Shown here: positions 1 to 64,000 of the stretch, piece by piece | How positions within the stretch are numbered: position 1 is the first letter of the stretch | Layout of the letters: each line of letters begins with the position of its first letter | Assembly (NCBI RefSeq): GCF_000733725.1 | Contig: NZ_JMQM01000001.1 | Location: 496,001-560,000, forward strand | DNA length: 64,000 nt | Direction of reading: 5' to 3' | Origin: Nitratireductor basaltis | GTDB taxonomy: Bacteria; Pseudomonadota; Alphaproteobacteria; Rhizobiales; Rhizobiaceae | Notes under the pieces: model-generated | What the model saw: only the letters and a program-made list of their open reading frames with translations | Databases searched by the model: none | What the model was told of the DNA's origin: nothing | Program-made: the position numbers and the translations under genes

Positions 1-183
1 GGCTTCGAGATCGTGCCGCAGGGTCAGATCCGCATGCCGCGCCCAGTCGATGCGCGCCGGCTTCTGGCGGCGGAACTGGTGAAGGGCGCGCTTGCGCGGC
101 TGCAGGGTGATGTCCTTCACGCAAGTCTGGTTCGCAAGCGTGACGGCGCCATGCTTCAGCAGAAGAGAGCAGCGCGCGGATAG
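1..183 (+). CDS. C-terminal end of an unidentified protein
   Basis: The plus strand is open from the window edge to a TAG at 181-183, giving 60 residues with rhizobial codon use (mostly G or C in the third position) and a normal-looking helical, basic C-terminus containing MPRPVDARRLLAAEL. The antisense frame is rich in H, R and Q, as shadows usually are. The gene converges on the VWA gene, with only 4 bases between the stop codons. The family is not recognised from this fragment. Confidence 0.45.
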   Translation, partial: GFEIVPQGQIRMPRPVDARRLLAAELVKGALARLQGDVLHASLVRKRDGAMLQQKRAARG

Positions 184-187
184 GGCG

Positions 188-2257
188 CTACCGCCCCTCG
201 CGCCACCATGTGCTGCCCAACGCCATCAGAAGCAGGGCGAGGCCGAAGAAACCGGCGAACAGTGGTACGCGACGCACGGATTTGAGCACGCTGTCATTTG
301 TCGTCTTCAGGCCCAGCCAGTCGCGACCTGACGCATTCGAGATAGAGTTGCGCACGGGCACGATATTCGGCAGCGAGAGACCCGAAAGCCCGCCTTCGAT
401 GCGACGCACGCTTCCACCGCTGGCTTCAGCAACGGGGCGAAGAACCTCTTCGGTTGAAACCGTATCGGCAAATTCGGGCGCATTGACCGGACCGACATGA
501 GCGAGCGCGCTCAAGTCGCCATTCTGTATCTCGTAGAGGCCGATCTCATCGGTCTCCATCTGCCCCTCGAACAATCCCGGTTCGCTTTCGTTCAAGCTCA
601 ATTCACGCGTCTCGCCGCCGGGTGTGGTGATGACGGCAGTGGGGGCTTCATCCTCCATTGTCTGGCGACGAACCTCCAGAACCATGCCGCGCCCGTCAGC
701 CGTCAGGCGCTCTTCCTCAAGTTCCGGTTCCTTCATCAGCCAGTGGGCTATGCGCCTGTAGAGCGCGACATGGGGGCCGCCGCCTTCGAAGCCTCGCGCC
801 CAGAGCCAACCCTGGTCGGAGAGGAACATGCCGACGCGCCCTTCGCCGCGACGGTTGAGAACAAGCAGTGGGCGCTCGTCCGGACCTTCCATGACGGATT
901 GCCCGTCCACATCATCGACGCCAATGATGCGGAACCACCGGCTCCACCGCGGCGGTTCGCTGGCGGACCCTTCCAGCCCGCGCGTGACAGGGTGGCGCTG
1001 TCCCGTTTCGCTGAGCCGCGGGAAGAAGCCTTCCTCGATGACCTCGCCGCTCGGCAAGGCAGGCAAGGCTCCGATCAGCGGTGTGCGCGCAACGGATTCC
1101 TCGCCCGAAAATTCAGGACCTGCCGCAATCAGCAGCGCGCCGCCATTTTCCACATATTCCGCGATATAGTCGTAATAGAGGATCGGCAGCACGTCGCGGT
1201 GCTGGTAGCGGTCGAAGATGATGAGATCGAAATCCTCGATCTTTTCCACGAAGAGTTCGCGGGTGGGGAAGGCGATCAGCGAGAGTTCGTTTATGGGTGT
1301 GCCGTCCTGCTTTTCCGGTGGGCGCAGGATCGTGAAATGCACGAGATCGACGGAAGCGTCCGACTTCAGCAGATTGCGCCAGGTGCGCTCGCCCGAATGC
1401 GGCTCGCCGGAAACGAGAAGCACGCGCAAATTTTCACGGATGCCGTCAACCAGCGCGACAGCGCGGTTGTTCGCATCGGTGAGTTCATCGGGTTCCGGCG
1501 CAATGGAAAGCTGGACAATGTTGCGTCCGGCGCGTGGGATGGTGACTTCCAGCGGCATTTCCTGGCCGATACTGGCCTGTTCGATCGCCACCAGCTCTCC
1601 ATTCACGAAGATCTCGACCTCCACCGGGCCGGTCTCATCACCGCTGGAAAGCACGCGGTAGGTCATCTCCAGCGGCTTGTCGACAATGCCAAAGCGTGGC
1701 GCGCGTTCAAACCGGATGCGGCGGTCCTTCTCGTCCTCCTCACCGGTGATGAGGGCGTGCAGCGGACCCGACAACCCGTTAGCGTTCTCGGGCACGTCAT
1801 GCACCTGGCCATCGGTGATCATGATGGAGCCGGCAACCCGCGAAGGCGGCACGTCGCGCAACAGACCTTCAAGCGCTTCGAAGGCGCGCGTCTGCGTTCG
1901 TTCCTGTGCATTGTCGCTGGTGGTCTCTGCCACGCGCAGCTCGAACTGGCCGAAGCGGGAAAGGCGCTCTTTCAGGCCTTCAAGTGCTGCACGCGCGGTC
2001 TGCGAACGCTCGCCGATCTCCTGGCTTTGGCTTTGGTCCAGAACAACGGCAACGACGCTCGACAAGGGCTCGCGCTCTTCGTCAAGCAGGACCGGATTGA
2101 ATAGCGCCAGCGCCAATGCTCCCAGAGCTGCCATGCGCAGCAATGCGCCGCGTTGCCCAAGCACGAGGCCCGCGCCCGCGATCAGAAGGAAAGGCACCAG
2201 CACGATGGCCAGCGTGGTGAAGGAGAAAAGCGGCTCGAAGCTGATGGAAAGGTTCAT
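188..2257 (-). CDS. VWA / GATase-like inner-membrane protein, last gene of moxR operon
   Basis: 689 residues. Two membrane helices lie at about residues 13-35 and 38-56 and one at 662-682, with a large soluble region between them. Right after helix 2 is VVLDQSQSQ, a complete DxSxS metal-site (MIDAS) signature starting at D74, so this looks like a von Willebrand A domain. The middle part (FDLIIFDRYQ, then a GGALLIAAGPE stretch) resembles the class I glutamine amidotransferase-like fold found in this family. It starts 8 bases after the DUF4159 gene, in the same operon. MoxR ATPases with VWA proteins act as chaperone-like systems for envelope or metal-enzyme assembly in several bacteria; the substrate here is unknown. 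Confidence 0.75.
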   Translation of the reverse strand: MNLSISFEPLFSFTTLAIVLVPFLLIAGAGLVLGQRGALLRMAALGALALALFNPVLLDEEREPLSSVVAVVLDQSQSQEIGERSQTARAALEGLKERLSRFGQFELRVAETTSDNAQERTQTRAFEALEGLLRDVPPSRVAGSIMITDGQVHDVPENANGLSGPLHALITGEEDEKDRRIRFERAPRFGIVDKPLEMTYRVLSSGDETGPVEVEIFVNGELVAIEQASIGQEMPLEVTIPRAGRNIVQLSIAPEPDELTDANNRAVALVDGIRENLRVLLVSGEPHSGERTWRNLLKSDASVDLVHFTILRPPEKQDGTPINELSLIAFPTRELFVEKIEDFDLIIFDRYQHRDVLPILYYDYIAEYVENGGALLIAAGPEFSGEESVARTPLIGALPALPSGEVIEEGFFPRLSETGQRHPVTRGLEGSASEPPRWSRWFRIIGVDDVDGQSVMEGPDERPLLVLNRRGEGRVGMFLSDQGWLWARGFEGGGPHVALYRRIAHWLMKEPELEEERLTADGRGMVLEVRRQTMEDEAPTAVITTPGGETRELSLNESEPGLFEGQMETDEIGLYEIQNGDLSALAHVGPVNAPEFADTVSTEEVLRPVAEASGGSVRRIEGGLSGLSLPNIVPVRNSISNASGRDWLGLKTTNDSVLKSVRRVPLFAGFFGLALLLMALGSTWWREGR

Positions 2258-2265
2258 CGCGCCAC

Positions 2266-5094
2266 CTATTGCCCGAGCCGTTCAAGCAGAACCGGCACGT
2301 GAACCTGATCGGCCTTGTAGTTGCCGGTGAGCATATACATCATGATGTTGACGCCGGTCCTGAGCGCATAGGTGCGCTGCATCGGGTCGGAAGGCACGGT
2401 AGGCAGGAGTGCGGCTCCAGTTTCGTCTATCGCCCATGCGCCAGCGAGGTCGTTGCCGGTGATCATGATGGGGGAAACCCCGTCTCCGGTCCGCACGGGG
2501 CGGTCGCTGCGTTCGCTCGCGCCGGCTGCAGCCTCAACCCAAAGCGGGCTTCCGCGGTAGCGGCCGGGAAACTCGTTCAGGATGTAGAAGGACTTCGACA
2601 GCACGTGGTCCTCGGGCACCGGCTCAAGCGGCGGGACATTGAGCGAGGAGAGGATGTCGCGCAGGCGCTGGGTCGGAGGGCTTACCGAGCCCTGGCCGCT
2701 GAAATCGTTCGAATACTGGTCGCGCGTATCGAACAGCACCGTCCCGCCTTCCTGCATATACGCATCGATGCGGGCGATGGCTTCTTCGGAAGGCATGGGG
2801 GCATCGGCCTCGATGGGCCAATAGATCAGGGGGTAGAAGGACAGTTCGTCTTCGGCAATATCAACCGCTGCCGGTTCACCCGGCTCCAGAGCGGTCTTGT
2901 CCAACAGAAACCGGTTCAGACCAGCGATGCCCGCGCGACTGACAGCATCCGTGGCTGCGACACCCGTCTTCACATAGGCGATGCGTGTCTTGGAGACGGC
3001 CTCTATCGCAGCCGCGTCATCAGGTGCTGCATCCTGGGCAAGGGAATGGTCTGCAGCCACAAGCCCCGCGGCCAGCGTCACGACCGCCAGAAGCGAGATT
3101 GCGGCGCCGGTGTTGCGTGGGGCAAGGCGGCGGGATTTGAGCCGTCCCCCCATCCAGAGAACAGCCAGGGTGTCCAGCGCCAGCAGGATGATCGCGGCCA
3201 GCAGCAACGGGCCTTTCAGCTCGACGGAGCTGTCCTCGGCATAGTCCATGGCCGTGACAGGAACGGGGCTTTCGGGTCGAGCGAGCGGCACGAGTGCGTC
3301 ATCGGCTTCTAGCAGATTGTGGGCCAAGACGCCTTCCTCGCCGCCATAGAGCCCGGGCGGGTGCTGCAGATTGACCGTTGGACTTCCGGAGGCTGGCAGT
3401 GGTTCTGCTTGGGGGCCGGGCGGGACGAGTGAGCCGCCGGCAGAAATCATGCGGTAAGGTGCAAGCCTCTGGCCGCTGTCTTCCCCCTCACGGGTAGCGG
3501 CTCCCTGATTGCGGGAAAATTGCACGATACGGCGCAACATCTCCACGAAGCTTCCCGAGATCGGCAGGTTCGACCAGGTTGCTTCAGGCGTGACATGGAA
3601 GAGCACGACGCGTCCATCGCCACGTTCGGCACCCGTGACGAGCGGGGTGCCGTCGGCGAGATTGGCCCATGTGCGCTCGACGATATCGGGGGAGGGCTGG
3701 GCCAGAACCTGCCTGCGCACCACGACATCGCGCGGCGGGGTGAGGTCGGAGAAGGGGCCGGATGCGGGATATTCGGAAACCGGCTGGGGTTCGGACCAGG
3801 AGAGTGCACCGCCAAGCGAGCGCTCGCCGACGCGAAGCGCAACCGGCAGCAGCGTCTCGTCATTTTCCGCTGCAGCCAGCCGCGGACCGGCAAAGCGCAC
3901 CAGCGTTCCACCGGCATTCACCCATTCCACCAGTGCGTCACGCGCACTGTCGGGCAGGGTGCCGACATCGGCCATGATGATGGCTGCAGGCTTCTGCTCG
4001 ATAAGCTCGGGGATGGCCTTGGTCAGCTCCGGCGCGGATGGCTCGAGCAGATCGGCATAGGGTGCCAGCGCGCGACGGATGTAATAGAGCGGTGAAAGGA
4101 GCGGTTGTGCGCGATCGCCTTCGTTCTGCGAGAGAAGCCCGATCCTGCGGCGCCTTGCGTTTTCATCGAGCACGCGCAGCGCGCCGGCGTGGTTTTCGCC
4201 CTCGATCGCGAGTGTTGCAAAATCGTTGCGCAATTCGAAGGGCAGGCGCATCTCACCGGATGCCGTTTCTTCGCCGGGACCGAAGGTGATCGCGGTCTCC
4301 GCGATGCGCCGGCCTTTCTCGTCGCTTGCATAGGCGGTGACCTGCCTCGGCGCGCTGTCATCGGAAGAGCGCACCAGTTCCACCCGGAAGCTGTCTGGCT
4401 GGTTGTTGGCTGCATGCATCGCCACCGCATTCATGCGTTGCGGTTCGATCCAAAGGAGATCAGCGACAGGTGCAGCAAGCAGTTCATCAAACGCGCTCTC
4501 GTCATCCCCCGTGGCCAGACCGTCGGCGAGCATGGCCAGCGATGCACCGGGAGCGTCATTCAAGGCTTCTGCCAGACGGGCAAAGCCGGACAGGCGGTCA
4601 ACGGGTACAGGACGTGCTTCGGCGGCATTCAGACGCTCGCGCGCAGTTGCCGCATTGAACGGTCCGATATCCTGGGAGGGCAGTTCGGCGGTCAGCAGCA
4701 GATAGACAGGCAAATCATTGTCTGCCGCATCGGAAATCAGCCGTTCGGCCGTGGAGACGCGGCGCTCCCAATCGGCAGCGGAGGCCCAGCCATTGTCGAG
4801 CACGATGGCCAGCGCGTTTCCCGACACGGCGATCTTTTCGCGCGGATTGAAGACTGGGCCGGCCAGCGCAAGGATCAGCAATGCCGCCAGCGCCAGGCGC
4901 AGCAATGTGAGCCACCACGGGCTCTTGTGCGGCGTCTCTTCCCGCTTCAATACAGTTGCCAGGATGCGCAGTGGCGGAAAAGTCTCGCTCTGCGGTCGCG
5001 GCGGGGTGAGGCGCAACAGCCACCATATGGCCGGCAGCGCGATCAGGCCCCACAGGACCATCGGCGTCGAAAATGTGAGGCCAAGGATGTTCAT
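2266..5094 (-). CDS. BatA N-terminal / DUF4159 membrane protein
   Basis: 942 residues if it starts at the ATG at 5094, which overlaps the TGA of the DUF58 gene as ATGA; a longer open frame to 5202 runs into DUF58 and is not used. The N-terminus has the BatA-type double membrane region (helices near residues 9-27 and 60-80). A VWA-like stretch follows, but its metal site reads DNGWA, so DxSxS is lost. Two further helices lie near 620-640 and 655-675, then a DUF4159 domain from about 700 (RIAYVKTG, YPLIYWPIE, GGTVLFDTRDQ). It sits between DUF58 and the VWA gene and is probably a membrane partner of MoxR. The function is not established. Confidence 0.8.
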   Translation of the reverse strand: MNILGLTFSTPMVLWGLIALPAIWWLLRLTPPRPQSETFPPLRILATVLKREETPHKSPWWLTLLRLALAALLILALAGPVFNPREKIAVSGNALAIVLDNGWASAADWERRVSTAERLISDAADNDLPVYLLLTAELPSQDIGPFNAATARERLNAAEARPVPVDRLSGFARLAEALNDAPGASLAMLADGLATGDDESAFDELLAAPVADLLWIEPQRMNAVAMHAANNQPDSFRVELVRSSDDSAPRQVTAYASDEKGRRIAETAITFGPGEETASGEMRLPFELRNDFATLAIEGENHAGALRVLDENARRRRIGLLSQNEGDRAQPLLSPLYYIRRALAPYADLLEPSAPELTKAIPELIEQKPAAIIMADVGTLPDSARDALVEWVNAGGTLVRFAGPRLAAAENDETLLPVALRVGERSLGGALSWSEPQPVSEYPASGPFSDLTPPRDVVVRRQVLAQPSPDIVERTWANLADGTPLVTGAERGDGRVVLFHVTPEATWSNLPISGSFVEMLRRIVQFSRNQGAATREGEDSGQRLAPYRMISAGGSLVPPGPQAEPLPASGSPTVNLQHPPGLYGGEEGVLAHNLLEADDALVPLARPESPVPVTAMDYAEDSSVELKGPLLLAAIILLALDTLAVLWMGGRLKSRRLAPRNTGAAISLLAVVTLAAGLVAADHSLAQDAAPDDAAAIEAVSKTRIAYVKTGVAATDAVSRAGIAGLNRFLLDKTALEPGEPAAVDIAEDELSFYPLIYWPIEADAPMPSEEAIARIDAYMQEGGTVLFDTRDQYSNDFSGQGSVSPPTQRLRDILSSLNVPPLEPVPEDHVLSKSFYILNEFPGRYRGSPLWVEAAAGASERSDRPVRTGDGVSPIMITGNDLAGAWAIDETGAALLPTVPSDPMQRTYALRTGVNIMMYMLTGNYKADQVHVPVLLERLGQ

Positions 5095-5999
5095 GCGCCG
5101 AAGCCCGCATCGACCGACAGCGCGGTGTGAACCGAGACCAATGCCTCGGAGGCAAGGCGGTCCGTATGATTGACCGTGTAGCTCCAGCCGATCTTCTTGC
5201 ACCAGCGCGAGAGCGTGTCGCGGCGCGCGGTGTAGAGGTTGCGGTAGTCTTCGGCCAGCGTCTCCGCACGTCCTGCAGTCAGTTTCGCGCCGGTCTCGGG
5301 ATCACGGAACTCGGTGCGGCCGGAATAGGGGAATGTCTCTTCCGCCGGGTCAGCTACCTCGATCAGATGAGCGCGCGCGCCCGTACGTGCCAGCACATCG
5401 AGCCGGCGCATGGTTTCTTCGGGCGTGTCGAGAAAATCGCTGACAAGCACGACGTCGGAGAAGCGTTTGACGGTTCCCAGATCGGGAAATTCGTCTTCCT
5501 CAGATGCATGAACGAGATGATGCGCGAGGCGCTCGGCCCCGTTGCGAGCCGAGAAAGGGTCCGTCAGGCCGGGCCAGGCGATGCGCTCGCCGCTGCGTGA
5601 GAGCAATTCGGCAAGTGATAATGCCAGAACCAGCGCGCGGCTCTCTTTCGAAACGGTCGCCGCTTTCGACTGAAACCGCATGGAGGGCGACCGGTCGGCC
5701 CAAAGCCACACCGTATGCGCTGCCTCCCATTCGCGGTCGCGCACATAAAGATGCTCGTCGCGGGCGGAGCGCCGCCAGTCGATGCGGGAGACGGCTTCAC
5801 CTTCGGTATAGGGGCGGAACTGCCAGAAATTCTCGCCAATGCCGCGGCGGCGGCGGCCGTGCCAGCCTGCGATGACATTGTTTGCGACCCGCCTGGCATC
5901 GACCAGAAGATCCGGCACCAGCGAGGCGCGTTGGCGTGCACGCGCAAGCGCATCCCTTGTTTCTACCGGTTCTGCAATCTGGCCGATGGGCGCCATCAA
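5091..5999 (-). CDS. DUF58 domain protein
   Basis: 302 residues with the DUF58 hallmark FRPYTEGEAVSRIDWRRSAR (about 61-80), followed by a VWA-type core beginning WLWADRSPSM with an intact DxSxS motif at D102. No membrane helix is seen, so it is probably cytoplasmic. It lies 14 bases after moxR and overlaps the next gene by 4 bases, so the three are translationally coupled. DUF58 proteins are near-constant partners of MoxR ATPases; the biochemical role is unknown. Two ATGs (5999 and 5996) are possible starts. Confidence 0.85.
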   Translation of the reverse strand: MMAPIGQIAEPVETRDALARARQRASLVPDLLVDARRVANNVIAGWHGRRRRGIGENFWQFRPYTEGEAVSRIDWRRSARDEHLYVRDREWEAAHTVWLWADRSPSMRFQSKAATVSKESRALVLALSLAELLSRSGERIAWPGLTDPFSARNGAERLAHHLVHASEEDEFPDLGTVKRFSDVVLVSDFLDTPEETMRRLDVLARTGARAHLIEVADPAEETFPYSGRTEFRDPETGAKLTAGRAETLAEDYRNLYTARRDTLSRWCKKIGWSYTVNHTDRLASEALVSVHTALSVDAGFGA

Positions 6000-6013
6000 A
6001 TGCCTTTCAAGGT

Positions 6014-7027
6014 TCAGATCGCCTGGGCAAGCCGGGCGATCACGTCACGCACGCTCATGCCTTCGGCGCGAGCGGCGAATGTCAGTGCCATGCGGTGCTG
6101 CAGGACCGGCTCGGCCAGTGCGCGCACATCGTCAACGGAAGGGGCTAGGCGTCCGTCATAGAGCGCGCGTGCGCGGGCACACAGCGTCAGCGCCTGGCTC
6201 GCGCGCGGGCCGGGTCCCCATGCAACATGACGGTCCGTTTCCGGGTGGCCCAGACCGGGGCGCGCGGAACGTACAAGGGCGAGAATGGCCTCGACCACGC
6301 TTTCCGGCACCGGCATGCGGCGCACGAGGGCCTGTATCTCCATCAGGCGTTCGGGCGTGAGCACGTTCTCAGCCTTCGCATCTTCGGTGCCGGTCGTCTC
6401 CAGAAGAATGCGGCGTTCGGCTTCGAGCTCGGGATAGAGAATGTCCACCTGCATCAGAAAGCGGTCCAACTGTGCTTCGGGCAGGGGATAGGTGCCCTCC
6501 TGCTCCAGCGGGTTCTGGGTGGCAAGCACGTGGAAAGGCTTTGGCAGGTCATGGCGGTGGCCCGCGACCGTTACGTGATATTCCTGCATGGACTGCAACA
6601 GCGCCGACTGGGTGCGCGGGCTTGCGCGGTTAATCTCGTCGGCCATAAGAAGCTGGCTGAAGATGGGGCCGGGCAGGAAGCGGAAACCACGCTTGCCATT
6701 GTCATCCTGCTCCATCACTTCCGAGCCCAGAATGTCGGACGGCATCAGGTCGGGGGTGAACTGGATGCGGCGGGAATCCAGGCCCAGCACCACGCCCAGC
6801 GTCTCGACCAGCTTCGTCTTGGCAAGGCCCGGCACGCCGACCAGCAGCGCATGACCGCCTGCGAGCAGGGCCACCAGCGTGCGCTCGACCACCGCTTCCT
6901 GGCCGAAAATGATGCGGCCCACACCGTCGCGGGCGCGGGCGATGTCTTCCAGCGCCTTTTCGGCCTCGGCGACCATCCGCTTCGGGTCCTGTTCGGCTGC
7001 TGCATCCTCGCGGGCGATTATGCTCAT
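6014..7027 (-). CDS. MoxR family AAA+ ATPase
   Basis: 337 residues from the ATG at 7027, which has an AGGGA ribosome site just upstream; the open frame to 7069 has no such site. Walker A is GVPGLAKT near residue 60 and Walker B is LLMADEINRA near 125. The sensor region LATQNPLEQEGTYPLPEAQ is the usual MoxR signature, and the family lid domain follows. It is the first gene of the operon and presumably the ATPase that drives the DUF58, DUF4159 and VWA partners. It is transcribed divergently from the DUF1285 gene. Confidence 0.93.
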   Translation of the reverse strand: MSIIAREDAAAEQDPKRMVAEAEKALEDIARARDGVGRIIFGQEAVVERTLVALLAGGHALLVGVPGLAKTKLVETLGVVLGLDSRRIQFTPDLMPSDILGSEVMEQDDNGKRGFRFLPGPIFSQLLMADEINRASPRTQSALLQSMQEYHVTVAGHRHDLPKPFHVLATQNPLEQEGTYPLPEAQLDRFLMQVDILYPELEAERRILLETTGTEDAKAENVLTPERLMEIQALVRRMPVPESVVEAILALVRSARPGLGHPETDRHVAWGPGPRASQALTLCARARALYDGRLAPSVDDVRALAEPVLQHRMALTFAARAEGMSVRDVIARLAQAI

Positions 7028-7059
7028 ATGGCTGTCCCTTCCCTTCGACCGATGGCGCG

Positions 7060-7157
7060 TTGCATGCAATAGTCACAAACGCCGGATTCGCAGCGTGCCA
7101 CACTGCCGGAGCTTAAATCACTCCATAAGGCTGACAATCCTAAGAACAGTGACTATT
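7060..7157. promoter_or_regulatory. Divergent moxR / DUF1285 control region
   Basis: The gap between the two divergent starts contains the perfect palindrome TTGCATGCAA at 7060-7069. The 9-mer AATAGTCAC at 7068-7076 recurs inverted as GTGACTATT at 7149-7157. The arrangement would suit a regulator or matched promoter elements, but no sigma-70 pair could be defined by eye. Confidence 0.3.
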
Positions 7158-7165
7158 TCGTGACC

Positions 7166-7816
7166 ATGCACAGGCAAAGCGACGACAACAAGAGCAGCAG
7201 TGACAGCCTTCGCGCCGCGGGTGACGCGGGTGCGTTGGAAGCCATGATCTCGCGGGCAGCGCGTGCTGGCAAGGGTGCTGCACCGGTTGAGAAGTGGAAC
7301 CCGGAGTTTTGCGGCGATCTGGACATGCGCATCGCGGCTGACGGCAACTGGTTTTATATGGGCACACCCATCGGGCGGCCCGCGCTTGTTCAGCTTTTCT
7401 CCTCAGTTCTGCGCAAGGATGAGGATGGCAGGACATATCTCGTCACCCCGGTGGAAAAAGTCGGCATCATCGTCGAAGACGCGCATTTCATTGCCGTGGA
7501 GATGACGGTTACCGGCCAGGGCGACACGCAGATACTCACCTTCCGCACCAATGTTGGCGACGTGGTCGAGGCGGGAGAAGACCATCCACTGCGTTTCGAG
7601 GATGAGCCGGCCACCGGCGGGGTGAAGCCCTATCTTCTGGTACGTGGACGGCTTGAGGCGCTTCTGTCGCGCGCGCTTCTCTATCAGCTTGTTGATCTGG
7701 GCGAGACGATCGAGATGGACGGCGTGGCCATGTTTGCCGTGCGTTCGAAGGGTTCGGTCTTTCCAATCATGCCGGTCGAGAAACTGGAGGCGCTGGCCGC
7801 AGCGGATGGCGAATGA
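7166..7816 (+). CDS. DUF1285 protein
   Basis: 216 residues from the ATG at 7166; an in-frame GTG at 7160 is also possible and neither has a strong ribosome site. The sequence carries the DUF1285 pattern: VEKWNPEFCGDLDMRIAADG, WFYMGTPIGRPALVQLFSSV, and a C-terminal MDGVAMFAVRSKGSVFPI. No signal peptide or membrane segment is present. It overlaps the CoA pyrophosphatase gene by 4 bases (ATGA). DUF1285 proteins are conserved next to NUDIX and cca genes in alphaproteobacteria, but their function is unknown. Confidence 0.85.
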   Translation: MHRQSDDNKSSSDSLRAAGDAGALEAMISRAARAGKGAAPVEKWNPEFCGDLDMRIAADGNWFYMGTPIGRPALVQLFSSVLRKDEDGRTYLVTPVEKVGIIVEDAHFIAVEMTVTGQGDTQILTFRTNVGDVVEAGEDHPLRFEDEPATGGVKPYLLVRGRLEALLSRALLYQLVDLGETIEMDGVAMFAVRSKGSVFPIMPVEKLEALAAADGE

Positions 7817-8445
7817 GCATGCTCGACGATCGCTATTCCGCCATGGAGTTCCGCCGCCGCGCGAGCGCCCAGGATCCCGACTGGCATCCTGACGATTATG
7901 GCGATCATCGCCTCAATCCGGACCTCAAGCCGATGATCCTGCGCGACCGCCTGCATGATGCCGCTGTTCTCGTGCCTGTGGTCGATCACGGAGCCGAGGC
8001 AAGCGTCATCCTCACCCAGCGCACGCAGAAGTTGCGCGCCCATTCCGGTCAGATCGCCTTCCCCGGTGGGCGCATCGATCCGGAAGATGCCTCGCCCGAA
8101 CATGCCGCCCTTCGTGAGGCTGAGGAGGAAATCGGCCTTGAACCTTCCCGCGTGGAGATTGTAGGGCGCATGCCAGATTACGTGACCGGCAGCGGTTATC
8201 GCATTCGCCCGGTACTGGGCGTGGTGGAGCCAGGCTTGAAACTGGTTCTCAATCCGGATGAGGTCGATGCGGCATTCGAGGTGCCGCTTTCCTTCCTGAT
8301 GGAACCTCGGAACCACCGCCGCGAAAGCCGCATCTGGCAGAGCCGGGAGCGGTTCTATTACACCATGCCCTATGGCGAACGCTTCATCTGGGGCGTTACC
8401 GCCGGCATTCTTCGCACGCTTTACGAAAGGCTTTATGCCCGATGA
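7813..8445 (+). CDS. NUDIX CoA pyrophosphatase
   Basis: 210 residues. The NUDIX box is clear, starting GGRIDPED and ending REAEEEIGLE, which supplies the metal-binding glutamates. It is preceded by RAHSGQIAFPGG, which is typical of the CoA/acyl-CoA pyrophosphatase subgroup (NudL-like). The predicted reaction is hydrolysis of CoA or its derivatives to phosphopantetheine and 3',5'-ADP. Start and stop codons overlap those of both neighbours by 4 bases, so it is translated as part of the DUF1285-NUDIX-cca operon. The substrate is inferred from family membership only. Confidence 0.88.
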   Translation: MSMLDDRYSAMEFRRRASAQDPDWHPDDYGDHRLNPDLKPMILRDRLHDAAVLVPVVDHGAEASVILTQRTQKLRAHSGQIAFPGGRIDPEDASPEHAALREAEEEIGLEPSRVEIVGRMPDYVTGSGYRIRPVLGVVEPGLKLVLNPDEVDAAFEVPLSFLMEPRNHRRESRIWQSRERFYYTMPYGERFIWGVTAGILRTLYERLYAR

Positions 8446-9707
8446 CGAATACGACAATCGCTGACGCCGCCTGGCTTTCCGACAAGCGGCTGCAGGTTCT
8501 TCTTGGCGCGCTCAATGAAGGCGAAGAGGAAGCACGCATCGCAGGCGGTGCCGTGCGAAATACACTTCTGGGGCAGGACGTCACCGATATCGACATCGCC
8601 ACAACGACAACGCCCGACGAAACGATAAGGCGTGCGGAGGCTGCCGGCTTCAAGGCCATACCCACCGGCTACGAGCACGGCACGATCACGGTCGTTGCGG
8701 ATGGAAAGCCGTTCGAAGTCACCACCTTGAGGGCGGATGTCGAGACCAATGGTCGCCACGCGGTCGTCGCCTTTGGCCGCGATTGGCAGCAGGATGCGAA
8801 CCGGCGCGACTTTACCATCAACGCGCTTTATGCGGATGCCGAGGGCAAGGTTTACGATCTCGTCGGCGGGCTGAAGGATCTGGAAGACCGCAATCTGCGC
8901 TTTATCGGTGAGGCGGAGGAGCGGATACGCGAGGATTACTTGCGCATCCTGCGCTTTTTCCGTTTCTTTGCCTGGTATGGGGCAGGGCGCCCGGATGCTC
9001 AAGGGTTGAAAGCCTGCGCGCGGCTGAAGGATGGCCTGGGCAGTCTCTCGGTGGAACGGGTCTGGTCGGAGTTGAAGAAGCTCCTGTCCGCGCCCGATCC
9101 TCACCGGGCAATTCTCTGGATGCGTCAGACCGGTGTTCTTACGGCCATAGTTCCCGAGACGGAGAAATGGGGCATCGACAGCATGGTGCCGCTGGTGGAG
9201 ACGGAAAAGGCGCTCGGTTGGGAGCCGCAGCCGCTCTTGCGCTTCGCCGCCATCCTCCCACCCTATCCGCCAAGGATCGAGGAACTGGCCAAACGCCTGC
9301 GCCTGTCACGCGCGGAAACGGCTACGCTGAGCGCGTGGGCCGAAGCGCCGCAGCCAAGTCACGAAACGAGCGACAAGGATTTGCGCCAGCAGCTTTACAA
9401 CCATCCGCAGGAGGCCATGCTGATGCGCCTGCGTCTTGCCCTCGTGGCCACGCGCCAACGCGCCATGCAGGATGCGGAGGTCCTGAAGGAGAGCGCAGGA
9501 TTGCAGCGTCAGATCGAGATGGCAGAAACCTATCAGCGTCCTGTCTTTCCCCTGAAGGGCGAAGATCTTCTGTCCCTCGGCATGGAGCCTGGACGGCAGG
9601 TCGGGGAGGTTCTGCGGCAGCTTGAAGAGCGGTGGGTGGACAGCGATTTCTCGCTCGACCGCAGCGCTCTCCTGGAAAGCGCCAAAGCAAAGGCCGGCGG
9701 TACCTGA
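8442..9707 (+). CDS. cca: CCA tRNA nucleotidyltransferase
   Basis: 421 residues, the usual length for the alphaproteobacterial type. The catalytic head has IAGGAVRN (about 33-40) and the metal-binding DIDIAT (about 49-54), then RRDFTINAL and a head/neck region with REDYLRILRFFRF. The enzyme adds or repairs the 3'-CCA end of tRNAs using CTP and ATP. It is the last gene of the operon, with its ATG overlapping the TGA of the NUDIX gene. A poly(A) polymerase role is the main alternative in this family, but bacteria with this gene context normally use it for CCA addition. Confidence 0.92.
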   Translation: MTNTTIADAAWLSDKRLQVLLGALNEGEEEARIAGGAVRNTLLGQDVTDIDIATTTTPDETIRRAEAAGFKAIPTGYEHGTITVVADGKPFEVTTLRADVETNGRHAVVAFGRDWQQDANRRDFTINALYADAEGKVYDLVGGLKDLEDRNLRFIGEAEERIREDYLRILRFFRFFAWYGAGRPDAQGLKACARLKDGLGSLSVERVWSELKKLLSAPDPHRAILWMRQTGVLTAIVPETEKWGIDSMVPLVETEKALGWEPQPLLRFAAILPPYPPRIEELAKRLRLSRAETATLSAWAEAPQPSHETSDKDLRQQLYNHPQEAMLMRLRLALVATRQRAMQDAEVLKESAGLQRQIEMAETYQRPVFPLKGEDLLSLGMEPGRQVGEVLRQLEERWVDSDFSLDRSALLESAKAKAGGT

Positions 9708-9746
9708 AGCACCGCCAGCCCGGATTTTCCGCAATTTGGTTTCAGC

Positions 9747-9932
9747 TCAGGCCGCGTTTTTCTTCGACGCGATGCGCGAGCGGATTGCTTCGATCATGCT
9801 TTCGCGGATGACCGTTTCACCATGCGCCTGGCGTAAATGCTCGGTCGCGCGGCGAATGACTTCGGCTTCCTCTTCATGGCGCGTATGCCAGTCGCAGCCG
9901 GGTACAAGCGAACCGCAATGGAATTCCTTCAT
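9747..9932 (-). CDS. Small DUF1059-like protein
   Basis: 61 residues from the ATG at 9932, which has a GGAGG site 7 bases upstream; the longer frame to 10013 lacks one. The sequence opens MKEFHCGSLVPGCDWHTRHE and continues with an EEAEVIRRATEHLRQAHG helix. The paired Cys and His residues (C6, C13 and following His) look like a small metal-binding fold and match the DUF1059 pattern. It stands alone between cca and the ABC exporters. The function is unknown. Confidence 0.75.
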   Translation of the reverse strand: MKEFHCGSLVPGCDWHTRHEEEAEVIRRATEHLRQAHGETVIRESMIEAIRSRIASKKNAA

Positions 9933-10087
9933 CCCATGTCCTCCATGTTTCGCGCCCGTCTTGATGCTCAAGCATTTGCCGCTCGCATCTGCTGCTTGAG
10001 TGCAGCAAATCACGGGCTTCGGATGGCGAATATAGCATAAATCACAGCATTTTTGATCCTGCGCCGTTCACATTTTCCCGTCGGTTG

Positions 10088-11992
10088 TCATTCGGCGGCC
10101 ATGCGTATGGGCAGAAAACCACCCGATTGCCGCTTCCACAAATGCGCATAAAGGCCGTCGGCCTCCACCAGCGCGCTGTGGCTGCCTTCCTCCACGATCT
10201 GCCCTTTCTCAAGCACGATGATCCGGTCGAGTGCTGCGATGGTCGACAACCGATGAGCAATGGCAATGACCGTCTTGCCCTCCATCAGGCTTTCCAGTTT
10301 CTCCTGGATGACGGCCTCGATCTCGGAATCAAGCGCCGATGTTGCCTCATCAAGGATGAGGATGGGCGCGTTTTTGAGCATCATGCGGGCAATGGCGAGC
10401 CTTTGACGCTGGCCGCCCGACAGCTTCACGCCGCGTTCGCCCACATGGGCATCATAGCCCGACCGGCCGCGCTGGTCGGTGACGCCCATGATGAACTCAT
10501 GCGCGGATGCCTTCTTGGCCGCGGCGATGATCTCGTCCTCGCTCGCACCTGCGCGGCCATAGGCTATGTTGTCACGGATGGAGCGGTGCATGAGCATCGG
10601 CTCCTGGCTGACCACGCCGAACTGTGCGCGCAGCGAGGCCTGCGTCACGTCGCGTATGTCCTCACCGTCAAGCAGGATGCGGCCATCCTCGACGTCGAAC
10701 AGACGCAGCAGCAGGTTGATGATCGTGGTCTTGCCTGCACCCGACGGCCCCACCAGCGCCACCCGTTCGCCGGGCTTGATGTCGAGGGTGAGATTTTCGA
10801 TGACGCCGGGCTGCTCCGGATCGCCCTTCTTGCCGTAGGAAAAGCTCACATCATCAAAGCGGATATGGCCTTCCACCCGCTGCATGACAGTCGCGTCCGG
10901 CTTGTCCCGGATGGCAGGCTCGCGCGAGACAACCGTTGTCGCATCCTGAACGGTCGCGAAATTGCGGATGAGGCCGTTGATGTTGAACATCACATAGCCC
11001 GACATCTGGTTGAGGCGGAAGACGAGGCCCATCGCGGCGGCGATCTCGCCGGTGGTGGCATTGCCATTCATCCAGCTTGTGACCGCCAGCGCGCCGACGC
11101 CGGCCATCATGAAGCCGTTTAGAATGGCGACGGCAGAGCGCACCCGTGTGATGGCGCGGGTGAGGCGGCGTACCGCGCCGAGGAAACTTGCCATTCCCTC
11201 GCGCACATATTCATGCTCGCGCCGTCCGCTGTCGAAAAGCTTCACCGCCATTATGTTGGTGAAGGCGTCGACCATACGGCCATTGAGCAGCGAGCGCTGA
11301 TCGGCAGTCCTGCGACCCGCCTCGCGCAGCGGCGGGAGAAGATAGCGCGCCGTCAGCAGGTAAAGCGCGAACCACACCGCCAGCACCACGCCCATCAGCG
11401 GGTCGAGCACCGTCAGGATCGTGCCGGCCAGAACGAGGAATGTCAGGAAGCTCCACATGGTCTGCAGCGTGGAGACGATGAAGTCACCCGTCGCCTCGCC
11501 GCCCTGCATGACCTTGGTCTGGATGCGCCCGGCGAAGTCGTTCTGATAGAACTCGTAGGGCTGGTCGATCACGCGGCGGAAGGCCTGCCAGCGTACGCGC
11601 TGATAGAAGGATGGAGCGATGACCTGCTCTTCCATCACCGTGTTGAAGATCATGATGGCCGCGCGCACCACCAGCACCAGCAGGAGCAGGCCCGCCAGCA
11701 TAAGGCCGTGTTCGGCCAGAAGCCGCGACGGTTCGGTGCGGTCCAGCACATCGATCAGCCAGCCGAGGCCCCAATAGAGCGCCGCATCGACAACACCCAT
11801 CAGGCCACCGGCGATCAGCAATATGATGAAGGGCCACTTGGCCTGTGTGGCAAAGAACCAGATGAACTCCCGGGCGCTGCCCGGCAGCACTTCCCGGTCG
11901 GTATCGCCGAAGGGCTCGATCACGCCTTCGGCGCGTTGCCAAATGCCCTCCAGCGGTCCCTGCTTGCCCTCCTCCCGCGCCCGCTTCGTCAT
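10088..11992 (-). CDS. ABC exporter half-transporter (second of pair)
   Basis: 634 residues: an N-terminal six-helix membrane domain (about 50-330), then an ATPase domain. Walker A is GPSGAGKTT, the signature is LSGGQRQRLAIAR, and Walker B ILILDEATSALD retains the catalytic Glu. It is an MsbA/multidrug exporter-type half-molecule. Its ATG overlaps the stop of the upstream, closely related exporter gene by 4 bases, so the two probably form a heterodimer. Unlike many heterodimeric exporters, neither partner seems to have a degenerate ATP site. The substrate (lipid, drug or peptide) cannot be told from sequence. Confidence 0.88.
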   Translation of the reverse strand: MTKRAREEGKQGPLEGIWQRAEGVIEPFGDTDREVLPGSAREFIWFFATQAKWPFIILLIAGGLMGVVDAALYWGLGWLIDVLDRTEPSRLLAEHGLMLAGLLLLVLVVRAAIMIFNTVMEEQVIAPSFYQRVRWQAFRRVIDQPYEFYQNDFAGRIQTKVMQGGEATGDFIVSTLQTMWSFLTFLVLAGTILTVLDPLMGVVLAVWFALYLLTARYLLPPLREAGRRTADQRSLLNGRMVDAFTNIMAVKLFDSGRREHEYVREGMASFLGAVRRLTRAITRVRSAVAILNGFMMAGVGALAVTSWMNGNATTGEIAAAMGLVFRLNQMSGYVMFNINGLIRNFATVQDATTVVSREPAIRDKPDATVMQRVEGHIRFDDVSFSYGKKGDPEQPGVIENLTLDIKPGERVALVGPSGAGKTTIINLLLRLFDVEDGRILLDGEDIRDVTQASLRAQFGVVSQEPMLMHRSIRDNIAYGRAGASEDEIIAAAKKASAHEFIMGVTDQRGRSGYDAHVGERGVKLSGGQRQRLAIARMMLKNAPILILDEATSALDSEIEAVIQEKLESLMEGKTVIAIAHRLSTIAALDRIIVLEKGQIVEEGSHSALVEADGLYAHLWKRQSGGFLPIRMAAE

Positions 11993-13836
11993 TCTGCGGC
12001 CTCCGCTTTCTCCATATCGATGAAGCCGCCGGACTGGCGCTGCCAGAGCGAGGCATAGATGCCGCCTTTGTCGATCAGCTCGTCATGGCTTCCTTCCTCA
12101 ACGATGCGGCCCTTGTCCATGACCACGAGCCGGTCCATGGCTGCGATGGTGGAGAGGCGGTGGGCGATGGCAATCACGGTCTTTCCTTCCATCAGGCGGT
12201 AGAGATTTTCCTGGATGGCCGCTTCGGCTTCCGAGTCCAGGGCCGAGGTTGCCTCATCCAGAAGCAGGATTGGGGCGTCTTTGAGGATGACGCGGGCAAT
12301 GGCGATGCGCTGGCGCTGGCCGCCGGAAAGCTTCACGCCGCGCTCGCCGACATGCGCATCGAGCCCCTTGCGTCCCTTGATGTCGGACAGTCCCCTGATG
12401 AAATCCAGCGCCTCAGCACGCCGCGCGGCTTCCAGCACCTGTTCATCCGTGGCATCGGGGCGGCCATAGCGGATATTGTCGCGCACGGAGCGGTGCAGGA
12501 GCGATGTGTCCTGCGTGACCATGCCGATCTTCGCGCGCAGACTGTCCTGCTTGACGGCGGAAATGTCGGTGCCATCGATCAGCAGGCGCCCGCCCTCAAG
12601 GTCGTAGAAGCGCAGGAGCAGGTTGACGAGTGTCGACTTGCCCGCGCCCGAGCGTCCGACAATGCCAACCTTTTCGCCGGGCCTGATATTGAGCGTCAGA
12701 TCCTCGATCACGCCGCCCGTCTTGCCATAGTGGAAGCGGATATTCTCAAACGAGATCGCGCCTTCGGGCACTTCAAGCTCCGTGGCATCCGGCGCGTCAT
12801 CCACCACGCGCGGCAGCGAGATGGAGCCGATGCCGTCCTGCACCGTGCCGATATTCTCGAACAGCGCGGTCAGCTCCCACATGATCCATTGCGACATGTT
12901 CCAAAGCCGCAGAACGAGGCCCAGCACCACCGCCACAGCGCCCACGCTGACGGCTCCCTTTATCCACAGCGTGATCGAGAGCGCGCCGACCGACAGCAGG
13001 CAGGCGGCATTCAGCGTGTAGAGCGCACCATAAAGGCCGGTGACAAAGCGGAACTGGCGATAGACCGTCTGCAGAAAGCCGTTCATGCCCTCGCGGGCGA
13101 AACTCGCCTCGCGCTTGGCATGGGAGAAGAGCTTCACCGTCTGGATATTGGTATAGGCATCGACGACGCGGCCCGTCATCAGCGAGCGCGCATCGGCCTG
13201 TTCTTCCGCCACTTGCCCAAGGCGCGGGATGAAATAGCGCATCAGGAGGATATAGCCGATGAGCCACAGCACCAGCGGCGCGGCCAGCCGCCAGTCGGCG
13301 GAAGCGGCCAGCACGATCATGCCGAGGAAATAGACCGCCACATAGTTCATCACGTCGATGAGCTTGATGACGCATTCGCGCACGGCCAGGGCCGTCTGCA
13401 TCAGCTTTGTCGCGATGCGGCCGGCAAATTCCTCCTGATAGAAGCTCATGGACTGCTTCAGGAGGTAGCGATGCACCTGCCAGCGAATGCGCATGGGATA
13501 GTTGCCCATGAGCACCTGATGCGTGACCAGCCCCTGCAATATCACCGCACCGGGCAGCACGATGCCCACGACCAGCGCCATGCCGAGCAGCTTCGGCCAT
13601 TCATTGGCAAGGAAAGTCTCGCGATCCTGCTCCGCCAGCCAGTCGACGATATTGCCGAGGAAGGAGAAGAGCCAAAGTTCGGCAATCGCGATGATCGCGA
13701 TCAGGATCGCCGACATCGCGATGAAGGGCCATGCGCCCTTGGTGAAATGCATGCAGAACGCGATGAAGGTGCGCGGCGGCTCTTCCGGTTCTTCCGCCGG
13801 GAAGGGGTTCAGCCGCTCTTCAAACCATCGAAACAT
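11989..13836 (-). CDS. ABC exporter half-transporter (first of pair)
   Basis: 615 residues with the same design as its downstream neighbour: a membrane domain of about six helices (FIAMSAILIAIIAIAELWLF is the first) and an ATPase domain with GRSGAGKST, LSGGQRQRIAIAR and ILLLDEATSALD. The ends of the two proteins are nearly alike (LWQRQSGGFIDM here, LWKRQSGGFLPI in the partner), which suggests an old tandem duplication. The pair lies in a 4-base-overlap operon. It probably encodes a heterodimeric exporter in the inner membrane; the substrate is unknown. Confidence 0.88.
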   Translation of the reverse strand: MFRWFEERLNPFPAEEPEEPPRTFIAFCMHFTKGAWPFIAMSAILIAIIAIAELWLFSFLGNIVDWLAEQDRETFLANEWPKLLGMALVVGIVLPGAVILQGLVTHQVLMGNYPMRIRWQVHRYLLKQSMSFYQEEFAGRIATKLMQTALAVRECVIKLIDVMNYVAVYFLGMIVLAASADWRLAAPLVLWLIGYILLMRYFIPRLGQVAEEQADARSLMTGRVVDAYTNIQTVKLFSHAKREASFAREGMNGFLQTVYRQFRFVTGLYGALYTLNAACLLSVGALSITLWIKGAVSVGAVAVVLGLVLRLWNMSQWIMWELTALFENIGTVQDGIGSISLPRVVDDAPDATELEVPEGAISFENIRFHYGKTGGVIEDLTLNIRPGEKVGIVGRSGAGKSTLVNLLLRFYDLEGGRLLIDGTDISAVKQDSLRAKIGMVTQDTSLLHRSVRDNIRYGRPDATDEQVLEAARRAEALDFIRGLSDIKGRKGLDAHVGERGVKLSGGQRQRIAIARVILKDAPILLLDEATSALDSEAEAAIQENLYRLMEGKTVIAIAHRLSTIAAMDRLVVMDKGRIVEEGSHDELIDKGGIYASLWQRQSGGFIDMEKAEAAE

Positions 13837-13891
13837 GTTTCGTCCTCAAAATGGACAGGGGAGGCGGATGCCTCGCCCTGCCTGTATAGTC

Positions 13892-14140
13892 TTATCGGTG
13901 GCCCTTGCCGGGGATATAGGCCGCTTTCAGGCCTTGTCTGCCTCGGCTCGCCTTTCCCGCGGCAGTTTCTGCAACGGGTTTCATGCCCTTTTGCGCAGAT
14001 TGCGGGTAGGGCATGGCTGGCGCCTTGGCCAGCCGTCCAGCCAGCGCTCCTGACAGGCCTGTGTCAGAAGTGTTTGCCTGCGGCGCGAAAGCCGTGATGG
14101 CCGCGGGCGCGGTCAGAGGTGTTCTGGTCTTGGATGACAT
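13892..14140 (-). CDS. Small Ala/Pro-rich hypothetical protein
   Basis: 82 residues, rich in Ala, Pro, Lys and Thr, ending in a basic tail (KAAYIPGKGHR). An AGGATT ribosome-site-like sequence precedes the ATG at 14140. No membrane segment or known motif is seen, and it may be largely disordered. It lies 55 bases upstream of the ABC exporter genes on the same strand and could be part of that transcript. Codon use is acceptable, but support is modest because the protein is short and unrecognised. Confidence 0.45.
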   Translation of the reverse strand: MSSKTRTPLTAPAAITAFAPQANTSDTGLSGALAGRLAKAPAMPYPQSAQKGMKPVAETAAGKASRGRQGLKAAYIPGKGHR

Positions 14141-14436
14141 GATCGAATCCTGATTGTCCGGAATTGTTGTTCCGGCGGATCCGCTCGTGCGTCTTTTCGA
14201 ATGTCAGTGAAAATGCGTGGAACGAAATCCGCCGTCAGGCAGCGCCCGGGAACCAGGGGCGCGCGCAGAACGGGATGGTCACAATTGCCTTGTCCATTTC
14301 TGCCTCCAGCGGTTTCAGTTCAACACGGATGGTCTTATAGACCCACAATTGCCCAAGCTCCAGCCAAAGTCTGGCCAAGGCGCAAAACAACCTGACGCTG
14401 TGGCCCAATGGCTACAGGTTGCGAAAGTAACAGTTC

Positions 14437-14898
14437 ATGAGCCTGCATATCGCCCTCTACCAGCCGGACATCCCCGGCAACACAGGCGCCATCCTGCGCC
14501 TTGCCGCCTGTCTCGGCATCACCGTCGACCTGATCGAGCCCGCCGGCTTCGACCTCTCCGACCGCTCGCTCAAACGCGCAGGCATGGACTACATCGCCAA
14601 AGCCGTCCTCACCCGCCATCCCTCATGGGAAGCCTTTTGCGAATGGCGCGAGGCCGAAAACCGCCGCCTCATCCTCTTCACCACCAAGGGTGCTGCCTCC
14701 TATTGCAACGTCGCCTACAAACAAAACGACGTGCTCCTGTTCGGCCGCGAATCCGCAGGCGTGCCCGAACATGTGCACGAACAGGCCGATCAGCGCGTGA
14801 CGATCCCCATGCAAGGCGAGGCGCGCAGCCTCAACCTGGCCATGTCGGCTGCAATGGGAGCAGGCGAAGCACTGCGGCAGTTGGGGGCGATGGGGTAG
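14437..14898 (+). CDS. trmL: tRNA (cytidine(34)-2'-O)-methyltransferase
   Basis: 153 residues, the normal size for the TrmL/SPOUT family. It starts LHIALYQPDIPGNTGAILR and carries the knot motifs LLFGRESAGVPE and VTIPM followed by RSLNLAMSAA, which bind S-adenosylmethionine. The enzyme methylates the 2'-OH of the wobble base of tRNA-Leu species. No clear ribosome site precedes the ATG. It is the last core gene before the AT-richer insert that carries the SLATT and reverse transcriptase genes. Confidence 0.93.
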   Translation: MSLHIALYQPDIPGNTGAILRLAACLGITVDLIEPAGFDLSDRSLKRAGMDYIAKAVLTRHPSWEAFCEWREAENRRLILFTTKGAASYCNVAYKQNDVLLFGRESAGVPEHVHEQADQRVTIPMQGEARSLNLAMSAAMGAGEALRQLGAMG

Positions 14899-15010
14899 GG
14901 GGGCGGTGGCAGAGGTTCAGGTTTAGATAGGAGGTGTGTGGATCGCGTTCTGCAGTGTTCGAACGGACAGAGTAGTGTTCAATGGCACTAAACGACCCCA
15001 GCCCAGTCGC

Positions 15011-15240
15011 TCGGTATGCTTTGCATGCAACCAAAACCGGCCAGCGACGCCGAGAAATTGAGTTCCTTGCGGCGAGATTGTAAGGCATGGGGCGTTATGG
15101 TTGCATGCTCTACGCAGGATCAACTTGCGTTTCTCTATCGTATGCGTTTTATTTCGCCCGGGTGCGGACGGAGCGAGTGAAAGCTCGCTGGCTCGGAAGG
15201 GTCACTGTTACTAAATAGGGCTTCGGCCTTGGCTTTTGCT
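15011..15240 (+). ncRNA. Candidate structured RNA of the SLATT-RT operon
   Basis: The 405-base gap between trmL and the SLATT gene has no credible protein gene but is rich in paired segments. GCATGCAACCA at 15023-15033 is perfectly complementary to TGGTTGCATGC at 15098-15108, an 11-bp closing stem. Inside it CGCCG (15048-15052) pairs with CGGCG (15070-15074). Downstream are AGCGAG/CTCGCT (15172-15177 with 15184-15189) and a TTCG-capped hairpin at 15217-15230. Several defence-associated reverse transcriptases use an RNA encoded next to the gene. The ends and the transcription of this one are unproven. Confidence 0.45.
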
Positions 15241-15303
15241 GCATTCGGCAACGAGTGCTTAGTTATCCATGAGAAATTGCGTCCGTACCTTTATGGAGCT
15301 TTG

Positions 15304-15894
15304 ATGTCCGAGTTGGATTCTCAGAAAAACCAGGTCCAGGACAAGATATGGATTACTTCACGTGTTCGGATGACAGCTGAAAGGCGCCTTCTCCAGTATA
15401 ATAACTGGTCTCTATTTCTTCTTGCATATTACTCTCTGTTCACCGTCGTACTCTCGGTTTTTTCTGAATACTTCAAGTCCTTTTATCCATATTTTGATGG
15501 GATAACAATCGTCGCTACGGTGGCCGTCTTGGTCGCTTCTCTTGTCGTTGGTGGGTTCAGGTTTGAAAGGACCGCTTCGCTATATCGCGATTGCTATCTT
15601 TCATTGCAACGACTTTACGAAGACGAGGGTGACGGGAGGGCGAAACAGAAAGACTACGCTGACATCTTGGTTGTGTGCCCCAATCATTCAAACGGCGACT
15701 ACCATGATTTCCTTTTCAACCACATCGTCCTCGAAGGCAAAGAGGTCACGAGCAACGGCAAGCAGCTACATTGCACGAAATACATGAAGCTTTCTTACGT
15801 CTGGAGGCGGGTTGTCTTTTGCGCTCTGATTGGAACGCTCGTTATGATCCCCCTCGCGTTCGCGGCAGGACCCTTCGTGGCCAAGTGTTCATGA
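15304..15894 (+). CDS. SLATT-like membrane effector protein
   Basis: 196 residues from the ATG at 15304, which has GGAG 5 bases upstream; a TTG-started frame from 15229 is possible but poorer. Helices at about 35-53 and 66-85 are separated by a short linker and followed by a soluble, charged region, with a third hydrophobic stretch at about 172-193. The order cytosolic helix, two membrane helices, cytosolic helical tail (FERTASLYRDCYLSLQRLYE) fits the SLATT family, which are predicted pore-forming effectors of defence systems. It overlaps the reverse transcriptase start by 4 bases (ATGA), so the two are co-translated. AT-rich codon use sets it apart from the neighbouring core genes. Confidence 0.7.
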   Translation: MSELDSQKNQVQDKIWITSRVRMTAERRLLQYNNWSLFLLAYYSLFTVVLSVFSEYFKSFYPYFDGITIVATVAVLVASLVVGGFRFERTASLYRDCYLSLQRLYEDEGDGRAKQKDYADILVVCPNHSNGDYHDFLFNHIVLEGKEVTSNGKQLHCTKYMKLSYVWRRVVFCALIGTLVMIPLAFAAGPFVAKCS

Positions 15895-17210
15895 CCGCTC
15901 GCCAGCATTTCGATCGCCAATTTACCTTTGATAATCTCAGGGAAATCTTCGAGGAGCGGATCGCTCATACCGCAACAACCGGCAAAGATGGAGTATCGCC
16001 CGACGCCTTTCAGAGGATGATTGATTCGGAGCTTTCCCTTACGCTCGCCAAAGTTCGAAATGGAACGTATCGTTTCACAACTTATCGCCAGAAGCTTGTA
16101 CTCAAGGGTGTCGGAAAAGCCCCGCGAGAGATCTCCATTGCGACTGTGCGTGATAGGATTGTTTTGCGAGCAATCAACGATGTCTTGATCGAGTCTTTCT
16201 CGGATAAGCGTCAGGCTGCACCACACCACTACATCTATGAGATTTCAGACCTGATCCGACCGCTAGGTGATGACTATTCTTTCGTGCAAATTGATGTTCA
16301 AGACTTTTACCCCAGCATCATCCATCAACTGCTTATGCAGCGGGTTCGATCACGTGTCCGAACCCGTGATTTGCTTACTTTGATCGAGACAGCAATCCAA
16401 ACTCCAACCGGTGCTCCGTCGCCACAAGGGGCAGTGAGGGGCGTTCCACAAGGATTGAGTATCTCTAACATCTTGTCGGCGATTTACATGATCCGCTTCG
16501 ATGAGATGATGCAATCGCGTTATTCGTATTTTCGGTACGTTGATGACATTATCGTGGTCTGTAAGACGGATAGCGCGGAGAAGACATTTGCGTTCATCGC
16601 GAAGCAGCTAAACAAGATCGGTTTGCAGTGTCATCCGCCAACTGAGGGCAGCAAAAGCAAGATCGTACCGCTGAATACAGGTGTCAATTATCTCGGATAT
16701 TACGTCAAACCGGATATCATTTCCGTCCGAACTTCGTCATACCGCCGCATGATGGATACCATAATGGGTGTTCTGACAGCAGCCAAGCATACGACAAACA
16801 ACAAGAAGATCCTACGACGCCTAAACATCAAAATAACAGGCTGTATTTTCGATCAAAAAAGGCGAGGATGGATGTTTTTCTTTTCGATGACGACGGACAT
16901 CAAACAACTTCGACGTCTCGACAAGTTCGTTGAGCGAGCATGGCAACGCGCGGGCATGCAACAGTTTGGCCGACCTAAAACATTTGTGAAGACTTATTAC
17001 GAAATTCGATATCATTTGGACGAGACAAAGTACATTCCCCGCTTCGATGAGTACACCAAGGCGCAGAAGGCTTCGCTTATTGCTGACATGATGGGTCGTG
17101 AGGCGGCAGAGGTAATGACTTGGCCGCAAGATCGGATGGATCGCGCATTTGCGAAGATTGTACGCAAAGAAGTTGCGCAACTGGAAAATGACATTACACC
17201 GTTCAGCTAG
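15891..17210 (+). CDS. Reverse transcriptase (defence-associated type likely)
   Basis: 439 residues from the ATG at 15891; the longer frame from 15771 lies inside the SLATT gene. Palm motifs are complete: FVQIDVQDFYPSI with catalytic D135, GVPQGLSISNIL (186 on), and YVDD at 216-219, followed by VNYLGYYVK. There is no group II intron maturase, endonuclease or integrase domain, and the roughly 160-residue C-terminal part is basic and unrecognised. The pairing with a SLATT protein, the low GC and the lack of mobility genes point to a defence-associated reverse transcriptase rather than a retrotransposon. The exact DRT/UG class cannot be fixed by eye. A retron is less likely because the typical retron VTG-like region is not evident. 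Confidence 0.85.
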   Translation: MTARQHFDRQFTFDNLREIFEERIAHTATTGKDGVSPDAFQRMIDSELSLTLAKVRNGTYRFTTYRQKLVLKGVGKAPREISIATVRDRIVLRAINDVLIESFSDKRQAAPHHYIYEISDLIRPLGDDYSFVQIDVQDFYPSIIHQLLMQRVRSRVRTRDLLTLIETAIQTPTGAPSPQGAVRGVPQGLSISNILSAIYMIRFDEMMQSRYSYFRYVDDIIVVCKTDSAEKTFAFIAKQLNKIGLQCHPPTEGSKSKIVPLNTGVNYLGYYVKPDIISVRTSSYRRMMDTIMGVLTAAKHTTNNKKILRRLNIKITGCIFDQKRRGWMFFFSMTTDIKQLRRLDKFVERAWQRAGMQQFGRPKTFVKTYYEIRYHLDETKYIPRFDEYTKAQKASLIADMMGREAAEVMTWPQDRMDRAFAKIVRKEVAQLENDITPFS

Positions 17211-17312
17211 GTGGTCGCTTCGCCACGGGTGAGGATAGAGCCACAGCCAATGTTCTGATCTTCTTGGATCGCCCCGAGCGGAAGGTCCGGGATCAGATCA
17301 CTCGATACACGA

Positions 17313-17336
17313 CGGTTACCCAAATAACCGCTTTTT
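17313..17336 (+). terminator. Intrinsic terminator after the RT gene
   Basis: CGGTTA (17313-17318) pairs with TAACCG (17325-17330) around a CCCAAA loop and is followed by CTTTTT. It lies 103 bases past the reverse transcriptase stop and would end the SLATT-RT transcript. Confidence 0.6.
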
Positions 17337-17425
17337 CACATCCGGATCCAGAACCGCACCGTCTTCAAACCACCCCAATTCGCCGCAACTGCGTCCGAAC
17401 CAAGTCTCAATCTCTGCATAGCCGA

Positions 17426-17456
17426 CCGGCGCCCGTCACCAAGCGCCGGCCTTTTT
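17426..17456 (+). terminator. Strong intrinsic terminator
   Basis: CCGGCGC (17426-17432) pairs with GCGCCGG (17443-17449), followed by CC and five T. It acts on plus-strand transcripts and lies 11 bases before the end of the convergent heme-binding gene. It may be the original terminator of the core transcript that preceded the insert. Confidence 0.75.
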
Positions 17457-17466
17457 CCGTTCCGCC

Positions 17467-17964
17467 TTACTCAGGCACTTCAGCTCCAATCGCCTTCAGC
17501 CCCTCGATCGCGCATTCGGCGTCGATATCGCCTGATGGTGCGCCGCCGACGCCTATGCCGCCGACCAGTTGGCCGTTGATGCGGATGGGCAGGCCTCCGG
17601 CGAGGATGACGAGGCGGGGGTCCATGTCGCGCAGGCCGGCAAGCGGCGGGTTGCTGGCAATGCCTCCTGCCAGCGCGCCGGAGGGGCGACCCATCGACGC
17701 GGAGGTGAAGGCCTTGCCGGTGGCCGAACCATTGGTGTGCGGGCCTGCACCATCGCCATGGATCAGCACTGAAGTTTCGCCGCTGCGTGCCACGATGGCG
17801 GTGGTCACGGCGAAGCCCTTCGCCTTGCAGCTTTCAACGGCGGCATTGGCGGCCTCGACGGCCTTGGCGACGGGCAGATAGGCGGCGGTGGGCAGTTCAT
17901 CGGCCTGGGTAACAGTGCCTAGCGATACCAATGCGGCAGCGGCTGCGAGGATGATCTTCGTCAT
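17467..17964 (-). CDS. Secreted GlcG/HbpS heme-binding family protein
   Basis: 165 residues with a signal peptide (MTKIILAAAAALVSLGTVTQA, cleavage after the TQA region). The mature part has the GlcG/HbpS fold signature: a VEAANAAVESCKAKGF helix, GKAFTSASMGRPS, LVILAGGLPI and GQLVGGIGVGGAPSGDIDAE. Family members bind heme or small molecules and are exported to the periplasm. It stands alone near hemF, which is compatible with a heme-related role, but the ligand is inferred only from the family. Confidence 0.8.
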   Translation of the reverse strand: MTKIILAAAAALVSLGTVTQADELPTAAYLPVAKAVEAANAAVESCKAKGFAVTTAIVARSGETSVLIHGDGAGPHTNGSATGKAFTSASMGRPSGALAGGIASNPPLAGLRDMDPRLVILAGGLPIRINGQLVGGIGVGGAPSGDIDAECAIEGLKAIGAEVPE

Positions 17965-18116
17965 GAAATGAACCTTTGAAACATGGGTTGTAAAACCCGC
18001 ACAGGCTGCCAGGAAAATGCGGCGTATTTCTGGTTCAAGTCTATGATTTTACATAATTATTATGGGTTAGCCGCGTTCGCGCGCGCTTCACATCCCTGAA
18101 GATGGGGAAAGCTGCC

Positions 18117-18374
18117 TCAATCCGCCGTCGGCAGCCTGCGCATGGTGAACTCGATGACGTCGCCGGGGCGTTCGCACCAGCTTTCTATTTCGGTCCAGTA
18201 GGCTTGGCGGGGCCAGCGTTCCAGCCATTCGCGCGCCTTGGCGCGGGCCTGGGCGCGCGGGAGTTCGAAGGTCTCGCGCAGGAAGCCGTCCTTGGGCATT
18301 CGAACCGGCTCGGCGCGCCTCTTGTCGAGGCTGCGCTTCAACCCGTCCAGCGGTGGTTTGGCGGGTATGCGCAC
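18117..18374 (-). CDS. Small conserved hypothetical protein
   Basis: 85 residues starting at a GTG (18374) with AAGGAG 7 bases upstream. It is a soluble, basic and Trp-rich protein ([25 protein letters not shown]) with no recognised domain. It is transcribed divergently from hemF, with about 140 bases between starts. The good ribosome site and normal codon use support a real gene. Its family is not recognised. Confidence 0.6.
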
Positions 18375-18513
18375 GAAAGAACTCCTTGACCCGTCTGCTT
18401 TTCAGTTTAGGTCTCGGCGGGAAAATTTGCGAGTCATTTGTGAGACTTCCCGGACTGTCCTTGACCATATTGTCATGACGCACGACCCTTGTCCGGGAAC
18501 AGGATGGACCATC

Positions 18514-19428
18514 ATGGAACGACCAGAACTGCCTGCCGGCCTGCCCGACGATATCGAAGAGAAGAAGGAAAAGGCGCGGGCCTGGTTCGAGACCCTGCGC
18601 GACCGCATCTGCCACGGGCTGGAGCAGCTTGAGGACGAGCTTGAAGGCCCGATGTCGGACCACATGCCCGGCCGCTTCGAGCGCACGCCATGGCTGCGCC
18701 AGGAAGGCGAGGGCGGCGGCGGCGTCATGTCCATGATGCATGGCCGTGTCTTCGAGAAGGTTGGCGTGCACACCTCGACGGTCTTCGGCGAGTTCTCGCC
18801 CGAGTTTCGCAAGCAGATACCGGGTGCGGAGGAAGATCCGCGCTTCTGGGCCTCGGGCATCTCGCTGATTGCCCACCCGCAAAACCCGCATGTGCCGGCG
18901 GTACACATGAATACGCGCATGGTCGTCACCACCCGCAACTGGTTTGGCGGCGGGGCCGATCTCACCCCGATGCTGAGCGACCGGCGCAGCCAGGAGGACC
19001 CTGACGCGCAGGCCTTTCACAAGGCGCTGCAATTTGTCTGCGAGAAGCATTCCGCTGTGGCCGACCATGAGCGGCTGAAAGAGTGGTGCGACGAATATTT
19101 CTATCTGCCCCACCGGCAGGAGCCACGCGGCATTGGCGGCATCTTCTATGACTGGCTGAAATCGCCGGAGGAGGCGGGCGGCTGGGAGGCCGATTTCGCC
19201 TTCACGCAGGATGTGGGCCGCGCCTTCCTCATCATCTACCAGCGTCTGGTGCGCCAGAACTTCAACCGGAACTGGACGGATGCGGAGCGCGAGCAGCAGC
19301 TTGTCCAGCGCGGGCGCTATGTGGAATACAATCTGCTCTATGACCGCGGCACGATCTTCGGTCTCAAGACCGGCGGCAATGTGAACTCCATCCTGTCCAG
19401 CATGCCGCCCGTGGTGAAGTGGCCGTGA
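18514..19428 (+). CDS. hemF: Oxygen-dependent coproporphyrinogen III oxidase
   Basis: 304 residues from the ATG at 18514, which has AGGA 9 bases upstream; a longer open frame back to 18238 crosses the divergent gene. Family blocks are present: [63 protein letters not shown] and [17 protein letters not shown]. The enzyme converts coproporphyrinogen III to protoporphyrinogen IX with O2 in heme synthesis. The nearby petABC operon encodes heme proteins, but there is no sign of shared transcription. Confidence 0.95.
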
Positions 19429-19476
19429 GGCGATCCGTTCCGGCCTGATCGTCTGCAATCACGAGAGGATCGCCAG

Positions 19477-19773
19477 ATGTCCAGCAGTACCGGCAACCGT
19501 CTTCAAACCGGCGTTCAGGTTCTCGACCACGAACTCGTCGAGGAAATGGCGGTTTCGCTCGGTGCGGCCGGAAGAAGCGCCGAGGAGGCCGTTTCGGCGC
19601 TCGATGGTCTGCCCGAGAGCGGCGAGCTTCGGGAGAAGCTCCTCAAGCAGGCGGCCGAGGCCGTCTATGCCTATTTCATCCAGCGCGAACTCTGCGGCCT
19701 TAAGCGTCATGACGAGGTGATCAGGGACATGGGCATCCCGCGCATGGTTCTGGCGCGCCTGGGCGCGCGCTAG
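19477..19773 (+). CDS. Small helical protein, DUF6665-like
   Basis: 98 residues with GAGGA just before the ATG. It is an all-helical, acidic protein (LDHELVEEMAVSLG, REKLLKQAAEAVYAYFIQRE) ending in a basic tail. It lies 48 bases after hemF on the same strand and may be co-transcribed. The pattern resembles the DUF6665 family of rhizobial proteins, but that match is from memory and the function is unknown. Confidence 0.65.
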   Translation: MSSSTGNRLQTGVQVLDHELVEEMAVSLGAAGRSAEEAVSALDGLPESGELREKLLKQAAEAVYAYFIQRELCGLKRHDEVIRDMGIPRMVLARLGAR

Positions 19774-20067
19774 CCGCGGAAGCGCGAATCTCCATGGGCA
19801 GCCAGATGGCCATTTTAGGGCGGGAAGGGAGAGTGTCCGGGCCTGTCCGGCGGCGCCATAAGTGCCTCTGGCTGTGTATTCAAGGCTTTCACCCGCGACA
19901 ATCTGCCCACAAGGGGCTTGTGTGTCTGGACAAGTGAAAGATGCGAGCATAGAAACCAACGCGAATTGCCGGGGGAACAGGCAGCCTGTTGCGACCAATC
20001 CGACGGGCGCTTTGGCATAGATGCACCTTCCTTCCGGCACTTACCGAGGTGAAAGGACCACTGTGCC

Positions 20068-20631
20068 GTGAGCGCTAGCGATTCGACCGAACATACCCGT
20101 CGCGATTTTCTCTATGTGGCAACCGGCATGGCCGGTGTGGTGGGCGCCGCAGGCGTCGCCTGGCCGTTTATCGATCAGATGCGTCCAGACGCATCGACGC
20201 GTGCCCTTGCTTCCATTCAGGTGGATGTCTCCGGCGTCGAGCCGGGCATGAGCCTGACGGTGAAGTGGCGCGGCAAGCCCGTCTTCATTCGCAACCGTAC
20301 CGAAGCCGAGATCGAGGCCGCCCGCGAAGTGGCCATCGAGGATCTCAAGGACCCGATTGCGCGCAACGAGAATCTTTCAGGCGAAGTGCCGGCCACCGAT
20401 GAGGCCCGTTCGGCCGGTGAAGGCCGTGAGAACTGGCTGGTGATGGTTGGCGTCTGCACCCATCTGGGCTGCGTGCCGCTTGGCCAGGCCGGTGATTTCG
20501 GCGGGTGGTTCTGCCCCTGCCACGGTTCGCACTACGACACTGCGGGACGCATCCGCAAAGGCCCGGCGCCGACGAACCTTCCGGTTCCAACGCTCACCTT
20601 CGTCAATGATACGACGATCGAGATCGGCTAA
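20068..20631 (+). CDS. petA: Ubiquinol-cytochrome c reductase Rieske iron-sulfur subunit
   Basis: 187 residues starting at GTG. The N-terminus has a twin-arginine signal-anchor ([20 protein letters not shown]), as expected for a Rieske protein exported folded. The [2Fe-2S] ligands are in [10 protein letters not shown] and CPCHGSHYD, both complete. In complex III it takes electrons from ubiquinol and passes them to cytochrome c1 on the periplasmic side. It is followed 18 bases later by petB. The 294 bases before it hold no gene and should contain the operon promoter, although no clear -35/-10 pair was picked out. Confidence 0.97.
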
Positions 20632-20649
20632 GGGCAGGGAGAGAAGAAT

Positions 20650-21936
20650 ATGAGCAGCGGACACTCTACCTACACGCCGAAGACCGGCTTTGGTCGCTGG
20701 ATGGATGCGCGCATGCCTTTGCCGCGCCTCGTCTATGATTCCTTCGTGGCCTATCCGGTGCCACGCAATCTGAACTACGCCTACACCTTCGGCGGCATCC
20801 TGAGCCTCATGCTGATGGCCCAGATCCTGACCGGCGTGGTGCTGGCCATGCATTATGCAGCCAACACGGAAATCGCGTTCCTCTCGGTCGAGAAGATCAT
20901 GCGCGACGTCAATTCCGGCTGGCTTCTTCGCTATCTGCACGCCAATGGCGCGTCGATGTTCTTCATCGCCGTCTATATCCACATCTTCCGCGGTCTCTAT
21001 TACGGCTCCTACAAGGCGCCGCGCGAGCTTCTGTGGATCCTGGGCTGCATCATCTATCTCCTGATGATGGCGACCGCCTTCATGGGCTATGTGCTGCCCT
21101 GGGGCCAGATGTCCTTCTGGGGAGCAACGGTCATCACCGGCTTCTTCACCGCAATTCCCGTGGTCGGCAGCTGGATCCAGGAACTGCTTCTGGGCGGCTT
21201 TGCCGTTGGCGATCCGACGCTCAACCGCTTCTTCTCGCTTCACTATCTTCTGCCCTTCATGATCGCCGGCGTCGTGGTTCTCCACGTCTGGGCGCTGCAT
21301 GTGACGGGGCAGACGAACCCGACGGGCATCGAGGTGAAGTCGAAGACGGACACGGTTGCCTTCACGCCCTATGCGACGGTGAAGGACGCCTTCGCGATGG
21401 TGCTGTTCCTCATCCTGTTCGCCTATTTCGTCTTCTACATCCCGAACTATCTGGGACATGCGGACAACTATATCGAGGCGGACCCGCTCAACACGCCGGC
21501 TCACATCGTTCCGGAATGGTACTTCCTGCCCTTCTACGCGATCCTGCGTGCCATCACCTTCAATATCGGCCCGATCGACTCCAAGCTTGGCGGCGTCCTG
21601 GCCATGTTCGGCGCAATCGCGGTGCTCTTCGTGGTGCCGTGGCTTGATACCTCGAAGGTACGCTCGGCAGTCTACCGCCCGTGGTACAAGCTCTTCTTCT
21701 GGCTCTTCGTCGTGAACGCCATCTTCCTTGGCTGGCTCGGTTCGCGGCCTGCGGAAGGTGTCTATGTGGCGCTGGCACAGGTATCGACGCTGTACTACTT
21801 CGCATTCTTCATCGTCATCATGCCGGTTCTCGGCCTGATCGAGACCCCGCGGCGCCTGCCGAACTCGATCACCGAGGCTGTTCTTGAAAAGAAGAAGGGC
21901 GGCAAGTCGACCATCGCGCCGGCCGCAGCCGAATGA
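20650..21936 (+). CDS. petB: Cytochrome b subunit of bc1 complex
   Basis: 428 residues, preceded by GGGAGAGAAG. It has about eight to nine membrane helices, with the heme-ligand helices containing [34 protein letters not shown] and LHVWALH. The ubiquinol-site PEWY motif is present as [17 protein letters not shown]. It houses hemes bL and bH and both quinone sites of complex III. It lies between petA and petC, and the petC frame begins within or just after its end. Confidence 0.97.
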
Positions 21937-21968
21937 TGATCGAGCGCATGCGCAAAGGAATGTTGAAC

Positions 21969-22793
21969 ATGAAACTTCTCCTCAATGGGTTCGCAGCGCT
22001 CGGCCTTGGCCTCCTGACGGCTGCTTCCGCCAGTGCTGCCGAATATCCGATCAAGAAGCCGGTCGAGCAGGACTGGTCCTTCGAAGGTCCTTTCGGCACC
22101 TATGACCGCGGTCAGCTGCAGCGCGGCTTCAAGGTCTATCGCGAGGTTTGCGCCTCCTGTCACTCGCTCAACCTGGTGGCCTTCCGCACGCTGGAAGATC
22201 TGGGTTATTCGGAAGAGCAGGTGCGTGCACTGGCCAGCGAATACGAAGTACAGGACGGTCCGGATGATGCGGGTGACATGTTCACCCGTCCCGCAACCCC
22301 GTCGGACTACTTCCCCGCACCCTTCGAAAATCCACAGCAGGCGGCAGCTTCCAATAATGGTGCCTATCCGCCGGATCTGTCGCTGATGGCAAAGGCGCGT
22401 ACGGCCGAGCGTGGTTTCCCGACCTTCGTCTTCGACATCTTTACCCAATATGCCGAAGGTGGTGTGGACTATGTCTACAATCTGCTTACCGGCTATGAGG
22501 AAGATTCCCACGGTCACGAAGTGCCGCCCGGCACCTATTACAACCCGTACTTCCTGAAGGCGGCATCGCTCGCCATGGCTCCGCCGCTCTCCGATGGCGT
22601 CGTCGCCTATGAAGACGGTGCGCCCGAGACGGTTGACCAGTATGCGCGTGATGTCTCCGCGTTCCTGATGTGGACCGCAGAGCCGCATATGGAAGCGCGC
22701 AAGTCGACCGGCTTCGTGGTCATGGTCTTCCTGGTGCTCTTCGGCGGTCTGATGTATCTGACCAAGCGCAAGATCTGGGCAGAAGCACACTGA
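21969..22793 (+). CDS. petC: Cytochrome c1 of bc1 complex
   Basis: 274 residues from the ATG at 21969, with AAGGAA 9 bases upstream; ATGs at 21933 (overlapping the petB stop) and 21960 are alternatives that only lengthen the signal peptide. After a cleavable signal (LLTAASASAA), the heme c site is CASCHSLN, and the sixth ligand is the Met in KAASLAMAPPLSD. A C-terminal helix (GFVVMVFLVLFGGLMYL) anchors it with the heme domain in the periplasm. It ends the petABC operon and is followed by a strong terminator. Confidence 0.96.
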   Translation: MKLLLNGFAALGLGLLTAASASAAEYPIKKPVEQDWSFEGPFGTYDRGQLQRGFKVYREVCASCHSLNLVAFRTLEDLGYSEEQVRALASEYEVQDGPDDAGDMFTRPATPSDYFPAPFENPQQAAASNNGAYPPDLSLMAKARTAERGFPTFVFDIFTQYAEGGVDYVYNLLTGYEEDSHGHEVPPGTYYNPYFLKAASLAMAPPLSDGVVAYEDGAPETVDQYARDVSAFLMWTAEPHMEARKSTGFVVMVFLVLFGGLMYLTKRKIWAEAH

Positions 22794-22813
22794 AGCTTCG
22801 CCTCATGTGATTG

Positions 22814-22837
22814 AAAGGGCGCTACGGCGCCCTTTTT
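22814..22837 (+). terminator. Terminator of petABC
   Basis: AAAGGGCGC (22814-22822) and GCGCCCTTT (22827-22835) form a 9-bp perfect stem with a TACG loop, running into five T. It lies 21 bases after the petC stop. Confidence 0.9.
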
Positions 22838-22905
22838 CATGTCTGCGGTGCTGACTTGAACTGGCGGCAATTACGCCGCAAAAGGATATGCCAAGGGGCT
22901 TGTCG

Positions 22906-23451
22906 ATGAAACAAACGCTTGAACAGACGCTGCGTGCGGCGATCCGCACCATTCCGGACTATCCCAAGCCCGGCATCCAGTTTCGCGACATCACCACATT
23001 GCTGGGTGACGCACGAGCATTCCGCCGCTCTGTGGACGAGCTCGTGCATCCCTATGCGGGCATGAAGGTCGACAAGATTGCCGGTATAGAAGCACGCGGC
23101 TTCATTCTCGGTGGTGCAATGGCGCACCAGCTGTCATCCGGCTTCATTCCGATCCGCAAGAAGGGCAAGCTCCCGCATGAGACGGTGCGCGTCGCCTACA
23201 GCCTCGAATATGGCATCGACGAGATGGAGATGCATCGCGACGCGGTAAAGGAAGGCGAGAAGGTCATTCTGGTCGACGACCTCATCGCTACAGGTGGCAC
23301 CGCCGAAGGCGCGGTAAAGCTTCTGCGCCAGATGGGTGCGCAGATCGTAGCGGCCTGCTTCGTCATCGACCTGCCGGATCTCGGTGGCCGTGCGAAACTG
23401 GAAGCGCTTGGCGTCGAGGTGAACACGCTCATCGCCTATGAGGGCGACTGA
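22906..23451 (+). CDS. apt: Adenine phosphoribosyltransferase
   Basis: 181 residues from the ATG at 22906, which has AAGGGG 7 bases upstream; the ATG at 22888 has its ribosome site too close. The sequence shows [29 protein letters not shown] and the PRPP-binding loop [14 protein letters not shown]. It salvages adenine to AMP with PRPP. The gene follows petABC beyond a terminator, so it has its own promoter. Its end overlaps the convergent MaoC gene by 16 bases. Confidence 0.96.
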
Positions 23452-23930
23452 GCTTTCTCCTCGTGGCGGGCATGATGGAAAAGCACCGCGCTTTCAAAAC
23501 TCATGACCCGCTCGCCCTCTTGATTGTCCGCAGTAGCAAGACCGTTCAACACGTACCAGCCGGGGCGCGAGGTGAGAGGGCGGAAGCCTATCGATTGCCG
23601 CGCAAAGGTGAGTGTGTCACCTGCATAGGCAGGCTTCAGCCATCTCAGGTCACGAAAGCCCGGTGAAGGGCCAAATATGGGGGCAGGTCCTTCCCCTTGC
23701 CATTCCGCCTCACCAAAACCGGCGGCAACATTGTATTTCATCCAAAGTGCGCATGTATGCCAGCCGGAGGCGCATAGCCCGCCGAGAACGCTTTTGCGCG
23801 CAGCCTCTTCGTCCGTATGGAAAAGCTGCGGGTCATATTTGCGGGCAAAGTGCAGTATTTCGCCTGTTTCCAGCCGGTGTGCGCCAATAACGACCGTGCG
23901 GCCTATCTGGAGAAACTCTTCAAGCGTCAT
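23436..23930 (-). CDS. MaoC-like hotdog dehydratase (second of pair)
   Basis: 164 residues with a single hotdog fold. The hydratase motif is near residue 32: [15 protein letters not shown], with the Asp and His expected for catalysis, followed by [10 protein letters not shown]. It is related to the next gene upstream, which it overlaps by 11 bases, so the two probably form a heterodimeric or tandem (R)-hydratase. Substrates in this family are enoyl-CoA or mesaconyl-CoA-like thioesters; the actual one is not determinable. It converges on apt. Confidence 0.85.
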
Positions 23931-24402
23931 CGCGGTCTCGGCGTTTGCGGAACATGATCGGGTTCTGCAGCTGTAGTACGACTTCGCCGTGCTGGTTTCG
24001 AAGCTCGTGCCGCAACGTGACCATCCCGAGTTCCGGTCGGGATTTCAGTTCGCGTTTGGCGATAACCGTGGAGCGACCGGACAGAATGTCACCGGCCATG
24101 ACCGGTTTTTTCCACTTCAGTGTCTCGATACCGGGAGACCCCTGCGAGCTTGAGGACAACAGGAATGCGTCGCACATCATGCGCATGAAGATCGCGTTTG
24201 TGTGCCAACCCGATGCTGCAAGACCGCCGAGCAGGGAGGCGCGTCCGCTTTCCTCGTTCAAATGCATGGGTTGCGGATCGAATTCGCTCGCAAATTCGAC
24301 GATCTCCTCGGCACTGACCTCACGCGATCCGAGGTCGATTTCCGCACCCTGCTCGAAGTCCTCAAAGGTCCGGTATGCTGGGATTTTGGTGGTGTCGTTC
24401 AT
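23920..24402 (-). CDS. MaoC-like hotdog dehydratase (first of pair)
   Basis: 160 residues from the ATG at 24402; the open frame to 24459 overlaps the LysE gene and is not used. It contains FASEFDPQPMHLNEE and GGLAASGWHTNA, the same motif block as its partner, indicating a duplication. It sits 4 bases after the LysE-family gene and overlaps its paralogue. It probably contributes half of an enoyl-CoA hydratase-type enzyme. The pathway is unknown. Confidence 0.85.
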   Translation of the reverse strand: MNDTTKIPAYRTFEDFEQGAEIDLGSREVSAEEIVEFASEFDPQPMHLNEESGRASLLGGLAASGWHTNAIFMRMMCDAFLLSSSSQGSPGIETLKWKKPVMAGDILSGRSTVIAKRELKSRPELGMVTLRHELRNQHGEVVLQLQNPIMFRKRRDRDDA

Positions 24403-24406
24403 GAAT

Positions 24407-25015
24407 TCACTGACGGGAAAAGGCCATGGATGCGCCGGAGAGTATGAGTGCGCCTCCAACGAAGCGGTTGAGGTTCACGAAGACCCGGGCCGACTTCAGT
24501 GCCTTGCCCAATAGTGTGCCGCCCAGGGCGTAGGCCAGAACGGCCAGAACTTCCAGGAGAAGGAACACAATGCCCATCTTGATAAGCTGCGGCTGAGCGG
24601 CCATGGCGGGATCGATGAACTGCGGAAAGAATGCGGTGAAGATGGCAATCGCCTTTGGGTTGCCGATGGCAATGAAGAAGTCACGCCGCATCAGTGCGCG
24701 CAGAGCCACATCGCCGCTCTGGCTCGTCGCCAGCGCCCTCGCATGCCTCAGGAAACGTATGCCGACATAGATCAGGTAGGCAGCACCTGCGAGCTTCACG
24801 AGGGTGAAGGCGAAGGCAGAGGTGGCCAGCACCGCTCCAAGTCCGACGATGGTGACGGCGATGAGGATGACGAATGCCGGCATCCGTCCCATGCCGCCTG
24901 CCAGGGCCGGCAGCAGACCGAGACGCGCAGCATTCGAAAATACAAGCATGTTGTTCGGCCCCGGTGCGCAATTGAGCGCAAAACAGGCCGGTATGAACAG
25001 TGCCCATGTGATCAC
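24407..25015 (-). CDS. LysE/RhtB family amino-acid exporter
   Basis: 202 residues from the GTG at 25015, with GGAGG 7 bases upstream; a TTG at 25039 gives a longer frame without that site. Six hydrophobic helices fit the LysE fold, and the family signature CAPGPNNMLVFSNAARLG follows helix 1, with RRDFFIAIGNPKAIAIFTAFFPQF in the middle. It is predicted to export an amino acid or derivative across the inner membrane. It is operonic with the two MaoC genes. Confidence 0.9.
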   Translation of the reverse strand: MITWALFIPACFALNCAPGPNNMLVFSNAARLGLLPALAGGMGRMPAFVILIAVTIVGLGAVLATSAFAFTLVKLAGAAYLIYVGIRFLRHARALATSQSGDVALRALMRRDFFIAIGNPKAIAIFTAFFPQFIDPAMAAQPQLIKMGIVFLLLEVLAVLAYALGGTLLGKALKSARVFVNLNRFVGGALILSGASMAFSRQ

Positions 25016-25122
25016 GTCAGATCCTCCCTCGGGGAACAACCTATCTCATGAAGCACAGATGTGAAGCACCAGACGGGAGTTGAGGAAAGGCCAGCATGGA
25101 CTCTGCCGCCCACGCAGGTGGT

Positions 25123-25698
25123 TCAGGCGTGGGTGAAGAGCAGTCCGAACCCGGCAAGCACGGTGAGCGCGCCCAGAGCCTGTGTCGCCCAGGGGGCTGC
25201 GATGTGCCTCGAGAAACCTGCGACAGCTATGCCTGCCGCATGCAGGCATGCGGTGCCGAGGATCAGCCCCGCCAAATATTGCATGATCGTGCCATCGATC
25301 GGGTAGGCGACGCCGTGCACGTAACCGTGCAGCAATGCGAATACCGCGATCAGAGCGGCTCCGGCAGCAATGTGCAGCTTGGCCGCAAAGGTGATCATGA
25401 GGCCAAGGACCAGGATCGATGTCAGTATGCCCGGCTCGACAAAGGGTATGGAGAATCCTGCAGATGCCGCCGCGCTGCCGCCGACCATGATGATGATGAA
25501 GCAGACCGGCCAAGCCCAGACAGCGCGTCCGCCCGATTGTGCAGCCCACACGCCAACTGCAATCATTGCGAGCAGATGATGGACGCCGGAGATCGGGTGC
25601 AGAAGGCCGTCGATCAGTGAAATACTGAAGGGTGGATGTGCCATTGCCTCAGCTGGCAGAACCATCGTGCCGACAATAACCGAAAGCAGTCGCTTCAT
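25123..25698 (-). CDS. HupE/UreJ family metal-permease-like protein
   Basis: 191 residues from the ATG at 25698; a longer frame to 25824 is unlikely. A signal peptide ending AEAMAHP gives a mature N-terminus starting with His, as is common in HupE proteins. The family motif HPISGVHHLLAMIAVGVWAAQ is present and a HGYVHG block follows; about six helices. Family members are linked to nickel or cobalt uptake. No hydrogenase or urease gene is in the window, so the metal is uncertain. The LysE gene follows about 108 bases downstream. Confidence 0.88.
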   Translation of the reverse strand: MKRLLSVIVGTMVLPAEAMAHPPFSISLIDGLLHPISGVHHLLAMIAVGVWAAQSGGRAVWAWPVCFIIIMVGGSAAASAGFSIPFVEPGILTSILVLGLMITFAAKLHIAAGAALIAVFALLHGYVHGVAYPIDGTIMQYLAGLILGTACLHAAGIAVAGFSRHIAAPWATQALGALTVLAGFGLLFTHA

Positions 25699-25949
25699 GC
25701 GGTAGTATCCCCTCAAGCGCGGCGAATTCGCCTTCGCATCCACCACCACAACAACTCCCATGAGCCGTTGCCTGTCCGCCGCGCTGACGCTGCGGTGCAA
25801 ACTCATGTGAGAGTTGTGGAGCAAATCCTGTGGTTGTCCTTTTCAACCATAGGACGCGCTTTGTCGAGGGCTGATTGTATCTGTCTACAGCTGAAGCAGG
25901 CTGGATCGCTAACAAAACCTTGCCGAGGCTTTTGAATTTGCTCTCAAAC

Positions 25950-25981
25950 AAAAAAAGCCCCGGTTTTTCGACCGGGGCTTT
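25950..25981 (-). terminator. Terminator of the peroxiredoxin gene
   Basis: On the minus strand AAAGCCCCGGT and ACCGGGGCTTT (+ strand 25954-25964 and 25971-25981) form an 11-bp stem, continuing into a run of T (seven A on the plus strand at 25950-25956). It lies 29 bases past the peroxiredoxin stop. Confidence 0.92.
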
Positions 25982-26009
25982 CCTGATTTGCGCTTGCCAG
26001 TTCGAGGGG

Positions 26010-26552
26010 TCAGGCCGCCTGGCTCTTCTCTGCGCGCAGATTTTCTAGAATGTTCTGCGGGGAAGAGACGCCGTATGGATCGCTCTGGCAATTGTCGGAA
26101 AAGCCTTCTTCCTCGAACCACTGCTCCACCAGACCGTTGTTGACAACGGCCGCATAGCGCCAGGAGCGCATCCCGAAGCCGAGATTGTCCTTGGCAACGA
26201 GCATGCCCATCTTGCGGGTGAACTCGCCGGAGCCGTCGGGAATGACCTTCACCTTCTCGATGCCCTGCTGCTTTGCCCAGGCGTTCATCACGAAGGCATC
26301 GTTGACGGAGATGCAGTAGATCTCGTCGATGCCTTCAGCCTTGAACTCGTCATGGAGCTTCTCGAAATCGGGAAGCTGGTAGGTGGAGCAGGTCGGGGTG
26401 AATGCGCCCGGCAGGGAGAACAGCACGACGCGCTTGCCGCTGAAGAAATCGGCAGTGGTCCTGTCTTCCCAGCGATATGGGTTCGGTCCTTCGATGGACT
26501 CGTCACGCACGCGGGTGCGGAAGGTGACGTCGGGGACTTTGCGGTTGAGCAT
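26010..26552 (-). CDS. Peroxiredoxin (Prx5-like)
   Basis: 180 residues. The peroxidatic Cys lies in PGAFTPTCSTYQLP, the hallmark of the Prx5/AhpE-type redoxin family, and a second Cys (DNCQSDPYG) near residue 158 could resolve. It reduces hydrogen peroxide and organic peroxides in the cytoplasm with glutaredoxin or thioredoxin. No fused glutaredoxin domain is present. It is monocistronic with its own strong terminator. The 236 bases upstream, to ychF, show no gene. Confidence 0.93.
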   Translation of the reverse strand: MLNRKVPDVTFRTRVRDESIEGPNPYRWEDRTTADFFSGKRVVLFSLPGAFTPTCSTYQLPDFEKLHDEFKAEGIDEIYCISVNDAFVMNAWAKQQGIEKVKVIPDGSGEFTRKMGMLVAKDNLGFGMRSWRYAAVVNNGLVEQWFEEEGFSDNCQSDPYGVSSPQNILENLRAEKSQAA

Positions 26553-26788
26553 TATCGGGCTCCTTCATGCGTATAGAAACGAAGCGCGCTGCGTTAACAG
26601 GCGCGTCATCAACAGAAACGGACGGATTTCCGGAATGCCCGGGGAGGGCAGGCATTCACGATGGCCGGAACATAGGCACGCAATATTGCAGTGCCAAGAC
26701 AGGGACCGAAAACTTGTTCTGAAAGCGTGTGATAGCCACAGGTTTCTCGCCGCAATCCGGCGGGGCAGACCTGTGGCCAAGCACGTCT

Positions 26789-27892
26789 TCAGGTGTTGAA
26801 CTTGAAGAGCATCACGTCACCATCGGCGACGACATATTCCTTGCCTTCGTCTCGGGCCTTGCCGGCATCGCGGGCTGCCGTCTCACCACCAAGCGTCACG
26901 TAATCATCATAGGCGATGGTCTGCGCACGGATGAAGCCGCGTTCGAAATCGGTGTGGATCACGCCTGCGGCCTGCGGTGCCTTGGAGCCCTTTGCAACGG
27001 TCCATGCGCGGGCTTCCTTCGGCCCGGCGGTGAAGAAGGTGATGAGGTCCAGAAGCTCGTAGCCCGCACGGATCAGGCGGTCGAGGCCGGGCTCTTCCAG
27101 GCCCATTGCGTCCAGATATTCGGCAGCTTCCTCGTCGGCGAGCTGTGCTACCTCCGCCTCGATGGCAGCAGAGATGACAACCGTCTTCGCACCCTGTGCT
27201 GCAGCCATTTCCTGCACCTTGGCGGAATGCTCGTTGCCTTCTGCGGCGTCACCTTCGGCGACATTGCAGACATAGAGTACAGGCTTGGAGGTCAGAAGAT
27301 TCAGGCTGCGCAGGATCTTCAGGTCCTCGGCGGCAATGCCGTCGAGCAGCAGGCGAACCGGCTTGCCGTCCTGCAGAAGCTTCAGCGCCTCGTCCATCAT
27401 CGGCAGAAGCGTCTGCGCTTCCTTGTCCTTGCCGGTGGCGCGCTTGCGCATCTGGGTGGTGCGGCGCTCGAGGCTCTCAAGATCGGAAAGCATCAGCTCC
27501 GTCTCGACCGTCTCGGCATCGGCCACGGGATCGACACGACCTTCCACATGGGTGATGTCGTCATCTTCGAAGCAGCGCAGCACATGCACGATGGCGTCGA
27601 CTTCGCGGATATTGGCGAGGAACTGGTTGCCCAGGCCTTCACCCTTGGACGCGCCACGCACGAGGCCCGCAATGTCCACGAAGGAGATGCGCGTCGGCAC
27701 CACTTCCTTGGAAGAAGCGATCTGCGCGATCTTCTTCAGGCGCGGATCAGGCACGGCCACTTCGCCGGTATTCGGTTCAATCGTGCAAAACGGATAATTC
27801 GCCGCCTGCGCTGCCGCCGTCTTGGTGAGCGCGTTGAACAGCGTGGACTTGCCGACATTGGGCAAGCCGACAATGCCACATTTGAAACCCAT
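26789..27892 (-). CDS. ychF: Redox-regulated ATPase YchF
   Basis: 367 residues, the standard length. The P-loop is GIVGLPNVGKST and the Switch II block is DIAGLVRGASKGEGLGNQFL. The specificity motif is NVAEGD, the NxxE form that makes YchF prefer ATP over GTP. It ends with the TGS-like region GGETAARDAGKARDEGKEYVV. It is a ribosome-associated regulator of the oxidative stress response. In related genomes ychF, pth, rplY and prs form a cluster; here a 0.5-kb gap with a hairpin and a small gene separates ychF from pth. Confidence 0.96.
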   Translation of the reverse strand: MGFKCGIVGLPNVGKSTLFNALTKTAAAQAANYPFCTIEPNTGEVAVPDPRLKKIAQIASSKEVVPTRISFVDIAGLVRGASKGEGLGNQFLANIREVDAIVHVLRCFEDDDITHVEGRVDPVADAETVETELMLSDLESLERRTTQMRKRATGKDKEAQTLLPMMDEALKLLQDGKPVRLLLDGIAAEDLKILRSLNLLTSKPVLYVCNVAEGDAAEGNEHSAKVQEMAAAQGAKTVVISAAIEAEVAQLADEEAAEYLDAMGLEEPGLDRLIRAGYELLDLITFFTAGPKEARAWTVAKGSKAPQAAGVIHTDFERGFIRAQTIAYDDYVTLGGETAARDAGKARDEGKEYVVADGDVMLFKFNT

Positions 27893-28020
27893 GAGATGTC
27901 AGTCCTGTCAGGCTTTGATAATCGTAGCAGGGCTATGGGCGAAGGGGTCCATGATCGTCAAGCCCCCGAGGCAGGCCGCGTATGGCAGGGATTCGATGCT
28001 CGCCATGCAAACGGCATTTG

Positions 28021-28052
28021 GTATTGACAATACTCAGGAAATATGCTATACG
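28021..28052 (+). promoter_or_regulatory. Strong sigma-70-like promoter with overlapping operator
   Basis: TTGACA at 28024-28029 and TATACG at 28047-28052 are 17 bases apart. The -35 box is inside the palindrome GTATTG-A-CAATAC (28021-28033), which could bind a repressor. The predicted start is near 28058, so the transcript would begin with the long hairpin next to it. Confidence 0.45.
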
Positions 28053-28055
28053 CGT

Positions 28056-28105
28056 TCGAGGTACTTTGCATCTCGGCCGGTAGGCCGAGATGCAAAGTAC
28101 CTCGA
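28056..28105. repeat. 23-bp perfect inverted repeat (long hairpin)
   Basis: Positions 28056-28078 are perfectly complementary to 28083-28105 around a GGTA loop; the arms contain GTACTTTGCATCTCGGCC. No T-run follows, so it is not an ordinary terminator. It sits in the AT-richer gap 27893-28406, which has no convincing gene. It might be a small mobile palindrome or the 5' end of an RNA from the adjacent promoter. Confidence 0.85.
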
Positions 28106-28406
28106 GAGAGTAAATCGACCAGATATTTTATGTCGCGCACGGGCTTTTGTCAAGGCTTGTTGCAGCTTTGTATTTTTCTCATTGGTCGGAGGGGTCATTT
28201 ATGATCTCCTAAAATTCCTCGTACACCCCTCTTTTGTAACAGAAATATATAGAATTTTCAATGGTTTGTTTGGATTCTAAGATTTGTAGATCCCGTTACG
28301 GCGATGAGATACCCTAACTAATGACCGATGGCTGCCACGCGTGATCCGCCGCGATTATCGCTGTTGCAAAAACTCCGCTTCGATCGTGCTTGGCGAAAGA
28401 ACTGCT

Positions 28407-28658
28407 TCACCGACGCGCGTTCCGCTCTTCCGCGTTTGGCATGCGTCCGTTCTCGCTGATGTCCCATGTGGGACCGGCAAAAATACGCTGGAGTGCAGCG
28501 AGCCGTTCCCGTCCCTCAGGCGTGACAGGCTGTTTCAATGCTGCCGCTTCCTCGAGCACGCTCGCTACATATTCCGAGATCGACTTGCCTGCCGGTTCAG
28601 CTTTAAGGCGGGTCAGGCGGTGAAGCTCGACATCGAGCTCGATCGTGACATTCTTCAT
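28407..28658 (-). CDS. Ribbon-helix-helix antitoxin-like protein
   Basis: 83 residues from the ATG at 28658; the frame opens at 28685. The N-terminus (KNVTIELDVELHRLTRLKAEPAGKSISEYV) has the beta-helix-helix pattern of VapB/CopG-type DNA-binding antitoxins. The C-terminal tail (RIFAGPTWDISENGRMPNAEE) would be the toxin-binding part. No PIN-domain or other toxin is readable downstream, so it looks orphaned. It lies between ychF and pth, outside the usual cluster order, which suggests an insertion. Confidence 0.65.
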   Translation of the reverse strand: MKNVTIELDVELHRLTRLKAEPAGKSISEYVASVLEEAAALKQPVTPEGRERLAALQRIFAGPTWDISENGRMPNAEERNARR

Positions 28659-28737
28659 GGGACCACGGGCCTCCGTGTGCGCCATACAGCGCTCATGCCG
28701 TGAATATAAGCGCTCCGCTCGCGCTCGGCAAACAGGC

Positions 28738-29454
28738 TCAGTTCTTGTCGCCCAGAAGCTTCTTCAGCATGGCGGCCATGGGCCCGTCTTCGGGGATGTT
28801 TACTGCCGGCTTCGATTGTCTTGCCTGCCGGATATGGCTTTGCTTCTTCGGCTTTTGCGGGGCAGGGGTCTCCGCTTCGCCGCTCTTGCCTTTGACCGCA
28901 AGGCTGACACGATTCATGAAGCCGGAATCGTCACCGCGCACCAGCATCTCGGCATTATCCGCGATGGCATCAAGCATCGGTTCGAGCCAGTCCTGATCCA
29001 CCTTGGCGAAATCGCCCAGCACGTGACCATGCACGCGCGCCTTGTCGCCGGGATGGCCGATGCCGATGCGCACGCGCCGGTAGTCCTTGCCGCAATGGGC
29101 GTCGATGGACTTGATGCCGTTGTGGCCGCCATGGCCGCCGCCGGTCTTGATGCGCAGCTTTGCGGGCGCCAGATCAAGCTCGTCATAGAGTACGACCAGA
29201 TCCTTCGGCTCCAGCTTGTAGAAGCGCATTGCCTCGCCGATAGCTTGACCGGACAGGTTCATGAAGGTCTGGGGCTTGATCAGAATAACCTTCTCGCCGC
29301 CCAGCGTGCCTGTGGCAATCTCGGCCGAAAACTTCTTCGACCAGGGCGAAAAGGAATGGCGGCGGAATATCGCATCCGCCGCCATGAAGCCGACATTGTG
29401 CCGGTTATTTTCATATTGCCGGCCAGGATTTCCAAGACCTGCAATGATGAGCAT
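28738..29454 (-). CDS. pth: Peptidyl-tRNA hydrolase
   Basis: 238 residues. It has [18 protein letters not shown], whose His after Arg is the catalytic base, [12 protein letters not shown], and the family motif [14 protein letters not shown]-terminal extension of about 45 residues ([20 protein letters not shown]...) is longer than in E. coli and basic, as in other rhizobia. It hydrolyses peptidyl-tRNA released from ribosomes. It is 24 bases downstream of rplY on the same strand and is probably co-transcribed. Confidence 0.95.
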
Positions 29455-29478
29455 GAGAATGCCTCCGAAGGGTGAGGA

Positions 29479-30117
29479 TTACTCCTCGCCGCCCTCTTCT
29501 GCTGCTTCCTCTTCGCCACCTTCATCAGCCGCGTCGTCGGACTTCAGGCCGGCGGGCGCTGCAACCGTCGCGATGGTGAAATCGCGGTCGGTGATGGTTG
29601 GCGTGACACCTTCCGGCAGCTTGACTGCGGAGATGTGGATGGAGTCACCAAGCTCGGAACCCGTCAGATCAACCTCGATGAATTCGGGGATCGAATTGGC
29701 CGGGCAGGTGAACTCGACTTCGTGACGCACGATGTTGAGGACGCCGCCGCGCTTGATGCCGGGGGAAGCTTCCTCATTGGTGAAGTGCACGGGCACATTC
29801 ACGGTCACGACGGTGTTCTTGCCGACGCGCAGGAAGTCCACATGCATGGTGAAGTCGCGCACGGGGTCAAGCTGGTAGTCCTTCGGCAGGACCTGAATCT
29901 TCTTGCCGTCAACATCGATCGTGGCGATCGTCGTCATGAAGCCGCCGCCATGAATCTTCATGGTCAGCTCCTTGTATGGCAGAGCGATTGCCAGCGGGGC
30001 TTCCTTTTCGCCGTAGATGACAGCGGGTACCTTGCCGTTGCGCCGAGCTGCACGGGCGGACCCCTTACCGACCCGTTCGCGCGCCTCGGCCTTCAGTTCA
30101 TATGACTGATGGCTCAT
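29479..30117 (-). CDS. rplY: 50S ribosomal protein L25 / general stress protein Ctc
   Basis: 212 residues, the long Ctc form with an N-terminal 5S rRNA-binding domain ([28 protein letters not shown]) and a C-terminal TL5-type beta domain ([22 protein letters not shown]). The end is acidic and low-complexity ([11 protein letters not shown]). It binds 5S rRNA in the large subunit. It is followed by pth in the same operon. Two neighbouring genes, secreted protein and prs, lie upstream on the same strand. Confidence 0.95.
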
Positions 30118-30279
30118 GGCCTGTTCCTTTCAAGTGTTATGGAGCATCCGAAGGGCAATTTGCCGTCCCGAATGTGAAAACCGGCTTGCCGGCTCCCATC
30201 CGCGCTGCCTCCAAGGGTGTCTACGCGGACGCGCGTGCCTATACAGGATGGGGCGAAAGCGCGCAAGACGCGCAGGGGC

Positions 30280-30606
30280 TTAGCGGCAGTCGTAGGGCAG
30301 AAAAGTGCCGGAAGCCCCCAGATGGATCATCTCCAGCGACACGATATTGGCAATTTCAAGCTCCTTGCCAGACGCCGGGCAAAGGGTCTTCCTGTCCATG
30401 CACTGCGAATCCATGAAGGCCTGCTGCGAGGCGAGAAATTCGGGACGCAGATCATCCGTTCCCAGCTGCTTGAGTGCGGCTTCATAAGCCTGCGTGAAAG
30501 TTGCGCACTTCTTCTGCTGCCAGTCGGAAAGCTGGTGTTCGGGGACATCCTCTGCCCCGACGGGAGAAGCCGTCGCAAGCAGCGCGGCCAGGACCAGATG
30601 GCGCAT
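30280..30606 (-). CDS. Small secreted four-cysteine protein
   Basis: 108 residues with a clear signal peptide (MRHLVLAALLATASPVGA, cleaved before EDVPEH). The mature part of about 90 residues is mostly helical and has four Cys (KKCATF, SQCMDR, TLCPAS, YDCR), which could form two disulfides. It lies 82 bases downstream of prs on the same strand. No family is recognised. Codon use and the signal peptide support a genuine gene. Confidence 0.6.
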   Translation of the reverse strand: MRHLVLAALLATASPVGAEDVPEHQLSDWQQKKCATFTQAYEAALKQLGTDDLRPEFLASQQAFMDSQCMDRKTLCPASGKELEIANIVSLEMIHLGASGTFLPYDCR

Positions 30607-30687
30607 TCGAGGTCACCTTTCACATGCGTGATGGCTTGCGTCGGCCAGCCCGCATTTGCGTTCTCAATGCGCCAAGGCCTCAAACGC

Positions 30688-31620
30688 TCAGTTGAACAGG
30701 CTTGAAACCGACTCTTCGCTTGCCGTGCGCGAGATCGCCTCGCCAATGAGGTCGGCAATGGTGATGACGCGGATATTCTTCGTGTTCTGCACCGTCGGCG
30801 GAGCCTGAATGGAATCGGTAATTACCAGTTCCTTCAGTTTCGAGTTGCAGATGCGGTCGCATGCAGCACCCGACAGAACGCCGTGGGTGATATAGGCCGT
30901 CACGGAAGTGGCACCGTTGTTCAGAAGCGCTTCTGCCGCGTTGCACAGCGTGCCGCCGGAATCCACGATGTCGTCGATCAGGAGGCAGTCCTTGCCGCGG
31001 ACATCACCAATGACATTCATGACTTCGGATTCACCGGGACGGTCGCGGCGCTTGTCGACGATGGCCAGCGGTGCATCGATCCGCTTGGCAAGCGAGCGCG
31101 CACGCACAACGCCGCCGACATCCGGCGAGACCACCATGACATTCTCGAGATTGTAATGCGCCTTCACGTCCCGTGCCATGACGGGAACCGCGAACAGATT
31201 GTCCGTTGGAATGTCGAAGAAGCCCTGGATCTGACCCGCGTGAAGGTCCAGCGTCAGCACGCGGTCGGCACCGGCGCGGGTGATCAGATTTGCCACAAGC
31301 TTGGCGGAGATCGGGGTTCGGCCAGATGTGCGGCGATCCTGGCGGGCATATCCGAAATAGGGAAGAACGGCAGTGATGCGGCGTGCGGAGGAGCGGCGGA
31401 AGGCATCGATCATGATGAGCAGTTCCATCAGGTGATCATTTGCCGGATAGGCCGTTGACTGCAGGACGAACACGTCCTCGCCTCGCACATTCTCCTGGAT
31501 CTCGACGAAGATTTCCTCGTCCGCGAAGCGCTTCACTGTCGCATTGCCCAGAGGAATGTTGAGATACCGGGCCACGGATTCCGCAAGCACCCGGTTCGAA
31601 TTGCCCGAAAAGAGCTTCAT
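30688..31620 (-). CDS. prs: Ribose-phosphate pyrophosphokinase
   Basis: 310 residues from the ATG at 31620; the frame opens at 31671, but the family starts at [10 protein letters not shown]. The ATP loop region [18 protein letters not shown], the RPPK loop with [11 protein letters not shown] and the PRPP signature [14 protein letters not shown] are all present. It makes PRPP from ribose 5-phosphate and ATP, for nucleotide, His and Trp synthesis and for salvage by Apt and the phosphoribosyltransferase nearby. Upstream is an AT-rich stretch that would hold its promoter. Confidence 0.97.
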
Positions 31621-31872
31621 GAAGTGTCCCCGGCTCGTCGCCACGTGATCTTCAGGGGCTTTTAGCGGCATGAGTTGTTATTGCAAGCATTGAGAGGAGA
31701 AATGCACATTCTTCCCACTCCCATAGGGCAAGTTGCTTAATGCAGTGGTGAAGAGAGGTTCAAACGATCTTAACGTAAAATTGCATAATAAAAGTATGTA
31801 CAACCTATGCTTGACTGAAATCGTTTTCATCGCCATCCTGTTTCATAATATAACAGATATCGGGGGGCGGTG

Positions 31873-32532
31873 ATGGGACAGGCTACGCAGTGGTTTTTCT
31901 CGGAGAATGGGTACTCGTTCAAGCATATGCAGAAATGCCCGGAGAGAGCCAGGCTGTTCCTTGAATACAGCGCCTCGCCGGACCCCAATCTTCTCTTTCT
32001 CGATCAGACACTCTTGCAGCGGGTAAAGGTACACAAGCGCGGTGCGACATCCTATTTCAGCGTTCGCGCATGGCGGCAGAATGTGCGTGAGCTTCAGCTG
32101 AAAGCGATGCGGAACTTGAAGCGTACGCCCAGCGAAGAAAACGCGCAGCATATCGCATCAGAGATCGTCGCGGCCGCCAGGCTGCTGACGAACGGAGCGG
32201 CTTATGACTGCGTGTGCCCGGTTCCGGCAGGCTCCTCGGGCAAGACGAACAACTTTGCGACAATCATCGCCTGGTATGTGGCGCGGGAGCTGAACCTGCC
32301 CATGTATCGTGCACTGCAGGGGTGCACGATGGCGGCAAGCGCCCACAAAAGTACTAGCAGCCACCCCATGCAAAGCCGGCATTTCCGGTCGAAGCTGGTG
32401 GACGCCCGCGTGCGCGAGAAATTCTGCCTTCTCGTAGACGATGTCGCGACCACGGGTGTTCATTTCGAACGATGCACTGCACAGCTCGCCAAGATGGGAA
32501 GCCCTGCGGTATGTGTTTGCTGGATCGCTTAA
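31873..32532 (+). CDS. Lone phosphoribosyltransferase-like protein
   Basis: 219 residues from the ATG at 31873 (a GTG at 31870 precedes it) with a GGGGGG stretch upstream. The PRPP loop is CLLVDDVATTGVHF near 190, and PVPAGSSGKTNN resembles the ComF/PRTase core. The N-terminal 80 residues are unlike ComF, lacking its CxxC zinc finger, and start MGQATQWFFSENGYSF. It is divergently transcribed from prs. Its base target is unknown; nucleotide salvage or DNA-related roles are both possible. Confidence 0.65.
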   Translation: MGQATQWFFSENGYSFKHMQKCPERARLFLEYSASPDPNLLFLDQTLLQRVKVHKRGATSYFSVRAWRQNVRELQLKAMRNLKRTPSEENAQHIASEIVAAARLLTNGAAYDCVCPVPAGSSGKTNNFATIIAWYVARELNLPMYRALQGCTMAASAHKSTSSHPMQSRHFRSKLVDARVREKFCLLVDDVATTGVHFERCTAQLAKMGSPAVCVCWIA

Positions 32533-32643
32533 CCATTCTCCGATAACTGGACAACTAGCAGGTGAAAATTGCAACCTGTTATTGACTAGTCATAATTTTC
32601 CGTTAACAAACACTCGCAAAACTCAAGGTTGTGGGGATGGGGA

Positions 32644-35190
32644 ATGGACGCTCGCCGTTTGAAATATGTTGTTCCGTGCATGCTTGCCGTCACAGCGGTG
32701 TATGGGGGCGACGAGGCACAGGCCGCATGCAGCTGGACAGATGGCGTGGCGATCCTTTGCGATCAGGTCAGCCTCCATTCACCCTTCGATACGATCGTGC
32801 TGAACGGAGCATCCCACGACATCAAGTCGGGCACCACCTATGGCGGCTCTTCCGGCGCGGATCTTGCGGGTGTCGGTTCAACCGCGACCTATAGCGGCAT
32901 TATCGATGCAGGTCGCAACAACGACCTTCTGGAGCTGACGGATGTAACAATATTGGGGGAGAGCAATCCCTATTCGGGCGGCATTGCCATCGAGCAGCCG
33001 CAGAATGGCAGCATCTTTGGTGGTGCGGGACGCGATACCATCATCTTGAACCGTGTCACCACCAGCGGCAATGTGGTGGGCGATGCGGCGGGAAGTGCCT
33101 TCCCGGACGGGATCGGCAATGACGACATCTTCGTTATCACCGACTCCAATATTGGCGGCACCATCATGATGGGCAATGCCAGCCCGAATGATGATGACGA
33201 GGTCACGATCAATGGCAGCAGCGTGATCGCCGGCGGCATTGGAGCGCGCCTGCTTGAGCGCGGCAATGACACGATCACGATCAACAATGGCACGATCGGC
33301 GCCAATGGCGCGGGCGAATCGGTCTTTGCCGGTGCGGAGAACGACAAGCTTGGCATCTTCGGTGGCACGATCCAGAACGCCATCAACATGGCCGGTGATG
33401 ATGATATCCTCGTCATCAATCCTGGCGGTGCGGAAGCTGCGGAATGGACCTATTCCACGCCTTCGGGAGAAACCACCAGCCTGACATTCCAGAACACAGA
33501 ATTCAAAGGCGGTGGCGGCAACGACGATGCCTTCGTCTACGGTGCGGGAGCCGGTGTTTTCGCCGCGAATACGGTCTGGGACAGCTGGCGCAAGGTGGTT
33601 CTGAACAACAGTCGGATCGATCTCGCCGATTCCAGCGTTGACGACATCCATCTCGAAAACAACAGCATGCTCGTCCAGCATGACGGCTTCGTGGCTCTGC
33701 GCAGCCAGGCTGGCGGCGCATATCCCTCGGCGCTGCATGTGGACGGCACCAGCCGGGTCGACCTGCAGGATGGGGCGGCAGATGACGTCATTCAGGTGGG
33801 CACCTTCCGTCCGTCTGCCGGTACGGTCCTTGCTGTCGACGTCGACACTTCTGCGGCGGGCTATGCGCCTGACGACTCCGATCATATACGCAACACGGCT
33901 GCACCCGACCACGTCTACGCGCTGGGTGCGCTGGTTGACGTGAACCTGCTTGGCACGCCGGCCCTGTCGGGTGCGCGTCGTATCGTGGATGACAAGAGCA
34001 GCACCGGTCTCAATGCCGATCCGGGCGTGAATGCAACTCCTGATTCATCGACCAACTATCTCCTGGTCAGTGATCCTTCGACCGCTGCACGTAGCTTCTG
34101 GTTGCAGGATGAGGGCAGCGGTGGCGTCTATCTGCTCTGGACGACCAATATCAACGAGACGACGACCAGCGGCTATATCGGCGGCAGCGCAACGCCGGGT
34201 GAAGACCCCGGCGAAGCAGGTCGTGGCTTTGCGGCACTTTCGGCATCCGGTCCGCAGGCGGTTAGCGATATCGTCGGCGATCTCGCGTCCGGCACGCCTG
34301 CCGTGGCTATTTCGGTTGCAACGCGTGCCGAACCGGTCGTGACAAGCGAAGAAGCCGCTTTGGAGCCTGAGGTTCTTTACGCCGACGGGCAGGGGATGAG
34401 CGGCCAATGCGCCTTTGGTCACCGCTACTCGGTCTGGTCCAGCATCTCCGGCGACAGGGGCGAATATGGATCGGCCGATGTCGATACCCTGACCGGAAGC
34501 CTGGGTGCGGAGGCGGATCTTGGCGACATGATGGGGCTTGGCTGCAATCGCGCGGTACTTGGCGGCTTCCTCTATACGAGTGCCGGCGATCTGACCCAGC
34601 CTGATGCGACAGCGCTTCAGATGAACAATTGGGGCGGCGGTGCCTATCTGCGGGGCTCCACCGCGCAGGGCTTCTACGGCTCGATCCTCGGTCATGCCGG
34701 TCGCGGAGATGTCGACGTCGTCAATGGGGTGATGGCAGCCACGGCCTCCTTCGAAGGCACGAGCTACGGTGTTGCTGCCAATCTCGGCATCAAGCGTCCG
34801 ATTGCAGCAGCCACCGCCATCGATCTGCGCGGCTATGCCGGCTGGACCCGGTTCGACGCCGAACCCTTCGCCGACAGCATGGGGCTCACCATCGACGACA
34901 TATCCTCCGAAACGCTCGTGCTGGGCGCTCATATCGGCGTCGAGCACAGCTTCACCGAGCAGACCACCGGCGTTGCCCGTCTTGGCGTGAAATGGACCGA
35001 TGTCGAAAGCTCCATTGCCAGCAGCGGAGCGGTGAGTGGTTTCGACAGCGATTATCTTGTTGCCACGGGTGAAGTGGGCATGAGCGGCAGGCTTGGCAGC
35101 AATATCGATGTCTCGGTCACAGCCTTCGGCGAAGTCGGCAACGACATTCACCGCGTGGGCGGCCGCGCTCGCCTCACGCTCAGCTTCTGA
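32644..35190 (+). CDS. Autotransporter adhesin-like outer-membrane protein
   Basis: 848 residues from the ATG at 32644; a TTG at 32629 opens the frame a little earlier. A signal peptide (KYVVPCMLAVTAVYGGDEAQA) precedes a beta-helix-like passenger rich in Gly, Asn and Asp, with repeats such as GNDTITINNGTIGANG and NDKLGIFGGTIQNAINMAGD. The last 270 residues form a beta-barrel translocator ending in the outer-membrane sorting residue Phe (RLTLSF). It is a type Va secretion protein. Function is probably surface adhesion; no protease triad was seen. Immediately upstream is the palindrome TGACTAGTCA (32583-32592). Confidence 0.9.
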   Translation: MDARRLKYVVPCMLAVTAVYGGDEAQAACSWTDGVAILCDQVSLHSPFDTIVLNGASHDIKSGTTYGGSSGADLAGVGSTATYSGIIDAGRNNDLLELTDVTILGESNPYSGGIAIEQPQNGSIFGGAGRDTIILNRVTTSGNVVGDAAGSAFPDGIGNDDIFVITDSNIGGTIMMGNASPNDDDEVTINGSSVIAGGIGARLLERGNDTITINNGTIGANGAGESVFAGAENDKLGIFGGTIQNAINMAGDDDILVINPGGAEAAEWTYSTPSGETTSLTFQNTEFKGGGGNDDAFVYGAGAGVFAANTVWDSWRKVVLNNSRIDLADSSVDDIHLENNSMLVQHDGFVALRSQAGGAYPSALHVDGTSRVDLQDGAADDVIQVGTFRPSAGTVLAVDVDTSAAGYAPDDSDHIRNTAAPDHVYALGALVDVNLLGTPALSGARRIVDDKSSTGLNADPGVNATPDSSTNYLLVSDPSTAARSFWLQDEGSGGVYLLWTTNINETTTSGYIGGSATPGEDPGEAGRGFAALSASGPQAVSDIVGDLASGTPAVAISVATRAEPVVTSEEAALEPEVLYADGQGMSGQCAFGHRYSVWSSISGDRGEYGSADVDTLTGSLGAEADLGDMMGLGCNRAVLGGFLYTSAGDLTQPDATALQMNNWGGGAYLRGSTAQGFYGSILGHAGRGDVDVVNGVMAATASFEGTSYGVAANLGIKRPIAAATAIDLRGYAGWTRFDAEPFADSMGLTIDDISSETLVLGAHIGVEHSFTEQTTGVARLGVKWTDVESSIASSGAVSGFDSDYLVATGEVGMSGRLGSNIDVSVTAFGEVGNDIHRVGGRARLTLSF

Positions 35191-35199
35191 CGAAACAAT

Positions 35200-35222
35200 G
35201 CCAGCGGCACGGTGCCGCTGGC
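35200..35222. terminator. Hairpin after the autotransporter gene
   Basis: GCCAGCGGCAC (35200-35210) and GTGCCGCTGGC (35212-35222) form a perfect inverted repeat just past the stop. No T-run follows, so a factor-dependent or processing role is possible. The rest of 35223-35520 shows no credible gene. Confidence 0.55.
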
Positions 35223-35520
35223 TCAAACCCTCTCGTGCAGGGGCTGACGATTTCAAGTCTTTCAAGGCTGACCACCAGAGGCGCCTCTCCAACCGGGGGT
35301 GCCTCTTGCTGTAGCGCTGCTTGGGAATCTGAGGCGGGTGGTTTGCGCTGTGCCTGGAACCGGCTTGCACCTCGATCCGCTCGTCGTACGTTAAGATCGG
35401 CCAGTGGGCCTGGCGCTCAGGCGGTTGGGGGTATGCGACCTTCAGCAAAACACTTCCCGCATCTGGACGCACAGGCAGAGCTGGGGCCATGGGCGTGAGA
35501 ACTTCCAGAACCGTATAAAA

Positions 35521-36195
35521 TTATCCGCGGCGGCGGCTGATCCAGCTTGCAAGCTCGTCGATGGTCTTGGCGGCGATCGCTTCCATGGTGGCGTCACCAA
35601 CGGATGACCAGCCGTCACCGCTGCTGCCGGCGGACTTTTCCTGACCCTGGATGCGGTGCAGGCGGTTGCCGGAACCGTCCATGACATCCCAGACATAGAT
35701 GACGCTGGTCGAGCTTCCATCGGCCATGGCCGAGAAATAGCCCTTCATCAGATAGGGGGCGGAGCCCTGTGCGATGTTCAGGCCGCGAGCGGCGGCGCGC
35801 GATGTGAGGCCGCGGGAAAGGGCGGCAAGTGCCTGTGGCGTTGCGCCGATGACAGGGGCAAACTGAACGCTGCTGCCGGAAGGCAGGGCGGCCTGCTGCG
35901 TTGCCTGGGGGGGCGGCTGCGTCTGCTGTGCCTGCTGCTGTGGCTGGGAAACGGGTTCGCGCTCTACCTGCGACTGCGCGGGGGCGAGCGCCGTGGTTTC
36001 CACATTGCCCGATGGCGCTGCGGTTTGCACCTGCGTGGTGGCATTGCTGGTTGGTGCGGCGCGCGCGGTGGTCGACGTCCCGGCACCCGGCACACCTGCC
36101 TGCGGTCGGATCCCGTTCAGCGCATCCGTACCGGTGCAGCCCTGCACGACCAGTGCAAGCCCCATGAAAGCCAGGCGCATTTTCATCGTCATCAT
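35521..36195 (-). CDS. Putative lipoprotein
   Basis: 224 residues. The N-terminus (MRLAFMGLALVVQGC) ends in a lipobox with Cys, so it should be acylated by Lgt and anchored in the envelope. A disordered Gln/Pro/Ala/Thr-rich linker (about 40-105) is followed by a folded domain of about 120 residues (YLMKGYFSAMADGSSTSVIYVWDVMDGSGNRLHRIQG), resembling the C-terminal lipoprotein domains of rhizobial envelope proteins. It is alone on its strand. No function is assigned. Several closely spaced ATGs make the exact start uncertain. Confidence 0.75.
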   Translation of the reverse strand: MMTMKMRLAFMGLALVVQGCTGTDALNGIRPQAGVPGAGTSTTARAAPTSNATTQVQTAAPSGNVETTALAPAQSQVEREPVSQPQQQAQQTQPPPQATQQAALPSGSSVQFAPVIGATPQALAALSRGLTSRAAARGLNIAQGSAPYLMKGYFSAMADGSSTSVIYVWDVMDGSGNRLHRIQGQEKSAGSSGDGWSSVGDATMEAIAAKTIDELASWISRRRG

Positions 36196-36248
36196 CCCCG
36201 TCCGGTTGCTCTCCGGATCGTCATGCGTCCCCGTTCCCTTATAGAACC

Positions 36249-37403
36249 TTACTGTACGATCAAATCAAGGCCATGACGGGAAAGGTTTTCCGGCTCGCCC
36301 TCGGTGGTGAGGTATGTGCGGCCGAGACACATGGCCGTTCCGGTTTCCGAATCCATGATGATCATATGGGCAAACAGCGTCATGTCGGGCGCGATCTCTT
36401 CCGGATTGGCCGCATAGAACATCTGCGGGTCCATCCACGAGGGCGAGAAGCGCGCGCCAACCGAGTAGCCGCAGGCGTTGAGCCGGTGCTTGGTCAGGCC
36501 ATGGGTCTCCATCACGCGGGCATGAGCGTCGAAGACATCGCCGAAGGTGTTGCCGGGCTTCATGGCTTTCTCGCAGGCCAGAAGCGCATCGCGTGCTGCC
36601 TCGAACAGCTCCTGATGGCGCTTGCTTAGCTTGCCGGTCAGCACCGTCTGCATCATGGCCGCGTGGTAACGATGATAGACGCCGGCCCATTCAAGCGTGA
36701 GCTGGTCGTTCTTGTTCAGCTTGCGCCGGCCCGCCTTGTAGCGGCACAGAAGCGCATCCGGTCCGGAACCGATGACGAATTCGTTGGCGGGATAGTCGCC
36801 GCCGCCGGCAAAGACCGCGCCCTGCATGGCCGCAAGAATCTCCGCCTCGTCGCCGCCCTGGCGGATCAGCGGAAGTGCGGCATCGAATGCCGCATCGCCA
36901 AGCTTGCCCGCCTTGCGCGCCTTGGCGATCTCCGCCTCGCTCTTGATGAGGCGCAGGCCGGCCACGATATCGGATGCATCCTCGATCTTGCCAAAGGTCT
37001 GAAGCTGCTCGTCGAGCAGGCGCCCGTTCTTCGCCGTCAGCCCGTGCGTGTCATATTCCACGCCGATGCGCGCGCCGAGAAGGTCGAGATCGTTCAGGAG
37101 ATTGCGCAGATCGACCGTCGGATCAGCGCCATGGCGGTCGCTCCACAGCGAGATGTTCTCGATATTGGAGGTGTGCCGCGCCTGGCGCAGATCGGCCGAG
37201 CGCGTTAGCAGGACCATCGACCCGTCGGCTTTCACCACCAGACACTGGAAGAAGCAGAAGCCGAACGTGTCGTAGCCGGTCAGCCAATACATGCTTTCCT
37301 GTGCAAAGAGCAGCATGGCGTCCAGCTTGCGCTCGGACATGGCCATGACCAGGCGGTCGAGGCGTGCGTCATACTCTGACTTCTCGAAATGAAGCGCCAT
37401 CAA
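36249..37403 (-). CDS. M24 family Xaa-Pro peptidase / creatinase-like hydrolase
   Basis: 384 residues with a creatinase N-terminal domain (MLLFAQESMYWLTGYDTFGFCFFQ) and an M24 pita-bread C-terminal domain (LRLIKSEAEIAKARKAGKLGDAAF onward). The aminopeptidase metal ligands are only partly evident, so a peptidase or a creatinase-like hydrolase are both possible. It overlaps pgeF by 4 bases and is probably translated with it. It is cytoplasmic. The substrate is unknown. Confidence 0.8.
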   Translation of the reverse strand: MMALHFEKSEYDARLDRLVMAMSERKLDAMLLFAQESMYWLTGYDTFGFCFFQCLVVKADGSMVLLTRSADLRQARHTSNIENISLWSDRHGADPTVDLRNLLNDLDLLGARIGVEYDTHGLTAKNGRLLDEQLQTFGKIEDASDIVAGLRLIKSEAEIAKARKAGKLGDAAFDAALPLIRQGGDEAEILAAMQGAVFAGGGDYPANEFVIGSGPDALLCRYKAGRRKLNKNDQLTLEWAGVYHRYHAAMMQTVLTGKLSKRHQELFEAARDALLACEKAMKPGNTFGDVFDAHARVMETHGLTKHRLNACGYSVGARFSPSWMDPQMFYAANPEEIAPDMTLFAHMIIMDSETGTAMCLGRTYLTTEGEPENLSRHGLDLIVQ

Positions 37404-38197
37404 ATCGTCTCCAGTGCAATGGCGGAAATCTGCCGCCCGTAATCCGGCTCGCCGCGATGGGTGGCACGCCTGTATGAATAGAACCGCTCTTCATCGGCAT
37501 AGGTGCAAAGGCCAAGCATGCTGGCCGCAACACCTGCTTTTTTCAGCCGGTCGAGCGTGTATGTGTTGAGATCGAAGAGCGAGCGTTCGGGGTTGCCGGA
37601 AGGACGAAAGTAGACGGCATTGTCCTTGTCTTCCGCCGTGAAGCGGTCGACGAACTCGGGCCCGACCTCGTAATTTTCCTGGCTGATCGAGGGGCCAAGC
37701 GTGGCAACGATGTTCTCGCGTTTCGCGCCCAGGCCTTCCATGGCTTCTATCGCGCTTTCCAGAACGCCTGTAAGCGCGCCCTTCCAGCCAGCATGGGCTG
37801 CCGCGATGACGCGGGCCTTCGGATCGGCAAACAGAACGGGGCCGCAATCGGCGGCCAATGCACCCAATGCCAGGCCGGGCGTGTTCGTCACCAGCGCATC
37901 GGCTTTGAGAAGTGGGCCGTCCAAAGGTTCGTCGACCACAACTGCATCTGCCGAATGGCATTGGTGAAGCGTGACGAGATGATCGGGCGCGACGCCTAAG
38001 GCCGCTGCCACGCGGGCGCGGTTTTCCAGAACATCCTCACGGTCATCCTGTGAGCCGATTCCGACATTGAGCGATGCGTAAATTCCGGAGGAGACACCGC
38101 CTTCACGTGTGAAGAAGCCGTGCCGGATGCCGGCTGAAGCGGCATGTTCCTCGATCAGTGGGGAGCGGATCGGCTCCGGTTTCGGGGTGTTCAGCAT
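37400..38197 (-). CDS. pgeF: Polyphenol oxidase / laccase-domain protein
   Basis: 265 residues of the YfiH/PgeF family. It has the metal-site blocks VTLHQCHSADAVVVDE, ADCGPVLFAD and AAAHAGWKGALTGVLE, with the His and Cys ligands in place. Family members are multi-copper-like oxidoreductases or purine nucleoside phosphorylase/deaminases; in E. coli PgeF edits peptidoglycan precursors. It lies in an lgt-midA-pgeF-M24 cluster that is common in alphaproteobacteria. Confidence 0.9.
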   Translation of the reverse strand: MLNTPKPEPIRSPLIEEHAASAGIRHGFFTREGGVSSGIYASLNVGIGSQDDREDVLENRARVAAALGVAPDHLVTLHQCHSADAVVVDEPLDGPLLKADALVTNTPGLALGALAADCGPVLFADPKARVIAAAHAGWKGALTGVLESAIEAMEGLGAKRENIVATLGPSISQENYEVGPEFVDRFTAEDKDNAVYFRPSGNPERSLFDLNTYTLDRLKKAGVAASMLGLCTYADEERFYSYRRATHRGEPDYGRQISAIALETI

Positions 38198-38257
38198 AAG
38201 CCGCCTTCATGATGCTTGCCCGCCGGGTGCGGATGGTGGGGCAGGGTTGTGTTCAAG

Positions 38258-39346
38258 TCAATGCGCGGATGTGAAGGGTGGAACCGTGACCGTGGACGGC
38301 GTGACCGCGAGCACGCGGAAGAGCTCGCCCATTGCCTCAGGGCCTGCCAGACGCTCCACCGCATCGCGAATGGCTTCCTGTTCGCCATGGCTGCGCCCCG
38401 CACCCAGCCGCCCCGCGCGCTCCAGAAGCCCCAGACCCAACAGAAAGTCGCCCTGGCTCATGGTGCGGGCGCAAAGCCCTTCGGCACGGGCGGCCTGCAC
38501 TAGCGCGTGAAAATCCACATGCGCGGTCAGGTCTGCCTCGCCGGGATGTGCCAGCACATTATCATATTCATGGGCGCGCAGCGCCTGCAGCGTGTCGCCG
38601 ATGGCAGGCCTCTCATAGCCATAATCGGGGAAGAGCCCCGCGCCACCGCGCAGGGCCAGAACTTCAGCAATGCGCTGCATCATGGCCGTGCGCGCAGGCG
38701 CGATCTCGACAATCGCACCTTCGAGAGCATTGTCTGCTCCCTTGGGCAGGAGCGAGGTCTCCAGCGAACCCGCGCCTGCGACAAAGGCCAGTTGATCCTC
38801 ATCATCCAGTCCAACCATGCGCTCGCGCCAACCCTGCACCGTCTTCACATATTGGCGCACGGGAAGCGCGTCGAAGAGTTCATTGCCGGCGATGAAGAGA
38901 GGCCCCTCGGGAATATCGCCCAGATCCGCGATCCATGTGCATTCTTCCGCACGCTGCCCAAGCGTCTTGCGCTGAACCTTGCTCAGGCGGGGGCTTGCCT
39001 CGATCAGGACCAGCTTGGCGTCAGACAGGAACGATGGATCAAGCCGCTCCAGCGTGCGCAGCATGTCGGCCATCATGGTGCCGCGTCCCGGCCCGATCTC
39101 GGCCAGAACGGGTTTGGCGGGCGAGCCGCAGGCTTTCCACGCGCTGTAGAGCCATACCGCAACCAGTTCGCCGAACATCTGGCTGACTTCCGGCGCGGTG
39201 ATGAAGTCGCCCTTTTTGCCGAAGGGCTCGCGCGTCGTGTAATAGCCATGCTCGGGATCAAGCAGGCACAGGCTCATATATTCGGCGACGCTCATTGGTC
39301 CGGCCGCCTCGATCAGCCTTGCGATCTTGCGCTTCAGCTCGCTCAT
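38258..39346 (-). CDS. MidA/NDUFAF7 family SAM-dependent methyltransferase
   Basis: 362 residues from the ATG at 39346, which overlaps the lgt stop as ATGA. It carries [31 protein letters not shown], the GxGxG-type [21 protein letters not shown] site, and [15 protein letters not shown]-like blocks. The eukaryotic relative NDUFAF7 dimethylates an arginine of complex I; a like role in bacterial complex I is plausible but unproved. It is operonic with lgt and is 60 bases upstream of pgeF. Confidence 0.9.
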
Positions 39347-40209
39347 GCAGCCGCTTTTGCCGGTGTCTTGGCTGTCATCATGGCCCAGATGCCGGCCAGC
39401 ACCATCGGCGTGGACAGGACCATGCCCATGGTCAGCCAATCACCGGCCAGATAGCCGATATGCGCATCCGGCTCGCGGAAGAACTCGACGAATATGCGCG
39501 ACAATCCGTAGCCACAGATGAAGGCTCCGCCAACAAAGCGCGGCTTCTTCAGCTTCATTGCATGGTGGGTGAGCACCCGCAGAACCAGGAACAGTACCAG
39601 GCCCTCCAGCGCGGCCTCATAAAGCTGGCTTGGATGGCGCGGCAGGTCGCCGGCACCGGGAAAGACCATCGCCCATGGCACGTCGCTTGGACGTCCCCAA
39701 AGCTCCGCATTGATGAAATTGGCCACGCGCACGAGGCCGAGGCCAACCGGCGCGGCGGCGGCGATCGTGTCCAGCATGGACCAGGGATTGATGCCGCGAT
39801 TGCGTGCGAAAAGCACCATGGCCACGATCGTGCCCAACATGCCGCCGTGGAAGCTCATGCCGCCTTCCCACACCGCGAAGATGCTCAAGGGGTCGGAAAT
39901 GGAGCGGGCAAAGTCGTAGAAAAGCACATAGCCGAGGCGCCCGCCCAGCACCACGCCGAGCGCTGCCCATATGACGAAGTCGTCAAGATCGAGCGGCTTC
40001 ATGGGGGGCGTGTCATGGGCCCAGAGTCGCGGGGTGGAAACCATGCGCTTGGTGTACCACCAGGCAAACAGGATGCCGACCACATAGCCAAGCCCGTACC
40101 AGTGGACCGCGAGCGGGCCGATCTGGAAAATCACGGGATCGATCTGGGGAAAGGGTAAGGCCGCCAGCGGCAGCAGCAGATATTCGCTCAAGCGGGCCTC
40201 CCGCGCCAT
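39343..40209 (-). CDS. lgt: Prolipoprotein diacylglyceryl transferase
   Basis: 288 residues with seven membrane helices. The Lgt signature is present: [19 protein letters not shown] and [16 protein letters not shown], where the Arg-Asn pair is essential in E. coli. It transfers diacylglycerol from phosphatidylglycerol to the Cys of lipoproteins such as the one at 35.5-36.2 kb. It heads the lgt-midA-pgeF-M24 cluster. Confidence 0.95.
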
Positions 40210-40359
40210 GAATTCGTCTGCAGATAGGCGAGGGGATCATCGAAGGTCAAGGCAAAGCCGCATCATGCGCGGATGCAGCAGCCTCAACCCGCTTGCTTTC
40301 CTTGCATTCGCCCGGTTCTGGCCCTACCTCTCTCACAAAGGATTTTTGAGGGCCGACCC

Positions 40360-40671
40360 ATGACCAATTCATCCAATCGCATACTCGATGATTTCGCCCG
40401 CCTGATGACCGACGCCGCCGGTGCGGCGCAGGGCGTTCGCCGCGAGGTGGAGACCGCATTTCGTGCGCAGGCCGAACGCATGCTGAACTCCATGGACCTC
40501 GTCCAGCGCGAGGAGTTCGAGGCCGTGCGCGAAATGGCCGTGAAGGCGCGCGAGGAGAATATCGCGCTGTCAGCTCGAATCGAGGCACTCGAGGCTCGGT
40601 TGTCCGCTGCGACCGAAACCGCTGAAGAATCAGCGAAAAAGCCGGCAAGTGGCCGCACCGCGAAAAAATAA
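40360..40671 (+). CDS. UbiK-like / BMFP-domain accessory factor
   Basis: 103 residues from the ATG at 40360, with GAGGG upstream. It is a coiled-coil protein: NRILDDFARLMTDAAGAAQGVRREVE followed by SMDLVQREEFEAVREMAVKARE and a heptad-like Ala/Glu helix. This is the BMFP/UbiK pattern of ubiquinone-biosynthesis accessory factors, with a Lys-rich tail (KKPASGRTAKK). It may scaffold Ubi proteins at the membrane. Divergent from lgt. Confidence 0.8.
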   Translation: MTNSSNRILDDFARLMTDAAGAAQGVRREVETAFRAQAERMLNSMDLVQREEFEAVREMAVKAREENIALSARIEALEARLSAATETAEESAKKPASGRTAKK

Positions 40672-41001
40672 TTTTTCGTAAATTTTCACCTGTGTGAAAG
40701 TCGAAAAAGTCCAGTCGCGAGAGTCACTTGGGGCTGGGCATGAATCCTGGGTAGAACCAGTCTATCCACATGGGGGGACATGAGACGCCAAAAAAGGGCT
40801 GGTCTCGCAATGCCGCATCAATACACTGAATTTGCTGCATGATTCGAAACGGGGTCGGCAGCGACAAAGGGGCGGCGAGTTGTTTGCGCGTAAGTTTTCC
40901 AAGCGTCCGCTTCGTTCACCAGTATCTTTGTAAGTGCGTGTGAACTGCATGTGCAATTTGCGCTGCGTGTGGGCGCGGCAAACTACGGGAAAGCAGAATT
41001 T
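40672..41001. other. Gene-free gap upstream of ybjN
   Basis: 330 bases without a credible gene on either strand; the large minus-strand frame across it is an antisense shadow. It contains the small inverted repeat TTTCAC-CTGT-GTGAAA (40684-40699) just after the UbiK-like stop and should hold the promoter of the YbjN gene. No clear promoter was picked out. Confidence 0.6.
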
Positions 41002-41502
41002 ATGAGCCTTCTTGAACTCGACATGACGCGTGAAGCCCACCCGGTGGATGTGATCGAGCATGTCGCCAATTCCAATGACTGGAGCTTCGAGCGCAATGGC
41101 GACGATGAAATCGCCATTTCCGTGGCCGGTACCTGGACCGACTACAATGTCTCCTTCTCCTGGATGGAAGAGTTCGAGGCACTTCACGTGGCTTGCGCCT
41201 TCGATCTGAAGGTGCCCGAAAAGCGTGCGCTCGAGGTCATGCGCCTGCTCTCGCTCATCAATGAGCAGATGCTGTTCGGCCATTTCGATTTCTGGGAACG
41301 CGAAAACGTTATCATGTTCCGCCAGGCGCTCGTTCTTGCCGGTGGCGTGGAGCCTACTGGCCAACAGGTGGAAGTGATGCTCAACAGCGCATTGGAAGCA
41401 TGCGAGTGCTACTACCAGTCCTTCCAGTATGTGATCTGGTCGGGCACCAGCGCGCAGGATGCGCTGAACGCGGTTCTCTTCGAGACTTTCGGCACGGCTT
41501 GA
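41002..41502 (+). CDS. YbjN domain protein
   Basis: 166 residues from the ATG at 41002; the frame opens at 40951. It is the alphaproteobacterial YbjN-family type with ENVIMFRQALVLAGGVEPTGQQVE and the FSWMEEFEALHVACAFDLKVPE core. The fold is related to type III secretion chaperones, and E. coli YbjN affects motility and stress when altered. Cytoplasmic. It is followed after 9 bases by a tRNA-binding protein gene, suggesting an operon. Confidence 0.85.
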   Translation: MSLLELDMTREAHPVDVIEHVANSNDWSFERNGDDEIAISVAGTWTDYNVSFSWMEEFEALHVACAFDLKVPEKRALEVMRLLSLINEQMLFGHFDFWERENVIMFRQALVLAGGVEPTGQQVEVMLNSALEACECYYQSFQYVIWSGTSAQDALNAVLFETFGTA

Positions 41503-41511
41503 GGTTTCACG

Positions 41512-41865
41512 ATGGGCGGGGAACAGGCAGCTGAAATCGCGTATGACGATTTCCTGAAAGTGGATATCCGCGTCGGCACCATTGTCGAGGCGGAAGCCTT
41601 TCCCAAGGCTCGCAAACCCGCCTACAAGCTCAAGATAGATTTCGGGCCCGAAATCGGCGTGAAGAAGTCGTCGGCTCAGATCACTGTCCACTACAAGGCC
41701 GAAGAGCTCGTGGGCAGGCAGGTCATGGCAGTGGTCAATTTCCCACCGCGTCAGATCGGGCCCTTCATGTCCGAGGTTCTCACGCTGGGCTTTTCCGACG
41801 AGAAGGGTGATATCGTGCTGGCCGGCGTGAGCAAGGCCGTGCAGAACGGATCGCGCCTGCACTAG
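41512..41865 (+). CDS. tRNA-binding protein (CsaA-like)
   Basis: 117 residues: a single OB-fold tRNA-binding domain with [32 protein letters not shown] and [14 protein letters not shown]. CsaA-type proteins are free-standing relatives of the C-terminal domain of methionyl- and phenylalanyl-tRNA synthetases; B. subtilis CsaA was reported to have export-chaperone-like activity. It is the second gene of the YbjN operon. The target RNA or partner is unknown. Confidence 0.9.
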
Positions 41866-41893
41866 GACGTGATGCGCAGGGTTCCGTCAGCGA

Positions 41894-42373
41894 CTACCGC
41901 TCGAAACTTGCTGCGGCGAACAGCACAGAAAATCGTTCGCACCAGATGACGGCCGATTTGTACGTCGCCAGATCAAGATCTGACGGCAGCGTATAAGACT
42001 GGTCTCCCACATTGCCGCGCAATGCTCCCAGGCTGACGAATTCACTCTCAGTGACGTCCCGCGCGCTCATCGGATCGCCGTTCTTCGACAGATAAATAAC
42101 GAGATCCGGCCCATTCGTCACCCTGAAATCCTTGAGCTGCAATTCCGCACGACCATCGGCCCGCTTCACGACAAGAGCGGTGCCGCCTGCCTGATGTGCG
42201 CTGTCCGCGCCGCGGAAAGCTCCCGAATAAAGCGCTTCGACATTGCTGCCGCTGGTCAGTTCCTCGCTGACGACACGGTCGATGAAGAGGGGGGAGGCCA
42301 GATACCAGCCAGCGGCGCCGAAAACGCAGCCGACCAGAAAAGACGGGATGGCGATGATCAGGAATCTCAACAT
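41894..42373 (-). CDS. DM13 domain envelope protein
   Basis: 159 residues from the ATG at 42373. An N-terminal helix (FLIIAIPSFLVGCVFGAAGWYL) anchors it, and the rest is a DM13-like domain: SGAFRGADSAHQAGGTALV, RVTNGPDLVIYLS, and the conserved Cys in VIWCERFSVLFAAASF. DM13 domains are thought to bind redox cofactors or carry electrons in the periplasm. It is divergent from the beta-lactamase gene. The function is inferred only from the domain. Confidence 0.85.
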   Translation of the reverse strand: MLRFLIIAIPSFLVGCVFGAAGWYLASPLFIDRVVSEELTSGSNVEALYSGAFRGADSAHQAGGTALVVKRADGRAELQLKDFRVTNGPDLVIYLSKNGDPMSARDVTESEFVSLGALRGNVGDQSYTLPSDLDLATYKSAVIWCERFSVLFAAASFER

Positions 42374-42542
42374 CTGCAAATACCTTTTCGTGAAACGGCA
42401 GACAAAAACAAAGTGTGGCCGGTAGCATAGCATACGCGTCAAACTTGTGAGGAAACGACATTCCGTCACAGATTGACCATCAATCTCCTCAAGCTTTGCC
42501 TCCGGAATTTCGGGTCCGCCATTTCAATTCAGGAAAAACTTC

Positions 42543-43430
42543 ATGAGCATGTCGATGACACGCCGCGACTTTTGCGCGGGAATGGCCGCTGTGGCCTCGG
42601 GCACTTTGTTCTCACCCCTTGGCGCAACAGCCGGCGACCGGCTTGCCGAAAAACTTGCTGCCACGGAGCGCGAGATCGGCGGGCGGCTCGGCGCGACGAT
42701 CATCGACACGCATACGGGGCGGCGCTGGCTTCATCGTGCCGATGAACGCTTTCCCATGAACAGCACCTTCAAGGCTTTTGCCGCTGCGGCTGTTCTGGCG
42801 CGCGTGGACAGGGGCGAGGAAGATTTCAAGCGCCAGGTCCCCATCCGCCGTGAGGACATATCCAACTATGCGCCGGTGACCGAAAGGCGTATTGGCGGCT
42901 ATATGAGCCTGTTCGAGCTGTGTGAAGCGGCTACGACCATGAGTGACAACACCGCCGCCAATCTCATCACCGACAGTCTGGGCGGACCGGAGGGGTGGAC
43001 GCAATTCATGCGCTCAATCGGTGATGATGTCTCGCGCCTTGACCGCAAGGAGCCGGACATGACCGAGGGACGGCCGGGTGATCCGCGCGACACCACCACG
43101 CCCAGCGCCATCACCGCCAGCCTTCAGACCCTTACATTTGGCGATGTGCTGCAGCCTGCGTCGCGTGAGCAATTCCGCCGCTGGCTCCTCGACAACAAGG
43201 TCGGCCAACCGCTTTTCCGGAGTGTGCTGCCATCCGACTGGGTGATTGGAGACAGAACAGGCGCCGGCGGACACGCCACCCGCGGCATTGTCTCGGTCAT
43301 CTGGCCCGCGCAGCGCAGGCCCGTGCTTGCAACCGTCTATGTCACTCAGACACGCGGCCGAATGGCGGACCGGAACCGAGCGATTGCCGGGATCGGCACG
43401 GTGATGGTCGAGGCGATCAACGCGGCCTGA
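42543..43430 (+). CDS. Class A beta-lactamase
   Basis: 295 residues. The N-terminus is a twin-arginine signal (MTRRDFCAGMAAVASG). Active-site motifs are S74-TFK (Ambler S70xxK), S134-DN (SDN), E170 (Ambler E166) in KEPDMTE, and RTG at 238-240 in place of KTG. The RTG form is found in the carbenicillinase (PSE/CARB) subgroup. The residue four after Glu is Thr where Asn170 is usual, which could lower deacylation. It probably hydrolyses penicillins in the periplasm. It has no AmpR-like neighbour. Confidence 0.93.
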   Translation: MSMSMTRRDFCAGMAAVASGTLFSPLGATAGDRLAEKLAATEREIGGRLGATIIDTHTGRRWLHRADERFPMNSTFKAFAAAAVLARVDRGEEDFKRQVPIRREDISNYAPVTERRIGGYMSLFELCEAATTMSDNTAANLITDSLGGPEGWTQFMRSIGDDVSRLDRKEPDMTEGRPGDPRDTTTPSAITASLQTLTFGDVLQPASREQFRRWLLDNKVGQPLFRSVLPSDWVIGDRTGAGGHATRGIVSVIWPAQRRPVLATVYVTQTRGRMADRNRAIAGIGTVMVEAINAA

Positions 43431-43463
43431 CCCGGCTGCTTTTCACCCGTCGGGGTTCGCTGA

Positions 43464-44885
43464 TCAGGCCGGAACCCTGATCACGACGCGCAAGCCGCCT
43501 TTCCTGCTGTCGTCCAGAATGACATCGCCGCCATGGCTGCGCGCGATGTCGCGCGCGATCGAAAGGCCAAGGCCCGTGCCGCTTTCATCCTGATTGCGTG
43601 CTGCATCCAGGCGCACGAAGGGTTTGAAAACGTCTTCCCTGCTGTCCTGGGGAATGCCCGGGCCATCATCCTCGACCGTGATGATCAGGCTCCCGCGCCC
43701 GTGCCAGGCCTCCAGCCACACATTGTCGGCATAGCGGAATGCGTTGCCCACGACATTGGACACGAGCCGCGAGAAGGCGTTGGGACGGACGAGAATTTCC
43801 GGGTCACCCGTCAGCTTGGCCTCAAAGCCCGTATCGCGCAGGCGAGCCTCTTCTCGCAGCTTGTCCAGCAGCGCCTGCAGGTCGAGATGACCTGGATCCT
43901 CCGACGCCTCGCCCTTGGCGAAGGCCAGATAGCCTTCAAGCATCGAGCGCATGTCCTCCACATCCTGATCGAGCGCCTTGATGTCCTCGTCGGTGGAGAG
44001 CGCCAGTTGCAGCTTGAAGCGGGTCAGGATCGTGCGCAGATCATGCGAGACACCTGTCAGCATGGCCGTGCGCTGCTCGATCTGGCGTTCGATGCGTTCG
44101 CGCATCTTCACGAAGGCCGTACCGGCACGGCGAACCTCTTCTGCGCCGCGCGGCTTGAAGTTCGGGTTCGGTCTGCCCTTGCCGAAGCTTTCGGCAGCTT
44201 CCGCCAGTTGAAGGATGGGCCGGATCTGGTTGCGCAGGAAAGCGACCGCGATCGACAGAAGCACAAGCGAGGTGCCCACCATCCAAAGCAGGAAGATATG
44301 CGTGTTGGACGCATAGGCCTGGCTGCGGCGTGCGAAGATGCGAAGCACGCTTTCTTCCATGCGGATACGGATCTCGACGATGTTGGAATCGCCCACCGTA
44401 TCCAGCCAGAAAGGCAGATTGATCTGCCGCGTGATTTCCTCGCCAAGCGTCTGATCGAGAATGGAGAAGAAGGGTTTGGGTCCGGGCGGGGGCAGGGGGT
44501 CCGGCGGCTCGATGGAAATCTTCAGCGCCATCTTGTCCTGTGCGATGCGGATGATGTCCGCATGGGCTTCCTCGTCGGGAAACTGCTCGATCAGTTCGAT
44601 GATTGCCGCGATATCCCGCGTAACGGCCTGGGAGAGGCGCTGGGTCACCGTCTGCCAGTGACGTTCCATGAAGACGAAGGCGATGACCGATTGCAGAAGG
44701 ATCATCGGCGCGATCACGATGATCAGAGAGCGCGCATAAAGCCTTTTCGGCATGTAGCGCGAGACCTGCCGCCAGAAGCGCCGCCAGGGCGTGCGCGCGG
44801 CCACATAGGTCTGCATCGCCTTCGCCCGAAATCCGCGCCAGCCCTGCTGCCAGTCCCTGCGCTCTTCGTCCTGCATGTCGTTCAT
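43464..44885 (-). CDS. Sensor histidine kinase (EnvZ-like)
   Basis: 473 residues with two membrane helices (about 48-70 and 196-215), a periplasmic domain of about 125 residues and a HAMP linker. The phospho-acceptor block is TGVSHDLRTILTRFKL, and ATP-lid blocks are NVVGNAFRYA, VEDDGPGIP and GTGLGLSIARDIA. It is a transmembrane EnvZ-type kinase. Its likely partner is the OmpR-type regulator at 45.5 kb, although a DUF1801 gene on the opposite strand lies between them. The signal is unknown. Confidence 0.92.
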   Translation of the reverse strand: MNDMQDEERRDWQQGWRGFRAKAMQTYVAARTPWRRFWRQVSRYMPKRLYARSLIIVIAPMILLQSVIAFVFMERHWQTVTQRLSQAVTRDIAAIIELIEQFPDEEAHADIIRIAQDKMALKISIEPPDPLPPPGPKPFFSILDQTLGEEITRQINLPFWLDTVGDSNIVEIRIRMEESVLRIFARRSQAYASNTHIFLLWMVGTSLVLLSIAVAFLRNQIRPILQLAEAAESFGKGRPNPNFKPRGAEEVRRAGTAFVKMRERIERQIEQRTAMLTGVSHDLRTILTRFKLQLALSTDEDIKALDQDVEDMRSMLEGYLAFAKGEASEDPGHLDLQALLDKLREEARLRDTGFEAKLTGDPEILVRPNAFSRLVSNVVGNAFRYADNVWLEAWHGRGSLIITVEDDGPGIPQDSREDVFKPFVRLDAARNQDESGTGLGLSIARDIARSHGGDVILDDSRKGGLRVVIRVPA

Positions 44886-45074
44886 GAAAAAGGAAGCGCC
44901 CCGGCCCGTGGATTCTTCAAACTGGCCACGAGTTTAGCCGAAGGGGAGCGCCGTGGGTATGGGGGAGGGCGAGAGAGGGTGATGCAATCCACGAAAGGTG
45001 CACCGCGCTGATCGTTGTCAGCAGGGTTGCCTCGACGCCTTGAAGATGCCGTCGTTCCCTTCCAGTCTTTGTGC

Positions 45075-45488
45075 ATGAGCAAGGATGACAAGACGCCACT
45101 TCTGTCCAGCGGCAACCCTCAGATCCCGAAAGGCGAGGGTGACGGGCCTGTTCAGGCCTATATTGCCGCCATGCCGGACTGGAAGAGCACCATAGGACGA
45201 CAGGTCGACCAGATTGTCGTCGACGTCTTTCCCGGCGTGGTGAAAGCCGTGAAATGGAACACGCCGCTCTTTGGAAAAGAGGACGGCTGGTTCCTCTCTC
45301 TCTACTGCTACAGGAAATATGTGCAGTTGGGTTTTCTGCAGGGTGCTTCGCTTGTTCCTCCCCCACCGAAGGAATCCAGGGTGGAAGGCACGCGCTATCT
45401 CGATATTCACGAGAACGAGGCGCTGGACCACGACCTTCTGGCCGACTGGGTGGCGCAGGCCGTCAGGCAGCCCGGCGTCAAGTTCTAG
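45075..45488 (+). CDS. DUF1801 domain protein
   Basis: 137 residues from the ATG at 45075; no strong ribosome site was seen. It has the DUF1801 core VQAYIAAMPDWKSTIGRQVDQIV, VKWNTPLFGKEDGWFLSLYCY and GTRYLDIHENEALD. Members are small cytoplasmic proteins of unknown function. It runs opposite to the kinase and regulator genes that flank it and separates them, which is unusual for such a pair. Confidence 0.85.
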   Translation: MSKDDKTPLLSSGNPQIPKGEGDGPVQAYIAAMPDWKSTIGRQVDQIVVDVFPGVVKAVKWNTPLFGKEDGWFLSLYCYRKYVQLGFLQGASLVPPPPKESRVEGTRYLDIHENEALDHDLLADWVAQAVRQPGVKF

Positions 45489-45505
45489 CGCGGCCAGGCC
45501 GCCTG

Positions 45506-46225
45506 CTACTCCACGCTCAGGCGATAACCGATGCCGCGGACGGTCTGCAGCCAGATCGGGTTTGACGGATCCTGCTCGATCTTGCGGCGCAGGCGGTTGA
45601 TCTGGACGTCGATTGTGCGTTCACCGACTTCGGCTTCGCCACCCACCAGCTCGTGGCGGGGGATCGTATCGCCGGCGCGTTCTGCGAAAATCACCATGAT
45701 CTCGCGCTCGCGGTCGGTCAGCTTGATCACTTCGCCTGCGCGTTTCAGCTCCCGGCGGGGGATGTTGAAGGTATAGGGACCGAAGACGATCTGCTCGAGC
45801 TTCGGCTGGGTGTTGGCGGGGCCGCCGCGGCGCAGGATGTTGTTCACCCGCAGCACCAGTTCGCGCGGGTCGAAGGGTTTTGGCAGATAGTCGTCCGCAC
45901 CAGCTTCCAGCCCGCTCACGCGATTGTCGGTTTCCGAGAGCGCGGTGAGCATCAGGATCGGCACTTCCTTTTCCTCGCGCAGCGAACGTGTCAGCTCCAC
46001 GCCGTCTTCGCCGGGCATCATCACGTCGAGCACGATCAGGTCGAAATCGAGCCCGGCCAGCTTGCGGCGGGCCTCTGCGGCATTGCCGGCAATCGTCACG
46101 CGGAAGCCGTTTTCCCGCAGAAAGCGGTTGAGAAGCGTGCGGATGCGTGTGTCGTCGTCCACCACCAGAAGGTGGGGGGCGTCGTCGCTTGGCGGTTCAT
46201 GCATGGACTGTTCAGCCTGACTCAT
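45506..46225 (-). CDS. OmpR-type response regulator
   Basis: 239 residues from the ATG at 46225. The receiver has acidic LVVDDDTRIR, phospho-Asp in DLIVLDVMMPGEDG and Lys in DDYLPKPF. A winged-helix DNA-binding domain ends QTVRGIGYRLSVE. It overlaps the end of the MarR gene by 14 bases, so the two are translationally coupled. Its partner is expected to be the EnvZ-like kinase at 43.5 kb. Target genes are unknown. Confidence 0.94.
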   Translation of the reverse strand: MSQAEQSMHEPPSDDAPHLLVVDDDTRIRTLLNRFLRENGFRVTIAGNAAEARRKLAGLDFDLIVLDVMMPGEDGVELTRSLREEKEVPILMLTALSETDNRVSGLEAGADDYLPKPFDPRELVLRVNNILRRGGPANTQPKLEQIVFGPYTFNIPRRELKRAGEVIKLTDREREIMVIFAERAGDTIPRHELVGGEAEVGERTIDVQINRLRRKIEQDPSNPIWLQTVRGIGYRLSVE

Positions 46226-46757
46226 CACGTCTGCCCGATCCTTCCTTTGCCTGTGGTCCATCCATCTGCGCACGCAGCTCGGGATTGACCATGGCCCTCA
46301 AGAATTTTTCTATCGCCTCGCGATCGGCGAAACCGGCTTCCTCAAGTGCCGCATGGATGCGGCGTGACTGAGGCAGGGCCAGTTCCAGCGCCAGGTCGTG
46401 TCCCTTCCGCGTTGGATAGAGCTTGCGCTGGCGGCGGTCGCGGGGGCCTTGAACCTGCACCACAAATCCCGTGTCGACAAGCTGCTTTAGTACGCGCGCA
46501 AGGCTCTGCTTGGTGATCCTCAACACCTCCAGCAATTCGGCAACCGTCAGCCCGGGCCGGCGGTTCACGAAGTGCAGGACGCGGTGATGCGCGCGGCCGA
46601 AACCATAGCTTGCCAAAATCGCGTCCGGGTCGGAAGTGAAGTCGCGATAGGCGTAAAACAAAAGCTCGATCAGCGTGAAGTCCAGATCGCTGTCGCCTTC
46701 GGTGGCAATATAGGCTTCAGGCGGGCTGTCGGCGGTTTTCGTCATCTTGATGTCCAT
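46212..46757 (-). CDS. MarR family transcriptional regulator
   Basis: 181 residues with the MarR winged-helix core: LTVAELLEVLRITKQSLARVLKQLV (recognition helix), DRRQRKLYPTRKGHDLA (wing) and a helical dimer arm. It has an N-terminal extension of about 30 residues. A 9-bp inverted repeat starts 10 bases upstream of the start codon and would suit autorepression. It is followed by the response regulator gene in the same operon, so MarR may control the two-component pair. Confidence 0.92.
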   Translation of the reverse strand: MDIKMTKTADSPPEAYIATEGDSDLDFTLIELLFYAYRDFTSDPDAILASYGFGRAHHRVLHFVNRRPGLTVAELLEVLRITKQSLARVLKQLVDTGFVVQVQGPRDRRQRKLYPTRKGHDLALELALPQSRRIHAALEEAGFADREAIEKFLRAMVNPELRAQMDGPQAKEGSGRRDESG

Positions 46758-46766
46758 GCTTCCGAT

Positions 46767-46791
46767 TTTATGTCAGCCATATTGACATAAA
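46767..46791. promoter_or_regulatory. Likely MarR operator
   Basis: TTTATGTCA (46767-46775) and TGACATAAA (46783-46791) form a perfect 9-bp inverted repeat with a 7-base spacer. It lies just upstream of the marR-like start and in the shared region with the divergent ilvE. It probably mediates autorepression. Confidence 0.6.
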
Positions 46792-46972
46792 TTTGGCGCA
46801 TTGATAATTTTTGATAACGTTTTCCGCATTTGGCGAACTTTTTTATTCGCTTTCGCGGTCAGAACAAAACATCCTGCAAGTGGATTTGCCAGCGCGGCTC
46901 AGGTGCTGGCATAGTCAGTTGTCACAGGTCACGCTGCAATTGGCGGGTGGAGCGCCCGCATGAGAGGTTAAA

Positions 46973-47866
46973 ATGGCATCGGTCCCCTTTGATCAGTTGG
47001 ACGGCTATATCTGGTTCAACGGCGATTTCGTGAAATGGGCGGATGCCAAGGTACATGTGCTGACCCACGGCCTTCACTATGCGAGTGCGGTTTTCGAGGG
47101 CGAGCGCGCCTATGGCGGCGAGATCTTCAAGCTGACCGAGCATACCGAGCGCCTGCATGAGAGCGCGCGTATTCTCGGTTTCGAGATCCCCTGGTCGGTT
47201 GCCGAGATCGACGATGCCTGCCGCGAGCTTCTCGTCAAGCAGGGGCTGGAAGACGCCTATGTCCGTCCGATTGCCTGGCGTGGCAGCGAGATGATGGGTG
47301 TTTCGGCACAGAAGAACCGCATCAATCTGGCAATCGCCATCTGGGAATGGCCGAGCTATTTCGATCCGGAGCAGCGCCTGAAGGGCATTCGCCTCGACAT
47401 GGCCGAATATTGCCGCCCCGATCCCCGCACGGCACCTTCGCGTTCGAAAGCTGCCGGCCTTTACATGATCTGCACGCTTTCCAAGCATGCGGCCGAAGCC
47501 AAGGGCTATACGGACGCGCTCATGCTCGATTGGCGCGGTCGCGTGGCCGAGGCTACCGGCGCCAATGTCTTCTTTGTCAAGGATGGCGCGCTGCATACGC
47601 CAACGCCCGACTGTTTCCTTGACGGAATCACGCGCCGCACCGTCATCGCGCTTGCCAAGCGCCGTGGTATCGAGGTTATCGAGCGCGCGATCATGCCCGA
47701 GGAGATGGAAGGCTTCGAGCAGTGCTTCCTCTGTGGCACGGCTGCGGAAGTGACCCCGGTTTCCGAGATCGGTCCGTACCGCTTCGAAGTTGGTGAAATC
47801 GCTCGTCTTTTGATGAATGACTATGCTGAGGAAGTGCGTCCGCGTCAGCGCATGGCGGCCGAATAG
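46973..47866 (+). CDS. ilvE: Branched-chain amino-acid aminotransferase
   Basis: 297 residues of the class IV PLP transaminase fold. The PLP lysine lies in SRSKAAGLYM, and further family blocks are VFEGERAYGG, DGITRRTVIALAKRRGIEV and FLCGTAAEVTPVSEIG. It interconverts Leu, Ile and Val with their keto acids, with glutamate as donor. D-amino-acid transaminase and aminodeoxychorismate lyase are relatives, but length and motifs fit IlvE. It is divergent from the MarR operon, sharing its control region. Confidence 0.9.
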   Translation: MASVPFDQLDGYIWFNGDFVKWADAKVHVLTHGLHYASAVFEGERAYGGEIFKLTEHTERLHESARILGFEIPWSVAEIDDACRELLVKQGLEDAYVRPIAWRGSEMMGVSAQKNRINLAIAIWEWPSYFDPEQRLKGIRLDMAEYCRPDPRTAPSRSKAAGLYMICTLSKHAAEAKGYTDALMLDWRGRVAEATGANVFFVKDGALHTPTPDCFLDGITRRTVIALAKRRGIEVIERAIMPEEMEGFEQCFLCGTAAEVTPVSEIGPYRFEVGEIARLLMNDYAEEVRPRQRMAAE

Positions 47867-47986
47867 GCCGCCTTCTGGCGCAACTCTTATGCGCGCATAA
47901 TTTGCAGCCTATTTGACTTCTGCGTGTAGTGTGGCTTCACATGTCGGTGCCGGCGGGTGAGTCGGTATTTGCATGAGGGAGCAGAT

Positions 47987-48262
47987 ATGGAAGCCTTACT
48001 TCCGATTATTGTTCAGGCAGTCACCGGTGTCATCGGTGGCGAAGCTGTTGGTGCTGTCGTCAAGAAAGCTGCGATGGGCCATGCGGCCAAGATCATCAGC
48101 GGCGTTGTTGGTGGTGTTGGCGGTGGTGCACTTCTGTCCGGTCTTGGCGGTGACGCTGGCGCGCTCTCGGGCCTGCTGGGTGACGCCATCGGCGGTGCTG
48201 CAGGCGGTGGCATTCTCACCGCGGTTGTCGGTGCCGTAATGGGCGCAATGAAGAAAGCATGA
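47987..48262 (+). CDS. Gly/Ala-rich hydrophobic small protein
   Basis: 91 residues from the ATG at 47987, with GAGGGAG upstream. It starts MEALLPIIVQAVTGVIGGEAVG and is dominated by Gly-xx-Gly-like small-residue patches (GVVGGVGGGALLSGLGGDAGALSGLLGDAIGGAAGGG), ending in MKKA. The repeated small residues suggest a membrane-associating or glycine-zipper helix. It is followed by a strong terminator, so it is probably transcribed alone. No family is recognised. Confidence 0.55.
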   Translation: MEALLPIIVQAVTGVIGGEAVGAVVKKAAMGHAAKIISGVVGGVGGGALLSGLGGDAGALSGLLGDAIGGAAGGGILTAVVGAVMGAMKKA

Positions 48263-48293
48263 GCTGACGCCAGCTTTTCTCACGGAATTTCAG

Positions 48294-48317
48294 CGGGCGG
48301 CTTGTGCCGCCCGTTTT
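48294..48317 (+). terminator. Terminator after the Gly-rich small gene
   Basis: CGGGCGGC (48294-48301) pairs with GCCGCCCG (48306-48313) around TTGT, followed by TTTTCTTTT. Confidence 0.9.
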
Positions 48318-48373
48318 CTTTTGCCACTCCCTTGGGTCAGGCAACATATCTGGCCAAGGCAAAAGGGATAGAC

Positions 48374-49027
48374 ATGGCAGGACAGCTTCAGGCCGCAATC
48401 ATACCGGTCACGCCATTCCAGCAGAATTGCACCTTGATGTTCGACAGCGAGGCCAAGCGCGGCGTTGTCATCGATCCTGGCGGCGATGTCGAGCAGATCG
48501 TCGAGGCCGTGCGCGAGACCGGCGTCACCGTCGAGGCCATCTGGCTGACCCATGGCCATATCGACCATGCCGGCGGTGCCATGGATCTGAAGGAGGCGCT
48601 CAGCGTCGATATCATCGGCCCCCATCGCGACGACACGCAGCTTCTGCAAAATCTGGAGCAGCAGGCGCAGATGTTCGGACTGCCGGGGAAGGTGCGCAAC
48701 TGCACGCCGGATCGCTTCCTGGAAGAAGGCGAGACCCTCTCCTTCGCAGGCCACGACTTTTCCGTCTTCCATTGTCCCGGCCACGCGCCCGGTCACGTGA
48801 TATTCTTCAACGAGGCGGCGCGTTTTGCGCATCTGGGCGACGTGCTTTTCAACGGGTCGATCGGGCGCACGGATCTTCCCGGCGGCGATCACGGGACGCT
48901 GCTTGCCTCCATTCGAGAAAAGGTCCTGCCACTCGGCGACGATGTCGGATTTCTGTGCGGGCACGGCCCCGGCAGCCGGATCGGTGACGAGCGACGCGGC
49001 AACCCGTTCCTGACGGGCATGGACTAG
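48374..49027 (+). CDS. MBL-fold metallo-hydrolase (glyoxalase II-like)
   Basis: 217 residues from the ATG at 48374; an upstream in-frame stretch from 48302 contains the terminator. The metal site is THGHIDHAGG with further ligands in FHCPGHAPGHV and AHLGDVLFNGSIGRTDLPGGD. It matches the YcbL/GloB-like family, which hydrolyses thioesters or similar substrates. No signal peptide. The specific substrate is not determined. Confidence 0.88.
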   Translation: MAGQLQAAIIPVTPFQQNCTLMFDSEAKRGVVIDPGGDVEQIVEAVRETGVTVEAIWLTHGHIDHAGGAMDLKEALSVDIIGPHRDDTQLLQNLEQQAQMFGLPGKVRNCTPDRFLEEGETLSFAGHDFSVFHCPGHAPGHVIFFNEAARFAHLGDVLFNGSIGRTDLPGGDHGTLLASIREKVLPLGDDVGFLCGHGPGSRIGDERRGNPFLTGMD

Positions 49028-49033
49028 TTAGAG

Positions 49034-49061
49034 AAAAGGGCGGCCCTGAAGCCGCCCCTTT
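49034..49061. terminator. Bidirectional terminator
   Basis: GGGCGGC (49038-49044) pairs with GCCGCCC (49051-49057), with AAAA before and CTTT after it, between the convergent MBL and BA14K genes. Confidence 0.8.
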
Positions 49062-49081
49062 GATCATCGTTGTAGCTTTCC

Positions 49082-49546
49082 TTACGGCTGGCAGAACCGC
49101 TGCTCGCCGCCATAGGTGGTGTAGGTGCCGGTGCGGGGATTGAAGCTGCGATAGCGGGCCTCGCAGGCGCGGTACCATTCCCGGCTCCAGGGCTCGTAGG
49201 ATGCATCGCGAACATCGCGCACGCGGTAGGTCGGTGCAGGCGGATAATAATCCGAACCCCGATAGGCCGGGCGATATTCATAGCTGCGATAGCCGGTGCT
49301 GTAGCCGCGCACAGGCGGGTCGATATAGCGTGGCTGCGAGGGCCTCTGCTGCGTCAGCATGCTTCCCGCGATCGCGCCCACTGCTAGCCCGGCGATGCCG
49401 GCGATGATCGCTGCATCATTGTCGCGCTCGACATGGTGGTGCTCGTGGTGATAGCGGCGCGAATGGGCCTCTGCACTGGTCGTTGCGGCCAAGGCGGTGG
49501 CGCCCACTGCAAGCCCGTAAAGGCTGTTTCTGAAAATGGTCTTCAT
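49082..49546 (-). CDS. BA14K family secreted protein
   Basis: 154 residues with a signal peptide (LYGLAVGATALAATTSAEA). A His-rich start and a hydrophobic IIAGIAGLAVGAIAGSML segment are followed by Tyr/Pro/Arg-rich repeats (YSTGYRSYEYRPAYRGSDYYPPAP) and the BA14K C-terminal signature WYRACEARYRSFNPRTGTYTTYGGEQRFC. BA14K is the Brucella immunoreactive lectin-like family restricted mainly to Rhizobiales. It is probably periplasmic or surface exposed. Confidence 0.88.
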   Translation of the reverse strand: MKTIFRNSLYGLAVGATALAATTSAEAHSRRYHHEHHHVERDNDAAIIAGIAGLAVGAIAGSMLTQQRPSQPRYIDPPVRGYSTGYRSYEYRPAYRGSDYYPPAPTYRVRDVRDASYEPWSREWYRACEARYRSFNPRTGTYTTYGGEQRFCQP

Positions 49547-49755
49547 TGTCCTGTTCTCCAGACATCACGCGGATCTTTCCGCGCCATGATGATGCTCACG
49601 CTAGCGGCGTCATCCTGAACGCTGCCTGAATGATTTGCGGCCTTTTCGTGGCCAGGGCGGCGCGCGAAAAGTTCCAGGGCAAATGCTCTCACTGTCGGCT
49701 GGAACGGGTCTGCCGCGTCCTTGAGCTTTGCCCGGACCAACAAGGAAGGCCTTTC

Positions 49756-50226
49756 ATGAAATCTGCACCCTTCATCTGGTTTGACCGCGACATGGAAGAG
49801 GCGCTGCGCTTCTATGTTTCACTCTTCGAGGATGCGCATATCGACTTTCTGAACGACCAGCCCATGCCGCCGGGCACTCCGCCCGAACAGCGCGTTCGCT
49901 TCGGGGGCTTCACGCTTCAAGGACAACAATATCTGGCCCTTCAGGCGCAGACGGATGAGGCGCTCAATCACCGCTTCTCGATCATGGTGTCCTGTGACAC
50001 GCAGCCGGAGATCGACAGGTTGTGGGATGCGCTGGGCGAGGGCGGAGTGTTCGAGCAATGTGGCTGGGTGCGCGATAGGTGGGGTCTGTCCTGGCAGATC
50101 GTCCCGCGTCGGCTTTTCGACCTGATGAACAGCGATGACCTGTCCGTGGTGGCGCGTGTGGGGCAGGCCATGCTGGGCATGGCCAGGCTGGAGATTGCGA
50201 AGCTCGAAGCAGCAGCGCGCGACTGA
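49756..50226 (+). CDS. VOC / PhnB-like protein
   Basis: 156 residues from the ATG at 49756, with AAGGAAGG upstream; the frame opens at 49630. It has the PhnB-type core (APFIWFDRDMEEALRFYVSLFEDAHIDFLND) and the WGLSWQIVPRRLFDLM block of the COG2764/COG3865 group. These are single VOC-fold proteins whose substrates are unknown. It is monocistronic and ends at a bidirectional terminator. Confidence 0.85.
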   Translation: MKSAPFIWFDRDMEEALRFYVSLFEDAHIDFLNDQPMPPGTPPEQRVRFGGFTLQGQQYLALQAQTDEALNHRFSIMVSCDTQPEIDRLWDALGEGGVFEQCGWVRDRWGLSWQIVPRRLFDLMNSDDLSVVARVGQAMLGMARLEIAKLEAAARD

Positions 50227-50246
50227 GCATAATCGCATTTACGAAA

Positions 50247-50271
50247 AAGGACGGGCCGAACACCCGTCCTT
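50247..50271. terminator. Bidirectional terminator, VOC / csp
   Basis: AAGGACGGG (50247-50255) pairs with CCCGTCCTT (50263-50271) with an A-run before it. It ends the cold-shock transcript (minus) and could also serve the VOC gene. Confidence 0.85.
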
Positions 50272-50307
50272 CTGGACCGCTGCCAGCTGGCTGCGATTGT
50301 GGGACTT

Positions 50308-50520
50308 TCAGCCGATCTGAAGATTGACGGCCTTCGGACCCTTGCCGCGCTTGTCCGGCTCGGTGTCGAAGGTCACTTTCTGCCCGTCTTCCAGACCCGG
50401 CAGACCGGAGGCCTGAACCGCGGAAATATGCACGAAGACATCATTGCCGCCCTCTTCGGGGGTAATGAAGCCGAAGCCCTTGCTGTGGTTGAAGAATTTG
50501 ACGGTACCGCTATTCGACAT
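50308..50520 (-). CDS. Cold-shock protein (CspA family) 1
   Basis: 70 residues from the ATG at 50520; the frame opens at 50577. RNP motifs are KGFGFI and DVFVHI, and the protein is a single cold-shock domain ([22 protein letters not shown]). It binds single-stranded RNA or DNA and melts RNA structure. It is 70-75% similar by eye to the second copy 450 bases upstream, a tandem duplication. Its long 5' leader holds the hairpin at 50718-50746. Confidence 0.95.
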
Positions 50521-50717
50521 GGGGAATGTCCTTTCTCCCGACTTCCATGCTGATTTCGGAAAGTGTGTTTTATGCACCCTTCCGGTTCCGATCCTTTACT
50601 GGGGGAGAAGAAACAGTCAGCTTTCGAGCTTTTGGGCTCCGTCGTCCGCGCCTTTGCAGGTCTGTAAGTCCGACTTCCCGGTTGCCGTTGTGCGATCTTG
50701 TCCCGGGGCATGCTATT

Positions 50718-50746
50718 CCAGTCTCCGGGCCGGCAAATGCCCGAAC
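50718..50746 (-). promoter_or_regulatory. Conserved 5'UTR hairpin of csp gene 1
   Basis: On the minus strand GTTCGGG, a 10-base loop with TTG at positions 4-6, then CCCGGA-GACTGG. The same hairpin and flank occur upstream of the second csp gene, at 51293-51321. It starts about 198 bases before the start codon, so a long structured cold-shock leader is indicated. Confidence 0.6.
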
Positions 50747-50903
50747 GGTGCGAAGCTTTCCAGATTTTTTCCGAAGCGGCAAGCGAAAGTTTCATGACGG
50801 GATGCAATTGCAATTGATCCGCGCTAATCAATGCTTACCATCTGAATATGTGGAGGCTTTCCGGTGCATTCTTACGTTGGGTAAGGAAGGCCTTTCAGAA
50901 AAG

Positions 50904-50928
50904 AAAAAGCGCCGGCAATACCGGCGCT
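50904..50928 (-). terminator. Terminator of csp gene 2
   Basis: AGCGCCGG (50908-50915) pairs with CCGGCGCT (50921-50928), and the minus strand continues into a T-run (AAAAA at 50904-50908 on the plus strand). Confidence 0.9.
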
Positions 50929-50971
50929 CTTCCATCAATTCATCTGTCAGCCGGTGAAGGCTGAAAAAACC

Positions 50972-51184
50972 TTAGACCTCAGCCAGGTTCACTGCCTTCG
51001 GGCCCTTGCCCATGCGGTCTTCTTCGGTGTCGAAGGAAACCTTCTGGCCGTCGGCGAGGCCCTGCATGCCGGAACGCTCAACAGCGGAAATGTGAACGAA
51101 CACGTCCTTCGCGCCGTTGTCAGGCGTGATGAAGCCGAAGCCCTTGGTGGAATTGAAAAACTTGACGGTGCCAGTCTGAGCCAT
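50972..51184 (-). CDS. Cold-shock protein (CspA family) 2
   Basis: 70 residues from the ATG at 51184; the frame opens at 51358. Starts [19 protein letters not shown] and has DVFVHI; ends KAVNLAEV. A single cold-shock domain, paralogous to the gene 450 bases downstream. Its leader carries the same hairpin, 109 bases upstream of the start, and a strong terminator follows, so each gene is an independent transcript. Confidence 0.95.
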
Positions 51185-51292
51185 GGGGAAACTCCTTTTC
51201 CCATTAGTATTTGCGTCTGCGCACTGCGCGCAGGTTCGCGGTCGTCGAGAGCTTACGATGTCGGGGAAAGGGGTCGTCCAATAAAAACTCTT

Positions 51293-51321
51293 CCAGTCTC
51301 CGGGTCTGCAATCACCCGAAC
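51293..51321 (-). promoter_or_regulatory. Conserved 5'UTR hairpin of csp gene 2
   Basis: Same hairpin as at 50718-50746: GTTCGGG, a 10-base loop with TTG at positions 4-6, CCCGGA and GACTGG. It is 109 bases before the start codon. Sequence outside the element differs between the two leaders. Confidence 0.6.
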
Positions 51322-51389
51322 AGGCGCGGACCATGACACGGATATGTGTCATTAGCAAGACAGGCAGGTTTCGGACTTGGCGTGGCGCC

Positions 51390-51824
51390 TCAATCCGGCG
51401 CCTTGCCCGTCAGAAACGAGGTTGAAAAATCGGTATTGGCGACCTCGGTGCACAATCTGATCCATTGGCACCCCAGGCAGGCCTTTCTTGTCCTGCCCGC
51501 CTGAAAGTTGTCGCGCAGGCGGTGGATCATCCGGTGGTTGAGTCTGGCCTGGCGGCCGGGTTCTATGTTGAGGTTCAGTGCGCGGCTCAGGGAGTGAGCG
51601 GCGGCGCGGTCACGCTCCAGCACGCTTTCGCGCATGCAGTGGGGCTTGTCATGGGACAGCAGCGGGGCGCAGATGTCGTCGGGCCCCTCGACGATGAGTA
51701 CGGGTTCGCCTTCGTTCAGCCTTGCGATGGTCGTGTCCATGTTGCGGATGAATTCGCGGCTATAGCCGTGGCCGACATAGGTCAGCGTGCACAGCAGGTG
51801 GTGTGGGCGAAGCCGGATTGTCAT
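51390..51824 (-). CDS. DUF1284 domain protein
   Basis: 144 residues from the ATG at 51824. It starts [21 protein letters not shown] and has a Cys-rich design with [15 protein letters not shown] and [14 protein letters not shown], suggesting a metal or Fe-S site. These features match the DUF1284 family. It is downstream of bioY on the same strand (71-base gap). The function is unknown; a biotin link is only positional. Confidence 0.8.
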
Positions 51825-51895
51825 GGGCGCGTTTCGTCTCGGCAGGGTAGGGCGGCCAGCGCCTTTTTTCAGCAGGCGCTGGCGCAGATCAGAGA

Positions 51896-52474
51896 TCAGC
51901 GCTTCTTGCGCATCCATCCGCGGTCAAGCGCCACAAGGCTGGCTGCGCCGAGGGCGGATTTCAAAGCACCGCCGAGGATGAATGGCGTCACGCCCAGTGT
52001 CACGGCCTTCTCGAGCCCGATCAGTCCTGCAAGCCATGCACCGCCGAGCGCGAGGCAAAGCAGGTTGGCTGCCAGCATGGATGTGAAAGCCAGCATTGGA
52101 CGCTGATGGTTCCAGCCGCGTTCGGCAAACCATCCCACCAGCAATGCCATCAGAGGAAAGGCTGCGAGATATCCGCCGGTCGGGCCTGCAAAATGGGCCA
52201 GTCCGCCTGCGCCGCCTGCAAGAACGGGCAGTCCGATCATCGCCTGGCCAAGCCATGCAAGCACAGTAAGTGTGCCCAGCCTTGCACCATAGAGCGCACC
52301 GACCATGCAGATCGCAAAAGTCTGCATCGTGATCGGTACCGGCACCATAGGCACCTCGATGCGCGAGGCCACGGCCAGCCCGATCGTGCCGAACAGAACT
52401 GCGCTTGCCTTGTAGGCAAGCGAGCGCTCCTCAAGTCGAAGGGGGCTGAAGGCGGGGGTGGCAATTTCTGTCAT
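51896..52474 (-). CDS. bioY: Biotin transporter BioY
   Basis: 192 residues from the ATG at 52474, which has AGAGGAT upstream. Six membrane helices fit the S component of the biotin ECF/BioY family, with the conserved block VPMVPVPITMQTFAICMVGALYG and LAHFAGPTGGYLAAFP. It takes up biotin, alone or with BioMN. A BioR-like site (52491-52500) lies just upstream, so expression should follow biotin status. Confidence 0.95.
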   Translation of the reverse strand: MTEIATPAFSPLRLEERSLAYKASAVLFGTIGLAVASRIEVPMVPVPITMQTFAICMVGALYGARLGTLTVLAWLGQAMIGLPVLAGGAGGLAHFAGPTGGYLAAFPLMALLVGWFAERGWNHQRPMLAFTSMLAANLLCLALGGAWLAGLIGLEKAVTLGVTPFILGGALKSALGAASLVALDRGWMRKKR

Positions 52475-52490
52475 TTCGATCCTCTTAGAA

Positions 52491-52500
52491 GTATAGATAA
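52491..52500 (-). promoter_or_regulatory. BioR-binding site upstream of bioY
   Basis: On the minus strand TTATCTATAC, 9 of 10 matches to the reported alphaproteobacterial BioR box TTATCTATAA. It is 16 bases before the start codon, within the presumed leader. Confidence 0.7.
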
Positions 52501-52612
52501 TTTGGTGATTCCATTGATTATTAGTGCGCAAGCGGAGGATTGATGCAAGGGGCGCTGTGGAAAGTCGGCAGTCGGTGGTGCAGGAAGGAGTGTGAATGGT
52601 CGCGCTCCTTCG

Positions 52613-52663
52613 CGCCCCCCTCTGTCCTGCCGGACATCTGCCCAGGGGTGGGGAGATTGGCTG
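52613..52663. repeat. Dispersed palindromic repeat, single copy
   Basis: CCCCCCTCTGTCCTGCCGGA followed by CATCTGCCCAG and GGGGAGATTGGC matches, with small changes, the repeat units at 57.3-57.9 kb. It lies in the gene-free stretch 52501-52994 upstream of bioY, where no other credible gene was found. Confidence 0.75.
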
Positions 52664-52817
52664 GCACGAAAGTGTCGCCTCTCCTTGCGGATAGGGGCCG
52701 ACATGGCCGCCCTTGTGGTGCGTGAGTAGCGCATTGACCCCAGTTCAAGACAAAGCAAGCGAATTGGCTTTGTCAGCGTCAAAACACGCGGAGCGCAGCC
52801 CGGAAGGGCAGAGGCAA

Positions 52818-52846
52818 CTCTTGAAACAGACCGCGAATTTCAAGAG
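52818..52846. terminator. Hairpin between bioR and bioY
   Basis: CTCTTGAAA (52818-52826) pairs with TTTCAAGAG (52838-52846) over an 11-base loop. There is no T-run, so it is a hairpin of uncertain role, possibly ending the bioR transcript. Confidence 0.45.
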
Positions 52847-52994
52847 CCACGGCATCATCCAGCCGAGTGTAGCGAGAGCCGGGACCTGTTGAGAAGCGCG
52901 GCCGGTCTGGGCAGATGGAGCTGGCGGCGCGGGCAGGTGGGGCGAGGGCCGGGCCGTGCTCTTCGCGGGTCCGCCGATGAAGCCCGGACAGCCA

Positions 52995-53660
52995 CTAACC
53001 CGGCATGAGGAAGAGCGAAGACGTCTGCCGGCCGGAGCTTTCCACCGGTTTGTGGCTGACGCGGCGTACATGGCGGGCAAGCGCTTCGGCTGCCGCATCC
53101 ACTTCGCCGCGGCGCAGGTGATGCAGGATGGTCCGATGATCGCGATCCGTGCGCGGCTCCCATTCGCTACGCCATGCGGAGAAGAGAAAATGCGCGCTGG
53201 CGGCATGAAGATCGTCGATCGCGGCCATCAGCCGCGGCATCTTGCAGGGTGCTAGGATCGTGCGGTGGAAGCGGCGATTGGCGTCTTCCCACGCCACCAC
53301 GTCGGCTGCCTTGTCGCCTGCGAGCGTTGCCGCCTCGGCCTCGGCCAATATGGCGGATGTGAGATGCGGTGCGGCCTCGCGCAGCGCCAGTGCTTCCAGG
53401 GCTGCGCGCATTTCGGCCACTTCGCGCACCCGCTCCTGGCTGAAGCTGGCAACGCGCACCCCGCGCCTGGGTTCGCTTTCCGCAAGCCCCTGCGCCTCCA
53501 GCAGGCGGAAGGCCTCACGCACGGGCACATGGCTTGCACCGAATTCCTCGGCGAGATGGTCCTGGCGCAGACGCTCGCCAGCGGCCAGGTCACCGGAAAT
53601 GATCCTCTGGGAAAGCACCCGTGCGATGCGGGCGGCAACAGTCTCTTTGCGCGGGCTCAT
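52995..53660 (-). CDS. bioR: GntR-family biotin regulator BioR
   Basis: 221 residues from the ATG at 53660; the frame runs on upstream but the family starts MSPRKETVAARIARVLSQR. The N-terminal GntR winged helix (LAAGERLRQDHLAEEFGASHVPVREAFRLLEAQGL) is followed by an FCD-type C-terminal helical domain. The call rests on its family, its nearness to bioY and BioR boxes before both. It represses biotin genes in Agrobacterium and Brucella. No bio synthesis gene is in the window. Confidence 0.88.
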   Translation of the reverse strand: MSPRKETVAARIARVLSQRIISGDLAAGERLRQDHLAEEFGASHVPVREAFRLLEAQGLAESEPRRGVRVASFSQERVREVAEMRAALEALALREAAPHLTSAILAEAEAATLAGDKAADVVAWEDANRRFHRTILAPCKMPRLMAAIDDLHAASAHFLFSAWRSEWEPRTDRDHRTILHHLRRGEVDAAAEALARHVRRVSHKPVESSGRQTSSLFLMPG

Positions 53661-53663
53661 GAA

Positions 53664-53673
53664 TTGTAGATAA
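53664..53673 (-). promoter_or_regulatory. BioR-binding site overlapping the bioR promoter
   Basis: On the minus strand TTATCTACAA, 9 of 10 to the BioR consensus. It overlaps a probable -10 (TATCTA, 53667-53672), 17 bases from TCGACA (53690-53695), so BioR bound here would block its own promoter. Confidence 0.65.
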
Positions 53674-53788
53674 TTTGGGCGAGGCCAGGTGTCGAGCCGC
53701 AATTTTGCCAAGGCGTGCAACCGTATCGTCCTTCTGCGGGTTTTCGGGATCTCGACGGTGGTCACCGCGTGAAAGGGAGGGTTGCGCG

Positions 53789-54319
53789 ATGCGCGAGCTT
53801 TATCTGCTGAGACATGCCAAATCGAGCTGGGATGATCCCGCCCTTGCCGACCACGACCGCCCGCTGTCCGGTCGGGGTGAACGTGCGGCGCCACTGATGG
53901 GCCGATACATGGCCGAGCAGGGCCTCTTCCCCGACCATGTTCTGGTCTCTCCCGCCAGGCGCACGCGCCGGACGTGGAAGCTCTTGGCTTCGGAGCTGGG
54001 CCAGGGTTATTCCGAAGCCGAGTTCCACGACGACATCTACAATGCATCCGCCGACCGGCTGCTTACGCTTCTGCGCCAGGTGCCGGATGATGTCGCGCGC
54101 GTCCTGCTTGTCGGGCACAATCCGGGACTTGAGGACCTCGCTTCGAGCCTGGCGGATGAAGATTCCGATGCGGATGCAGCAGCGCGCATGCGCGAGAAAT
54201 ATCCGACGGCAGCACTGGCCTGCTTCGAGGTTCAGGAGCAATGGAGCGCGCTTGATCACGGCACGGCCTGCCTCACGCGCTTCGTCGTTCCCCGCGCGCT
54301 GGAGATGGATGCGGAGTAA
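53789..54319 (+). CDS. SixA-like histidine phosphatase
   Basis: 176 residues from the ATG at 53789, which has GGGAGG upstream. The catalytic RHxx motif is LYLLRHAKSSWDDP, and HNPGLEDLAS carries the second His. It is a small branch-2-type histidine phosphatase of the SixA/phosphoglycerate mutase family. It is divergent from bioR. The substrate is unknown. Confidence 0.88.
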   Translation: MRELYLLRHAKSSWDDPALADHDRPLSGRGERAAPLMGRYMAEQGLFPDHVLVSPARRTRRTWKLLASELGQGYSEAEFHDDIYNASADRLLTLLRQVPDDVARVLLVGHNPGLEDLASSLADEDSDADAAARMREKYPTAALACFEVQEQWSALDHGTACLTRFVVPRALEMDAE

Positions 54320-54415
54320 GCGGGGCCACGTTCCTGCCAGCCTCCTGTCAGTTGCCGCCATTTCTGCGTCCTCTGCCCCTTTCCAAGCGCGGGTCGAGGT
54401 TCCATATTCACACCC

Positions 54416-57199
<2,784 letters not shown>

Positions 57200-57316
57200 G
57201 GGCGTCACACGCCCCACGTCATCCCGGTGGCCGGCAGGCGTTCGGGCTGGTCGCGCCTTCCGTTCGGGCGGGATAACGGAGAGGGCGTTCGGCCGCTGAA
57301 GTTCACCCCAAGCACA

Positions 57317-57364
57317 CCCCCCTCTGCCCTGCCGGGCATCTCCCCCTCAAGGGGGGAGATTGGC
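57317..57364. repeat. Palindromic repeat unit, inverted copy
   Basis: ACACCCCCCTCTGCCCTGCC then GGGCATCTCCCCCTCAAGGGGGGAG is the palindromic unit in the opposite orientation to the tandem array that follows. It is 118 bases after the uvrB stop. Confidence 0.85.
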
Positions 57365-57416
57365 TAGGAGTCACGCCCTGCTTACCCAATAAAGTATGGC
57401 GCCGACATAAACGCGA

Positions 57417-57868
57417 TTGATCTCCCCCCTTGAGGGGGAGATGTCCGGCAGGACAGAGGGGGGTGCGAAAGGGCGCGAACATATCCCCACCTATCCGGAA
57501 GACCAGCAGCAGGAAGCCCATCATCTCCCGCAACCAGCCAGGCGCAGCATCCACACCGCCAATCTCCCCCCTTGTGGGGGAGATGTCCGGCAGGACAGAG
57601 GGGGGCGCGAAAGGGTGCTACCATATCCGCACCTATCCGGAAGATCAGCAGCAGGACGCCCATCATCTCCCGCAACCGGCCAAGCGCAGCATCAACACCT
57701 GCCAATCTCCCCCTTGAGGGGGAGATGTCCGGCAGGACAGAGGGGGTCAGCAGGAAGCCCATCATCTCCCGCAACCAGCTAGGCGCAGCATCCACACCGC
57801 CAATCTCCCCCCTTGTGGGGGAGATGTCCGGCAGGACAGAGGGGGGCGCGAAGGGGCGCTTGCCTCTC
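57417..57868. repeat. Tandem array of a palindrome-bearing repeat, about 3.3 units
   Basis: The unit starts at TCTCCCCCCTTG at 57421, 57563, 57706 and 57804, so periods are 142, 143 and 98 bases. Each unit carries the palindrome (TCTCCCCCC...GGGGGAGATG, then TCCGGCAGGACAGAGGGG) plus a spacer with CAGCAGGAAGCCCATCATC. The third unit has lost about 45 bases. It is a tandem duplication of a dispersed rhizobial-type palindrome, not a CRISPR. Confidence 0.9.
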
Positions 57869-57874
57869 AGCCCC

Positions 57875-60800
57875 TCACGCCGCACGTCTTGCGGCATAGG
57901 TGCCGTCGGGCAGGGCGGTGACGTGGCCATAGGCGGCCAGCGTGCGCAGGTGTTGCTCGACCCTGCCCTCGATGCGCTTGCCGCCGCGCTTGAACTGGCG
58001 GGCGATCTCGGCTGCGGCCATGGGGCGGGCCTCGACGGCAAGAATCCGCTCCACTGCGAGCGGCTGCTCGTAGGCATCGGTGGGGAAGGAGGGCTTGTCG
58101 TTGTCGATGGCGACCACCGGCGCATCGAGCGCAAGCTCTCCGCTTTTTGCGGCAGCGCCCTTTGCGAAACGGGGGATCTGATATTCTGGCCGCAGCCAGC
58201 GAACATGGCCTCCCGCCTCCTCCTTCGCCCGCTCGGCATTGAGCGCGACCAGCCGTTCGAGGATGTCCTCGTCGGAGAGATCGTGCGGCCAGCCATAGGC
58301 CTCGGCGGTGAGCCGGTCGATGGTTTCGTGCAGCTCTTTGAGGATCAGCACGAGGCCGCGCGTCTTCACATCCTCTTCCTTGTCCGAAAGCGCCTCGCCG
58401 GATTTGAGCTTTTCCATAACGTTGTAAAGCCCGGTCATGGTGAGATCGGGATGCTCGGCCAGAACCTTCTTGCGCGTGGCATCGAGTTCTTCTCCGGCAG
58501 CGCGGAGCTTTTCGCGCAGGGCATCGGAGGGGTCGGGGAATGGGAAGGGGTCGAAGCAGCGACCGCGTGAATATCGTGGGCGATCTTCAAGCGTCCCACC
58601 GCTATTCATTGCCCAAACGACATGGAATTTTGAGGAGAGAACTGCGAGCACTGAAGCGCATTCAGAGCATATCGCGATCAAGGTCTGATCAATCAATGTA
58701 GATTGCTCAAGAAACTGGAATAGACGATATTTTGATGTCTGAACGGTAGCTATGAACCGCGCTATGGGAGACACGGCCTCACGAAACTCCGGGCGAGGTT
58801 CAGCAAAATACCACCAGTTCTCGCGGTATGATTTCCGACGGTCTTGCTGCCGAACACCCCTTACCGTGTCCAGTAGATGTGAATAGATCACGGGGTGATC
58901 ATTTCTTAACTTCTCCTGCGAGAAGCCAAAAGTGTCGATCGCGCAAACTCCTCTTGCCCGTGCGGTTAAATCACGCCCGCTTCGATACTCACTCAAAAGC
59001 TTCGCGGATTCAGGCTCGATATCCGATAGATGCTTCGCTTGCTTCGGATCCACAATGAAACCAGCCCCTAGAAAAATAATCCCTCGAAAACAGAGCCCTT
59101 GGTTTGCTTGCAGTGGTGTAACCTTCGTTACATCCACACCCACGCTCAAATCCGAATTGATCTTCCCCACCCGGTTTTCGAACACGATCCTCGGCTCGTC
59201 CGTGTCCAGCGCCGCCTCGCGCACCACGTCGCGCAAAAGGCCCTCATGGCTGCCGGGGGCGCCCACGGTCATGGCGATGCGCACCGCCGCGCTTTCGCGG
59301 GTGGCCTTGGTCCAGGGGTGGTCGGGCACAGCATAGATGAGGCTTATGGGCTTTTTGGCATTGAGGTGGCGCTCCATGACACGGCGCTGGAACACCTGGC
59401 TGATGGAATTGGTGGTGACGAAGCCGAAACGGCGCAGCGGGGTTTTCCTGGCGGTCAGAAGCCCGGCGGCGCGGTCCCACCAATACATGACGAAATCCGC
59501 GCTCTCATTCATGTGTTTGTGGGCGGCCCACAGCGCCTCGGCATAGGGTGAGCCCATGCGCGAGCGAATGTCCTTGCCGCCGACAAAGGGCGGGTTGCCG
59601 ACGATGAACTCCGCCTCCGGCCAGTCGGGCCGGCGTGGATTGGGGCAGGTTTCCACGCGCTCGCCATCCTTTTCCACGATTGTCGGCACGGGATGGCCAT
59701 CCCATGTCAAAACCGCGTCATAGCCCTCGCGCCGGCCGAAATTGATGTTTTTGAACGCCTTGAGGATCGGCTCGGCGGGGTGGCCGTCTCGGTTTCTATA
59801 ATGCTGTTGCAGATAGCCGATCCACACGACAAGCTCGGCGATTGCCGCGGCGCGCGGGTTGATCTCCAGACCCAGAAATTGATGCGGATCGACGGTTTCG
59901 CCCTCCAGCCCCAGCGCCTCGGTCTCGCCAAGGCGGGCCAGTGTTTCCAGCACCTCGCCTTCGAGCTTTTTCATCAGCTCCAGACTGACATAGAGGAAAT
60001 TGCCCGTGCCGCAGGCGGGGTCGAGCACGCGGGTTTCGCAAAGCTGGTGGTGGAACGCCTTGACCAGCTTCACGGCATCCTTTTCCTTGCCGCTCTCCTT
60101 GGCGGTTTCGGCGCGGGTGAGCACCTTGCGCCAGTCATCACGCAGGGGCTCCATGACGGTGACTTCCACCAGACGCTGCACATAGCTGCGCGGGGTGTAA
60201 TGCGCGCCGAGCTTGCGCCGCTCGGTGGGCTCCAGCGCCTGTTCGAGCAGCGTGCCGAAAATGGCGGGATCGACCTCGGTCCATTTTGCTTTTGCCGCCT
60301 GCCAGAGCTCGCCGATCTCCTCCCGCCCCAGCGGGAAGGCGCGGGCATTCTTGAACAGATTGCCGTTGAAATGGCGCAGATGGGTGCGGAAGGCGGAGAA
60401 GAAGCGGTCGTCGCGCTTTGGTGCATCCATCTTCTTCCAGAGTTCTTCCACCAGCGGGACGAAGGCATCGGGCGACTTGGTGCAGTCTTCCAGAAGGCCG
60501 GTGAAGAAGGCCTCCGGCAGGAGCGCCACATCCTCGGCGAACATGGTGAAGATGCAGCGCATGAGAAAATGCGCCACCTCTTCAGGCTGGTGCTTTTCCT
60601 CCAATGCCTTGCTGACAGCTGCCAACCGCTTGGCGATCTCGCGGGTAACCCGGGCGGATTCGCGCGTCGGATCGAGCGATTCCGCGTCAGTCCAGATCTT
60701 GCGCAGGCGCTCGCGGATCGCCTCGTCGCGCAAATCTTCCATATAGATGCGGAAGCCTTTGCGGTCGGGATATTGCGTATAAGCTCTCCCCGTGCCGGTG

Positions 60801-61276
60801 AAGTCCGCGAAAACCTCTATTGCATGGCCCACGTCACAGACGAGGATGAACGGTGGTGCTGGGTGTGAGGCATCAAGCCGGAAGACATAGTCTTCTGCCT
60901 GGCGGCGTGCCTCCTGCATCATGCGGTCCCAGCCGCGTGCAACAGTGCGTTTGCCGCGCGGGGCCGGTTCATCGCCGAACAGGCCGGGCTGCTCCGAGCC
61001 GCGTCCTTCCTTCATGCGGGATTGTTTCGCTTCGAGGATGAAGCTGCCCTTCTTGTAAAGGTCGATACGCTTCGGAGCAGTTCCGCCCTCGCTTTGACGC
61101 GGCTTTACCGCACGTTCGAAAACGTAGTCATTGAGCGCCGTGTCGGACCCTGCCACATCTGGATGGGGTAGGCCCAGAACGTCGCAAAGCTCGGTGACGA
61201 ACATGGAATAGTTGGCCCGTTCCGCCCCGCCTTCGCGTGCCGTCCAGCGAGCGATAAAAGTCTCGACGTCCATCAT
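57875..61276 (-). CDS. MmeI-like type IIL restriction-modification protein
   Basis: 1133 residues from the ATG at 61276 (another ATG at 61273), preceded by a GGGGG. Domains: an N-terminal nuclease with D72-x9-E82-x-K84 (RIDLYKKGSFILEAK), a helical connector, the gamma-class N6-adenine methyltransferase with motif I LDPACGTGNFLYV (about 417) and motif IV NPPFVGG (about 558), then a target-recognition region (about 700-890) and a C-terminal helical part. It cuts and methylates DNA at one site, defending against phage. It is flanked by repeats and a small gene, suggesting an accessory island. Confidence 0.88.
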   Translation of the reverse strand: MMDVETFIARWTAREGGAERANYSMFVTELCDVLGLPHPDVAGSDTALNDYVFERAVKPRQSEGGTAPKRIDLYKKGSFILEAKQSRMKEGRGSEQPGLFGDEPAPRGKRTVARGWDRMMQEARRQAEDYVFRLDASHPAPPFILVCDVGHAIEVFADFTGTGRAYTQYPDRKGFRIYMEDLRDEAIRERLRKIWTDAESLDPTRESARVTREIAKRLAAVSKALEEKHQPEEVAHFLMRCIFTMFAEDVALLPEAFFTGLLEDCTKSPDAFVPLVEELWKKMDAPKRDDRFFSAFRTHLRHFNGNLFKNARAFPLGREEIGELWQAAKAKWTEVDPAIFGTLLEQALEPTERRKLGAHYTPRSYVQRLVEVTVMEPLRDDWRKVLTRAETAKESGKEKDAVKLVKAFHHQLCETRVLDPACGTGNFLYVSLELMKKLEGEVLETLARLGETEALGLEGETVDPHQFLGLEINPRAAAIAELVVWIGYLQQHYRNRDGHPAEPILKAFKNINFGRREGYDAVLTWDGHPVPTIVEKDGERVETCPNPRRPDWPEAEFIVGNPPFVGGKDIRSRMGSPYAEALWAAHKHMNESADFVMYWWDRAAGLLTARKTPLRRFGFVTTNSISQVFQRRVMERHLNAKKPISLIYAVPDHPWTKATRESAAVRIAMTVGAPGSHEGLLRDVVREAALDTDEPRIVFENRVGKINSDLSVGVDVTKVTPLQANQGLCFRGIIFLGAGFIVDPKQAKHLSDIEPESAKLLSEYRSGRDLTARARGVCAIDTFGFSQEKLRNDHPVIYSHLLDTVRGVRQQDRRKSYRENWWYFAEPRPEFREAVSPIARFIATVQTSKYRLFQFLEQSTLIDQTLIAICSECASVLAVLSSKFHVVWAMNSGGTLEDRPRYSRGRCFDPFPFPDPSDALREKLRAAGEELDATRKKVLAEHPDLTMTGLYNVMEKLKSGEALSDKEEDVKTRGLVLILKELHETIDRLTAEAYGWPHDLSDEDILERLVALNAERAKEEAGGHVRWLRPEYQIPRFAKGAAAKSGELALDAPVVAIDNDKPSFPTDAYEQPLAVERILAVEARPMAAAEIARQFKRGGKRIEGRVEQHLRTLAAYGHVTALPDGTYAARRAA

Positions 61277-61494
61277 TCCCCCAAAGCGATCCGACTGCAC
61301 TTTATGCAACTCAAGGTGAAAGACAAGGCGACGAAATATCCTCCTGCCACTTCGTTACCCTCAAGAGCGAGCCGTGCTCGATCAGATCCCGTGGCCGGAT
61401 TAACCATTGAAGACAAGCGGACCGGTTTTCGTGAACATTTTGCTGTCGCGGGCGTTTGGCAGGGGACGGGAAACGGGGGACAGAGAAAAGCAGC

Positions 61495-61695
61495 ATGCAT
61501 CGCTTAAGCGTTTCAGCAGCCTTCGCGCTCTCGGTCATGGTCGGCTATTCGCTGTGGTCGCTGGCGACCGGCTGGCAGGCGGAAAGGCATGGCAGCGCCA
61601 TCCACTGCCTCGCGGGCGCGCATTGCAACGCGCCGAGCATCAAGTGGAACGGCATGAGGGCAAGGGCACAGGCCCCCATGCATGGCGTGCGCTAG
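61495..61695 (+). CDS. Small membrane-anchored hypothetical protein
   Basis: 66 residues from the ATG at 61495 (the frame opens at 61456). One hydrophobic helix (RLSVSAAFALSVMVGYSLWSLA) near the start is followed by a short soluble tail with two Cys (GSAIHCLAGAHCNAPS). No family was recognised. It starts about 220 bases from the restriction gene, on the opposite strand. Support is modest. Confidence 0.4.
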   Translation: MHRLSVSAAFALSVMVGYSLWSLATGWQAERHGSAIHCLAGAHCNAPSIKWNGMRARAQAPMHGVR

Positions 61696-61752
61696 GGTCG
61701 GCAGGCGACTGCGGTCTTGCCACTGCGGTGGCTTGGCGGTGCGGATATCCGG

Positions 61753-61983
61753 TCAGGCCGTCTTCTGGCAAAGCGCGCCGTCGAGGCCCGCCTGAACGAG
61801 AACCAGCGGCGTACGCCGCCCGGCTTCCCAACTTGCCAGCATCCGTCGCGCAACGCGTTCGCGCTGCTTTGCGTCAGTGGCCTCTATTCCCAACTCGGAA
61901 CATACCGCATCGACAACACGGCTCAGCTCGTCCATGTCCGTGGTGTCAAAAATGCCGCGTGTGTTACTTCCGGACTTACTCAT
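61753..61983 (-). CDS. Small hypothetical protein
   Basis: 76 residues from the ATG at 61983 with AAGGAG upstream; the frame opens at 62196. It is a soluble, mostly helical protein (MDELSRVVDAVCSELGIEATDAKQRERVARRMLASWEAGRR) with no recognised domain. The good ribosome site and normal codon use support it. It lies between the restriction gene and sqdB, on the opposite strand from sqdB. Confidence 0.55.
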   Translation of the reverse strand: MSKSGSNTRGIFDTTDMDELSRVVDAVCSELGIEATDAKQRERVARRMLASWEAGRRTPLVLVQAGLDGALCQKTA

Positions 61984-62245
61984 CGTCCGGTCTCCTTCCT
62001 CAGCGGACGGCCGGTGGGCCCGCCCGTACCATGAAGCCAACCCCCTCATGGCTCTTGGTCGTATGCACAAGCGATCATGATGCAGGAATATGGCCAAGAA
62101 ATGAACCCCCCGCATTTCCAAAAGATCTGTGGCATGGGCGGCCGGGAGAGGTGGAGAGTTCTTTCGCCGGCTGCGCGGGCTTACTATACATGTCACAATT
62201 GCGCGCTAAGCATCGCCGATCATTGTTGGAAGGGATTCGCTTGTC

Positions 62246-63466
62246 ATGAAAATTGCTGTTCTGGGTGGCGACGGTTTCGTGGGCTGGCCCACCGCGCTGC
62301 ATTTGTCCGCGCAGGGTCACGAGATCCACATCATCGACAACCTCTCGCGCCGCTGGATCGATACCGAGCTTGGCGTGCAGTCGCTGACCCCGATGGACTC
62401 CATCCAGGAGCGCACGCGCATCTGGCATCAGGAAACCGGACGGCGCATCCATTTCCACCTCATCGATCTGGCGCGCGACTACGATGTCCTGAAAAACTGG
62501 CTGGCTGACAACCGGCCGGACGCGATCGTGCATTTCGCCGAACAGCGCGCCGCGCCCTATTCCATGAAGACGGACCGGCACAAGAACTACACGGTCAACA
62601 ACAACGTCAACGCCACGCACAATCTGCTCAATGCCATGGTCGAGATCGGCCTCGACGCGCATCTGGTGCATCTGGGCACGATGGGCGTTTACGGCTACTC
62701 CAATGTGGGTGCGGCCATTCCCGAAGGCTATCTGCCGGTCGATGTGGAAACGCTTGCAGGCGAGAAGGCTTCTCAGGAAATCCTCTACCCGGCCAATCCG
62801 GGCTCGATCTACCACATGACCAAATGTCTCGATCAGCTCCTGTTCCAGTTCTACGCCAAGAATGACGGCGTGCGGATCACCGATCTGCATCAGGGCATTG
62901 TCTGGGGCACGCATACGGCTGAGACCCGCATCAACGAGCAGCTCATCAACCGTTTCGACTATGACGGCGACTACGGCACGGTGCTCAACCGCTTCCTCAT
63001 CCAGGCGGCCATCGGCTATCCGCTGACGGTGCATGGCACGGGTGGGCAGACGCGCGCCTTCATCCATATCCAGGATTCGGTGCGTTGCGTGGAGATCGCG
63101 CTGAAGAATGCGCCGGCGCGGGGCGAGAAGGTCAAGATCTTCAACCAGATGACCGAGACCCACCGTGTGCGCGATCTGGCCGAGCTTATCGCGAAGATGA
63201 CGGGCGCGAAGGTTTCCTATCTGCCCAATCCGCGCAAGGAAGCACCCGAGAACGATCTCGTCGTGCGCAACGAGCAGTTCCTCAAGCTCGGCCTCAACCC
63301 GACCACGCTGGAAGAGGGGCTTCTGTCGGAGGTTGTCGAGGTGGCGAAGAAATATGCCTATCGCGTCGACCGCTCGCGCATCCCTTCCGTTTCCGCCTGG
63401 ACCAAGGATATCGCCCCCACCATCGAACGTGATCCGGAAGGAAAACGTCTGAAAAGTGTGTCCTAA
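62246..63466 (+). CDS. sqdB: UDP-sulfoquinovose synthase
   Basis: 406 residues. It is an extended SDR with GGDGFVG, the SQD1-type block EQRAAPYSMKTDRHKNYTVNNN, LGTMGVYGYSNV and active-site YHMTK. It makes UDP-sulfoquinovose from UDP-glucose and sulfite, for sulfolipid (sulfoquinovosyl diacylglycerol) synthesis. The matching glycosyltransferase SqdD/SqdX is not in the window. A TRAP binding protein gene follows after 101 bases. An agarose or other SDR epimerase is possible but less likely given the SQD1-like motifs. Confidence 0.9.
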   Translation: MKIAVLGGDGFVGWPTALHLSAQGHEIHIIDNLSRRWIDTELGVQSLTPMDSIQERTRIWHQETGRRIHFHLIDLARDYDVLKNWLADNRPDAIVHFAEQRAAPYSMKTDRHKNYTVNNNVNATHNLLNAMVEIGLDAHLVHLGTMGVYGYSNVGAAIPEGYLPVDVETLAGEKASQEILYPANPGSIYHMTKCLDQLLFQFYAKNDGVRITDLHQGIVWGTHTAETRINEQLINRFDYDGDYGTVLNRFLIQAAIGYPLTVHGTGGQTRAFIHIQDSVRCVEIALKNAPARGEKVKIFNQMTETHRVRDLAELIAKMTGAKVSYLPNPRKEAPENDLVVRNEQFLKLGLNPTTLEEGLLSEVVEVAKKYAYRVDRSRIPSVSAWTKDIAPTIERDPEGKRLKSVS

Positions 63467-63522
63467 CAAACGGACATAAACTGGTCTGGTTGACAGGGTT
63501 CGACGCAACTTTCAAAAAGAAG

Positions 63523-63547
63523 CGCGCTGCGACATGGTCGCAACGCG
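63523..63547 (+). terminator. Hairpin between sqdB and TRAP gene
   Basis: CGCG-c-TGCGAC and GTCGCA-a-CGCG (63523-63533 and 63537-63547) form a stem with one internal mismatch and an ATG loop, then TTTC. It may terminate sqdB or attenuate the next gene. Confidence 0.5.
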
Positions 63548-63567
63548 TTTCATTTGGGAGGAATACC

Positions 63568-64000
63568 ATGTCAATCATGTCCAGGGCGCTGGCTTTTGCC
63601 GGTGCTGCCGCACTTCTGACCAGCGTCGCGCAGGCGGCGGAGCTGAAAGTCGGCTATTCGCTGTCGCAGGATTCGCACTACGGTGTGGGCGCGACGGCAT
63701 TCGGTGAGGAACTGGAAAAGCTCACCGACGGCAAGTTCACCATCAAGCAGTATCCGGCCAACGCCCTTGGCGGCGAGCGTGAGATGGTCGAAGGCGCGCA
63801 AATCGGTACCGTCGACGTCGTCATCACCTCGACCGGCCCTGTCGGCAATTTCGTGCCCGAGACGCTGATCACCGACATCCCGTTCCTTTTCAAGGGCTAC
63901 GAGCATGCACATGCCGTGCTTGACGGTCCGATCGGGCAGGAGATCCTCGACAAGTTTCCCGAGCATGGCCTGATCGCGCTTGCATGGGGCGAGAACGGCT
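63568..64000 (+). CDS. TRAP transporter substrate-binding protein (DctP), partial
   Basis: The frame starts at the ATG at 63568, with GGGAGG 7-8 bases upstream, and is open to the window edge (144 residues seen). A signal peptide (ALAFAGAAALLTSVAQAAE) precedes a DctP-type domain with LKVGYSLSQDSHYGVGATAFG and FLFKGYEHAHAVLDGPIGQEIL. It captures a small organic acid in the periplasm for a TRAP permease. The permease genes, if present, lie beyond the window. Ligand is unknown. Confidence 0.92.
   Translation, partial: MSIMSRALAFAGAAALLTSVAQAAELKVGYSLSQDSHYGVGATAFGEELEKLTDGKFTIKQYPANALGGEREMVEGAQIGTVDVVITSTGPVGNFVPETLITDIPFLFKGYEHAHAVLDGPIGQEILDKFPEHGLIALAWGENG

What the first reader, a model, noticed from the sequence alone, without database searches (positions are those of the whole stretch)
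15011..15240. Structured upstream RNA candidate for the RT operon
An 11-bp perfect stem (15023-15033 with 15098-15108) encloses an inner hairpin, followed by a 6-bp hairpin and a TTCG-capped one, all between trmL and the SLATT gene where no protein gene is credible. Several defence RTs use an RNA encoded upstream as template. The stem is too long to be readily explained by chance in a 400-base gap.
Basis: partly seen in the sequence, partly recalled or inferred. Interest (0 to 1): 0.75.

Follow-up and report, generated by a model that had tools for sequence, protein, structure and literature searches.

The report
DRT10 template RNA, found downstream

Summary
The 11-bp stem (15023-15033/15098-15108) is in the sequence, but it is not the RNA. 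The operon is SLATT_5 (ATG at 15304) plus a UG17 reverse transcriptase (15891-17210), i.e. DRT10, for which a ~137-nt template RNA upstream of SLATT is published. In 14 distinct homologues 28 of 36 pairs show changes on both sides with pairing kept. The stem lies upstream of a promoter-like TTG found 33-36 nt before the RNA in 12 of 13 loci, so it is probably not in the transcript. The loop fits the DRT10 A-B-A' rule (AG-TTATCCATG-AG), predicting an 11-nt cDNA repeat CATGGATAACT; the RT ends in a serine, the priming position.

The parts
15160..15291 (+). DRT10-type ncRNA (132 nt modelled; true ends not measured): closing helix P1 plus hairpins P2, P3, P4, P5, SL5 and template loop
   Evidence: R1 110.9 bits, E 3.9e-26 (the window is one of the 11 training rows); covariation; nearest relative, not in the model, 109.3 bits and 94.7% identical with all four paired-site changes keeping the pair
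15160..15170 (+). P1 closing helix, 5' strand (pairs with 15280-15290)
15280..15290 (+). P1 closing helix, 3' strand
15172..15189 (+).
   Evidence: all five modelled pairs show double changes in A4; G-C to A-U at 15173/15188 in the nearest relative
15190..15203 (+). P3 hairpin
   Evidence: 100% of cells paired, 3 of 5 pairs with double changes in A4
15217..15230 (+).
   Evidence: 4 of 5 pairs with double changes in A4
15231..15240 (+). P5, short 3-bp hairpin
   Evidence: 2 of 3 pairs with double changes in A4, none in A3; the weakest of the helices
15241..15258 (+). SL5-like hairpin directly before the template loop (template boundary by analogy with Eco3DRT10)
   Evidence: 6 of 7 pairs with double changes in A4; role inferred from PMC12632851
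15259..15279 (+). template loop; predicted A-B = 15261-15271 (AG + TTATCCATG), A' = 15272-15273 (AG)
   Evidence: A-A' test over 12 loops, 0 of 5000 shuffles; identical in the nearest relative
15125..15153 (+). promoter-like element (TTGCGT, 16-17 nt, TTTTAT/TTTATT) that would start the transcript near 15160
   Evidence: TTG 33-36 nt before the RNA in 12 of 13 loci; the generic scan did not report it
15304..15894 (+). SLATT_5 membrane effector gene (ATG start; a TTG at 15229 is possible but unlikely)
   Evidence: PF18160 E 1.1e-46, PADLOC RTasSLATT E 4e-67; both run on the 15229 frame
15891..17210 (+). UG17 (DRT10) reverse transcriptase, YVDD intact, C-terminal ...DITPFS
   Evidence: PADLOC RT_UG17 E 2e-150

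Best explanation
The locus is a DRT10 anti-phage system: ncRNA (about 15160-15291) - SLATT_5 - UG17 RT. Shown here: gene identities, the conserved and covarying RNA fold, the loop pattern, the terminal serine. Inferred from the published Eco3DRT10 work: the RNA is transcribed from about 15160, binds the RT, and its 21-nt loop is copied; the RT primes on its last residue (Ser439), copies A-B up to the SL5 boundary, lets the cDNA 3' end re-anneal at A', and repeats, giving single-stranded tandem-repeat DNA with unit 5'-CATGGATAACT-3'. Tang et al. propose, without proof, that this DNA controls the membrane SLATT effector. The 11-bp stem plays no part.
For: UG17 and SLATT models. Conserved RNA in the same place upstream of SLATT; A3 (11 loci): 36 pairs, 15 with double changes, 95.2% of cells paired, 0 of 500 shuffles on each of five measures, slid controls 30-47% paired. 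A4 (18 matches in the 70 loci given, 14 distinct): 28 of 36 pairs with double changes. Nearest relative found by the model though not in it: 7 of 132 positions differ, 4 at paired sites, all keeping the pair, including one G-C to A-U; template loop 21 of 21 identical. Non-coding DNA similarity starts exactly at 15160 in L002, L008 and L018 (3 of 6 loci compared). A-A' identity at a fixed place: summed length 34 against 15.6 (sd 3.6), 0 of 5000. C-terminal Ser in 49 of 59 distinct RTs, the window included (many are close variants of one another). Published DRT10: 137-nt RNA upstream of SLATT, A-B-A', SL5, terminal-Ser priming.
Against: No expression, binding or cDNA data exist here for this locus. 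A/A' in the window is only 2 nt (4 in some relatives; 2 also in Eco1 and Eco2), so the repeat register is less certain than the fold. The offset and period range of the A-A' test were chosen after looking at the loops, one of 13 distinct loops (L052) was left out of it, and a looser test on all 13 loops with any period of 5 or more was not significant (704 of 2000 shuffles as high). The RNA model reaches only some DRT10 loci: 52 of 70 searched had no match at E<=1 (at least eight of them, e.g. L019, L038, L042, hold too little DNA upstream of the RT to contain it). With filters off on 9 loci, weak matches (E 0.0003 to 0.8) lie at about the right place in L026, L065, L052, L037, L024, L067, L025 and L035, among other chance-level ones, but none in the Eco3-like L054. 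The window has one more small hairpin than the four reported for Eco3. Rows of A3 and A4 are related, so cells are not independent events.
Confidence: 0.9

Rival explanations
1. The RNA 15160-15291 is a cis-acting leader (attenuator or similar) that controls the SLATT-RT operon and is not the RT template.
For: It lies 12 nt upstream of the SLATT ATG on the same strand, and two of the four terminator-like hits fall inside it.
Against: Its place, size, arms and loop pattern match the experimentally shown DRT10 template RNA; the template loop is unchanged in the nearest relative (21 of 21).
Confidence: 0.05
2. The 11-bp stem is a separate functional element (second RNA, operator, or attachment site of the cassette).
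For: 11 perfect pairs, 2 of 300 shuffles; it sits near the left edge of the inserted cassette; 34 of 38 bases over 15018-15054, which include the 5' arm, match a Curtobacterium plasmid (E 5e-3).
Against: Not conserved in the nearest relative or in 12 other loci; only chance-level further matches in the own genome; no direct repeat of 9 nt or more between the two flanks; no RT or SLATT gene is annotated within 1.5 kb of the Curtobacterium match, where the arm itself is not intact.
Confidence: 0.05
3. The stem is a chance or leftover sequence with no function.
For: 5 of 158 tiles of the window hold such a stem; no conservation.
Against: Rare in shuffles of this one gap (2 of 300).
Confidence: 0.9
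4. The system is decayed and no longer works.
For: A-A' match of only 2 nt.
Against: Both ORFs open, YVDD and terminal Ser kept; in the one close pair available the RNA differs less than the SLATT gene, with compensation.
Confidence: 0.05

Closest known systems
DRT10 (UG17 RT + SLATT + ncRNA; Eco1/2/3DRT10, PMC12632851)
   Same: UG17 RT, adjacent SLATT, ncRNA directly upstream of SLATT, closing helix with small arms, hairpin just before the template loop, A-B-A' pattern, YVDD, C-terminal Ser
   Different: R1 does not find the Eco3-like RNA of L054; five small hairpins instead of four; A of 2 nt and 11-nt unit (Eco3: 4 nt and 9 nt); the closest named relatives are Mesorhizobium, Phyllobacterium and Rhizobium rather than E. 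coli
DRT9 ncRNA (SenDRT9)
   Same: Reported by Tang et al. to resemble DRT10 RNAs in structure; protein-primed
   Different: DRT9 has a poly-U template and makes homopolymer (as cited); the RT here matches Drt9 far less well than UG17 (2.9e-17 against 2e-150)
DRT3 ncRNA (DRT3a/DRT3b)
   Same: Template loop placed analogously (PMC13174585 passages)
   Different: Two RTs and an ACACAC template; the operon here has one RT, UG17
Telomerase RNA
   Same: Template plus alignment segment, boundary element (analogy made by Tang et al.)
   Different: No homology tested here

Membership tests
DRT10 | UG17 reverse transcriptase with intact YVDD | tested here: met
   PDLC03754 E 2e-150, profile positions 1-429 of 429; YVDD
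DRT10 | Adjacent SLATT gene | tested here: met
   SLATT_5 E 1.1e-46, overlapping the RT start by 4 nt
DRT10 | Structured ncRNA of about 137 nt directly upstream of SLATT | tested here: met
   132 nt at 15160-15291, 12 nt before the ATG; covariation. Existence of the transcript itself not testable
DRT10 | Central stem with four small stem-loops | tested here: inconclusive
   Central closing stem met; five small hairpins, one of them only 3 bp. The authors' covariance model was not available
DRT10 | A-B-A' pattern in a loop just after SL5 | tested here: met
   AG-TTATCCATG-AG; test over 12 loops 0 of 5000 at a place chosen after inspection, unrestricted test not significant; window A only 2 nt
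DRT10 | Priming residue (Ser or Tyr) at the RT C-terminus | tested here: met
   Last residue Ser439; priming itself not testable
DRT10 | RNA bound by the RT; tandem-repeat cDNA; phage defence | not testable with these tools
   needs experiment
Rfam families | match to any of 4227 models at gathering score | tested here: not met
   0 matches in the window

The most novel reading that the evidence does not exclude
The alphaproteobacterial DRT10 RNAs may form a structural subclass of their own: one extra arm, a conserved unpaired GGTTAYNAAG-like stretch between P3 and P4 (read by eye from A3), and a template that starts AG or AA two nucleotides after SL5 and yields mostly 10-11-nt repeats from A segments as short as 2 nt.
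Probability: 0.35. Interest if true: 0.35.

Novelty: new member of a known kind. Interest (0 to 1): 0.25.

Why it matters
It corrects where the template RNA is, so that any test would be aimed at 15160-15291 and not at 15011-15118. It also gives a concrete, falsifiable cDNA prediction (11-nt repeat) for a DRT10 system outside Escherichia coli, useful for comparing how short the A-A' match can be in this telomerase-like mechanism.

Tried and rejected
Rejected: the 11-bp stem as the RNA core. Rejected: a helix at 15205-15209/15214-15218 that is in the window's own minimum-energy fold but that several homologues do not keep (read by eye from A3; the RNAalifold consensus does not include it). Rfam: no hit at gathering score. 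Similarity of 14899-15158 elsewhere: own genome only itself plus 8 matches at E 0.8 to 5.2; plasmids one match, 34 of 38 bases over 15018-15054, E 5e-3, in a Curtobacterium plasmid between annotated genes with no RT or SLATT annotated in the 3 kb fetched, left unexplained; phages none. Any-period A-B-A' test: not significant. The generic promoter scan found nothing. Papers: trmL with defense island, 0 papers; UG17 with Rhizob, 0 papers; the main text of Tang et al. holds no Rhizob or Alphaproteo (supplements could not be read, so their tables may list these genomes). No structure was predicted (not needed for the question). Rows left out: L052 from the A-A' test; the loci L001 and L013 (no upstream DNA), L014, L015, L029, L030 (same places as L002, L008, L018, L019) and L077-L091 (weak RT matches); the loci above L076, and identical RTs were counted once. 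In one search a few of the 59 (e.g. L033, L036, L054, L055) match the window RT only to residue 374-406, so their last residue may not be the homologous one.

Full report
What the locus is. The operon downstream of the finding is SLATT_5 (PF18160, E 1.1e-46) followed by an RT whose best PADLOC model is RT_UG17 over profile positions 1-429 of 429 (E 2e-150). UG17 plus SLATT is DRT10. Tang et al. (PMC12632851, preprint; I read the abstract, results, discussion and part 1 of 2 of the figure legends) showed that DRT10 uses a ~137-nt RNA encoded directly upstream of SLATT, that its loop carries an A-B-A' pattern after a hairpin called SL5, and that the RT primes on a C-terminal serine (Eco3; likely a tyrosine in Eco1) and makes tandem-repeat DNA. 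The SLATT_5-UG17 association itself was reported earlier (PMC8934634, passages).

The stem. It is rare in shuffles of this gap (2 of 300) but found in 5 of 158 tiles of the window, and the region 15011-15118 does not fold better than shuffles (z -1.18) (positions). The whole stretch 14980-15304 does not either (z -1.34, 12 of 100).

The RNA. Reading the upstream regions of related loci side by side (loci) showed that conservation starts at about 15160, not at 15023. Of six loci compared by BLASTN, non-coding similarity begins exactly at 15160 in three (L002, L008, L018); L003 matches from 15199, L004 has no match there, and L001 lacks the region. RNAalifold on 11 aligned sequences (A3) gave, without a structure from me, one closing helix and five hairpins: 36 pairs, 15 with both sides changed. 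Counting on A3: 95.2% of cells paired, 0 of 500 shuffles as high on any of five measures; slid versions pair 30-47%. A covariance model R1 from A3 found 18 matches at E<=1 in 70 loci, including two distant ones not in A3 (L031 E 8.1e-12, L017 E 1.1e-10) and a weak one (L052, E 0.039). Of the 52 loci without a match at least eight hold too little DNA upstream of the RT (RT start within 621 bases of the locus start). On the 14 distinct rows 28 of 36 pairs have double changes, again 0 of 500; that alignment is fitted to the structure and so leans towards it. The window match scores 110.9 bits; the only other match in the window at E<=10 is at chance level (9.2 bits). In whole genomes R1 hits once in the own genome and in 2 of 151 genomes searched with strict filters (own and G322, which also has a UG17 RT). 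Of 9 genomes with a UG17 RT, 7 have a match; the two without (G1035, G1442) have RTs 33% and 30% identical to the window's, the lowest of the nine.

The decisive comparison. One of those matches is in G172, the closest relative (RT 86-87% identical over residues 78-439), on another contig (L125), and was not used for the model. It aligns to the window without a gap over 1051 bp from 15069 on. Identity: 69.2% upstream (15069-15159), 94.7% in the RNA, 100% in the template loop, 78.5% in SLATT. Of 7 changes in the RNA 4 are at paired sites and all keep the pair; two of them are one compensatory change, G15173-C15188 to A-U in P2. In 12 further loci the 140 nt upstream of the RNA hold no perfect stem over 8 bp. 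No similarity to the window is found upstream of 15069 (window 13001-18500 given), so the shared cassette's left edge probably lies near there, and the stem straddles it.

Transcription. A TTG lies 33-36 nt before the first base of the RNA in 12 of 13 loci (L017 lacks it), and the summed score of the best promoter-like hexamers is 99 against 82.9 (sd 3.7), 0 of 2000 mononucleotide shuffles. In the window this is TTGCGT at 15125 with TTTTAT/TTTATT at 15147-15153. The transcript would thus start at about 15160 and exclude the stem. The loci are related, the place was noticed before it was counted, and the simple promoter scan reports nothing, so this is suggestive only.

Template. With A fixed two bases after SL5 and periods of 8-12, the summed A length over 12 loops is 34 against 15.6 (sd 3.6), 0 of 5000 shuffles; the other offsets tried (0-7) give 9-22. 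The place was chosen after looking, L052 (whose A would start at the first loop base) was left out, and an unrestricted test on 13 loops is not significant. Strong cases are AGTT-GCTTTG-AGTT (L004, L011), AGTT-GTCCTTG-AGTT (L016) and AATC-...-AATC (L009, L010), where A and A' differ from the rest together. Weak cases are L031 (1 nt) and the 2-nt ones, the window's AG-TTATCCATG-AG among them. Predicted cDNA unit: CATGGATAACT. As a check that the fetched set reaches the known systems, the Eco3 template pattern, derived from the paper, occurs in L054, upstream of its RT.

Protein. YVDD is intact and the RT ends in Ser; of 59 distinct RTs 49 end in Ser, 6 in Tyr and 4 in other residues.

Insertion. 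In a genome of the same genus (G1476) the trmL and HbpS-like matches are 49 bp apart, against 2586 bp between the same points in the window (14881-17466): the DRT10 cassette looks like an insertion between them. trmL is matched in 16 of 16 genomes of the genus, the HbpS side in only 2 of 16 (own and G1476), so the far neighbour is itself variable and the inference rests on one genome. No direct repeat of 9 nt or more joins the flanks. DRT10 is uncommon here: 6 of 394 family genomes at E<=1e-40, own included.

Verdict. The finding points at a real RNA but names the wrong bases for its core. The RNA is a new member of the DRT10 ncRNA kind. Mechanism steps beyond sequence are inferred from the published homologue.

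Noticed in passing
15112-15130: A 7-bp inverted repeat (ACGCAGG/CTTGCGT) overlaps the promoter-like TTG; L002 has an 8-bp one (AAGATGCA) at about the same place. It could be an operator or a terminator of upstream transcription.
   Followed up: partly
15018-15054: 34 of 38 bases match a stretch without annotated gene in a Curtobacterium plasmid (NZ_CP126264.1, E 5e-3), near a sugar transferase gene; it covers the stem's 5' arm with a mismatch and a gap.
   Followed up: partly
L125 and L013 (genome G172): The closest relative's RT gene is split over two contigs at about residue 77-78, with sequence unlike the window after the break in L125; an insertion element is possible but was not tested.
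   Followed up: no
L021, L022: In these distant UG17 loci the SLATT-like match lies downstream of the RT instead of upstream, and the RNA model finds nothing.
   Followed up: no
L027 (Rhodococcus plasmid): UG17-like RT with no SLATT gene annotated in the stretch fetched and no match to the window's SLATT at E<=1e-3.
   Followed up: no
28056-28105 and 57337-57443: Perfect inverted repeats of 23 and 24 bp, much longer than the finding's stem.
   Followed up: no
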